A DNA stretch of 38,114 nucleotides. Source: Clostridia bacterium. Its GTDB lineage: Bacteria; Bacillota; Clostridia; Christensenellales; Aristaeellaceae. The number at the start of each line of letters is the position of its first letter. Positions within the stretch are counted from its first letter, which is position 1. Location: positions 1 through 38,114 of the forward strand of contig JAFSGG010000109.1 of NCBI GenBank assembly GCA_017434775.1, in the 5' to 3' direction. This document shows positions 1-38,114 of the stretch, piece by piece. Under the pieces are notes generated by a model. That model saw only the letters and a program-made list of their open reading frames with translations, was not told where the DNA came from and searched no databases. Both the position numbers and the translations under genes were made by a program.

Positions 1-246
1 GGCAGGCGGTGTTCCACCGCCAGTCCGTGGACGTGCAGCAGTACCGCAGCCTTTTTTTATTATGCCACCTTGTTTGTACTGAAATAATTCATCATCCATG
101 GCAAAGCGTTTCATGCATGTTGCTCCATCGGGAAAACAGCGTGGAAGTGTTCACGCCTGTGTCCGGGGGATGGGTCAAGGGACGCTGTCCCTTGTGGGGT
201 GTGGGGTGAAACCCCACGAAGGGTCTCCCCATCTCACAGCATACGA
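1..246. other. Intergenic edge region with small hairpins
   Basis: No gene could be supported here. There are three perfect short stem-loops: 5-21 (7 bp stem, 3 nt loop), 176-194 (8 bp stem around GCT) and 201-217 (7 bp stem around GAA). The last two lie just downstream of the hydrolase stop codon at 247 in its direction of transcription. They lack the T-run of a classical intrinsic terminator, so they are either repeat-like palindromes or a weak 3' end. A 38-codon open frame on the minus strand (114 to 1) with a weak GGAG upstream runs off the edge and cannot be judged. Confidence 0.5.
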
Positions 247-1227
247 TTACAAACTCTCATACCACCGGATGGCTCTTTCCGGCCAGCCCTCCATGCACAT
301 TCCGATGCCGTCGGCAAAGCCGTGGCCGCCGGTGGGGCCGATTTCCAGACGGCAGGGGATGCCGGCGTTTTCCAAAGCCCGGGCAAGGGTTCTGGAATGT
401 TCCGGGTCCACCAGATCATCTTCTGCGGTGGCGAAAAGGGCGGTGGGCGGAAAATTCTGCACATGGGCGGGGATTTCGAAGCAGCTGTTGCAGGCTTCCT
501 GCATGCTGCAGCCCACGCCGGACATGGCAAAGGTATCCTTGTCCTCATTATCATCCCATTCCTCATCATTCATCAGGCGATAGGACGTGCAGGGATAAAT
601 GGGGAAGCAGGCCTGGGGTTTGGGCAGGCGGAAAGCCGGATACCCTTTTTCGGTGTTCCACAGGCACACCAGATAGCCCCCGGCGGAAAAGCCGCAGGTG
701 ATGTAGCGGTTCGGGTTCACACGGAATTCGTCCTTGCGGGCGGCGATCAGCTCCATGGCCCGGGCAAAATCGTCCATGGCTTTCACGGCGGCTGCTTCCA
801 CGCCCACCTGATAGGTAAGCACAAATACATGGTACCCCAGTTCGTTGAACAGTTGAGCCACCGGCCAGCCTTCGGTCAGGTTCCACACATTCACAAAGCC
901 GCCGCCGGGCACCAGAAGAATAAAGGGACGCGCATCTGCCGCCCGGTCATCGCAGGGAAGATAGACGATATTGGTGCCCTTTTTAGCCGGTTCCTGTTCA
1001 CATTCCGCATCAGAATACAGGGGATAATAGTATTCCCCTTCCGCTGCTTTGAAGAGCCGGGTGAAGCTTCTTTCCAGGCAGCGCCAGCCCATTTTGTCCG
1101 CAATTTCCTGCAGTGTCCAGGAATAAAATTCTTCTTTGGAAAGATTCCGGTTCCGGATGGCGTTAGGCGCAATCTGAGCGATGGAGGACTCTTCCAGCAG
1201 GGAACCCAGCGTTCTGTTTTTCAGCAT
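247..1227 (-). CDS. Alpha/beta hydrolase, BD-FAE/esterase-like
   Basis: This is a 326-residue cytoplasmic serine hydrolase; no signal peptide is visible. The oxyanion-hole motif PGGGF is at 107-111, the nucleophile elbow GFSAGG at 179-184 (Ser181), an acidic triad candidate in AEDDLVDPEHS near 268-277, and the His in GGHGFADG (His302). The pattern fits the esterase/lipase clan of BD-FAE and acetyl esterases that deacylate plant polysaccharide fragments. A GGAGG lies 8 nt before the ATG. The gene follows the fructuronate reductase gene by 12 nt, so the two are probably co-transcribed, and a substrate such as an acetylated or esterified uronate-containing oligosaccharide is a reasonable inference. 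The exact substrate cannot be read from the sequence. Confidence 0.85.
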   Translation of the reverse strand: MLKNRTLGSLLEESSIAQIAPNAIRNRNLSKEEFYSWTLQEIADKMGWRCLERSFTRLFKAAEGEYYYPLYSDAECEQEPAKKGTNIVYLPCDDRAADARPFILLVPGGGFVNVWNLTEGWPVAQLFNELGYHVFVLTYQVGVEAAAVKAMDDFARAMELIAARKDEFRVNPNRYITCGFSAGGYLVCLWNTEKGYPAFRLPKPQACFPIYPCTSYRLMNDEEWDDNEDKDTFAMSGVGCSMQEACNSCFEIPAHVQNFPPTALFATAEDDLVDPEHSRTLARALENAGIPCRLEIGPTGGHGFADGIGMCMEGWPERAIRWYESL

Positions 1228-1239
1228 GTTTTTCCTCCG

Positions 1240-2850
1240 TCAGGCCAGCAGTTCCTTCAGGGCGTTTCGGATGGCCCCCTTGCCCTGCAGCATATTGTTC
1301 AGCCAGTGGGTGATGGTATCGGCCAGAGGCGTTTCATACACATTCAGGCCGAAAATATCGCTGCGGGAGAGGATGGGCTGCAGTTGTTCTTTGTCCACCC
1401 TTTGGCCGATCTGGAGGAAAGCGGTCATTTCCTGTGCCTGGCTGAGCAGGGGATCGGAACTGGGGGGGAAGGGCGTGAGGGTATCGTCGATGGCCATCAG
1501 GTACCTTAGCCATGCTGCCAGCACAAAGGGAATCACCTGCAGGTCGGCAAGGTTCAGATCTTCCCGGGCTTGATACATTTTCATGGTTTCGCCAAAACGG
1601 ATGGGCAGTTTCTGGGAGGTATCGGTGGCAATGCGCTGGGGCGTATCGGGCATGAAGGGATTGGGCAGCCTCTTTTCCAGCACTTCCCCGGCGAATTTTT
1701 CGGGGGAGAGGATGCCGGGGTTCACCACCACCGGCATGGCTTCCTGATAGGCCAGACGGTGCACCAGTTTGTTCAGCTCTTCATCCGCCATTTCGCCGCA
1801 GATGCTGGTGTGACCCAGGAGACAACCAAGGATCGCCAGCGCCGTGTGCAGGGGATTTAAGCAGGTACACACCTTCATTTTTTCGGTTTTGTCCACCGTT
1901 TCCCGATCCGTGAAATAAATGCCTGCCTTTTCCAGGGGCGGCCGGCCGGCAGGAAACTTGTCTTCCACCACCAGATATTCCGTTTCTTCCGCATTGACAA
2001 AAGCAGCGGTGTAGGTGTTTTTTTCGGTAATGATGGTTTCCACATCTTCAAAGCCGCTGTCTTTGAGCATCTTTGCCACATTGGCATCGGGCCGGGGCGT
2101 GATTTTATCGATCATGGAGATGGGGAAAGCTACTTTGCTGCCGTCCATCAGGTAAGTGAGGAAAGCACCGTCCACCAGATCGTTCTGAGCCCAGCCCATG
2201 GCTATGCACAAAACAGCCTCTTTCAGTTTATCGCCGTTGCCTGAGCAGTTATCCATGCTGACAAGTGAAAGGGGCGCGGCATTTTTCCGGAAACGGCGGT
2301 ACAGCCCGGCGGTCAGTTTGCCCATGGTGGAAGCGGCTTTGGTTGGGCCTGCCTTGCGGTCGGCTTCAATGAAGGGCAGAATATCGCCCTGGGCGTTTTT
2401 GACAGCATAGCCTTTTTCTGTGATGGTGAGAGATACCATCTGCAGGGAAGGAGCAGCCAGGATATCCATCAGCCGTTCATCATGGGCTGGATTTTTGCCG
2501 TCGCAGCGCAGGGCTTCCGTAACGCTTGCGATCACCTGCTTATCCACCGTGCCATCGCTTTTGAGCACGCACAGGAGGGACAGGCAATCAAAAGGCAGAT
2601 AGGCTTTGTCAATGATTTCGCCGTCAAAGCATTCGGCAACGATGACACCTTTATCATACTCCCCCTGCTGAATGAGCCGCTGCAGATCGGCGGCAGGGAA
2701 AGCGCGGAAAATATTGCCGGCACCAAGATGCAGCCAGGCAGGGGCTTGACGGGTTTTGTCTTTCAGGGCCTGAATATCGTATCCCGGCAGCGAAAAACCG
2801 CCTTGCTGCCAGCATTCCGGATGATCAAGGGCAGATGCGTTCAGTTTCAT
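1240..2850 (-). CDS. uxuB: Fructuronate reductase / mannitol dehydrogenase family
   Basis: This 536-residue protein belongs to the polyol-specific long-chain dehydrogenase family. The N-terminal dinucleotide-binding motif HLGAGNIFRAF is at 41-51, followed by SMDNCSGNG and PISMIDKITPRP. The catalytic segment KVCTCLNPLH carries Lys326, Asn332 and His335. Family members reduce D-fructuronate to D-mannonate with NADH, or oxidise mannitol and related polyols. The length and the Lys-x5-Asn spacing resemble clostridial UxuB-like proteins rather than short mannitol dehydrogenases. The start ATG has GGAAGGAG upstream and its own promoter at 2895-2923. A hydrolase gene follows 12 nt downstream. Assignment to hexuronate catabolism is likely; tagaturonate or mannitol specificity cannot be excluded. 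Confidence 0.85.
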   Translation of the reverse strand: MKLNASALDHPECWQQGGFSLPGYDIQALKDKTRQAPAWLHLGAGNIFRAFPAADLQRLIQQGEYDKGVIVAECFDGEIIDKAYLPFDCLSLLCVLKSDGTVDKQVIASVTEALRCDGKNPAHDERLMDILAAPSLQMVSLTITEKGYAVKNAQGDILPFIEADRKAGPTKAASTMGKLTAGLYRRFRKNAAPLSLVSMDNCSGNGDKLKEAVLCIAMGWAQNDLVDGAFLTYLMDGSKVAFPISMIDKITPRPDANVAKMLKDSGFEDVETIITEKNTYTAAFVNAEETEYLVVEDKFPAGRPPLEKAGIYFTDRETVDKTEKMKVCTCLNPLHTALAILGCLLGHTSICGEMADEELNKLVHRLAYQEAMPVVVNPGILSPEKFAGEVLEKRLPNPFMPDTPQRIATDTSQKLPIRFGETMKMYQAREDLNLADLQVIPFVLAAWLRYLMAIDDTLTPFPPSSDPLLSQAQEMTAFLQIGQRVDKEQLQPILSRSDIFGLNVYETPLADTITHWLNNMLQGKGAIRNALKELLA

Positions 2851-2894
2851 ATGTATTGAACTCCTTCCGATGGTGCGTGTTTTTTCTGGCTGTT

Positions 2895-2923
2895 ATTATA
2901 CACGATTGGGGCAAACAATACAA
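2895..2923 (-). promoter_or_regulatory. Sigma-A promoter of the uxuB-hydrolase pair
   Basis: Reading on the minus strand, TTGTAT (2918-2923) and TATAAT (2895-2900) are separated by 17 bp. The predicted start is about 40 nt upstream of the uxuB ATG. It diverges from the Asp23-fakA promoter across an A-rich spacer. No clear operator for a uronate repressor was recognised. Confidence 0.7.
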
Positions 2924-3002
2924 GAGAACAAAAAAACCAATACAAAAAAGGAGAAAATTTTTGAAAAACACGCTTTATTTTCCGGTAAAAGAAAATCTTT
3001 GC

Positions 3003-3031
3003 TTGCATCCTGAGGCAAAATCAAGTATACT
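3003..3031 (+). promoter_or_regulatory. Sigma-A promoter of the Asp23-fakA operon
   Basis: TTGCAT (3003-3008) and TATACT (3026-3031) are separated by 17 bp. A start near 3038 leaves a leader of about 40 nt that ends in an AAGGAGG ribosome binding site at 3063-3069. Confidence 0.65.
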
Positions 3032-3077
3032 ATCAAGTGACCTGTGTGGTCTAAAGGCAGCTAAGGAGGTTAGCCAA

Positions 3078-3428
3078 ATGGAATGTAAAGTAAAAAATGA
3101 AATGGGTACCATCTTTATTTCCGAAGAGGTGCTGCTGAAAGTTATTGGATACGCCGCACTGGAATGCTATGGTATCGTTGCCATGTCCTCCAAGCGGGCC
3201 AAGGATGGCTTTGTGGAATGGCTGGGCAGGGAAAATCTCAGCCGCGGCGTGCAGGTTCGCATGGTGAATGATCAGCTGGATGTGGATCTGTTCATCGTTG
3301 TGGAATACGGCATCAGCGTGGCTGAAGTATGTAAGACCATTGTGGAAGTGGTCCGTTATAAGCTGGAAAGCATGACGGGGGTCAAGGTTCGCTCCGTCAA
3401 TATCAATGTGGAGGGTATCCGCGTCTGA
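3078..3428 (+). CDS. Asp23/Gls24 family envelope stress protein (YloU-like)
   Basis: This 116-residue protein matches the Asp23/Gls24 (DUF322) fold. It has the N-terminal segment with GTIFISEEVLLKVIGYAALECYGIVAMS, split here by the conserved EEV and GIV features, then a central D-V-D-L strand and a C-terminal VRSVNINVEGIRV strand. The start was set at 3078 because AAGGAGG sits 8 nt upstream; a longer in-frame reading would run through the promoter. Relatives localise at the membrane and take part in cell envelope homeostasis. The gene is followed 47 nt later by fakA, the same order as yloU-yloV in Bacillus subtilis, which supports the family call. Confidence 0.9.
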   Translation: MECKVKNEMGTIFISEEVLLKVIGYAALECYGIVAMSSKRAKDGFVEWLGRENLSRGVQVRMVNDQLDVDLFIVVEYGISVAEVCKTIVEVVRYKLESMTGVKVRSVNINVEGIRV

Positions 3429-3475
3429 GCGGTTGGATCCCCCATACCACGATAATTGAACGGAGGGAAAATCCT

Positions 3476-5131
3476 TTGATTCAGGTACAAGCAATTGACG
3501 GGCTGCTGTTTACGGAAATGGTATTGGCCGGCGCAGCTCTTTTGGAAAAGAACCGCGAAGCAGTGGACGCACTGAACGTATTTCCCGTTCCGGACGGCGA
3601 TACAGGCACCAATATGAGCCTGACCATGACCAGTGCCACCCGGGAAGTGAACCAGAAAGAATTTACCCGTGCCGATGAAGCGGCCGAAGCTTTGGCCAAA
3701 GGTGCCCTGCGCGGTGCCCGCGGCAATTCCGGCGTAATCACCAGCCAGCTTTACCGCGGCTTTGCCCGGGCGCTGGAAGGCGAAGAAAAGATCACGCCTG
3801 TGCTGTTTGCCAAAGCGCTCAAGCGCGGTGCCGATACCGCCTATAAGGCCGTTATGAAGCCCAAGGAAGGCACCATTCTGACGGTGGCCCGCGTGATCGC
3901 TGAAGATGCTGTGCGCCAGGCGGAGCAGGCTCCCGATGATTTTGACGCCCTGTTCAACGTGATTTTGCAAAGCGGCGAAGCCATTTTGAACCGCACCCCC
4001 GAAATGCTGCCTGTGCTCAAGCAGGCCGGCGTGGTGGATGCCGGTGGCCGTGGCCTGATGCTTTTGTACACCGGCTATGCCGCTGTGCTCCGGGGCGAAA
4101 ACCTGGACGATTTGCACATTCATGACGGCAAGGCGGAAAATGCAGGCGAAATTGAATTCGTGGATGACCACGACAGCCTGGAAGAAATTACGTTTGCCTA
4201 TTGCACCGAATTCCTCATCCAGAACCTGAAGGAAGACAAGAAGGAAGAGGATGTGGATCATTTCCGCCGTCAGCTGAACCGCATCGGCGATTGCGTGCTG
4301 GTGGTTGGCGATCTGGAACTGGTAAAAGTGCATGTGCACACCAACGACCCCGGCAAGGCCCTGCAGTACGGCCTGAATCTGGGCGAGCTGGTGAACCTGA
4401 AGATCGAAAACATGGTGGAACAGCGCCGGGAAAACCTGCGCAGGAAGGCTGCTGCCGCTGCCAAGGAGCCGCCCAAGGCTTACGGCATGGTCAGCGTTTC
4501 CCTGGGTGAAGGCTTCTCCAATATCCTCAAGGACCTGGGCGTGGACGGCATCGTGGAAGGCGGCCAGACCATGAACCCCTCCATTGAAGATTTGCAGAAA
4601 GCCATCGACGCCGTGAATGCCGAAACCGTTTTCGTCTTCCCCAATAACGGCAATATCATTCTGGCTGCCCAGCAGGCGGCCAAGCTGTCCAAAAAGAACG
4701 TGCAGGTGCTGGCTACCAAGAACGTGGCCATGGGCATTGCCGCCGCCGTTGCATTCCAGCCCGATGCTTCCGTGGAAGAAAACCTGGAACGCATGGACGA
4801 AGCGGCCCAGCGGGTGCGCACCGGCATGATTACCTATGCCGTACGTGATAGTGAATTCGAAGATATGCACATCAATGAAGGCGATATCATCGGTCTCCAT
4901 AACGGCAAGGTCACCTTCAAGGCGGATAACACCCACGATGTGGCCCTGTCCCTGATGAAAGATATCGTGACCGAAGATGACGGACTGATCACCGTCTACT
5001 ACGGTGCCGATACCACCGAAGAGGAAGCCCAGGCTCTGGCGGATGAAATCGAATCCATTTACGAAGATTGCGACGTGGAAGTGCATTCCGGCGGCCAGCC
5101 CCTGTACTACTACCTGATCAGCGTGGAATAA
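3476..5131 (+). CDS. fakA: Fatty acid kinase, DAK2/DhaL and DegV-like domains
   Basis: This 551-residue protein is the ATP-binding subunit that phosphorylates fatty acids held by a FakB partner. FakA/YloV proteins have three parts, all visible here. The N-terminal DhaL kinase domain carries NVFPVPDGDTGTNM, whose aspartates bind Mg-ATP, and GARGNSGVITSQ. The middle domain has YCTEF and KVHVHTNDPG, whose Cys and His residues I recall as metal ligands in FakA. The C-terminal DegV-like domain contains NNGNIILAAQQAA. The start is TTG at 3476, with GGAGGG 8 nt upstream; no nearby ATG fits. It lies in an operon with the Asp23 gene and ends before a strong terminator. FakB is not in the window. Confidence 0.93.
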   Translation: MIQVQAIDGLLFTEMVLAGAALLEKNREAVDALNVFPVPDGDTGTNMSLTMTSATREVNQKEFTRADEAAEALAKGALRGARGNSGVITSQLYRGFARALEGEEKITPVLFAKALKRGADTAYKAVMKPKEGTILTVARVIAEDAVRQAEQAPDDFDALFNVILQSGEAILNRTPEMLPVLKQAGVVDAGGRGLMLLYTGYAAVLRGENLDDLHIHDGKAENAGEIEFVDDHDSLEEITFAYCTEFLIQNLKEDKKEEDVDHFRRQLNRIGDCVLVVGDLELVKVHVHTNDPGKALQYGLNLGELVNLKIENMVEQRRENLRRKAAAAAKEPPKAYGMVSVSLGEGFSNILKDLGVDGIVEGGQTMNPSIEDLQKAIDAVNAETVFVFPNNGNIILAAQQAAKLSKKNVQVLATKNVAMGIAAAVAFQPDASVEENLERMDEAAQRVRTGMITYAVRDSEFEDMHINEGDIIGLHNGKVTFKADNTHDVALSLMKDIVTEDDGLITVYYGADTTEEEAQALADEIESIYEDCDVEVHSGGQPLYYYLISVE

Positions 5132-5153
5132 GAAAAGTTACATATGTAATGTC

Positions 5154-5200
5154 AAAAACGGCTCAAATGTAACCGTAATGGTTATTTTGGGTCGTTTTTT
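5154..5200 (+). terminator. Intrinsic terminator after fakA
   Basis: A 12-bp stem with two G-U pairs is formed by AAACGGCTCAAA (5156-5167) and the TTTTGGGTCGTTT arm, followed by a T-run to 5200. A smaller inverted repeat, TAACC-GTAAT-GGTTA, sits inside the loop and contains TGTAACCGT, a motif that recurs in other intergenic regions of the window. Confidence 0.8.
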
Positions 5201-5238
5201 CCTTTGCTCATGTAACAAAAAATATTTTTTTACCATGC

Positions 5239-5265
5239 AGGAAAGTGAGGAGGTTGTGTCGAAAT
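5239..5265 (+). promoter_or_regulatory. Possible sigma-H-like promoter of hpf
   Basis: AGGAAAG (5239-5245), a 12-bp spacer and GTCGAAAT (5258-5265) approach the sigma-H pattern AGGAWWW-N12-RNNGAAT, with one mismatch in the downstream box. B. subtilis hpf (yvyD) is known to be read by sigma-H and sigma-B. No good sigma-A promoter was found in this gap. An inverted repeat TTGTGT-N12-ACACAA (5254-5277) overlaps it. Inference only. Confidence 0.3.
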
Positions 5266-5297
5266 CTATAAACACAAGATGAGAGGAAAAAAGAATA

Positions 5298-5313
5298 GCC
5301 GGCAGGTGCCGGC
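5298..5313 (+). other. GC hairpin in the hpf leader
   Basis: GCCGGC-AGGT-GCCGGC forms a perfect 6-bp GC stem with a 4-nt loop, 12 nt upstream of the AAAGGAG ribosome binding site of hpf. There is no T-run, so it is not a terminator. It could affect mRNA stability or initiation. Confidence 0.5.
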
Positions 5314-5339
5314 CAGTAATTAGCGAAAGGAGAATCGCC

Positions 5340-5879
5340 ATGAAAACCAACATTACCGCCAAGAACATGGTCATCACCCCCGGAATTTCCAACCGCATTT
5401 TCAAAAAGACAGCCACCATGGAACGCTATCTGAAAGCGGATACGGAGATGTTTGTTCGTCTGCGCAAGGAAAGGGATGAACGCATCTGCGAAATCACGGT
5501 TCCCATGAAAGGGGTTACCCTGCGTGCGGAATCCTCCAGCAAAGATAATCTGTTTATGGCCATTGACCGGTGCCTTGCCAAGCTGGAAAGGCAGATCCTG
5601 CGTCATCGCACCAAGCTGGAAAAGCGGCTGCGTGAAGACGCTTATCAGGAAGAAGTGCCTGAATTCATCGAAGATCCTCAGGTGTACGGCGTAGGCGAAC
5701 GCAAGATTGTCCGTACCAAGACGTTCCCGGTGCGTCCCATGGCTGTGGAAGACGCTATCCTGCAGATGGAACTGCTGGGCCATTCCTTCTTCGTATTCGT
5801 GGATATCGAAACCGAACGCACCAATGTGCTGTATCTGCGCAAGGACGGCGATCTGGGCCTGATGGTGCCCGAAGCCTGA
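5340..5879 (+). CDS. hpf: Long-form ribosome hibernation promoting factor
   Basis: This 179-residue protein has the two-domain structure of long HPF. The N-terminal ribosome-binding domain (about 1-105) starts MKTNITAKNM and includes the basic helix DRCLAKLERQILRHRTKLEK. A C-terminal dimerisation domain of about 55 residues contains VRTKTFPVRPMAVEDA and ELLGHSFFVF, the characteristic long-HPF signature. Such proteins bind the 30S head and pair ribosomes into inactive 100S dimers in stationary phase or stress. An AAAGGAG ribosome binding site precedes the ATG. The gene stands alone between two terminators, with a leader carrying a GC hairpin and a possible sigma-H-like promoter. Confidence 0.95.
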   Translation: MKTNITAKNMVITPGISNRIFKKTATMERYLKADTEMFVRLRKERDERICEITVPMKGVTLRAESSSKDNLFMAIDRCLAKLERQILRHRTKLEKRLREDAYQEEVPEFIEDPQVYGVGERKIVRTKTFPVRPMAVEDAILQMELLGHSFFVFVDIETERTNVLYLRKDGDLGLMVPEA

Positions 5880-5983
5880 TGAATCCATACGGCTGGTGCC
5901 GTTGAGGTTTGGATGATATACAGCAGTGCTGTTTTTCCATAAAATATTCGGTTGATTCAGCCTTATTTCCCGTTTTACTTTCC

Positions 5984-6008
5984 GGGCCGCAGGTGCGGCC
6001 CCTTTTTT
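5984..6008 (+). terminator. Intrinsic terminator downstream of hpf
   Basis: GGGCCGC-AGGT-GCGGCCC followed by CTTTTTT forms a 7-bp GC stem with an AGGT loop. The preceding 100 bases after the hpf stop show no gene. The same AGGT loop caps the hpf leader hairpin. Confidence 0.9.
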
Positions 6009-6065
6009 ATGCACAGCAATTGCCGGCATGTTTGTAAACTTTTTTTGATTGCCATAAAATAAGTC

Positions 6066-6094
6066 TTTTGTGTTTTGTAATTGTGTGCTATAAT
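6066..6094 (+). promoter_or_regulatory. Extended -10 promoter of the CotH cassette
   Basis: TGCTATAAT (6086-6094) is an extended -10 element. The -35 region is weak (TTTTGT near 6066-6071). It would give a leader of about 70 nt to the GTG start at 6171. Confidence 0.6.
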
Positions 6095-6170
6095 ACATGC
6101 GGTGGAATATTTGTTCCGCCGGAAAAGTGTATGTTTCATGCTGCTGTGCATGTGCAATAAGGAGGAAACT

Positions 6171-9100
6171 GTGGCTAAACATAAAAGACGCAGGCGCTTT
6201 GGCGGCGCAATGGGCGCTCGGCTGCCTTTGATCCTGGGGCTGATCGGCGTGCTGGTTTTCCTGATCATTATCGCGCCCAAAGGCTCCCGGAAGATTCCCG
6301 GGCAGGGAATCCGCATCAGCGAAGTGATGTCTGACAATGCCAGCGCCTATCCGGACGAAAGAGGTGCTTTCGGCGATTGGATCGAATTGGAAAATTGCTC
6401 CAATGAAACCATCTCTCTGGATGGCGTGGGCCTGTCCGACCGGGAAGACCGCATCTATTTTGTTTTCCCGGACGGGATGGAACTGCCGGCAGGCGGGCGG
6501 ATTTGCGTGTTTGCGGATGATACCAGCAAGGACGTGCCCGGCAACACCATGCATGCCAAGTTCCGCATTTCCGGCAAGGAAGGGGAAACTTTGTACCTGA
6601 CCCGGGGCGGCATGATTATCCAGAAAGTGCAGCTGCCCAGCATGAACCCGGATGAAAGCTACGCCCTGATGGAAGAAACCGGTGTGTTTGAAAGAACGTA
6701 TCTTTATTCCCCCGGCTATCCCAACAGCGCCGGCGGTCATTCCGCCTATAAGGAAAACTTTTATGTGCCCCGCGGTCAGCTGATGATTTCCGAAATTATG
6801 CCTTCTCCCCGCGGCCCTGTGAGCCGGGACGGGGATGGAGATGTGAGCGACTGGGTGGAATTGTATAACGCCAGCAATGAAGATATCAGCCTGGGCATGA
6901 TGGCCCTCAGCGATGATCCTTCCAAGCCCATCAAGTGGATTTTTCCGGAAAATGCGGTGATTAAGGCCGGCGGCTATTATCTGGTGTATTGCTCCGGTAA
7001 GGATATCATCGATCAGAAAGGTTTCCCCCATACCAATTTTTCCATCAACAGCCAGGAAGAAACCCTGGTGCTGACCACCCTGGCCGGCGAACAGATTGAT
7101 CGGGTGACGGTGCGAAACCTGGACAAGGATACCAGCTGGGGATTGAACCCCGATGACCTGTCCCAATGGCAGGTGTATACCGAGCCTACCCCCGGCCATC
7201 CCAATAATGATCTGGGAAAGGCCAAGGCCGATGAGTACATGCGGGGCATCAATTATTCCGGCGTGTATGTGACGGAAGTGATGGCTTCCTCCGCATTGAT
7301 CGTCCCTTTTCCAGGTATGGCAGCCTGTGACTATGTGGAAATTTACAACAGCTCCGCTCAGCCGGTGGATCTTTCCGGCTGGGGGCTGAGCGATAATATC
7401 GGGTGGCCCTTGAAATGGACGTTTCCGCAGGGGACGTCCATTTTTCCCGGTGAATATAAGGTGATTATGCTGGATGGATCGGAGGAACCCGGCAATAACG
7501 CCAACAGGCTGCACGCTTCTTTCAGCCTGGCCCGCGCCGGCGGGGAAGTGATCACCTTTTCCGATGCAAACGGCTATATTCTGGATAAGATTTATCTGCC
7601 CGAAATTCCTACGGATATATCCTTTGGCAGAACGCTGGGGGTCAATGGCTTTTTTTATTACGACGCCCCCACGCCCGGTGCGGCCAATGGCCATGGTTTT
7701 TCCGGGTTTTCCGCCCGGCCGACGTTCAGCCAGCCCAGCGGTTTATATCACGGCAATATAACCGTAACCATTGATGTGCCGGCCAATACCACGGTGCGCT
7801 ATACTCTGGACGGTTCCATTCCCACCATTGATAACGGATTCATCTACTATCCCGGCTGTCCGGATCTGACCGATTTTTCCGATACCAAAGTGGTGCGCGC
7901 CCGGGCTTTCCAGGCTGGCATGCAGCCCTCCGAAACGGTAACGGTATCCTACATTGTCAATAAGTATCATCAGATGGACGTGGTATCCCTGGTGTGCGAT
8001 CCCTTTGAACTGTGGGATGAAAAGACCGGCTTGCTCTCCGATGCGCCGGACCTGAAGTATTACGACGATCCGTCCACCGCTGTGGTGAACAAGGAAAAAA
8101 TCCCTTTCAAAACGCCGGTGTACCGCAACTGGGGTAAAATTGACCGGCCCGGCTATGTGGAATTGTTCCACTACGATTCCGGGGAGGCCTACATTTCGCA
8201 GGGCATTAAGATGGACCTGATGGGTGCATACAGCCTGGATATGCCCCAAAAATCCTTCAAAATCCGGGCGCAGGCAGCCTATGGCGCCAAGTATTTCGAT
8301 TATCCCCTTTTTGACGACCGGGAATACACCTTCTATAAATCCTTCACCCTGCGCAATTCTGGTAACGATAATGTGTGGACCCGTCTGGCTGATGGATTCC
8401 AGACAAGATTGGTGGACCGGTATCTGGATCAGGACGTGATGATGACCCTGGCCTGGCGGCCTGTGGCGGTTTACCTGAACGGTGTTTACTGGGGGCATTA
8501 CAATCTGCGCGAAAGAAAAGACCGCTTCTCCATCGCTCAGTTTGAAGGGGTGGACCTGGAAGACAAGGAAACCCTGGAAGCCATCACCATCCTTCGTGCC
8601 AATTCGGAAGTGGTGCAGGGCAATAACACCGAATACCTGGCTATGCGCAAGGAAATCGACACCTTGTCGCCCAATACCAGGCCGGAGGATCTGCAATACC
8701 TCTATGATCACATCGACATTGACAACTATATCGAATGGTTTGCGGTGAAGATGTTCTTTGGCGATTCTGACCCCGGTAACATCATGTTCTACAAAATGCC
8801 GGGCGAGGGCAGCAAATGGAAATGTCTGCTGTTTGACCTGGACTACGGCCTGTACAATTCCGAATTTGAAAGCCCCAGAAGCTATCTCAAGCCAGCCGGT
8901 ATGGGTGACCAGAAGATCAATAACGTGATCTTCCGCAAGATGATGGAATCTGACGAAATCCGGGATAAATTCCTGACCCGCCTGGGGCAGATTTTCCAGA
9001 CCCTCACCACCGATACCATGCTGGCGGAATTGGATATTTGCGTTGCCATGATCGAGCCGGAACTGACCATGCACTATGGCCGCTGGGCCCAGTACAAGGA

Positions 9101-9329
9101 ACCGGCCATCAATGTGGATTCGCCCACGTCGCCGGAAGGCTATGAACGCTACTGGAAAACCCGTGTGGATCGTCTGCGGAACGTTATTTGCAAACGTCCC
9201 CATTTCCTGTGGAAGTTTGTGAAGCAGCAGTTTGGCCTGAGCGATGCGGAAATGATCCATTACTTCGGTGAACAACCGCCCTATCTTGTATGGGAAGATG
9301 GGCAGAAGAAATTGTATAGTGGAAAATAA
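6171..9329 (+). CDS. Membrane-anchored lamin-tail / CotH kinase protein
   Basis: This 1052-residue protein has a basic N-terminus, one membrane segment near 17-36 and a large exterior part. Three lamin-tail domains begin near residues 46 (ISEVMSDNASAY), 202 (MISEIMPSPRG) and 364 (YVTEVMASS), each with a D-W/Y-I/V-E-L/I-N/Y motif. A chitobiase-like beta domain with RYTLDGSIPT follows near 515-570. The CotH domain covers about 604-1000; its GDSDPGNIMFYK (about 864) and DLDYGL (about 890) match the metal and ATP site of spore-coat CotH, an atypical protein kinase. The GTG start was chosen because AAGGAGG lies at 6159-6165; upstream ATG codons lack a ribosome binding site. It is followed 12 nt later by the DUF4956 gene. 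Targets are unknown. Confidence 0.85.
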   Translation: MAKHKRRRRFGGAMGARLPLILGLIGVLVFLIIIAPKGSRKIPGQGIRISEVMSDNASAYPDERGAFGDWIELENCSNETISLDGVGLSDREDRIYFVFPDGMELPAGGRICVFADDTSKDVPGNTMHAKFRISGKEGETLYLTRGGMIIQKVQLPSMNPDESYALMEETGVFERTYLYSPGYPNSAGGHSAYKENFYVPRGQLMISEIMPSPRGPVSRDGDGDVSDWVELYNASNEDISLGMMALSDDPSKPIKWIFPENAVIKAGGYYLVYCSGKDIIDQKGFPHTNFSINSQEETLVLTTLAGEQIDRVTVRNLDKDTSWGLNPDDLSQWQVYTEPTPGHPNNDLGKAKADEYMRGINYSGVYVTEVMASSALIVPFPGMAACDYVEIYNSSAQPVDLSGWGLSDNIGWPLKWTFPQGTSIFPGEYKVIMLDGSEEPGNNANRLHASFSLARAGGEVITFSDANGYILDKIYLPEIPTDISFGRTLGVNGFFYYDAPTPGAANGHGFSGFSARPTFSQPSGLYHGNITVTIDVPANTTVRYTLDGSIPTIDNGFIYYPGCPDLTDFSDTKVVRARAFQAGMQPSETVTVSYIVNKYHQMDVVSLVCDPFELWDEKTGLLSDAPDLKYYDDPSTAVVNKEKIPFKTPVYRNWGKIDRPGYVELFHYDSGEAYISQGIKMDLMGAYSLDMPQKSFKIRAQAAYGAKYFDYPLFDDREYTFYKSFTLRNSGNDNVWTRLADGFQTRLVDRYLDQDVMMTLAWRPVAVYLNGVYWGHYNLRERKDRFSIAQFEGVDLEDKETLEAITILRANSEVVQGNNTEYLAMRKEIDTLSPNTRPEDLQYLYDHIDIDNYIEWFAVKMFFGDSDPGNIMFYKMPGEGSKWKCLLFDLDYGLYNSEFESPRSYLKPAGMGDQKINNVIFRKMMESDEIRDKFLTRLGQIFQTLTTDTMLAELDICVAMIEPELTMHYGRWAQYKEPAINVDSPTSPEGYERYWKTRVDRLRNVICKRPHFLWKFVKQQFGLSDAEMIHYFGEQPPYLVWEDGQKKLYSGK

Positions 9330-9341
9330 GGAGGAAGAATC

Positions 9342-10043
9342 ATGAATGAAGAACTGAAGACCATAGGCGCTATTTTTAACGGTGAAATTTCCTTTGCGCA
9401 GTGGTTTGAAGGCCAGTTTGAAAAGATTCTGCTGGTGGACGTGCTGGTGGCCCTGCTGGCGGCTTTTGTGGTGGGTTCCGTGATTGCCATGGTGTATAAA
9501 AAAACCTACCGCGGTGTGCTCTACAGCCCCTCCTTCGGCCTGACGCTACTGATGCTCACCATGATCACCACCCCCATTGTTATGGGTATCCGAACTTCCG
9601 TTACGTTGTCCATGGGTATGGTGGGCGCGCTGTCCATCGTGCGTTTCCGTACCGCTGTGAAGGATCCCCTGGATACGGCTTATATGTTCTGGGCGCTGAC
9701 CATGGGCATCCTGCTGGGCGCCAATGTGTATGTGGTGGCGCTGGTGGCCATGGTTATCATTGGCGGCACCATGCTGCTTATTTCCTACAAGCGGCTGCAG
9801 AGCCCCAACGGCTATCTGCTGGTGCTGCATCATGATGAATTTGCCCAGATGGATATCGAAAACGAACTGCGTCGCAGCGTGCGTTACTTCCGTGTACGCT
9901 CCAAGACCGTTACCCGCAACGGCAGCGAAACCACGGTGGAAGTGCGGCTGGATCGCCGGGTGAACATCGTGTCCAATATGCTGGAAATCAATGGCGTGCA
10001 CGAAGCCACGCTGGTGGCCTGCCAGATGGAAGCGGGGGCGTAA
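9342..10043 (+). CDS. DUF4956 integral membrane protein
   Basis: This 233-residue protein fits the DUF4956 family. About four membrane segments occupy roughly residues 28-145, with the conserved short motif GALSIVRFRTAVKDP after the third segment. A soluble C-terminal domain of about 80 residues contains a ferredoxin-like strand pattern. The biochemical function of the family is not established. It is translated from an AAGGAGG-driven ATG 12 nt after the CotH gene and ends 3 nt before the VTC-domain gene, so the three form one transcription unit. The context suggests that it couples a cytoplasmic polyphosphate enzyme to the membrane or to the exterior CotH protein; this is inference. Confidence 0.85.
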   Translation: MNEELKTIGAIFNGEISFAQWFEGQFEKILLVDVLVALLAAFVVGSVIAMVYKKTYRGVLYSPSFGLTLLMLTMITTPIVMGIRTSVTLSMGMVGALSIVRFRTAVKDPLDTAYMFWALTMGILLGANVYVVALVAMVIIGGTMLLISYKRLQSPNGYLLVLHHDEFAQMDIENELRRSVRYFRVRSKTVTRNGSETTVEVRLDRRVNIVSNMLEINGVHEATLVACQMEAGA

Positions 10044-10046
10044 AAG

Positions 10047-10751
10047 ATGGCGCTGCCTCTTCGCCACGAACTGAAATTCCTCATTTCCGATATGCAGTAC
10101 CGGGTGCTCAAAAGTGTGCTGACCCCTGTGCTGCATCTGGATAAGAACGCTGTGAAAAACGGCGGGTCTTATCATATCCGTTCTTTGTATTTTGACACCG
10201 CATTTGATGATGCCTATTATGACAAAATGGACGGTGTGAAAGACCGGAACAAATACCGCATCCGCATCTATAACCTGAAAGATACGGAAGTTTTCATGGA
10301 ATGCAAAACCAAGGTGGGCGCGCTTATTTCCAAGCGTACGGTGGAAATCGGTCGGGAAATGGCGGAGCAGATTATTGCCGGGGATCCCACCGGGCTACAG
10401 AGAACCCGCTATGGACTGCTGGGCGATGTGTACCGGGAAATGCGGACGAATCTTTTGCATCCGGTTGTGATTGTGGACTATGAACGGGAAGCGTATCTGC
10501 ATCCGGCGGAGGAGGTGCGCATTACCTTCGATAAGCATCTGCGCACGGGCCTGAACAGTATCGATCTTTTCAACCCTTATGTGCCCACCATCCCCGTGTT
10601 TGATGATGCACAGAACATGGTGCTGGAAGTGAAGTACAACCGCATTTTGCCCCCCTATCTTGCCGATCTTCTTTCTTTTGCCATTGGCGGTGAAGCTGTC
10701 CAGCAGGCTGTATCCAAATACACGCTTTGCCGGCGGTATGAACAAAAGTGA
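10047..10751 (+). CDS. VTC-domain polyphosphate polymerase-like protein
   Basis: This 234-residue protein is a compact VTC domain, a member of the triphosphate tunnel metalloenzyme superfamily. The tunnel residues are visible: RHELKF near residue 5, YFDTAFDD, KYRIRIYN, ECKTK, ISKRTVE, a Tyr-rich VIVDYEREAY, RITFDKHLR and a closing LEVKYNR. In yeast, Vtc4 uses this domain to make polyphosphate from ATP. Bacterial copies are often encoded next to DUF4956 and CotH genes, as here. The start ATG is only 3 nt after the preceding stop, so translation is probably coupled. Whether it polymerises phosphate or hydrolyses triphosphate cannot be told from sequence alone. Confidence 0.88.
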   Translation: MALPLRHELKFLISDMQYRVLKSVLTPVLHLDKNAVKNGGSYHIRSLYFDTAFDDAYYDKMDGVKDRNKYRIRIYNLKDTEVFMECKTKVGALISKRTVEIGREMAEQIIAGDPTGLQRTRYGLLGDVYREMRTNLLHPVVIVDYEREAYLHPAEEVRITFDKHLRTGLNSIDLFNPYVPTIPVFDDAQNMVLEVKYNRILPPYLADLLSFAIGGEAVQQAVSKYTLCRRYEQK

Positions 10752-10758
10752 ATAAAGA

Positions 10759-10797
10759 AAAACAGCCTTTTGCAAAGGAGCAGAAAGGCTGTTTTTT
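10759..10797. terminator. Bidirectional terminator between convergent genes
   Basis: AACAGCCTTT (10761-10770) pairs perfectly with AAAGGCTGTT (10783-10792). A T-run follows on the plus strand, and an A-run precedes it so that it also works on the minus strand. It ends the CotH-DUF4956-VTC unit and lies 18 nt beyond the stop codon of the AEC transporter gene. Confidence 0.9.
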
Positions 10798-10809
10798 GTT
10801 GTTATGAAG

Positions 10810-11727
10810 TTATTGCACAAACACACACATCACCGCAAAGATCATCAGCGTCACGGCGGTCATGGCGGAAAGAGAAGAGGAAACCTGTTCCCTTTCATCG
10901 GGCTTGTTGGCGAAGATGGGCACCACATAGGGAGCTGGCAGCATGAACGCCAGGATCAGAGCGCCTACATGTACGAAGGGAACAAAGTGGTTCACCAGCA
11001 GAATGATGCCCATCATGCCGCCCATGATGAGAAGGCGCAGGGCTACGGTTTTAAGGGTTTCAGCCTGGGTGAGATCGCTGATGCGCAGATCATACCCTAC
11101 GCTCAGCAATATCAGCATGCTTACAGGGGCGGAAATAAAGGCCGTACAGGCGTCGATGACGGAAGCAATGCCAATTCCTTTCAGCCAGCCATAAAGCCCT
11201 GTGGCGCCCAGCAAAAGCCCGGCAATGACGCCCCATACCACGGGCGTGGAAAAGCATTCCCGGGCCATGGCCTTTGCGCTGCCGCTTTTCCCGGCCAGCA
11301 TGGCTTTGTAGATGGTGAAGCAGAAGAACGCCTGGCCCAGATCAATCAGCGCGAAAGCAGATTGATTGGTATCGGGAAACAGCAGCATGAACAGGGGATA
11401 GCCCAGCATGCCGCCTTCAAAGCCGCACATCAGGAAGGGGGTAAGGGTACCGGGCATCTTTAGCTTTTTGCACAGCACCTTGCCCAGAAACAAGCCCAGA
11501 CACCCGGCTGCAAACACCACCAGCGGCAAGATCAGGCTGTTTACTGTGTATTGCGCCGTGGCAAAGGCACCCACCACCACAAAGGGCAGGCCGATATCCA
11601 CGGCCACTTTTTTCAGCGCATCAATGCCTTCCCGGGAAAGCAGCTGCTTTTTGCGGCAGAGCACCCCCAGCATCAGCGCCAGAAATACCGGCAGCGCCGT
11701 GCGGATAACGCCAAGAACGGTTTCCAT
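10810..11727 (-). CDS. AEC family transporter
   Basis: This 305-residue protein has about ten hydrophobic segments in two halves of five, separated by a hydrophilic loop around GKSGSAKAMAREC. That is the auxin efflux carrier (AEC) layout, shared by bacterial malate, malonate and amino-acid-related exporters. The start was moved to 11727 because GGAGG lies 8 nt upstream and overlaps the two further upstream ATG codons. It is the last gene after pheS-pheT on the minus strand, separated from pheT by a hairpin. Co-transcription by read-through is possible because no promoter was seen in the gap. The substrate is unknown. Confidence 0.85.
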   Translation of the reverse strand: METVLGVIRTALPVFLALMLGVLCRKKQLLSREGIDALKKVAVDIGLPFVVVGAFATAQYTVNSLILPLVVFAAGCLGLFLGKVLCKKLKMPGTLTPFLMCGFEGGMLGYPLFMLLFPDTNQSAFALIDLGQAFFCFTIYKAMLAGKSGSAKAMARECFSTPVVWGVIAGLLLGATGLYGWLKGIGIASVIDACTAFISAPVSMLILLSVGYDLRISDLTQAETLKTVALRLLIMGGMMGIILLVNHFVPFVHVGALILAFMLPAPYVVPIFANKPDEREQVSSSLSAMTAVTLMIFAVMCVFVQ

Positions 11728-11750
11728 GGCATAAACCTCCATCATTCAAA

Positions 11751-11795
11751 CAACAGGGGACAGCGCGTTTGCGGCCATCCCCTGTGATTTTTTTA
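11751..11795. terminator. Hairpin between pheT and the AEC gene
   Basis: ACAGGGGA (11753-11760) pairs with TCCCCTGT (11778-11785) around a 17-nt loop. The better T-run (GATTTTTTT) is on the plus strand, which has no gene here. On the minus strand, the direction of pheT, the run is only TTGTTTG. It would therefore be a weak terminator for pheT and a stronger one for antisense transcripts. Confidence 0.5.
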
Positions 11796-11796
11796 T

Positions 11797-14187
11797 TTAT
11801 GCGCGGATATGGGCGTCGAACTGTTCGGCGGCGATTTTCAGCGCTTTATTGGTGAGGCGGGTGATTTCTTCTTCCGTCAGGGTATGATCGGGAGAGCGGA
11901 AGGTGAAGGAGAAGGCCACGCTCTTGTTGCCTTCGCCGATCTGGGCTCCGCGGAACACGTCAAACATGCGGATGTCTTCCAGCAGGCTGCCGCAGCCGTT
12001 TTTCAGGGCGTCCATCATGGGGCCGACCAGGGTTTCTTCCTTCATCACCAGGGCCAGGTCACGCTGCACGGCGGGGAAGCGGGCAATGGACTTCACCGTT
12101 TCCATAGGCCGGATGGCTTTGAAGAATACGCTCAGGTTCATTTCGGCCACATAGGCACGGCCGGGCAGATCGAACTTTGCGGCGGTATCGGTATGCACTT
12201 CGCCCAGCACCGCCACGGTTTCATCGCCCCAGAGGAGCTTGGCTTGACGGCCGGGATGCAGGTATTTTTCTTCTGCTTTTTCAATGCGGTAAGCAATGCC
12301 GTTGGCATTCAGCAGGGCTTCTGCCACGCCGCGGATGGCGTAGAAATCAGCGTTGCCATACATGCCGATGGCCAGGGAGGGCGTTTCGGTGGGCAGATTT
12401 TCGGACGTGCGGTTGATAGCGTCAAACGTGGCGCCCAGTTCGTAAATCCGGCCGTTGGCATTGCCGTTTTTCATGTTGGTGGACAATGTTTTCAGCAAGC
12501 CGCAGAGCATGGTGGTCCGCATGCAGGCCGTGTCTTCGCCCAGGGGGTTGCGCACCATCAGAGGCTGACTGCGGCGGTCATCCGCCGGCATGCCCAGCAT
12601 ATCAATGGCCTTTTTGGAAATGAAAGAGAAGGTCATGGTTTCGTAGAAGCCCATGCCGGAAAGCAGGGTGCGCAGCATCTTCTGGTTCCGGGTCTTTTCG
12701 TTCAGGCCGCCCATGGGGCTTTCGCCCTTGAGCCGGGTGATGGGAATGCGGTCGTAACCGGCATAGCGCAGCACTTCTTCGCAGATGTCCGCTTCCTGTT
12801 CAATATCCTGGCGGAAAGCGGGGGCGGTGACGGTCATTTCGTCACCCTTCAGTTCCACCTGGAACAGCAGCTTTTCCAGGATCTTTTTCATATCTTCGGG
12901 CGCCACTTCCACGCCGGCGCGGATGCAGATGTTCTTGCAGCTCACCTTCAGCGTTACAGGCTTCTGGGGATTGGGATACACGTCGATCACGCCGGAAACC
13001 ACGTCGCCGGCATCCAGTTCGTTTACCATCTGGCAGGCGCGAAGCAGGGCGTCCATCACGGTCTTTTCGTTCACGCCGCGTTCAAACCGGCCGCTGGATT
13101 CCGTACGGATGCCCAGGGCACGGCTGGTCAGGCGGATGGAGGTGCGGTCAAAAGCCGCACATTCGAACAGGATGGTCTTGGTATTTTCGGTAATTTCGCT
13201 TTCTTCGCCGCCCATGATGCCGGCAAAGCCGGTGGGCTTCACTTCGTCGCAGATCATCAGCGCCGTTTCGGGCAGGGCGTATTCCTTGCCGTCCAGGGTG
13301 GTGAGGGTTTCGCCGGCTTTGGCCTTGCGTACCACGATGTGGCGGCCTTCCACCTTATCCAGGTCAAAGGCGTGCATGGGATGGCCGGTTTCCAGCATGA
13401 CGAAGTTGGTGATATCCACGATGTTATTGATGGAGCGCATACCGCAGGCGTGCAGGTACTGGCGCAGCCAGGCGGGGGAGGGAGCGATGCGCACGTTCTT
13501 GAGCACTTTGGCCGCATAACGGGGGCACAGTTCGTTTTCCAGCACGTCCACCTTGGCATAGTCGGCGATGTCTTCGCCCGCTTCCTGCACCTTGATTTCG
13601 GGCAGCTTCAGTTCCGTGCCCATGGCAGCAGCCGTTTCACGGGCCACGCCCCACACGCACAGGCAGTCCGGCCGGTTGGCCAGAATTTCAAAATCGATCA
13701 CCGTATCGTCCAGGCCGAAAATGGTGCGAACATCCGTACCCAGGGGGTATTCTTCATTGAACACCAGCAATCCGGCGTCGCCCACGGAGGGGTACAGTTC
13801 CATCGGCACACCGATTTCAGGGCCGGAGCACAGCATGCCCTGGCTTTCCACGCCGCGCAGCTTACCTTTTTTGATCACATGGCCGCCGGGCAGCTTGGCG
13901 CCGATCTTGGCTACCGGCACCAGCAGGCCTTCTTTTACATTGGGGGCACCGCAGACAATCTGCAAAGGTTCTCCTTCGCCTACGTCCACCGTGCATACGT
14001 GCAGATGATCGCTGTTTTCATGGTCACGGCAGGTAAGCACCTTGCCTACCACTACATTTTCCAGCTCTTCGCCCAGAAAATCGGTACCTTCCACGCCCGT
14101 GCCGGTCATGATCATCCGGCTTTCATATTCTTCGGCCGTCATGGGAATATCCGCATATTCCTTCAGCCATTTCATCGAAACTTTCAT
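11797..14187 (-). CDS. pheT: Phenylalanine-tRNA ligase beta subunit
   Basis: This 796-residue subunit has the full bacterial domain order. The EMAP-II/OB tRNA-binding domain (about 40-150) carries DHENSDHLHVCTVDVG. The B3/B4 editing domain follows, with NNIVDITNFVMLETGHPMHA split at the conserved TN and HPMHAFD positions. The B5 domain comes next, then a catalytic-like core with inactive motifs. The C-terminal anticodon-binding FDX-ACB domain contains RFPAVQRDLALVM and SFTFRSPDHTLTEEE. It pairs with PheS to charge tRNA-Phe and to edit Tyr-tRNA-Phe. The start was set at 14187 because GGAGG lies upstream at 8-nt spacing. Expression should follow the T-box ahead of pheS; 250 bases of palindromes separate the two genes. 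Confidence 0.97.
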   Translation of the reverse strand: MKVSMKWLKEYADIPMTAEEYESRMIMTGTGVEGTDFLGEELENVVVGKVLTCRDHENSDHLHVCTVDVGEGEPLQIVCGAPNVKEGLLVPVAKIGAKLPGGHVIKKGKLRGVESQGMLCSGPEIGVPMELYPSVGDAGLLVFNEEYPLGTDVRTIFGLDDTVIDFEILANRPDCLCVWGVARETAAAMGTELKLPEIKVQEAGEDIADYAKVDVLENELCPRYAAKVLKNVRIAPSPAWLRQYLHACGMRSINNIVDITNFVMLETGHPMHAFDLDKVEGRHIVVRKAKAGETLTTLDGKEYALPETALMICDEVKPTGFAGIMGGEESEITENTKTILFECAAFDRTSIRLTSRALGIRTESSGRFERGVNEKTVMDALLRACQMVNELDAGDVVSGVIDVYPNPQKPVTLKVSCKNICIRAGVEVAPEDMKKILEKLLFQVELKGDEMTVTAPAFRQDIEQEADICEEVLRYAGYDRIPITRLKGESPMGGLNEKTRNQKMLRTLLSGMGFYETMTFSFISKKAIDMLGMPADDRRSQPLMVRNPLGEDTACMRTTMLCGLLKTLSTNMKNGNANGRIYELGATFDAINRTSENLPTETPSLAIGMYGNADFYAIRGVAEALLNANGIAYRIEKAEEKYLHPGRQAKLLWGDETVAVLGEVHTDTAAKFDLPGRAYVAEMNLSVFFKAIRPMETVKSIARFPAVQRDLALVMKEETLVGPMMDALKNGCGSLLEDIRMFDVFRGAQIGEGNKSVAFSFTFRSPDHTLTEEEITRLTNKALKIAAEQFDAHIRA

Positions 14188-14211
14188 TGGGAGAACCTCC
14201 AATACTATTTA

Positions 14212-14257
14212 GCAGGGGGAAACCCACTTTTGACGCCAAAAGTGGGTTTCCCCCTGC
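14212..14257. repeat. Perfect 21-bp-arm palindrome in the pheS-pheT gap
   Basis: The 46-base element has two perfect 21-base arms around a 4-nt loop (ACGC). The arm begins GCAGGGGGAAACCC and ends ACTTTTG. There is no T-run on either side. It lies in an operon gap 25 nt before the pheT start and looks like a REP- or MITE-type unit. Confidence 0.85.
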
Positions 14258-14262
14258 ACCCC

Positions 14263-14439
14263 CATCCCGAAAACCGATCCGGGATGATGCAGAGATTCAC
14301 TTTTGACGATTGAGTCCCCGTGTAACGAACAAATCAATTCAATACTGTTTCACCGGCACATTGTTGGGAAGAAATCTTTTCAATGTTCCGGAGTGGCTTT
14401 TCGGAAGGGGTCTGGGGAAACTCCCCGTTCCATCCCCTT
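14263..14439. repeat. Further palindromes in the pheS-pheT gap
   Basis: CATCCCG (14263-14269) pairs with CGGGATG (14280-14286). A second structure has an outer stem AAGGGG (14405-14410) with CCCCTT (14434-14439), which overlaps the pheS stop codon, and an inner stem GGGGA with TCCCC (14414-14426). The bases between hold no open frame worth reporting. Together with 14212-14257 this makes a palindrome cluster that fills the gap. Confidence 0.65.
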
Positions 14440-15466
14440 ACCTGAACTGTTTCAGGAAGCGGAGATCGCCTTCAAAGAGGAGGCGCAGGTCTTTGATGCC
14501 ATAGCGCAGCATGGTGATACGCTCCAATCCGATGCCGAAAGCAAAGCCGGAATACACCGTGGAATCAATGCCGCACATTTCCAGCACCTTGGGGTTTACC
14601 ATACCGCAGCCCAGCACTTCGATCCAGCCGGTGCCCTTGCACACCTTGCATCCCTTACCATGGCAGTTAAAGCAGGTCAGGTCCACTTCGGCGGAGGGTT
14701 CGGTGAAGGGGAAGAAGGAGGGGCGGAAGCGCACTTCGATATCATCGCCGTAGAGGCGTTTGGCGAAGGCGTCCAGGGTGCCCTTGAGGTCGCCCATGCT
14801 GATGTTCTTATCGATCACCAGCCCTTCAATCTGGTGGAACACGGGGCTGTGGGTGGCGTCCATTTCGTCGGCACGGAACACGCGGCCGGGGCAGACGATG
14901 CGGATGGGCGGCTTCTGGGTGAGCATGGTGCGGGCCTGCACGGGAGAAGTGTGGGTGCGCAGCACCACGTTATCATCAATATAGAAAGTATCCTGCGCAT
15001 CCCGGGCCGGATGGTTCTTGGGCAGGTTCAGCAGTTCAAAATTGTAGTGGTCCAGTTCCACTTCAGGGCCTTCCACCACTTTATAGCCCAGGCTGGTGAA
15101 GCAATCCAGCACTTCGTTGAGCACCAGCTGCATGGGGTGGATGGTACCCACCTCGGGCAGATCCCGGGGTTCGGTCACGTCGATCGCTTCCTTCTTCAGC
15201 CGCATTTCCTTTTCGGCGGAAGAGAGGGCCTGCTGCTTTTCTTCCAGCAGGGCGGTGAGCTGTTCCCGGGTTTCGTTGATCATCTGGCCGGCTTTGGGCC
15301 TTTCTTCCGGGCTCAACTGGCCCATGCTGCGCAGCAGCGCCGTCAGGCTGCCCTTTTTGCCCAGCACTTTCACTTTCAGGGCTTCCAGTTCCTGCAGGGA
15401 AGATACATTTTGCATTGCTTCCTGCATTTCCCGGCTGATGAGATCCAGGTTTTCACGGATATCCAT
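14438..15466 (-). CDS. pheS: Phenylalanine-tRNA ligase alpha subunit
   Basis: This 342-residue protein has an N-terminal coiled coil (about 1-85, tRNA contact) and a class II synthetase core. Motif 2 is visible around GRVFRADEMDATHSPVFHQ, split at the conserved FR and THSPVFHQ features, followed by FRPSFFPFTEPSAEVD. Motif 3 lies in FAFGIGLERITML. A CNCHGKGCKVCKGTGW-type cysteine cluster near residues 255-275 suggests a metal site, as seen in some Bacillota PheS. The start at 15466 was chosen because GGAGGG lies 8 nt upstream. It is the first gene after a Phe-type T-box leader. Confidence 0.97.
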   Translation of the reverse strand: MDIRENLDLISREMQEAMQNVSSLQELEALKVKVLGKKGSLTALLRSMGQLSPEERPKAGQMINETREQLTALLEEKQQALSSAEKEMRLKKEAIDVTEPRDLPEVGTIHPMQLVLNEVLDCFTSLGYKVVEGPEVELDHYNFELLNLPKNHPARDAQDTFYIDDNVVLRTHTSPVQARTMLTQKPPIRIVCPGRVFRADEMDATHSPVFHQIEGLVIDKNISMGDLKGTLDAFAKRLYGDDIEVRFRPSFFPFTEPSAEVDLTCFNCHGKGCKVCKGTGWIEVLGCGMVNPKVLEMCGIDSTVYSGFAFGIGLERITMLRYGIKDLRLLFEGDLRFLKQFR

Positions 15467-15481
15467 GGTTTTTCCCTCCAA

Positions 15482-15735
15482 ATAAAAACGCCCGAAGGCA
15501 GGATATGCCTTGGGGCGTGATCAATCATGATACGCGGTACCACCCAATTTCCGCCTGCGAAAAGGCAGACGCTCATTGCACTCTGTAACGGGAGCGGGCC
15601 CGGCATCGCTTACTGTTTTCAGCGCTGCAGCTCCGGAGCGAATACCCTCCCTGCGTTCAAACGGCTTCCAGCCCATGGCCGTTTTTCTCTTGCGAATGCA
15701 GGCAATCGGAGGGGTTGTTCTCCATCATCGCCGAT
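15482..15735 (-). promoter_or_regulatory. T-box riboswitch leader for tRNA-Phe
   Basis: On the minus strand the leader of pheS carries the T-box core GGGTGGTACCGCG (15533-15545). Its TGGT can pair with an ACCA acceptor end, which fits tRNA-Phe. Upstream are a stem from GCAATCGG with CCGATTGC, and two TTC triplets (in GCATTCGC and GTATTCGC) that could be the Phe specifier. Downstream is an intrinsic terminator at 15482-15518 (ACGCCC...GGGCGT with a T-run), which competes with the antiterminator that includes the T-box. Uncharged tRNA-Phe should raise pheS-pheT expression. Which TTC is the specifier was not resolved. Confidence 0.93.
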
Positions 15736-15741
15736 TGCAAG

Positions 15742-15771
15742 ATTATAGCATGCAAGGGCAGAGGATGTCAA
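15742..15771 (-). promoter_or_regulatory. Sigma-A promoter of the pheS T-box leader
   Basis: TTGACA (15766-15771) and TATAAT (15742-15747) are both perfect consensus hexamers, with an 18-bp spacer. The promoter lies directly after the rodA stop codon at 15778. Confidence 0.9.
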
Positions 15772-15777
15772 GCAGGG

Positions 15778-16983
15778 TCAGACCTTTTTTGTGTTGATTT
15801 TCGGCAGCTGGATGGTGATAACGGAAGAGGCCGTGCGGCCTTTGGTGATATTGAGCACCAGGGCGATGGCGGCAATATTGGTGACGAAATTGGAGCCGCC
15901 ATAGCTGAGGAAGGGCAGGGGAATACCGGTGATGGGCATATAGCCGATACCCATGGCGATATTCTGGAACACGTGGAAAAACAGCATGCTCATCACGCCC
16001 ACGATCACCAGCCGACCGAATTTATCATTGGTAAACCGGGCCAGATACAGCATCCGCAGCACCAGGAAAAGGTAGATGGCCAGCACGAACATGCAGCCCA
16101 CAAACCCGAAGCTTTCCCCCACCACGGAGAAAACGGAGTCCGTGGAGGCTTCCGGCACATAGCCCAGGGTGGTCCAGCTGCCGGGGAGAAAGGTTCCGAT
16201 GCCGTGCATCTGGCCGGCGCCGATGGCGTTTTGGGATTTGATGATCTGGTACCCGCCGGAATCGGCGTATTTCTGGGGGTCCATAAAGGCCAGGAGGCGC
16301 AGGATGCGGTAGTCCGTGGTTTCAGACATCAGGGCGTAGGCCACAATCAGCCCGATGCCCAGCGCCACCACGCACAGCATGCCCAGCAGCAGCCGCCAGT
16401 CCACGCCGCCAAAGAACAGCATGGCAAAGAACATAAAGGCGATGACGATTACCGTGCCCGTTTCGCCCTGTGCCAGCACCACCAGAACAGGAATGCCCAT
16501 GATCAGGCAGATCTTCATGAAATCCTTGAAATTCTTGATGGGCTGTTCTTTCAGGCTCAACTGCTTGGCCAGCAGCAGCATCACGGACAATTTGGCAAAT
16601 TCGCAGGGCTGCAGGGAACGGCCCATACCGGTGTCCAGCCAGCCTTTCAGGTTATTGCTCACTTCGCCGGCCACCAGCGTGATCATCAGCAGCCCCAGCA
16701 CAATGTAATACGCCAGGTTCACGCGGGCGCGGATGAATTCCGTCGGGATAGCCATCACCACCAGAATGATGATGGGAGAAATGAGGAAGAAGATGGATTG
16801 CCACATGCTGGAGCGGGAATTGAGGATTTTGTTCAGCAACGGCTGACCGTCGCTGACGTCAATATCATAAGTGGCCATGCAGATGCACAGAATGCCCAGA
16901 ATGGCCAGAGCATACACGCCCACCAGCAGCGGCCAGTCAAACCGGGATTGGGAACGTTTGCTGGTATCGTTAATGGTTGTCAA
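15778..16983 (-). CDS. rodA: SEDS peptidoglycan polymerase RodA
   Basis: This 401-residue SEDS glycosyltransferase has about ten membrane segments. Conserved marks are QPCEFAKLSVMLLLAK, QGETGTVIVI, SQNAIGAGQMHGIGTF, GYVPEASTDSVFSVVGE with the catalytic-type Asp, and GIPLPFLSYGGS. RodA polymerises lipid II and works with the PBP2 transpeptidase encoded three genes upstream in the same operon. The start is TTG at 16983. It overlaps the minD stop in a TTGA arrangement, with a GGGGGG-type ribosome binding site inside minD, so translation is probably coupled. Placement last in the mre-mrdA-minD operon favours RodA over FtsW. Confidence 0.92.
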   Translation of the reverse strand: MTTINDTSKRSQSRFDWPLLVGVYALAILGILCICMATYDIDVSDGQPLLNKILNSRSSMWQSIFFLISPIIILVVMAIPTEFIRARVNLAYYIVLGLLMITLVAGEVSNNLKGWLDTGMGRSLQPCEFAKLSVMLLLAKQLSLKEQPIKNFKDFMKICLIMGIPVLVVLAQGETGTVIVIAFMFFAMLFFGGVDWRLLLGMLCVVALGIGLIVAYALMSETTDYRILRLLAFMDPQKYADSGGYQIIKSQNAIGAGQMHGIGTFLPGSWTTLGYVPEASTDSVFSVVGESFGFVGCMFVLAIYLFLVLRMLYLARFTNDKFGRLVIVGVMSMLFFHVFQNIAMGIGYMPITGIPLPFLSYGGSNFVTNIAAIALVLNITKGRTASSVITIQLPKINTKKV

Positions 16984-17765
16984 AAGGCCACACCCCCCTT
17001 GCCAAAAAGCCGTCGGGGCGTTTTATACACCGGCAGGGGCGTATCGGCGCCCAGCAGCCTGGAAGCAGTGTTTTCAATGGCCTGGCGTACGGCAACGTCA
17101 TCGCATTCGTAAGCCGTCTGATGCCGCAGCAGGGCCCGGTAGATGGCATCGCTTTCGGGGATCACGCCGGCCAGGGGCATATCCAGGTTCATGGCAATGG
17201 CCTGAGGTGTGGGCATTTCGCCTTTGCGGATCCATTTTTTGTTCACCCGGTTCAGAACCAGCCAGGGATGCATTTCCCCTTTTTCCTGCAGCAGCATGCC
17301 CATTTTTTCAGCATCCCGCAGGCACACGTCATCGGGCGTGGCCACAATCACCGGGGCGGCGGGAGCGCCCAGCAGGTTTTTCAGCCCGCGGCCGATACCG
17401 GCAGGGGCATCCAGCAGAATGATATCCTGCTCTTCCTGCATGGCTTCCAGGAGTTTATTGATTTCTTTGCTCTTGATATCGGAAGGTTTCATCATCTGCG
17501 GCGCAGCCAGCAGGGACAGATGAGGGATACCGGTGGGGTGAATGAGGGCTTGATTGGCCGGGCACAGCCTCTCTTTCACATCCCCCAGGTCAAAAACCAC
17601 CCGATCCTGCACGTTCAGCATCAGGTCTGCGCAGCGCAGGCCGATGTCGCCGTCAATCAGCAGGGTGTTCATTCCCTGCCCGGCAAAATACATGGCAAGG
17701 GAAGAAGACAGCGTGCTTTTGCCCACGCCGCCTTTGCCGGACATGATGGAAAAAATGCGAGCCAT
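16980..17765 (-). CDS. minD: Septum-site ATPase MinD
   Basis: This 261-residue ParA/MinD ATPase has the deviant Walker A motif SGKGGVGKSTLSSSLA at about 9-24, switch I DGDIGLRCADL, Walker B IILLDAPAGIGRG and a C-terminal stretch ending RRLFGKGGVAF that could act as the membrane-targeting helix. In other bacteria MinD recruits MinC to block division away from midcell, with MinE or DivIVA setting the pattern. Here the gene sits alone between mrdA and rodA. The usual clostridial neighbours minC and minE are absent at this point and were not found elsewhere in the window. A GGAGGT site precedes the ATG. Confidence 0.9.
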   Translation of the reverse strand: MARIFSIMSGKGGVGKSTLSSSLAMYFAGQGMNTLLIDGDIGLRCADLMLNVQDRVVFDLGDVKERLCPANQALIHPTGIPHLSLLAAPQMMKPSDIKSKEINKLLEAMQEEQDIILLDAPAGIGRGLKNLLGAPAAPVIVATPDDVCLRDAEKMGMLLQEKGEMHPWLVLNRVNKKWIRKGEMPTPQAIAMNLDMPLAGVIPESDAIYRALLRHQTAYECDDVAVRQAIENTASRLLGADTPLPVYKTPRRLFGKGGVAF

Positions 17766-17803
17766 ACATATACCTCCGTCAGAGGGCTTGAAATGTGAGG
17801 GGA

Positions 17804-20440
17804 TCAGGGAGCCAGGCTGTTGCCGCCGGGCAATACCACTTTTTCGTTTTCCTTGGCCTGTTCATCCAGGTAAAAGCCGATGAAGTCACGGGCAGCCCGG
17901 ACGGCTTGCGCGCCGGCCATACCGTTGGGAATGAAGGAAACAATGGCAATCTTGGGGTTGTCCCGGGGGGTCAGCGCAACGAACCAGGCGTTGTTTTCCA
18001 GGTCCAGCTTGATGCCGCCGATGGTCACCTGGGAGGTTCCCGTTTTACCGGCCATTACCTGTTCGGGTACATATTTCCAATCCCGGAAGAAAGAGCGGGC
18101 AGTACCGCCTTCGTCAACTACGCCTTCCATCCCCCGCAGGATGTAATCCATATAGGGTTTGGCGGATTCCAGGGTGTTGTAGAGGCTGGATTCCCGCAGG
18201 GACAGCACTTCACCTTCGGGCGATACGATGGAAGAGACGATGTGCGGGTTCCACACCTTGGCATCGCTGGAAAGCGCGCCTACGTAACGCACAACAGTGA
18301 TGGGGGTCAGCAGGGTGATGGACTGGCCGATGCCCAGCTGAATCTCCTGGCTGCCGCCCCATTTGATAGTGTTCAGGTAATTCCACAGGTCGCTCATCAG
18401 GGCAGCCTGCATGACCATTTCGCGGGTCATGTTCAGCTCCGTCATGAAGATGGGACGGGCATTTTCCACCCAGGAACCGGAACCGGTATTGATGGCCATT
18501 TCCATCAGCCGGCGGATGCAGCGGTCCAGAGCGGCATCGTCGTATTCGATGCCGTAGCTGGCCCCGAAATTGCGGATATGCTTTTTGATGGCGTTGGCAA
18601 CGATGATGGGGGTATCCGTCATCTGTTCCCGCAGGCCCACGGAAGGGTCATAGAGGTTGGATTGGTTACCCACAACGCTGCGCAGTTCACCGGGCAGTTC
18701 AATGCCGGTTTTGCTGGTGAGGCCCATTTCGGCGGCATATTTATACAGCCGTTCGGTGCCGGTATCGCCGTAAAGGCGGCTGGCCAGGGTATAGAAGAAG
18801 AAGTTGCAGGAGTTGGTCAGCCCTTCCACAATGGTCTGGTCGCTGTGATCGGAAAAACGGGTGGTCCAGCAGCGGGGAGCTTCTTCTTTATTTGTGGTGT
18901 ATAAGTCAAAGGGGCCGGCATCATCAATGGTTTCGGTGGGTGTCAGTTCCCCGTTGGTCAGGGCGGCAAGGCCCGTGCACATTTTGAAAATAGAGCCCGG
19001 TTCTGCCCTTGTCTGGATGGCATAGTTCATCAGCAGGCCCCGTTCATCGGTAACGATTTCCCGGGCAGCATCGCCGCTTTCCACCATGGCGTTGAGGTCA
19101 TAGGTGGGGTACTGGGCCATGACCCGCATTTCGCCGGTTTCCATATCCATCACCAGCAAAACACCGGTGGTGGCCAGCTTCAGGGGATATTCATCCCAGT
19201 TGCGGTAAGCAATCTTATCTTTGTTTTTTTCCAGCCAGCTGGAGTCGGCCATCTTCTTTTCTTGTTCTATCCGGCATTCGGCCACGTTGTTGCGGATGAA
19301 TTCTTCGCCCTTGGCCTGCCAGGTGGCATCCAGGGTGAGCTTGACGGTATTACCGTCCTTGGGCGGGGTATAGCTGATTTCCCGGGTGATATGGCCGGTG
19401 GAATCCTTCTGCACCAGCCGCTCGCCCTGACGGTCGATCAGGTTAGCGGTGAGCCAGTTTTCCATGCTGGCTTCAATGCCGTCCAGGCCGATGCGGTCAT
19501 TGAGGGCATAGCCGGCAGGCTGCAGTTCGTTATAGAAGCGATCGGCGTTCTGAATTTTGCCGGTGTAGCCCAGAATGTTGGAAGCCAGGGATCCGTTGGG
19601 ATACACGCGCTTTTCGCCGATGGCCACGCCCACCCAGTTCATGCTCATGCTGCGGCCTTCAATTTCGCTGACGGCTTCGTAGGGCACGTCTTCCGCAATC
19701 ACAATGGGCACGGCGTTGAAAGCGTTGTCCTGCATGGTAATATTTATGGCCAGTACTTTCATCAGCTTTTCTTCGCTGAGCTCGTAGTATTCCACACAGG
19801 GGTTTTTGTTGGGATTATCGGCATCCGGCACAATGGAAGCGCCGTTTTTGTCCAGCTGGAGGGCGTATTTGCCGCCGCCCAGGTCCGTAAAGCCATAGCG
19901 CTTGCGCAGCCGGGTGAAGCATTCTTCGGCGCTGTAAGCCTTGCTTACGGAAAAATAGTTGTTGCGGTAGAAAGTTTCCTGGCGCTTGTTCCATGCAGTT
20001 TCGGAAATGCCGTCGCCAAAGGCAAATTCCCACTGACCGGTCTGCTCGCTGCGGCGGATGGGAGCGGAAACGCAGATGTCGGCACCGTAGCGTTCCAGAA
20101 TGCCGATGGTTTCCAGCAGCATTCTGGAAGGGTAATCCCAGTCGTCTTCTTCGCGGTAGAATGTTACGTTATAGATTTGCTCGCTCTTGGCCAATACCAC
20201 GGAATTTCGGTCGGTGATCATGCCGCGGATGCCTTTGATGGGGATGCTTTTGATGGCGCTGGCGCCGGTGATCTGGGCGTGCTCGGCCCCATTCACAATC
20301 TGCAGCTGGTAAATACCATAGACCAGGATGCCGAATGTGATCATAACCAGTGCAGCAAAAATCAGGAACCGGGTGTTCAGCTGCCGGTTATCCTGTTTAT
20401 AGATTTTTTTCTGTTTCGTATCGTCCATGATGGTTACCAT
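17804..20440 (-). CDS. mrdA: Penicillin-binding protein 2, elongasome transpeptidase
   Basis: This is an 878-residue class B PBP, longer than E. coli PBP2 (about 630). One membrane anchor lies near residues 24-46, followed by a dimerisation domain and a transpeptidase domain. The active-site motifs are SIFK (Ser483 in EPGSIFKM), SCN in LTNSCNFFFY and KTGT near residue 799. Insertions in the pedestal region explain the extra length. The ATG at 20440 overlaps the mreD stop (ATGGTAA); a second ATG at 20428 is an equally good start. It cross-links peptidoglycan during elongation together with RodA and MreBCD from the same operon. Confidence 0.93.
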   Translation of the reverse strand: MVTIMDDTKQKKIYKQDNRQLNTRFLIFAALVMITFGILVYGIYQLQIVNGAEHAQITGASAIKSIPIKGIRGMITDRNSVVLAKSEQIYNVTFYREEDDWDYPSRMLLETIGILERYGADICVSAPIRRSEQTGQWEFAFGDGISETAWNKRQETFYRNNYFSVSKAYSAEECFTRLRKRYGFTDLGGGKYALQLDKNGASIVPDADNPNKNPCVEYYELSEEKLMKVLAINITMQDNAFNAVPIVIAEDVPYEAVSEIEGRSMSMNWVGVAIGEKRVYPNGSLASNILGYTGKIQNADRFYNELQPAGYALNDRIGLDGIEASMENWLTANLIDRQGERLVQKDSTGHITREISYTPPKDGNTVKLTLDATWQAKGEEFIRNNVAECRIEQEKKMADSSWLEKNKDKIAYRNWDEYPLKLATTGVLLVMDMETGEMRVMAQYPTYDLNAMVESGDAAREIVTDERGLLMNYAIQTRAEPGSIFKMCTGLAALTNGELTPTETIDDAGPFDLYTTNKEEAPRCWTTRFSDHSDQTIVEGLTNSCNFFFYTLASRLYGDTGTERLYKYAAEMGLTSKTGIELPGELRSVVGNQSNLYDPSVGLREQMTDTPIIVANAIKKHIRNFGASYGIEYDDAALDRCIRRLMEMAINTGSGSWVENARPIFMTELNMTREMVMQAALMSDLWNYLNTIKWGGSQEIQLGIGQSITLLTPITVVRYVGALSSDAKVWNPHIVSSIVSPEGEVLSLRESSLYNTLESAKPYMDYILRGMEGVVDEGGTARSFFRDWKYVPEQVMAGKTGTSQVTIGGIKLDLENNAWFVALTPRDNPKIAIVSFIPNGMAGAQAVRAARDFIGFYLDEQAKENEKVVLPGGNSLAP

Positions 20441-21180
20441 TCACCTTCTTCCGGGTAGAGATCGAATGTTTCGTTCTGTACTTCATCGGAGGCGTTATTT
20501 GCCTGCATTTCCTGCCGGTCATCCTGCGCATAATTGTCTTCTTCCTCTTCGTCAGCAAAGGAAGGACGGCGCAGCAGGGGCAGGTCGTCGTCATCATCGG
20601 TTTTCTTTTTGCGCTTGGGACGGCGGTACATGCCAAGGAAAGCGCGCAGAGGCAGCATCAATACCAGCGTCAGGACGCCGGTATACACTACAGCCCGGAA
20701 CAGCCGGGAAAAATGGCTGAAATCCAGTTCCACGCCGATCAGGTACATATAAACGCACATGACCGTGTGCCAGATCAGGTCCATCAGCAAGGCGCAAAGA
20801 GGAATACGCATCAGGGCCGGCATTTCCTTCTGCCGCAGGCGGCTGAAAATGGTCTTGCCCTGATGATCGCTCAGGCGGCGTTCACGCTGGCGTTCCGTCA
20901 GGTCCGCAAAGAGCTGGGCGCAGAGCATGGTGATCACGGGATAGGCAATCAGGTACAGGGCAGGCACATTGGCCAGCATGCATTCCGTGCAGATGCCGAT
21001 GATGCAGGAAGCGCAGAAAGCATATTTCTTTCCCAGCGATACCACAAATACAGCCAGTGTAACAAAAGGCAGACTGGCTGTCACGCCGCCAATGGCAAAA
21101 TACTGCATGGCGCACGCCTGGAACAGGTAGGCAAACAGGGTGAGAAAGAGAACTTTCAGCCCTTTGATCAGCTCTTTCAC
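20434..21180 (-). CDS. mreD: Rod shape-determining protein MreD
   Basis: This 248-residue protein has about five to six membrane segments in its first 165 residues, as expected for MreD. Unlike ordinary MreD (about 160-175 residues), it continues in a hydrophilic tail of about 75 residues with KRKKK, a run of five Asp and several Glu-rich patches. The start is GTG at 21180 with GGAGG 9 nt upstream inside the end of mreC; the mreC stop is one base before it. MreD bridges MreC and the PBP2-RodA synthase in the membrane. The acidic tail may be a lineage-specific protein contact. Confidence 0.85.
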   Translation of the reverse strand: MKELIKGLKVLFLTLFAYLFQACAMQYFAIGGVTASLPFVTLAVFVVSLGKKYAFCASCIIGICTECMLANVPALYLIAYPVITMLCAQLFADLTERQRERRLSDHQGKTIFSRLRQKEMPALMRIPLCALLMDLIWHTVMCVYMYLIGVELDFSHFSRLFRAVVYTGVLTLVLMLPLRAFLGMYRRPKRKKKTDDDDDLPLLRRPSFADEEEEDNYAQDDRQEMQANNASDEVQNETFDLYPEEGEW

Positions 21181-21181
21181 G

Positions 21182-22876
21182 TCAATCGTCCTCCACCGTC
21201 ATATCACCGGGATCCTGGGTGGGAGCGGGGGTGGGCGCCGGCGTGGCTGTGGGTGCGGGGGTAGGCGCCGGGGTCATATCGGCCGGCATGGGTGTTTTGA
21301 ACGTCAGGTTTTCGGGCAGGGGTGTGGCGTTGGGATCCTGGGTGGCGTCCGGCGGCGCCGGGGTGGGGGCCGGGGTAGGAACCGGGGTGGCTTCCGTTGC
21401 CGTGCCGGTGCCGGGTTGGTAATCTTCGGGGTCAAACAGGAAATCGCTCACACCGCCCATGGAGAAGGTGGGCACAGCCCGGGGGGTGGAAAGGGGAATC
21501 AGCGTGCTGGATACACCGGCACGGGACTGGGCAGCTTCGGCGTAGGCCGGCTTATAGCGGTACACGGTCACATATTCCAGGTGCTGGAAATCCACAATGG
21601 GTTCCACCACCACATAGGATTTATTATCTTCCATGCCGCGGGTGCTTTCGCGCACCTCGCCGATGGGAATCCCCTTGGGGAATTCCAGGCCCACGCCGCT
21701 GGTGACCACCATGTCGCCGGGGTGGGCCACGGTGTTTTCGGGCAGGTAATACATGCGGCACATGGCCTCGCCGTTAACGCCCATGGTGCCCTTGATGCTG
21801 CCCTGATCCCGGGTGGTCTGGATGAGGGCGGCCACGGTGCAGTCTGTGCTGATGATGCAGCGCACCTGGCATTTGTTGGATTCTACATTATAGGTGACGC
21901 CCACCAGACCGCCGCCGGATACCACAGCCATATAAGGTTCCACACCCTGGTTGCTGCCCACGTTGAGGGTCAGGGTGGAAAAATAGTTGTTGGAATCGGT
22001 GCCGATGACGGTAGCTGTCAGGGGGTTCATTTCCAGGTTGCTTCCCTGTTCGGCCAGCAGGGCGGACAGGGCCTGATTTTCCCGGCGCAGTTCTTCATTC
22101 TGGGCGGCCAGGTTAGCCAGTTCATCAATCCGTATCAGTGCTTTTTCGTATTCATATTCGATGGAGTCCCGGATTTTCAGGGTGCGTACATAGGATGCCG
22201 CCCCTTCCGTGATGCCGGAGAAAAAGTTCTGAATGGGGGTGATGATGGCGGTGGCCCATTTTTTCGGCAGGGTCAGCAAAGGATGATCCACAAAATTGGA
22301 AACCACCATCAGGGCGGTGAACAGGAAAAGAAATACGCATACGCCAATAATGATCAGGGACTTGATGAAAGAGCGCTGATCATCCTTGGCTTGTTTTCTC
22401 TTGCGTTTTTTGGCGCCTTCGCCCTGTACGCGGGCAGGATGGAATATGCGGTTGGTACCCCGCATCTGGTCCTGCTGCTGCCAGGTGCGCCGGGCCAGGT
22501 CCGGATCCTGTCCATCCACGCGGATGGCTTCCCGGGCCCAGGCTTGTTCCGCCCGGGAAATGCGCCGGATGGGCTCCTGACGGATTTCTTCCGTATCGGC
22601 CGGGCTTTCCTCAGTGGGATTTTCGGGCAGAGCTTGTTCCCGGGAAGAAGAAGTTTCCGGGGGTACACCGATGTTTTCGGGTGCGTAAAACGGATTTTGC
22701 CGGTGATCTTCCGGGTCGCCCCAGTATTCGCCGGAAGGGATATTGCCGGCGTTTTCCGCAGGGAAATAAGCCCGGTTATCGGCCGGGGTATTTGCCTGCA
22801 TCTGGTTTTTCTGCCAGTCCGGAGGCGGCAGAAAAGCGGTATCATCGGTATAGAACCTGTTGCGTTTTCTTGCCAT
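21182..22876 (-). CDS. mreC: Rod shape-determining protein MreC, extended
   Basis: This 564-residue protein is about twice the usual MreC length. Residues 1-175 are hydrophilic and disordered-looking (Pro, Glu, Arg rich). A membrane segment follows (IIIGVCVFLFLFTALMVV), then a coiled coil with YEYEKALIRIDELANLAAQ and the conserved beta-domain core with VIGTDSNNYFSTLTLNVGSN, split at VIG and NVGSN, and GGLVGVTY. From about residue 495 there is a TPAPTPAP-type Pro/Thr repeat tail, probably exterior. MreC scaffolds the elongation machinery and activates PBP2. A GAGGAG site precedes the ATG, 3 nt after the mreB stop. Confidence 0.9.
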   Translation of the reverse strand: MARKRNRFYTDDTAFLPPPDWQKNQMQANTPADNRAYFPAENAGNIPSGEYWGDPEDHRQNPFYAPENIGVPPETSSSREQALPENPTEESPADTEEIRQEPIRRISRAEQAWAREAIRVDGQDPDLARRTWQQQDQMRGTNRIFHPARVQGEGAKKRKRKQAKDDQRSFIKSLIIIGVCVFLFLFTALMVVSNFVDHPLLTLPKKWATAIITPIQNFFSGITEGAASYVRTLKIRDSIEYEYEKALIRIDELANLAAQNEELRRENQALSALLAEQGSNLEMNPLTATVIGTDSNNYFSTLTLNVGSNQGVEPYMAVVSGGGLVGVTYNVESNKCQVRCIISTDCTVAALIQTTRDQGSIKGTMGVNGEAMCRMYYLPENTVAHPGDMVVTSGVGLEFPKGIPIGEVRESTRGMEDNKSYVVVEPIVDFQHLEYVTVYRYKPAYAEAAQSRAGVSSTLIPLSTPRAVPTFSMGGVSDFLFDPEDYQPGTGTATEATPVPTPAPTPAPPDATQDPNATPLPENLTFKTPMPADMTPAPTPAPTATPAPTPAPTQDPGDMTVEDD

Positions 22877-22879
22877 GTG

Positions 22880-23923
22880 TTACTCCTCGTTTTCTTCCCG
22901 CAGGAAGCTGGAACGGTTAATGCGGTGCAGCTGTTCGTAATTATCCGCCAGATGCCCCACGCCAAGGGCTGCGCAGCTCATGGGATCCTTGGCCAGCAGT
23001 ACGGGCATATTCAGTTCGGAAGCAATGTACTGATCCAGCCCCAGCAGTTGTGCGCCGCCGCCGGTCAGGTGGATGCCGGAACGCATCACGTCCCCGGCCA
23101 GTTCCGGAGGTGTGCGGGACAATACGTCCTGAATGGTGCTCAGGATGGCCTGGCAGGGAGCGCGCAGGGATTCAAACACTTCGCTGGACAGCAGTTCTGC
23201 CGTCTGGGGCAGGTTGGTGATCATATCCCGGCCTTTGACCAGTGCCCGGCGTTCGTTTTTAAGCGGCAGGGCGGAACCCAGGCTCATTTTCATTTCCTCG
23301 GCAGTATTTTCGCCGATGAGGATATTGTGATTGCGTTTGATGTGATTGATAATGGCTTCGTCCATTTTGCTGCCGCCGATGCGGATGGTTTTGCTGGCTA
23401 CAATGCCCCCCAGGCTGATGACGGCTGCTTCTGTGCTGCCGCCGCCGATATCCACCACCATGGAGCCGATGGGATCAAATACCGGCAGGCCGCAGCCCAC
23501 AGCCGCGGCAAAGGGCTTTTCCACCAGATGCAGGTGGGTTTCCCGGATGCCGGAAAACACCGCAGCCTTGCGCAGCACGCGGCGTTCCACCGGGGTGATA
23601 TGGCTGGGCACAGTCATCACCGCCCGGGGTTTGAGCAGCCGGGAAGCGCCGATGGCCTTGCGCACAAAATACTGCAGCATATCCTGGGTCATATCAAAAT
23701 CGTTGATCAGCCCGTCTACCAGAGGCTTTACCGCTGTGGTATCGCCGGTGGTGCGGCCCAGCAGCGCCTTGGCTTCATCGCCGATGGCGCGGATGGTTCG
23801 GCGGGCACTGCGGTCCGCCACCAGGATGGAAGGCTCGTCGATCACAATGCCCTTTTTGCGTACATAAATCTGGGTGTAGGAAGTGCCCAGGTCAATTCCG
23901 AGGTAAGGAACAATATATCCCAT
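22880..23923 (-). CDS. mreB: Actin-like shape protein MreB
   Basis: This 347-residue protein is a complete actin-fold ATPase. Phosphate 1 motif GIDLGTSYTQIYV is at about 9-21, phosphate 2 motif VVDIGGGSTEAAVISLGG near 157, and the adenosine motif HLTGGGAQLLG near 288. The connecting segments AVMTVPSHITPVERRVL and EKPFAAAVGCGLPV are typical of MreB. It forms membrane filaments that guide lateral wall synthesis. Its ribosome binding site is weak (GGATGAA). The gene starts 35 nt after maf and leads mreC and mreD. The Thr-to-Ser change in GTSYTQ is seen in other MreB/Mbl proteins. Confidence 0.95.
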   Translation of the reverse strand: MGYIVPYLGIDLGTSYTQIYVRKKGIVIDEPSILVADRSARRTIRAIGDEAKALLGRTTGDTTAVKPLVDGLINDFDMTQDMLQYFVRKAIGASRLLKPRAVMTVPSHITPVERRVLRKAAVFSGIRETHLHLVEKPFAAAVGCGLPVFDPIGSMVVDIGGGSTEAAVISLGGIVASKTIRIGGSKMDEAIINHIKRNHNILIGENTAEEMKMSLGSALPLKNERRALVKGRDMITNLPQTAELLSSEVFESLRAPCQAILSTIQDVLSRTPPELAGDVMRSGIHLTGGGAQLLGLDQYIASELNMPVLLAKDPMSCAALGVGHLADNYEQLHRINRSSFLREENEE

Positions 23924-23958
23924 GGAAATTCATCCGTCCGTTTCTGTGTGTATTCTTT

Positions 23959-24504
23959 TCAGGCTTGTGCCGCCTGCAGCATGGCGCGTACCAGCGCCGT
24001 GGGCAGCCCGATCACATTGGAAAAGCTGCCGTTGATTTTTTCCACATACATGCCGGCAATGCCCTGAATGGCATAGGCACCGGCCTTGTCCATGGGTTCC
24101 CCCGTGGCAATGTAGCGGTGGATTTCATCATCGGAAAGGGGGGCGAAGTATACGTCTGTTTCGTCGCAGCGCACATCGGCCTTGCCGTTAAATATCAGGC
24201 ATACGCCGGTATACACCTTGTGCTGCCTGCCGGAAAGGGAGCGCAGCATGCGGAAAGCATCTTCTTCGTCCCGGGGCTTGCCCAGCACCTGCCCGTCAAT
24301 CGATACAACGGTGTCCGCCCCCAAAATCATCCGTGAGGGATGATTCTGGTGTACGGCGGCGGCTTTCAGCCGGGCGTTTTGCATCACCACAGCCCGGGGA
24401 TCGCCGAGAGCAGCTTCTTCCGTATCGGCGGTGATGATTTCAAAAGGCACGCCCATAGAGGTCAAAAGTTCCTTCCGCCGGGGCGAAGCAGAGGCTAAAA
24501 TCAT
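23959..24504 (-). CDS. maf: Maf family nucleotide pyrophosphatase
   Basis: This 181-residue house-cleaning enzyme starts MILASASPRRKELL, the hallmark of Maf proteins, and carries ADTVVSIDGQVLGKP (catalytic Asp) and a late AYAIQGIAGMYVEKINGSFS, split at the conserved QG and GS positions. Maf hydrolyses dTTP, UTP and modified pyrimidine nucleotides, and is linked to septum formation in B. subtilis. The ATG at 24504 is the conservative start. A TTG three codons upstream (24513), with AAAGGG 9 nt before it, may be the real one. It is the first gene of the mre operon, under the promoter at 24580. Confidence 0.92.
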   Translation of the reverse strand: MILASASPRRKELLTSMGVPFEIITADTEEAALGDPRAVVMQNARLKAAAVHQNHPSRMILGADTVVSIDGQVLGKPRDEEDAFRMLRSLSGRQHKVYTGVCLIFNGKADVRCDETDVYFAPLSDDEIHRYIATGEPMDKAGAYAIQGIAGMYVEKINGSFSNVIGLPTALVRAMLQAAQA

Positions 24505-24562
24505 TTTTTCCAAAGCAGATTTGCCCTTTCGTTTCCGTAAATTCCGTATTTTTTTGCACACA

Positions 24563-24602
24563 AAAAAATGCGCCCCTTATTATAGCATATTTCAGGGGCG
24601 CA
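24563..24602 (-). terminator. Terminator of the SH3 gene with a promoter in its loop
   Basis: On the minus strand GCGCCCCT and AGGGGCGC form an 8-bp GC stem around a 16-nt loop, followed by ATTTTTTT. This ends the SH3-domain gene. The loop holds TGCTATAAT, the extended -10 of the next operon. Confidence 0.85.
24580..24588 (-). promoter_or_regulatory. Extended -10 promoter of maf-mreBCD-mrdA-minD-rodA
   Basis: TGCTATAAT on the minus strand lies in the loop of the SH3-gene terminator. The -35 box is poor (about GTACTT). A transcript starting 6-8 nt downstream would contain only the 3' arm of the hairpin and so would escape termination. Confidence 0.75.
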
Positions 24603-24649
24603 AGTACAGTATTTTTGCAATAAAATGAAATGAAATTGTAAATATTTTT

Positions 24650-26317
24650 TCAGCCGTTGCCAAAGTCGTAGTACAGAATGCAATTCTTCAGTTCCACGAA
24701 CTGGCCGGGCTGGGGAACGTAGTAATTTTCCTCCTCGTATTCCAGGGCGTACAGGTCCACTTTGTAGCCGTTTTCCGGGCAGGTCAGGTCGGAAACGATG
24801 AAATAGCTTTCTGTACTTCCGGGAATGGGCTCCATGCGGTAGCCGTACCAGTTGCCGTTATCATTGATCTGCCAGTCGCAGAAAAACCGGGAAGAGCCGG
24901 TGAAAGCCGGATCATAAGCATCTTCTGCAAAGCAGGTGTACAGCCGGATGTGGGGAGCATGGTCTTTTCCGCTGCTCCATTGGCTACCCCGGAGGGTGCC
25001 GGTGGTGCCGGCCGGCAGATAAAAAGAGTAGTTGCCTTCGGTAAACACCTGGTTTTCTATCCGGATGTGATGGGTTTCGTTTGTCATGGAAAGGGTGGCG
25101 GTTTCGCCGTACCTTACATCAAAATGCCAGATGGCGGCGGTGTCTTCCGTGATGACAAAACCCCCTTCGGGCAATGTGCCCAGATGGTATTTATACAGGT
25201 CATCATTTTGCAAAACGGAAACATCGGCGGCGGGGATAAATCCTGTCTGGCCAAAGCCCCATTCTACCTGCAGCCGTCCGTTGTACTCTCCCACAACCCT
25301 TGTGAGGGCAGGGTATTGCCAGTTCAGTTCACTGTCCGGGGACAGGAGCGCAAAGCCGTTCCATTCCATGCATCGGGCGTTGGCAGCACGTCTTTCTTCG
25401 ATCTGGAGCAGATCCTTGGATACCAACGCCTGACCGTCGTTGTGGATCACATGCCACATGCCGTCGGCCTCGCCGATAACGGTGACCAGACTGTTTTTCT
25501 CAGCGGTCACCGGGAAGTCATCCCCGGCAATGCCGGTCAGCTCGGTAGTATCTGAAATTCTGCCTTTACTGAAGGTGTATTCGGCAGTGGACCAGGGCCA
25601 GATGAACACGTTCAGATAGGTTTGCGACACATAGCCCGTGATACCAAGAGGGTTCATCGTGCCGGGCAGACCCAGAATTTCCACCTTGGCCCAGCCGTCG
25701 CTGCGGGAGGCATCCACAATCTTTACCGGAGTGTTGGCGTAATAGACGGCACCGGTTTTCTTTGTCAGTTTGGTATCGCTGCACAGTTCTGTATCGGTGC
25801 TCAGGTAAGCCAGGGGAACATTCATTTCCGTCTTGTTCAGCCGGGATGCGCGCATGTAGCCGTAATGATCACCGCTTTTTACATAGCGCCAGTCATCGTT
25901 GATATCTCCCAGAATATACACGTCACCGCTGACCCGGGTAATCACTTTGCCGGAGGTGGAGGCTTTGTTGTAGATGGGGGTATCGGCCTTTATCGTTCTG
26001 GCCGTGTAAAAAAGCTGGGGCAGGTCATAGTTGGGTAAATCAAAAGCCAGATAAACGGACTTCATATAGCCTTTCAGATTGCCCACCTGGACGGAGCACC
26101 ATTCGGAATTCTCATCGCCGGACACCACCGTTACCGGTGTGCCGGAATAAAAACGGCCGATGACCCTGCCGTTTTCGGAGGCGCTGGCCCGCAGGATCAG
26201 CCGGTCGGCCACGTTCCGGTTGGCTACCACAGCCTGCCGGGTTTCGGTGATTTCTATGGCAAAGCCGGCAAAGGGAAGCATACAGAATACAAGCAGCAAA
26301 GCCATCCATTTTTTCAT
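24650..26317 (-). CDS. Secreted protein with several bacterial SH3 domains
   Basis: This 555-residue protein has a signal peptide (MKKWMALLLVFCMLPFAGFA). At least three SH3b-like units follow: about 30-90 (LILRASASENGRVIGRFYSG), 103-160 (IYNKASTSGKVITRV ending GYMRASRL) and 165-235 (ending TGYVSQTYL). Further weaker units follow, and there is a beta-rich C-terminal region from about 380 with no recognised family. SH3b domains usually bind peptidoglycan, so a wall-associated role is likely. No hydrolase catalytic domain was seen. It follows the TIM-barrel gene after a weak hairpin and ends at the terminator that holds the mre promoter. A GAGG site lies 8 nt before the ATG. Confidence 0.8.
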   Translation of the reverse strand: MKKWMALLLVFCMLPFAGFAIEITETRQAVVANRNVADRLILRASASENGRVIGRFYSGTPVTVVSGDENSEWCSVQVGNLKGYMKSVYLAFDLPNYDLPQLFYTARTIKADTPIYNKASTSGKVITRVSGDVYILGDINDDWRYVKSGDHYGYMRASRLNKTEMNVPLAYLSTDTELCSDTKLTKKTGAVYYANTPVKIVDASRSDGWAKVEILGLPGTMNPLGITGYVSQTYLNVFIWPWSTAEYTFSKGRISDTTELTGIAGDDFPVTAEKNSLVTVIGEADGMWHVIHNDGQALVSKDLLQIEERRAANARCMEWNGFALLSPDSELNWQYPALTRVVGEYNGRLQVEWGFGQTGFIPAADVSVLQNDDLYKYHLGTLPEGGFVITEDTAAIWHFDVRYGETATLSMTNETHHIRIENQVFTEGNYSFYLPAGTTGTLRGSQWSSGKDHAPHIRLYTCFAEDAYDPAFTGSSRFFCDWQINDNGNWYGYRMEPIPGSTESYFIVSDLTCPENGYKVDLYALEYEEENYYVPQPGQFVELKNCILYYDFGNG

Positions 26318-26364
26318 CCGTAAAACCTCTTCCTGTGAATTGTTTCACTGATAAGACGAACAAA

Positions 26365-26390
26365 GGGAAGCAATTGTTACAAAGCTTCCC
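26365..26390 (-). terminator. Weak hairpin between the TIM-barrel and SH3 genes
   Basis: GGGAAGC and GCTTCCC form a 7-bp stem around 12 nt. The stem-loop overlaps the TIM-barrel gene stop codon (26377-26379). On the minus strand it is followed only by TTTGTT, so termination should be partial. Confidence 0.5.
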
Positions 26391-27222
26391 AGATTTTTTT
26401 CATTTCCGCTGCGTCTTCCGCCTGGGTGCCCCGGCATTCGCAGATAATGCGGGGGGAATAATGCCGCTCTTTCAGCAGCGGCGCCAGAAACGGAAAACGA
26501 GGACCGAATTCCGCATCCGCAAAGGTGCGGTGCCGCTTTTCCCCGGCGGATGTGTATTCGATGGTGGAAAAATGCACATGCATATTCCGCATTCGCTCCA
26601 GCCCCAGCACGCTTTCGCCTTTGTTCAGCACTTCCTCAAAATCTGCTATTGTATTCAGCCGTCCCTGATGCAGGGCATGGATGTGGGCAAAATCCAGACA
26701 GGGGATGAATCGGTCGTCCAGGGTACAAAAATCCAGCGTTTCTTCCAGATCGCCGATCTGGCCTTTTTTGCCCATGGATTCGGGGCACAGGTGAATATGG
26801 GACAGGTTGTTTTCATCCAGCAATTTCTGAGCAGAAACGAGCCCGCCCCGGCAGTTTTTCAGCGCTTCTTCCCTTGGCATTTTCATGGGGGAGCCCACAT
26901 GCACCACCACCCGGTCGGCACCCATTTTATTCGCCCGGACGGCACTGTCCAGAATATAGGCAAGGGAAGATTCGCGCTTATCGGGGTCAGGGTTGGCAAG
27001 GTTGATGTAGTAAGGGGCGTGGACGGACAGAGCAATTCCTTCATCCGCCATGGATTGGCCGATTTTCTCTGCTTTTTCCAAAGAAAGGCTGATGCCCCGG
27101 CCAAAGGAATATTCATAGGCGTCAAGCCCCATGGTTTTCAGCCATTTGGCGGCGTCCAGGGTGGATTTGTATCCCTGCTTGTAAAAGGAATCCGAATTGC
27201 CGGAGGGGCCGAAACGGATCAT
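26377..27222 (-). CDS. TIM-barrel protein, endonuclease IV / xylose isomerase-like
   Basis: This 281-residue protein matches the AP endonuclease 2 / sugar isomerase TIM-barrel family. The metal-ligand pattern of endonuclease IV can be followed: His in VHAPYYINLA (about 68), His in VVVHVGSP (about 108), Glu in LCPESMGKKGQ (about 148), Asp and His in CLDFAHIHAL (about 175-180), His in MHVHFS (about 215), a later KRHRTFAD and Glu in IICEC (about 262). It could therefore repair abasic sites as Nfo-type enzymes do, or act on a sugar. It has an AAGGAGG ribosome binding site and lies after a terminator-like hairpin behind DUF1015, so its expression probably depends on read-through. Confidence 0.8.
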   Translation of the reverse strand: MIRFGPSGNSDSFYKQGYKSTLDAAKWLKTMGLDAYEYSFGRGISLSLEKAEKIGQSMADEGIALSVHAPYYINLANPDPDKRESSLAYILDSAVRANKMGADRVVVHVGSPMKMPREEALKNCRGGLVSAQKLLDENNLSHIHLCPESMGKKGQIGDLEETLDFCTLDDRFIPCLDFAHIHALHQGRLNTIADFEEVLNKGESVLGLERMRNMHVHFSTIEYTSAGEKRHRTFADAEFGPRFPFLAPLLKERHYSPRIICECRGTQAEDAAEMKKIWEAL

Positions 27223-27242
27223 CTGATAACCTCCTTATACGG

Positions 27243-27271
27243 AAAAATCCGGGCAGAAACAAGCTGCCCGG
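27243..27271 (-). terminator. Terminator between DUF1015 and the TIM-barrel gene
   Basis: CCGGGCAG and CTGCCCGG form a perfect 8-bp stem with a 7-nt loop, followed by ATTTTT on the minus strand. Only about 20 nt separate it from the next start codon, so no promoter fits downstream. Confidence 0.85.
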
Positions 27272-27280
27272 AAAATCGCA

Positions 27281-28516
27281 TTATTTGATGATGCGGCACT
27301 CCATGTAATACCGCTTTTCGTGGCCGTGGCCCATGGAGAAGGTTTTCCGGGGCAACACGCCGCCGGATACGATGCCGGGGAAAAGCGAGGATTTTTCAAT
27401 GGCGTGGAGCAGCACGCCTGCCCCCTGATCCATGGACATTTTTTCTACGGCTTCAGCTTCGTGCACATAGTCAATTTCGCATTTTTTGTTTTCCTGCAGG
27501 AAGCGATCCAGGAAGGCTTGAAGCACAGCAACGGGTAAAAGTTCCCCGGCTTTATGGATGCTCAGCCCCGTTTTGTGGCCCTCCCATACGAATACAATAT
27601 CATCTCCCGGTTTGGCAGCCATATCCTTTTTGCGCACATAGGCGGCAAAGTCCAGCAGCATCTGCTGGCCGTCTGCGCCGAACACCATCCGGTGGATGGG
27701 TTCAAAGGAAAGAGCTGGGGAGTGCAGGTTCACGATTTCTACCAGGGCGTAGCGGGCGGGATCGTTGGCTGCCGCTTCCGGGGAAAGGGTAGCTTTTTTG
27801 TTCTCCCAGCAGGCCTTGGCCGTGGCCAGGGAATGGTTACCGTCCCCCACGGCGAACAGGAAGCCGTTGCAGTCTTCATTCAGCTGTTTCAGGGCGACAT
27901 AGAGGGCTTCTTTCTGGTTTTCTTCCGTTACAGCCCAGCCTTTGAGCGTACCGCCGCCGGCCATGAGTTCGGTATCATACAGAACAGGCAGCTGATCACG
28001 GTTTTTATACACCTCGCCCAGCACCGTATCCCTGGGATCATCCATCAGCAGCATTACATGAGGACTCTCCAGCAGAGCGCCTTCCCGGATTTTTACCCGG
28101 GGAGGGATGCGGCTGAGGATGGTACCTTCCGTGGCCCGGATGGGGGCGGACGTGCCGGGGGTATAGTCGTAATCTTCCAGGTCAATGGCGGCCACCAGCC
28201 CAATGCGGCTGCCGCTTTGCGTGGTGCGTTCCATCAGCACAAAGCCGTTTTCCACCTGCTTTGTGAGGACTCCGTCTGCCATATACTGTTCCATTGCATT
28301 TCTGATGGCGGGGATCCGTGCTTCCCCTTCGGACAGATACACTTCCGGGTATACAATGCGCAGAGCAGAAGGGGCGTTGCCCACTTCCTTTTCCAGCTGC
28401 TGCCAATAAGAAACGTCGGAAGTGAACTGATCACAGGCCACCACAGCCCATTTTTTCTTTTCGATATGGGGTGCAGGCAGATAAATATCCGTGGGATGGA
28501 TGCCAAAGCTTGCCAT
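27281..28516 (-). CDS. DUF1015 family protein in the serine operon
   Basis: This 411-residue protein has the DUF1015 layout: an N-terminal FGIHPTDIYLPAP, a central beta-rich region with LMDDPRDTVLGEVY, and the signature VGDGNHSLATAKACWE near 224-239. Most family members read DGHHRYETA at that place, so this is a DGNHS variant. DUF1015 has a ParB/sulfiredoxin-like core, and related folds (SbnI, archaeal SerK) are serine kinases, which would fit the serC-serA context. No activity is proven for this family here. An AAGGAG site precedes the ATG. A terminator lies between this gene and serA, so it is probably expressed at a lower level. Confidence 0.88.
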   Translation of the reverse strand: MASFGIHPTDIYLPAPHIEKKKWAVVACDQFTSDVSYWQQLEKEVGNAPSALRIVYPEVYLSEGEARIPAIRNAMEQYMADGVLTKQVENGFVLMERTTQSGSRIGLVAAIDLEDYDYTPGTSAPIRATEGTILSRIPPRVKIREGALLESPHVMLLMDDPRDTVLGEVYKNRDQLPVLYDTELMAGGGTLKGWAVTEENQKEALYVALKQLNEDCNGFLFAVGDGNHSLATAKACWENKKATLSPEAAANDPARYALVEIVNLHSPALSFEPIHRMVFGADGQQMLLDFAAYVRKKDMAAKPGDDIVFVWEGHKTGLSIHKAGELLPVAVLQAFLDRFLQENKKCEIDYVHEAEAVEKMSMDQGAGVLLHAIEKSSLFPGIVSGGVLPRKTFSMGHGHEKRYYMECRIIK

Positions 28517-28539
28517 ATGTGAATTCTCCTTAATTTAGC

Positions 28540-28568
28540 AAAAAATTCCCCTGTACAAGCCAGGGGAA
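28540..28568 (-). terminator. Terminator between serA and DUF1015
   Basis: TTCCCCTG and CAGGGGAA form an 8-bp stem with a 7-nt loop, followed by a run of T on the minus strand. The gap to the DUF1015 start is about 24 nt, with a ribosome binding site but no room for a promoter. Confidence 0.85.
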
Positions 28569-28586
28569 AAAAAGGGAGGGAAACAA

Positions 28587-29753
28587 TCAGGGATTAATGA
28601 CGCGCACGCCGTATACGCTGTCCAGCGCCTTGATATCGGCAACCAGTTCGGCCGTGGGCGCATCGTCCAGATCCAGCACAGTGTAAGCGTACTTGCCCTT
28701 GGACTTATTGAACATATGGTCAATATTGATGCCCTTGGCGGAAATGGCGCCGGTGATGGTGGAGACGGTATTGGGCACGTTCTGATGCAGCACGCAGATG
28801 CGGGGCTCGCTCATGGGGCCGGGATCGGCGTTGGGATAGTTGACGGAATTGCGGATCACGCCGTACTTGATGTAATCATCCAGCTGCTTGGCAGCCATGC
28901 GTACGCAGTTGTCTTCGCTTTCGGGAGTGGAAGCGCCGATGTGGGGCAGGCAGATCACATTCTTGACACCCAGCAGTTTTTCCGTGGGGAAGTCGCAGAC
29001 GTAAGCGCTCAGCTGGCCGCATTCCAGGGCGGCCAGAACGGCATCCACATCCACCAGTTCGCCACGGGCGAAGTTGAGCAGCACTGCGCCCTTTTTCATC
29101 TTGGCGATGTAGGCGGCGTCGATCTTGCCCTTCGTTTCGGGCAGCAGGGGCATATGAATGGTGAGGTAATCGGCATTGGCGATCACTTCGTCTTCGGTCT
29201 TTGCATGGACAATGGAGCGGGAGAGTTTCCAGGCGTTGTCAACGGAGATGTAGGGGTCATAGCCCATGACCTTCATGTTCAGCGCCACACCGGCATTGGC
29301 AACCAGCAGGCCGATGGCACCCACGCCGATAACGCCCAGGGTCTTGCCGCCGATTTCGTGGCCGGCGAACTGGCCCTTGCCCTTTTCGGTGGCCTTTTCA
29401 ATGCCTTCAGTGCCCTTGAGGGCCTGAGCCCAGGCAGCGCCGCCCAGGATGTTGCGGCCGGAAAGCAGCATGCCGGCGATGACCAGTTCCTTCACAGCAT
29501 TGGCATTGGCACCGGGGGTGTTGAACACCACAACGCCTTCTTCGGCATATTTATCCAGGGGGATGTTATTGACGCCCACACCGGCACGGGCAACGGCCAG
29601 CACGTCTTTTTCCAGTTCGTAGGTGTGCATATCGGCGCTGCGCACGATGATGGAAATGGGGTTCTGGGCTTCTTTGTCCAGGGTGTATTCCTGATCGGAA
29701 ATCACTTCGTTCCACACGGGGGAAACGGGATTGAGCAGCTTAATTTCTTTCAT
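28587..29753 (-). CDS. serA: D-3-phosphoglycerate dehydrogenase
   Basis: This 388-residue enzyme catalyses the first step of serine synthesis, oxidising 3-phosphoglycerate to 3-phosphohydroxypyruvate with NAD. The Rossmann motif GVGAIGLLVANAG lies near 141-153. The catalytic Arg is in LNFARGELVD, and the catalytic Glu/His region in LPHIGASTPESEDN. A C-terminal ACT domain of about 70 residues (from RICVLHQNVPNTVS to the end) probably gives serine feedback control. It is the short SerA type without the intervening domain. The ATG is 2 nt after the serC stop, with GGAG inside serC, so the two are translationally coupled. Confidence 0.95.
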   Translation of the reverse strand: MKEIKLLNPVSPVWNEVISDQEYTLDKEAQNPISIIVRSADMHTYELEKDVLAVARAGVGVNNIPLDKYAEEGVVVFNTPGANANAVKELVIAGMLLSGRNILGGAAWAQALKGTEGIEKATEKGKGQFAGHEIGGKTLGVIGVGAIGLLVANAGVALNMKVMGYDPYISVDNAWKLSRSIVHAKTEDEVIANADYLTIHMPLLPETKGKIDAAYIAKMKKGAVLLNFARGELVDVDAVLAALECGQLSAYVCDFPTEKLLGVKNVICLPHIGASTPESEDNCVRMAAKQLDDYIKYGVIRNSVNYPNADPGPMSEPRICVLHQNVPNTVSTITGAISAKGINIDHMFNKSKGKYAYTVLDLDDAPTAELVADIKALDSVYGVRVINP

Positions 29754-29755
29754 GA

Positions 29756-30835
29756 TTATTTGTTCTCCATTTCAAATGCTTTCAGAGCGTCTACCAGTGC
29801 CTTCACGCCTTCGATGGGCATGGCGTTGTAGATGCTGGCGCGCATACCGCCCACCAGACGGTGACCCTTGAGGTTGGTCATGCCCTTGGAAGCGGCGTAC
29901 TTGACAAAAGCGGCATCCAGATCGGCATCACCGGTGTTGAAGGTGACGTTCATGATGGAGCGGCTGTCCTTCTGAGCGGTGCCGTGGAACATGTTGCTGT
30001 TGTCCAGGAAGTCATACAGCAGCTGAGCCTTTTCGCAGTTGACCTTGTAGATGGCTTCCACGCCGCCCTGGGCCTTCAGCCATTCCATGCACAAGCCGGC
30101 CATGTAGATGGGGTAGGTGGAGGGGGTGTTGAGCATGGAGCCGGCATCAGCCTGCTTGGCCCAGTCGAAAATCTTGGGGGTATTGGCAGCGGCCTTGCCC
30201 AGCAGGTCCTTGCGCACGATGACCACAACCACACCGGCGGGGCCGATGTTCTTCTGAGCGCCGGCATAAATGACGCCGAACTTGCTCACATCATAGGGCT
30301 GGGAGAGGATGTTGGAGGACATATCGGCCACCAGCGGCACATTGCCAACGTCCGGCAATTCCATGTAACGGGTGCCGAAGATGGTGTTGTTGGTGGTGAT
30401 GTAGAAATAATCGGCGTTGGGGTTGAACTTGGATTTGTCCAGCACGGGGATATGGTTGTAGTTATCTTCCTTGGAGGAAGCCACCACATTGATTTCGCCG
30501 TACTTCTTGGCTTCCACCAGGGCGCCGTGGGCGAAATTGCCGCTGTCCACGTAGTCGGCAGAAGTCTTCAGCAGGTTCATGGGGATGGCGGCAAACTGGC
30601 CGGTGGCACCGCCCTGCAAAAGCAGCACTTCGTAGTTGTCCGGAATGTTCATCAGTTCCTTCAGCAGGGCGACGGTGTGGTCAAAAATTTCAATATATCC
30701 CTTGGCACGATGGCTCATTTCCATCACGGACATACCGGTGCCATTGTAATCGAGCATTTCCTTGGCGGCCTTTTCCAGAGCAGCGGCAGGCAGCATAGAG
30801 GGGCCTGCGGCGAAATTAAAAACGCGGTTCATCAT
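29756..30835 (-). CDS. serC: Phosphoserine aminotransferase
   Basis: This 359-residue PLP enzyme converts 3-phosphohydroxypyruvate and glutamate to phosphoserine. The start MMNRVFNFAAGPSMLP is typical; a longer upstream reading would run through the promoter. GGGAG lies 8 nt before the first ATG (30835). The PLP lysine is in GAQKNIGPAGV. The substrate-binding features AAGPSMLP, HRAKGY and the C-terminal GGMRASIYNAM are intact. It is the first gene of the unit and is followed by serA. No phosphoserine phosphatase (serB) gene is in the window. Confidence 0.96.
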   Translation of the reverse strand: MMNRVFNFAAGPSMLPAAALEKAAKEMLDYNGTGMSVMEMSHRAKGYIEIFDHTVALLKELMNIPDNYEVLLLQGGATGQFAAIPMNLLKTSADYVDSGNFAHGALVEAKKYGEINVVASSKEDNYNHIPVLDKSKFNPNADYFYITTNNTIFGTRYMELPDVGNVPLVADMSSNILSQPYDVSKFGVIYAGAQKNIGPAGVVVVIVRKDLLGKAAANTPKIFDWAKQADAGSMLNTPSTYPIYMAGLCMEWLKAQGGVEAIYKVNCEKAQLLYDFLDNSNMFHGTAQKDSRSIMNVTFNTGDADLDAAFVKYAASKGMTNLKGHRLVGGMRASIYNAMPIEGVKALVDALKAFEMENK

Positions 30836-30866
30836 TCCTTCGACTCCCTTCATTTCGGTTGTGGAT

Positions 30867-30895
30867 ATTATATGCGCTGCTGCATAAAATTGCAA
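30867..30895 (-). promoter_or_regulatory. Sigma-A promoter of serC-serA
   Basis: On the minus strand TTGCAA (30890-30895), a 17-bp spacer and TATAAT (30867-30872) give a short leader of about 25 nt before the serC ATG. No riboswitch fits in that leader. Confidence 0.8.
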
Positions 30896-30935
30896 GATTG
30901 AAAACAGAAAAATGCAATTTAGACACAAATTCATG

Positions 30936-31042
30936 TGAAAAACGGTTAAAAAACGGCAGAAAAAGACAGGGGCACATTAATTATTCATGCATCATTTTCT
31001 TTTTTGCGCCGAAATGCGGGAAGGGAGGATGAAAAACGGTTA
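30936..31042. promoter_or_regulatory. Duplicated 13-base motif in the serC / transglutaminase gap
   Basis: TGAAAAACGGTTA occurs exactly at 30936-30948 and 31030-31042, 94 bp apart (about nine helical turns), in the 335-bp gap between divergent units. The second copy continues as AACGGTTACA, which recurs near 37090 (inverted) and 37586. The rest of the gap is AT-rich with no supported gene. A paired operator is a plausible reading. Confidence 0.4.
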
Positions 31043-31092
31043 CAAATCACTTACGTTGAAATGATAAATGTAATGAATTTTTGCTACTGTTA

Positions 31093-31121
31093 TTGAAAAA
31101 AGCGGAAAGGTATGGTAAACT
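31093..31121 (+). promoter_or_regulatory. Promoter of the transglutaminase-pilus operon
   Basis: TTGAAA (31093-31098), a 17-bp spacer and TAAACT (31116-31121), preceded by TGG, give a leader of about 45 nt to the ATG at 31172. Confidence 0.55.
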
Positions 31122-31171
31122 TTCATATGAATAGTGGCAATGTATATATTAACGGAAAGGAAGTGAAAGAA

Positions 31172-31990
31172 ATGCGCATTTGCAGAGGCAAACGGATGGC
31201 CTGTGTATTTCTTTCACTGTTGATATTCCTGTTCGTTTCTGTAGCTACGCTGGCAGCTGTGTGGCCGGATATGTCCGGCAGCGGCGTCAGGAAAAAAGAC
31301 GGGGCGCTGGATGTAAATTACGAGCATGCATCGGAAGGCTATGTGCTTGTAAAGGGCGGAAAATCAAAAAAACGGCTGAAATTGCGTGTGCGCCAGGGGG
31401 AACATTCCGTCACCTATGATCTGGGTACAAACAACGAATACGAAGTGATTCCGCTGCAGTTTGGCAACGGCAAATATCAGCTCAATCTGTACAAACAGAT
31501 TTCCGGCAGCCGGTATTCCGAAGAAGGCGTGGTTTCTTTCAAGGTGGAAATGGAAGATGTAAACAATGCTTTCCTCTATCCCAACCAATACATTCGTTAC
31601 GATGAAAACAGCCTGGCGGTGCAAAAAGCCAACGAGCTATGCCGGGGGGTTACGGATGAAAATGAAAAGTATAAAATTATTACGGAATATATTCTGCACA
31701 GTTTTGTGTATGATTATGTACGTGCAGTGACCACCAAGGGGGATGGCCAGCCGGATGTGGATTATTGTCTGCAGCATGGCATGGGCATCTGTCAGGATCT
31801 TTCTTCCACGACGGTATGTATGCTCCGCTCCCAGGGCATTCCGGCCAAGCTGGTGATCGGCAAGGCAAACGGGCAATACCATGCCTGGGTGCAGGTCACC
31901 CTGAACGGAGAAGAAAAATTGTTTGACCCCACGGCTATTTTGCAGAATATGCCGCAGCCGGTCAAATATGCGGTTGAACGTTGGTATTGA
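31172..31990 (+). CDS. Exported transglutaminase-like protein
   Basis: This 272-residue protein has an N-terminal signal or anchor segment (residues 9-30, MACVFLSLLIFLFVSVAT), a beta-rich region and a papain-like transglutaminase core near 160-260. The catalytic triad is visible: Cys in HGMGICQDLSSTT, His in QYHAWVQV and Asp in EKLFDPTA. In bacteria such proteins act as cysteine peptidases or cross-linkers at the cell surface. The start at 31172 was chosen because of AAAGGAAG upstream; an earlier ATG at 31112 overlaps the promoter. It ends 13 nt before the GspF-type gene, with GGAGGA in the gap, so it appears to belong to the pilus-like operon. Confidence 0.85.
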   Translation: MRICRGKRMACVFLSLLIFLFVSVATLAAVWPDMSGSGVRKKDGALDVNYEHASEGYVLVKGGKSKKRLKLRVRQGEHSVTYDLGTNNEYEVIPLQFGNGKYQLNLYKQISGSRYSEEGVVSFKVEMEDVNNAFLYPNQYIRYDENSLAVQKANELCRGVTDENEKYKIITEYILHSFVYDYVRAVTTKGDGQPDVDYCLQHGMGICQDLSSTTVCMLRSQGIPAKLVIGKANGQYHAWVQVTLNGEEKLFDPTAILQNMPQPVKYAVERWY

Positions 31991-32003
31991 GGAGGACTGT
32001 TCC

Positions 32004-33056
32004 ATGAAAGACAGGAAAAAACAAAACGTTATGACGGCACTGGAACTGAGCAATTTTTGCAGCCAGATGTCGCTGATGCTCCGGGCCGGTATGCCGCTGG
32101 AGACGGGCCTGGAAGTAATGGCCGCCAAGAAAGAGAATAAAGAAAGCAGCGTTTATGCCCGGATGCATGCGAATATGCAGCAGTACGGTAATCTGTACGA
32201 AGCCATGAAAGCGGAAAGCGCTTTCCCTGAATATCTGGTGGAAATGACCGGTATCGGTGAAAGAACCGGTCATTTGGAAGACGTGATGCGGGGCATGACG
32301 GCGTATTATGAGCGGGAATCCCGGATGAAGGATGCCGTACGCAATGCCATCACCTATCCTTTGGTATTGGGCGGAATGCTGCTGTTGATTGTGCTGATCC
32401 TTTTGTGGAAGGTGCTTCCGGTATTCCGCCGGGTGCTCAGCAGCATGGGCGTGGCGGCTTCCGAAACCAGCAGCAGCCTGATGCAGCTGGGCGCCACCAT
32501 CGGCTGGATTGTGCTGGCAGTGGTGGGCGTGGCGCTGCTTTCGGTGATTGTGTGTCTGGTGCTGCTGAAAACACCGCTGAAAGACAAGCTGATGCGCTTT
32601 CTGCGCAAAATGATTCCGGCCATGGGTGATCTTTCCATGCGCGTTTCCGGGTCCCGGGTGGCTTCCGTTCTGTCCATGATGCTCAGCAGCGGCTTCCTGA
32701 TGGAAGATGCTCTGGAAACAGTGCCCCGGGTGCTGGATGATGCGGAAGCGGTGAAAAAGGTACAGGCTGTCAGCGATAAAATCAATCAGGGGGAAATGTT
32801 CTCCGATGCGGTGGCGGCATCCGGTTTGTTTGATGATTTGCATACCCGCCTTTTGCAGACGGGTGTGATGACGGGCAGTGAAGATCTTGTAATGGAAAAA
32901 ATCGCAGCCACGTATGAAGAAGAAACGGAAAACAGCATTGCCCGGATTGTGGCCATCATTGAACCCACGGTGGTGGCGCTGCTCAGCGTTGTGATCGGTG
33001 CTGTGCTTTTGTCTGTGATGCTGCCGATGGCCAGCATTCTCACCGGTCTTTTGTAA
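32004..33056 (+). CDS. GspF/PilC-type inner membrane platform protein
   Basis: This 350-residue protein has two tandem T2SSF domains (about 11-130 and 215-335). Each begins with an F-x-x-Q/M-S-x-M-L-R/S-G pattern: FCSQMSLMLRAGMPLETGLE and VASVLSMMLSSGFLMEDALE. Three hydrophobic segments follow (about 115-140, 165-192 and 320-345), as in PilC and ComGB. In type IV filament systems this protein couples the motor ATPase to pilin assembly or removal. The start was set at 32004 because GGAGGA lies 7 nt upstream. Four small single-pass genes and a PilT-like ATPase follow in the same direction. Confidence 0.92.
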   Translation: MKDRKKQNVMTALELSNFCSQMSLMLRAGMPLETGLEVMAAKKENKESSVYARMHANMQQYGNLYEAMKAESAFPEYLVEMTGIGERTGHLEDVMRGMTAYYERESRMKDAVRNAITYPLVLGGMLLLIVLILLWKVLPVFRRVLSSMGVAASETSSSLMQLGATIGWIVLAVVGVALLSVIVCLVLLKTPLKDKLMRFLRKMIPAMGDLSMRVSGSRVASVLSMMLSSGFLMEDALETVPRVLDDAEAVKKVQAVSDKINQGEMFSDAVAASGLFDDLHTRLLQTGVMTGSEDLVMEKIAATYEEETENSIARIVAIIEPTVVALLSVVIGAVLLSVMLPMASILTGLL

Positions 33057-33103
33057 TTATTAATTATTAAAATGAAAAATAAGAAAGAAAGGAGAGGTGC
33101 TCT

Positions 33104-33412
33104 GTGAGCGTGAAAAAAATCATTGCGCTGGCTTTGGTGATGGTTGTGCTGCTGGCCGGATCGGTATTGGTTATCAATAGCATGGTTTCTGCCGGGGATG
33201 CCGGGGAAGTGCGGATGGTGCAGGATGCGGTGAAGAATGCGGCGCTCACCTGCTTTGCCGTGGAAGGCGCCTTTCCTTATGATCTGGATTACCTGCGGGA
33301 AAACTACGGCCTTGCCTATGATGAAGAAAAGTATCATGTGCTGTATGAGGCGTTTGCTTCCAACCAGATGCCCGAAATCCGGGTAACGATTCGGGGGGAT
33401 GGCCTGATATGA
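33104..33412 (+). CDS. Small single-pass pilin-like protein
   Basis: This 102-residue protein has an N-terminal hydrophobic helix (residues 6-27) and a short exterior part. The stretch VQDAVKNAALTCFAVEGAFPYDLDYL resembles the pseudopilin pattern of an alpha helix followed by G-x-(Y/F)-P-x-x-L, split at the conserved EGAFP. It has no class III prepilin cleavage site (G/A-F-x-x-x-E). The start is GTG at 33104 with GGAGAGG 6 nt upstream; a second GTG two codons later is possible. Its stop overlaps the next start (ATGA). It is probably the major or minor subunit of the small filament-like system. Confidence 0.7.
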   Translation: MSVKKIIALALVMVVLLAGSVLVINSMVSAGDAGEVRMVQDAVKNAALTCFAVEGAFPYDLDYLRENYGLAYDEEKYHVLYEAFASNQMPEIRVTIRGDGLI

Positions 33413-33897
33413 CAAATAAAATAGAACGCAGTTTTTCCATCCAGAATATGTTTGTGATTCTGGTACTGGCCGTTTTCCTGGTATTTTCCATGCTGATGGT
33501 GGTGCTGGGGGCTATGTGCTATGTGGGGCTGGAGGACAAGTCCCGGGAAGTGAATGATCAGCGTATTTTGCAGTCCTTTGTTCGCAGTTCCCTGCGCGCC
33601 CAGGAGGAAAATGCCGTTGTGCGGGTGGAAAATGATTGGCTGATCATCGAAAACAATTACGACGGGGATATTTATCTGCACTATATCTATGCCCATGACG
33701 GGCAGCTGCGGCAGCAGTTCATTTCGGAAGAAAGAGAATTTGTGCCCGAAAACGGGGAAGCGATCTGCCCGGCCGGGCTGTTTGCGCCGCAATTGGAAGG
33801 CAGTTTGCTGAAGTTGGATATGCAGGATGGTAACGGTAACGGCTATACCCTGTATGAAACCGTGGTTGTTGCCCGTCCGGAAGGAGGCAGCCTATGA
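33409..33897 (+). CDS. DUF4860-like single-pass protein
   Basis: This 162-residue protein has one membrane helix at about 14-38 (MFVILVLAVFLVFSMLMVVLG) preceded by a basic N-terminus, then a soluble exterior domain with YIYAHDGQLRQQF. The layout and motifs match DUF4860 proteins that I associate with pilus-like clusters of Clostridia. It starts inside the stop of the preceding gene (ATGA) and ends the same way with the next, so the run is tightly coupled. There is no prepilin peptidase signal. Function is unknown. Confidence 0.7.
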   Translation: MTNKIERSFSIQNMFVILVLAVFLVFSMLMVVLGAMCYVGLEDKSREVNDQRILQSFVRSSLRAQEENAVVRVENDWLIIENNYDGDIYLHYIYAHDGQLRQQFISEEREFVPENGEAICPAGLFAPQLEGSLLKLDMQDGNGNGYTLYETVVVARPEGGSL

Positions 33898-34319
33898 AAA
33901 AAAGTCAGGGCATGAATGCTCTTTTGATTGAATTGGTCATTGTGCTGTTTTTCTTCATTCTATCCTTTACCGTGCTGGCGCAGGTGTATGCCTATGCCTA
34001 CCGGACGGAAAATAACACGGCACTGCAATCGGAAGCGCTGTTTGAAGCCCGCAATCTCTGTGCCCGGCTGCGTGTACAGGAAGATCCGGAACGGTTTTTG
34101 CAGGCAGAAGCGGCGAAAAAAACGGAAAATGGCTATATTTTTGCCTGTGACGGCTATGAACTGCTGGTTGCCTGTGAACCGGAACAGATGGAAAGCGGTA
34201 TCTATTACCGCATCCGTGTGGATGCCCGGCAGGGGGAAAACCCGCTGTGGATGCCGGACGGAGAAGCTATTTTCCTGAACGCATCTGTGTATGTACCGGA
34301 GGTGAACAGCCATGAATAA
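33894..34319 (+). CDS. Pilin-like membrane protein
   Basis: This 141-residue protein has one N-terminal helix (about 9-33) in the form GMNALLIELVIVLFFFIL. It is the closest of the four small proteins to a prepilin N-terminus, because it has Gly6 followed by a hydrophobic run containing Glu13. The Glu is at +7 rather than the usual +5, so cleavage by a standard prepilin peptidase is doubtful. A soluble domain with CDGYELLVACEPEQ follows. It overlaps its neighbours by 4 nt upstream and 8 nt downstream. It is probably a minor pseudopilin of the operon. Confidence 0.65.
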   Translation: MKKSQGMNALLIELVIVLFFFILSFTVLAQVYAYAYRTENNTALQSEALFEARNLCARLRVQEDPERFLQAEAAKKTENGYIFACDGYELLVACEPEQMESGIYYRIRVDARQGENPLWMPDGEAIFLNASVYVPEVNSHE

Positions 34320-34749
34320 ACGCTTCAGGATGAGCCCCGGTGCCCCTTCGCTGGTACTGATTATTGTGGTGCTCAGTATGAGCATCATGGGCATGCTGAT
34401 GTTTATCCGTACTCAGAATGACCGGCGGCTGTCAGACCGCAGTATGCTGGTGGCCCAGGCGGATACCCGGCTTGGGGAGAAAGCGGAAGAACGCTTTGCT
34501 GCCCTTGACAATCTGGCGGCAATCTGTAAAAATAAGACAAATGACGATGCGGCCTGGCTGCTGGCGGTGGAAGAAGCATTGCCGGAAGAAATGGAAATGG
34601 AGGATCGCCTCATTTCCTGGCAGGAAGAAGACCATGGTCGGGTATTGTATGTGGCCGCGGAGCTTTGCCCGTATGAAGATACACAGCGGATCACCTGGCA
34701 TACCAGAACATTGTATGCAGAAGTGGGGAACACATGGAACGAGTTTTGA
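34312..34749 (+). CDS. Small single-pass protein of the pilus-like operon
   Basis: This 145-residue protein has a basic N-terminus (MNKRFRM), one hydrophobic helix at about 13-32 and a mixed soluble domain with two Cys (ICKNKT and LCPYED). No family was recognised and there is no prepilin motif. Start and stop overlap the neighbouring genes (8 nt upstream, 16 nt downstream), so translation is coupled. Its size and topology resemble the GspK/GspJ minor pseudopilin slot or PilX-like accessory proteins of other systems; this is inferred from position only. Confidence 0.6.
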   Translation: MNKRFRMSPGAPSLVLIIVVLSMSIMGMLMFIRTQNDRRLSDRSMLVAQADTRLGEKAEERFAALDNLAAICKNKTNDDAAWLLAVEEALPEEMEMEDRLISWQEEDHGRVLYVAAELCPYEDTQRITWHTRTLYAEVGNTWNEF

Positions 34750-35789
34750 GTTTGTTGCGCAAAGCGCTGGAAAAAGGCGGATCGGATATCTTTATTATTC
34801 CCGGTTCGCCGGTGATGGTAAAAGCCGGGGGAAAAATGTGCCCGCTGGAAGAAGAACGGCTCAATCCCCAGGGGACGGCAGCCCTGATTGAAATGATCTA
34901 TCAGATTGCCAGACGCAGCATGAACCATCTGGAAGCCAATGGCGATGACGATTTTTCCTTCTCCGTAGTAGACCTGAGTCGGTTTCGCTGCAATGCGTAC
35001 CGCCAGCGCGGTACCCTGGCGGCTACCTGCCGTGTGGTTACCTTTGGTCTGCCGGACCCCGGCAAGCTTCATATTCCTTCCCAGGTGACGGACCTGGCCG
35101 ATATGCGAAGCGGCATGGTGCTGGTCACCGGTCCGGCCGGCAGCGGCAAGAGCACTACGCTGGCTTGCCTTGTGGATAAGATCAATAACAGCCGCTCCGG
35201 TCATATTGTCACCATTGAAGATCCCATCGAATATCTCCATTCGCACCGGCAATCCCTGGTGAGCCAGCGCGAAGTGCCGGACGATGCGCCCACCTTCCCC
35301 CTGGCCCTGCGTTCAGCGCTGCGTCAGGCGCCGGACGTGATTATGCTGGGGGAAATGCGCGATACAGAAACCATCCGCACCGCTATTTCCGCAGCGGAAA
35401 CGGGGCATCTGCTGCTGTCCTCCCTGCACACCATTGGCGCAGCGAAAACCATTGACCGCATCATTGACGCCTTCCCGGCGGAACAGCAGCATCAGATTCG
35501 CATGCAATTATCCATGGTTTTAAGGGCTGTGGTGTCTCAACGGCTGCTTCCAAAAAAAGACGGCGGTCTCATACCGGTCTATGAAGTGATGATTGTGAAC
35601 CCGGCTGCCCAGAATCTGATCCGCGAAAACCGCACCCATCAGCTGGATAATGTGATTGCCGGCGGTCAGGCGATGGGCATGCTGTCCATGGCCAGAGAAC
35701 TGGATAAACTGGTGCGGGAAGGGCTTATCACCCGGGAAACCGCAGCCATGTATACCGAAACCAAGGAAACACCCAAGCCCCGCCTGTAA
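34734..35789 (+). CDS. PilT-like type IV filament ATPase
   Basis: This 351-residue hexameric-type ATPase has an N-terminal PAS-like region (about 1-100) with KGGSDIFIIPGSPV. The Walker A motif GPAGSGKSTTLACL is at about 133-146, the Asp box IEDPIEYLHS near 162, Walker B VIMLGEMRDTETI near 202 and the His box SSLHTIGAAKTIDRI near 228. The C-terminal AAQNLIRENRTHQL resembles the retraction-motif region of PilT (AIRNLIRE). It is PilT-like rather than GspE/PilB-like: it is short, lacks the N1 and tetra-Cys zinc domains and has the LIRE motif. No second motor ATPase is in the operon. It starts 16 nt inside the previous gene. Confidence 0.9.
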   Translation: MERVLSLLRKALEKGGSDIFIIPGSPVMVKAGGKMCPLEEERLNPQGTAALIEMIYQIARRSMNHLEANGDDDFSFSVVDLSRFRCNAYRQRGTLAATCRVVTFGLPDPGKLHIPSQVTDLADMRSGMVLVTGPAGSGKSTTLACLVDKINNSRSGHIVTIEDPIEYLHSHRQSLVSQREVPDDAPTFPLALRSALRQAPDVIMLGEMRDTETIRTAISAAETGHLLLSSLHTIGAAKTIDRIIDAFPAEQQHQIRMQLSMVLRAVVSQRLLPKKDGGLIPVYEVMIVNPAAQNLIRENRTHQLDNVIAGGQAMGMLSMARELDKLVREGLITRETAAMYTETKETPKPRL

Positions 35790-35817
35790 TAGCGGTGCAT
35801 AAAGGAGGAAGAAACGT

Positions 35818-37029
35818 ATGGGCGATACCATCCGTATTCAGCTGATGGACACTTTTAATGTTTATATTAATGAACGCAAAGAGGAACATCTGGCGAAAAA
35901 ATCCAGAAAAGGCGTCAGTTTGATGCAGTATCTGATGCTGAACCGGGGCCAGCCTGTGCCCAATTATCGCTTGCTTGTGACCTTGTGGTCCGATGAGGGC
36001 AGCGCCAACCCTGAAAACGCACTGAAGACGCTGGTGAGCCGTCTGCGCGCCATTCTGAACCAGATTACGCCGGGTTTCGGCAATTGCATTGTGGCGGACC
36101 GGGGGGCGTATCACTGGGAAATGCTGCCGGGCATGACGGTGGATTATTATCAGATTGAGGAACTTTTTGATGAATTGGGCGAACTGCGGGATGATCAGCC
36201 GGAGCTGATTGAGCGCTATGAAAAACTGTTGGTGCTCTATAAGGGTGACCTTTTGCAAAACTGTGAACAGAATGTGTGGGCGCTGGCCCAGGCCACCAGC
36301 CTGCACAATAAATACATGTCTGCCATTTATTCTTATATTGAGCTGCTCAAGAGCCGGGAAAACTATCAGGATATCATCCGGGTGTGCCGGATGGCCCTGA
36401 ATGTGGATAATTTTGATGACCGCTTGCACATGGAACTGATGACAGCCCTGATTCACACCAACAGAACCAATGAAGCGCTGGTGCAGTATAAGCATGTGAC
36501 GCACCTCAATTACCGCTACCTTGGCGTACAGCCCAGCGAAGATATGCAGGAATTCTATAAGCAGATTGTCCGGGCTGGCAAAACACTGGAATTCAGTCTG
36601 GAAGGCATCCGCAATGAGCTGCGGGAAAGCGGCGAGCAGCGGGGTGCATTCGTGTGCGAATACGCTGTTTTCAAGGAAATCTATAACCTGCAGATGCGCA
36701 ATCTGGAGCGATTGGGTTCCACGATGTTCCTGGGTGTGATTATGGTGGGCAATCCCGAAGATCCCACCATGGATTCCATCAAACAGGACAATATTATGAA
36801 CGGCACCCTGGAAATTCTGAAAAACAACCTGCGAAAAGGGGATACCATCACCCATTTTTCCCCCACCATTTTTGCCCTTTTGCTGCCTACGGTGAACTAT
36901 AGTACCGGCAATATGGTCATGGAACGGGTGAAGCAGCTTTTCTACAAAAAGTTCCCCAATTCCAATATTCCCTTCAATTATCGCATCGGCCCGCTGAGCA
37001 GCCGTATGGAACCGGAAGAATCGGTTTAA
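35818..37029 (+). CDS. BTAD (SARP-like) regulator with degenerate GGDEF-like tail
   Basis: This 403-residue protein has a winged-helix DNA-binding domain at about 5-95 (IRIQLMDTFNVYINE through ADRGAYHWE), then a helical BTAD domain at about 105-250 (VDYYQIEELFD, YKGDLLQNCEQNVWAL, RLHMELMTALIHTNRTNEAL). The C-terminal 120 residues follow the GGDEF pattern: LKNNLRKGDTITHFSPTIFALLLP, split at the position where GGDEF would be and where SPTIF stands instead. It should bind DNA but not make cyclic di-GMP. The AAAGGAGG site lies upstream, 28 nt after the PilT-like gene, so it is probably the last gene of that operon and may control it or the downstream promoters. Confidence 0.85.
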   Translation: MGDTIRIQLMDTFNVYINERKEEHLAKKSRKGVSLMQYLMLNRGQPVPNYRLLVTLWSDEGSANPENALKTLVSRLRAILNQITPGFGNCIVADRGAYHWEMLPGMTVDYYQIEELFDELGELRDDQPELIERYEKLLVLYKGDLLQNCEQNVWALAQATSLHNKYMSAIYSYIELLKSRENYQDIIRVCRMALNVDNFDDRLHMELMTALIHTNRTNEALVQYKHVTHLNYRYLGVQPSEDMQEFYKQIVRAGKTLEFSLEGIRNELRESGEQRGAFVCEYAVFKEIYNLQMRNLERLGSTMFLGVIMVGNPEDPTMDSIKQDNIMNGTLEILKNNLRKGDTITHFSPTIFALLLPTVNYSTGNMVMERVKQLFYKKFPNSNIPFNYRIGPLSSRMEPEESV

Positions 37030-37089
37030 TTGAAAATTAATTTCAAAAAAAGTTACTTTTGGCGCTTTTTTCTGGAAAAATCCTGTTCA

Positions 37090-37123
37090 TGTAACCGTTC
37101 CTGTAACAATAAATGGTTATAAT
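37090..37123 (+). promoter_or_regulatory. Promoter with tandem TGTAAC repeats
   Basis: TATAAT lies at 37118-37123. The heptamers TGTAACC (37090-37096) and TGTAACA (37102-37108) form a direct repeat with 12-bp pitch, the second 9 bp from the -10. The -35 box is poor. This resembles the operator layout of SARP/BTAD activators, which use direct heptamers about 11 bp apart with about 8 bp to the -10. Confidence 0.55.
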
Positions 37124-37159
37124 GAATATGAAATTTCCCGAAAGGAGCGCTGCTTTATT

Positions 37160-37489
37160 ATGAAGAACGCTTTTCAGAAGATGATTTTGATCCTGTTGGC
37201 CGTTGTGATGCTGGCCGGTATTTTTACCATTGCTTTTGCTGAAGATGCGGTTCAGCCCGGAAATGAATCCATTTCTATCAAGCGGCAGGGCAGCGGCGAT
37301 ATTTATTTCGGCGATGAAGTAACGCTCTGTGCTTATGTGAATAACGTTGTCGGCGATTATTCTGTGGTCTGGGAACGCTACACACCCGATGGATGGATCA
37401 AAGTCGGCTCCGGTATGACGTACACCTTCACCGTGACGGATACCACGGCGGCTTCCGATTTCCGCGCCATGCTGGTGCTGGCGGACTGA
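37160..37489 (+). CDS. Small secreted Ig-like protein
   Basis: This 109-residue protein has a clear signal peptide (hydrophobic core 8-24, cleavage after AFA near residue 27). The mature chain of about 80 residues is a beta-rich sandwich with DEVTLCAYVNNV, YSVVWERYTPDGWIKVG and YTFTVTDTTAASDFRAML, an immunoglobulin-like pattern with W and C at typical places. No family was recognised. AAAGGAG precedes the ATG. It has its own promoter with TGTAAC repeats and its own terminator, so it is expressed as a single gene next to the BTAD regulator. It could be a filament-associated or surface product; this is inference. Confidence 0.75.
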   Translation: MKNAFQKMILILLAVVMLAGIFTIAFAEDAVQPGNESISIKRQGSGDIYFGDEVTLCAYVNNVVGDYSVVWERYTPDGWIKVGSGMTYTFTVTDTTAASDFRAMLVLAD

Positions 37490-37502
37490 AATATTCATCA
37501 GC

Positions 37503-37529
37503 AGCGTTAGTGACTCACTAACGCTTTTT
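37503..37529 (+). terminator. Intrinsic terminator after the small secreted protein
   Basis: AGCGTTAG and CTAACGCT form an 8-bp stem around TGACTCA (itself nearly self-complementary), followed by TTTT. Confidence 0.9.
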
Positions 37530-37834
37530 CTGATTTTCGGGGGGATGTTTTCCTGGAGAGGGCTGTGAATGCCGAGCCTTGCATGAACGGTTACATCTTG
37601 AATGATTGGCATGAATTGTTCTGCATGTTTCGACCGGATTCTATATATGCAAGATGGCACAAATTGACACAAATCTGCTTTTTAAACTGTTCAGACAAGC
37701 AAAGGAATAAAAAGCAGAAGTGCCGAAAATAGTTGAAAAATCAACTTGCACAGCGTTTTTAGAACAAAATGAGCCAGAAATGCAAATTGTAAGAATTTTG
37801 TCAAAGAAATAACGTAAATATCGCAATAAAACAC
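37530..37834. other. AT-rich intergenic region with an inverted repeat
   Basis: No gene was supported in about 300 bases. AACGGTTACA occurs at 37586-37595, the same motif as at 31035 and, inverted, at 37090. CTGCTTTTTA (37675-37684) and TAAAAAGCAG (37708-37717) form a perfect 10-bp inverted repeat with a 23-nt loop. AGTTGA-AAAA-TCAACT is a smaller hairpin near 37731. A 55-codon frame from GTG 37565 to 37732 is probably chance. Confidence 0.5.
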
Positions 37835-37862
37835 TGGACATGTAACTAAAAAAGAGTATAAT
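37835..37862 (+). promoter_or_regulatory. Sigma-A promoter of the terminal basic protein
   Basis: TGGACA (37835-37840), a 16-bp spacer and TATAAT (37857-37862). TGTAACT (37841-37847) ends 9 bp before the -10, the same placement as in the promoter at 37118. Confidence 0.75.
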
Positions 37863-37880
37863 AAAGGTGATGAGAAAATA

Positions 37881-38114
37881 ATGCATAGAAGGAAGATCCT
37901 GCGCAGGAGCGTATGGAAAAAACGCGGCACGAAAGGCCCTGCTGCGCTGCAAACGGCTGAGCTGCCGCCCCGGATTATCCGGCGGAAAAAGCGGCGATGT
38001 ACAGCCGGGGATAACGTCCGCTTGCCGGGCAGACTTTTTCGCCGAAAAACCATGGATTCAACCTTGGGGAGAATGCACGCATTCCGTGTGTGTATTATAC
38101 GTGTGTGTATTATA
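37881..38114 (+). CDS. N-terminal part of an unknown very basic protein
   Basis: The frame is open for all 78 codons from an ATG at 37881 to the window edge, so the 3' end is missing. AAAGGTGAT lies about 10 nt upstream, after a good promoter. The first 62 residues are extremely Arg/Lys-rich (MHRRKILRRSVWKKRGTKG, IIRRKKRRC, RLFRRK). The last ten residues are a direct repeat, RVCII twice, which could be the start of a membrane helix. A long basic cytoplasmic head before a membrane segment is common in clostridial single-pass proteins, but no family can be named. Confidence 0.5.
   Translation, partial: MHRRKILRRSVWKKRGTKGPAALQTAELPPRIIRRKKRRCTAGDNVRLPGRLFRRKTMDSTLGRMHAFRVCIIRVCII
38085..38114. 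repeat. 15-bp tandem repeat at the window end
   Basis: Two perfect copies of CGTGTGTGTATTATA lie back to back up to the last base. In the frame of the preceding gene each copy encodes RVCII. It could be the first units of a longer array, or mark an assembly boundary. Confidence 0.7.

Follow-up and report, generated by a model that had tools for sequence, protein, structure and literature searches.

The window, a 38,114-nucleotide contig of a Clostridia bacterium (Aristaeellaceae; assembly GCA_017434775.1), carries seven genes in the order TGase-GspF-s1-s2-s3-s4-PilT, forming one same-strand operon with a BTAD regulator as the next gene downstream (Table 1). Profile searches and ORF calls recovered, all on the forward strand, every gene listed in an earlier sequence-only reading, namely an exported transglutaminase-fold protein (TGase), a two-domain GspF platform, four small proteins, a PilT-like ATPase and the BTAD regulator. 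From s1 through PilT, neighbouring genes share 4 to 16 bases. The GspF start was set by its GAGGAGG-ATG context, and a ribosome-binding-like AAGGAAG lies upstream of the TGase start. Homologues of the small protein in the last row of the table also follow the BTAD gene in near relatives (L091-L093), and a terminator-like hairpin is present at 37503-37525.

Table 1. Genes of the locus and its downstream neighbours, in window coordinates
Gene product	Coordinates	Strand	Evidence
TGase-fold protein, exported or membrane-anchored	31172..31990	+	PF01841, 58.6 bits
GspF/PilC platform	32004..33056	+	two PF00482 (T2SSF) domains, 142.3 bits
s1, small single-pass protein, pilin-like	33104..33412	+	C[YF]AxEGx[YF]P signature; no prepilin site
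s2, small single-pass protein, DUF4860	33409..33897	+	PF16152, 41.4 bits (cut-off 25)
s3, small single-pass protein, minor-pilin-like	33894..34319	+	Asn replaces Gly-1; Glu5 retained
s4, small single-pass protein, GspK/PilX-like	34312..34749	+	Gly ahead of hydrophobic stretch; no Glu5
PilT-family ATPase	34734..35789	+	TIGR01420, 406 bits (cut-off 319)
BTAD (SARP-like) regulator	35818..37029	+	PF03704, 70.6 bits
Small protein, secreted-looking; possibly the unit's final gene	37160..37489	+	ORF

The seven-gene arrangement is beyond chance, because its order was exact in 51 of the 57 loci of the family, the window counted; it was also exact in 67 of 80 loci from named records, a set that overlaps the family set. 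Conservation of gene order in relatives, on which the sequence-only reading depended, is thereby borne out. Among the six inexact family loci, L050 and L065 lacked the TGase, L066 lacked both PilT and the TGase, L053 had a split GspF gene, L061 a PilT frame called too long, and L105 lay at a contig end; an orphan PilT standing alone (L103, a 58th locus) was excluded from the 57. Open frames begin at the first start codon and some lengths are overlong (517 aa for the L061 PilT, 164 aa for the L104 s1), and E-values in the locus surveys (family, other families, named records) were computed on small local sets. In the tested pairs, purifying selection acts on all seven genes (dN/dS 0.00-0.44 in eight pairs, some with dS above 1 and near saturation). 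Presence was patchy, with the locus found in 56 of 120 family genomes. Overall, the seven-gene machine is common in gut Clostridia and spread over many genera.

The locus ATPase possessed, in the window, Walker A, Asp, Walker B and His boxes as well as an AIRNLIRE-like motif; the regular expressions used for these motifs were too strict, and their misses are not evidence of motif loss. In the tree it grouped with PilT, PilB/GspE branching off at 100/100, and it scored 125 bits with the ComGA model, below the cut-off of 300. By family model, motifs and tree position it is a true PilT of the PilT/PilU ATPases. It was the single over-cut-off and only strong T2SSE-type match in the window's assembly, in which no GspE-type match was found. 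Forty-five of the 56 family genomes carrying the locus had no PilB-size PF00437 score; such scores occurred in 12 of the 120 family genomes, 11 of them carriers, with at most 14 candidates scored per genome. Three one-contig genomes, G100 and G110 within the family and G250 outside it, carried the locus with PilT as sole notable PF00437 match and no A24 match. In genus g13, the locus stands alongside a separate PilB-PilT-PilC-PilM set, whose PilT belongs to another clade. PilT as the sole motor, as proposed earlier, thus holds for most family carriers, and a PilB elsewhere in the genome, which would have counted against the sequence-only reading, was not found in them.

No A24 prepilin peptidase (PF01478) match was found in 43 of the 56 family carriers, including one-contig genomes and the window's genome (77% complete; absences from MAGs are weaker than absences from closed genomes). 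Some match occurred in 13 of the 56. Over the cut-off, A24 was present in 13 of the 120 family genomes, namely all 12 with PilB plus G091, where the match was marginal. Twelve of 14 control genomes had a match, as did 23 of 28 carriers outside the family; in the latter, other systems can explain it. Two of these 28 (G258, locus L245, and G222, locus L246) were below the DUF4860 cut-off. GspF exceeded its cut-off in 57 family genomes out of 120, and 56 of these were the DUF4860 carriers. When PilM was considered as a hidden part, scores above 33.3 bits were confined to the 12 genomes with PilB; the remaining matches were weak. Among the hallmarks of the type IV filament superfamily, the PilC/GspF platform was found for the window locus, and the prepilin signal, the A24 peptidase and an extension ATPase (PilB/GspE/ComGA) were not.

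The s1 protein matched over 45 residues (BLASTP, E=6e-8) a prepilin at L244:7433-7951 whose N_methyl motif was over the cut-off. The s2 protein, over the DUF4860 cut-off in the window, aligned (hhalign 99.4%) with relatives in L241 and L244 that combine DUF4860 and N_methyl in one protein, both over cut-off; on these matches, s2 combines a globular domain of the pilin type with an N-terminus that is not that of a prepilin. DUF4860, a term not found in the literature searched, thereby gains an identity as a pilin globular domain. The s3 protein (hhalign 96.5% to GFTLIE relatives) bears the N-terminal motif NALLIELV in the window, and across the family loci Glu5 was retained in 57/57, Gly-1 in 0/57, and Asn occupied position -1 in 52/57. 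In s4 (hhalign 91.6% to the s4 of L245), G10 was invariant (27/27 aligned). By homology, all four small proteins are pilin-derived, because relatives in other Clostridia families still bear prepilin signals on s1, s2 (DUF4860) or s3. Of 14 motif-poor loci outside the family, two (L222 and L230) retained Gly-1 and Glu5 in s3, and no A24 match was found in G329, the genome of L230.

In single-member Pfam searches at E up to 1, N_methyl matched none of the 81 members of s1, s3 and s4 (27 each); weak matches were obtained to PilX_N (one s1 and one s4 member), ComGE (one of 27 s3 members) and DUF4690 (11 of 27 s4 members). PDB sequence searches returned no matches for s1, three weak ones for s2 (none a pilin), five weak ones at E up to 1 for s3 (four named pilins and one 'Uncharacterized protein') and five weak, unrelated ones for s4. 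The sequence-only reading had seen no G-F-x-x-x-E prepilins here: the loss of the signal from s1-s3 stands, but all four proteins are pilin-derived and s3 keeps Glu5. Its suggestion of uncleaved subunits fits this loss and the missing A24, and the subunits are probably not cleaved; however, cleavage might still occur at the retained Gly of s4, and s3 could be cut by another enzyme at its Asn in position -1.

The TGase possessed its own N-terminal hydrophobic segment and an invariant Cys/His/Asp triad (C227, H257, D272, numbered from a start at 31112; 26/26 aligned). It was present at 53/57 family loci and at 16/28 fetched loci from other families. The sequence fetched for nine f9 loci and for L242, L244, L246, L050, L065 and L066 showed no TGase. 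At L245 (genome G258, with A24), the TGase lies upstream of PilB and prepilin sites are intact. The TGase is an old, optional partner, since it stands beside the PilB operon in L245 and was not found at the nine f9 loci. An origin as a substitute for the prepilin peptidase is ruled out by L245, where TGase, PilB and intact prepilin sites occur together.

The PilT and GspF trees broadly agreed on a series that runs from complete pilus operons to the seven-gene form. The operons at L244 and L245 encode PilB together with prepilins; these are relatives of s1 and s2 and, in L245, of s3 and s4 as well. Descent of the locus from a PilB-PilT-PilC plus pilins operon is supported, as are the loss in this lineage of PilB and of the prepilin cleavage sites of s1-s3, and the retention of PilT, PilC/GspF, four pilin-derived subunits and usually the TGase. 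The evidence thus supports a machine derived from the type IV filament superfamily, reduced in its parts and stably inherited, in agreement with the reduced filament or pseudopilus machine first proposed, and intermediate operons in other families point to parts of the machine being lost step by step.

No description of the seven-gene locus was found in the literature searched. According to passages of a 2023 review (PMC10191384), all type IV filament systems contain pilin(s), a prepilin peptidase, an extension ATPase and a platform. Here the platform and pilin-derived subunits are kept and the other two are absent from most family carriers, yet the locus looks functional and is widespread, which challenges the view that all are always needed. 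In monoderm Clostridia, the type IVa pilus (PilB-PilT-PilC plus pilins) has homologous PilT, PilC/GspF and pilin families; the locus differs by having no PilB or convincing PilM in 45/56 family carriers, no A24 in 43/56, and no prepilin site on s1-s3. The Com pilus (ComGA-ComGG, ComC) resembles it in having a small operon with a single ATPase, a single platform and several small pilins, and in its monoderm host, but the Com motor ComGA is an extension ATPase whereas the locus motor is PilT, and ComC cuts the Com pilins according to passages of PMC10790768, whereas the locus lacks the usual site as well as the peptidase. The type II secretion pseudopilus likewise has a GspF-type platform and minor-pseudopilin-like proteins, s4 resembling GspK without Glu5; unlike it, the locus has no GspE, and A24 is absent in most family carriers. 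MSH pilus loci, in passages of PMC6668835, are also without a prepilin peptidase and may borrow one from the same genome, whereas none was found here in 43/56 family carriers. In the Tad pilus, a single ATPase acts alone (PMC12019362, in part), but CpaF/TadA is of a different ATPase family, and TadV cuts Flp pilins in the relevant passages of PMC3244431.

The locus is best explained, with moderate confidence, as a PilT-driven, membrane-anchored pseudopilus of uncleaved pilins. That PilT alone drives such a membrane complex on the PilC platform, with neither extension ATPase nor prepilin peptidase, in many Clostridia families and usually coupled to an exported TGase, is given an even chance. 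Uncleaved subunits would retain cytoplasmic N-terminal tails and, because of these, would not be extractable from the membrane, unlike mature pilins. On the GspF platform they would assemble into a short pseudopilus or a tip-like complex anchored in the membrane, and the PilT hexamer, unopposed by an extension motor, would turn or reset this complex. The complex may work as an envelope piston, valve or load sensor, with the exported TGase acting nearby, and its output may be wall-protein display or handling, or surface sensing. The TGase may cross-link the subunits, as the sequence-only reading proposed. The locus opens to testing the roles of PilT and PilC without PilB, and whether uncleaved pilins are workable by the machine.

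A true surface filament, with subunits processed by a protease other than A24 (signal peptidase, or the TGase-fold protein in the role of a cysteine peptidase) and with PilT both extending and retracting, is unlikely. The invariant Glu5 of s3 and the frequent Asn at -1 look as though a site were retained, the TGase triad is invariant, V. cholerae MSHA extension requires PilT besides its own extension motor (PMC9815625), and the single Tad ATPase is bifunctional (PMC12019362, in part). However, no obvious replacement site was seen by eye in s1 and s2, and, since the TGase adjoins an intact-prepilin operon in an A24 genome (L245/G258), it did not originate as a peptidase replacement. The recurrence of the TGase in family and other-family loci, together with a platform and pseudopilin-like proteins resembling the T2SS core, would suit a T2SS-like endopilus delivering or wall-anchoring the TGase or other secreted proteins; this seems improbable, as the TGase was not found at the f9 and other loci named above, GspE was not found, and the TGase carries its own hydrophobic segment.

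A Com-like DNA-uptake machine is very doubtful. Passages of PMC10790768 describe Com pili as minimal monoderm type IV filaments, and ComEC was present in 52/56 carriers, but it was equally common in non-carriers (60/64) and absent in four carriers, giving no association with competence; moreover, the motor matches PilT rather than ComGA, and the window's genome has no A24. It is scarcely credible that these genes merely serve a full pil/com system located elsewhere in the genome as its usual components: PilB is also present in 11/56 family carriers and most of the 28 other-family carriers have another secretion ATPase and A24, but PilB is absent in 45/56, the separate g13 set uses a PilT of another clade, and one-contig G100, G110 and G250, with neither PilB nor A24, contradict it. 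Ongoing decay of what was once a type IV pilus, suggested by the loss of several core parts, the patchy presence and the decay in single genomes (orphan PilT in L103, split GspF in L053), can practically be dismissed, since seven intact genes persist in fixed order in many genera, the TGase triad and window ATPase motifs are retained, and purifying selection contradicts it.

The BTAD regulator, previously read as part of the unit, proved to be a frequent neighbour (19/57 family loci) outside the conserved core. The C-terminus of its protein was weakly GGDEF-like (PF00990, E=0.12), and the GGDEF/EAL/Hpt neighbours of the locus give only a weak hint of signalling. In flank clustering, with names taken from Pfam on nine representatives, a GGDEF-containing similarity cluster touched 27 loci and an Hpt-like cluster 11 loci, both in variable places.

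The only PF00482 (GspF/PilC) and PF00437 (secretion ATPase) matches over cut-off in the window's assembly (2.26 Mb, 77% complete) were the platform and ATPase of a single operon (table). This PilT-family ATPase possessed Walker A, Asp box, Walker B and His box, as well as an AIRNLIRE-like motif. The C-terminal stretch of the BTAD regulator was weakly GGDEF-like (E = 0.12) and is perhaps a degenerate nucleotide-sensing domain.

Features of the operon and its 3' flank in the window
Feature	Position	Strand	Context
Transglutaminase-fold protein (TGase)	31172-31990	+	
GspF/PilC platform, two domains	32004-33056	+	
s1-s4, four small single-pass proteins	33104-34749	+	
PilT-family ATPase	34734-35789	+	
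BTAD regulator	35818-37029	+	
Terminator-like hairpin	37503-37525		3' of small secreted-looking protein

Gene order was surveyed in 120 genomes of the window's family, an even sample of a larger group; all but the window's own were at least 90% complete. DUF4860, the domain of s2, was found in 56 of them (the carriers), and GspF over cut-off in 57, including all 56 carriers. The 57 fetched stretches and the window made 58 loci, 53 to 57 of which were matched by s1 to s4 used as single-sequence queries. After profile building, and leaving out one stretch with an orphan PilT only (L103), the order TGase-GspF-s1-s2-s3-s4-PilT was exact in 51 of 57 family loci. Public records were also retrieved with an s1 pattern; in the best 80 of 592 relatives, a set overlapping with the family loci, the seven-gene order was exact in 67. 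Eleven of the 13 exceptions looked like cases of a short or ending contig, a split gene or an over-long open frame; the other two were L167 (no PilT) and L182 (no TGase). Within these best 80 of 592, 69 records were labelled Clostridia or Clostridiales bacterium, many of them from the gut of goats, sheep, deer or buffalo.

Several loci departed individually from this arrangement. GspF of L053 (G070) was broken into two open frames (176 and 204 aa), the other operon genes being intact, and G025 had two locus copies (L066 and L082), one without PilT and TGase. The orphan PilT of this clade in G033 (L103:8284-9465) had an altered Walker B and His box, no GspF over cut-off was found in that genome, and the gene is probably a remnant. 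Outside the family, L219, L220 and L221 (G311, G142, G276) had no PilT in the operon and a PilT-size ATPase match about 40 kb off on the opposite strand of the same contig. L246 (G222; 7504-10266) had GspF, on a very long branch, and s1-s4; TGase was missing from the stretch, and no PF00437 match was found anywhere in the 1.8 Mb genome. It is a barer form of the system, with no motor found in the genome.

PilB-size PF00437 scores (at least 427 bits) occurred in 12 of the 120 family genomes, eleven belonging to genus g13 and the other being G022. As only 11 of these were carriers, 45 of the 56 carriers were without PilB; 44 of the 45 had one PF00437 match above 60 bits, and G040 had two. PilM above 33.3 bits was limited to the same 12 genomes. 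The prepilin peptidase (A24) was over cut-off in 13 of the 120, namely the 12 PilB genomes and the marginal G091, which scored 26.9 bits with neighbours and 23.1, under cut-off, as a protein. There (L197:5159-7098), a weakly A24-like membrane protein overlaps a gene labelled radical-SAM-like by eye, and the site does not resemble one for a pilus peptidase. When all matches at E up to 0.001 are included, 13 of the 56 carriers had some A24 match and none was found in 43, with a search that recovered 12 of 14 control genomes. The one-contig G100 and G110 and the two-contig G060 and G082 had the locus with one PilT, and neither PilB nor A24 was found in them. The PilB/A24 system and the DUF4860 locus are separable, since G104 possessed PilB and A24 but not DUF4860.

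Among 293 genomes of the class, 29 had a DUF4860 match at E up to 0.001, counting the window's own; 27 of the 29 exceeded the cut-off, and G258 (L245) and G222 (L246) fell below it. The 28 other class loci formed a graded series from a full pilus operon to a motif-poor one. In L244 and L245, relatives of s1 and s2 whose starts are of the GFTLIE type came after PilB-PilT-GspF; the cut-off for the prepilin N-terminal motif (N_methyl) was passed by s1, s2 and s3 of L245 and by the second s1 copy and s2 of L244, the first s1 copy failing. L242 and L243 kept PilT-GspF-s1-s4 with a canonical s3 (Gly or Ala at -1 and Glu5, counted from the usual prepilin cut site; the -1 residue was Ala in L243). Loci of families f9 and f71 had PilT last where it was found (none in L238); s3 was canonical and s1 motif-less, and s2 still had Gly-1 and Glu5 in several loci. 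The remaining 14 loci (f27, f57, f61, f68, f51, f3, f53) had lost the motif from s1 and s2; their s3 kept Glu5 in 14/14, and Gly-1 survived only in L222 and L230. Family loci had Glu5 in s3 in 57/57; the -1 residue was Asn in 52, Lys in 2, and Ser, Asp and Arg in one locus each. N_methyl at E up to 1 was found in 0 of 81 scanned members of the s1, s3 and s4 sets. The window's s1 matched an L244 prepilin (E = 6e-8), and profile comparison to relatives with prepilin-type starts gave probabilities of 94.6% (s1, over only 31 columns), 99.4% (s2), 96.5% (s3) and 91.6% (s4). As DUF4860 and N_methyl were both over cut-off in the same protein in L241 and L244, DUF4860 is a pilin globular domain.

A24 was present in 23 of the 28 non-family carrier genomes of the class: 11 of the 13 with a canonical s3 start, 11 of the 14 motif-poor ones, and G139. 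It was not seen in G183 and G303 (canonical s3), both fragmented and with genus-mates that have A24, nor in three motif-poor genomes, G250 (one contig, 100% complete), G329 and G222. Other systems can account for the A24 of motif-poor genomes, as a further secretion ATPase scoring above 180 bits was found in all 11. Even in family genomes having both PilB and A24 (11), s3 was still without Gly-1.

In a 66-row tree of the ATPases, PilB/GspE separated at 100/100, and the locus-type PilTs grouped together (96/92), separate from those of full g13 systems. Within it, L242-L245 stood together (100/99) beside the rest, f71 and f9 came next, and the motif-poor loci and the window's family made one group (100/100). 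Support was lower for the deeper PilT branches (82/56 and 89/65), and a flag was raised on some long branches. A quick GspF tree, built without bootstrap, agreed broadly, with the motif-poor loci and the family in one group (99), f9 next, and f71, f37, L244/L245 and full systems on the opposite side; f37 was not grouped with L244/L245, and the L246 and E. coli rows were long. The simplest account is a stepwise loss of parts from a full pilus operon.

The dN/dS of the seven genes was 0.00-0.44 in eight family-locus pairs, some with dS near saturation (PilT, 0.02-0.13; s1, 0.00-0.29), and the TGase triad was invariant (26/26 aligned). With these low values, the invariant triad and the PilT motifs kept in the window, the locus does not look like a decaying one.

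If uncleaved, s1-s3 would retain cytoplasmic tails, so we infer that they form, on GspF, a pseudopilus or tip-like complex anchored in the membrane and driven by PilT. By analogy, a machine with PilT as sole motor is plausible, since reports describe MSHA pilus extension in V. cholerae as requiring PilT, not acting alone there (PMC9815625), and Tad as running on a single bifunctional motor (PMC12019362). A review gives the peptidase and extension ATPase as universal in type IV filament systems (PMC10191384), and ATPase and peptidase are listed among the conserved proteins of Gram-positive pilus operons in another source (PMC3244431). Other work describes MSH loci that lack a peptidase and may borrow one from another system (PMC6668835), and Com pilins as all processed (PMC10790768). 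Single site-less pilins are not new, as a figure legend marks certain pilins as without a cleavage site (PMC3244431). No account of this locus was found in the literature searched, most subscription papers lying outside its reach. The locus lacks three of the four core type IV filament features tested and is for that reason not called a type IV pilus; we place it within the type IV filament kind, as a variant.

Of the 57 family loci, 53 had a TGase. Among the 28 stretches fetched from other families (up to 17.5 kb) it occurred in 16, one of them L245, where it lies directly upstream of PilB. None was found in the nine f9 stretches; by this distribution it is an old, optional partner. GGDEF, EAL, response-regulator and Hpt genes lay near a number of loci, as raw occurrences uncorrected for background. 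Family flanks included response regulator-EAL-GGDEF, GGDEF, HD and Hpt proteins (e.g. L055:3509-6601, L101:3374-6085, L061:10194-10538), such genes starting 3' of PilT at a distance of 40 bases in L055 and 17 in L101.
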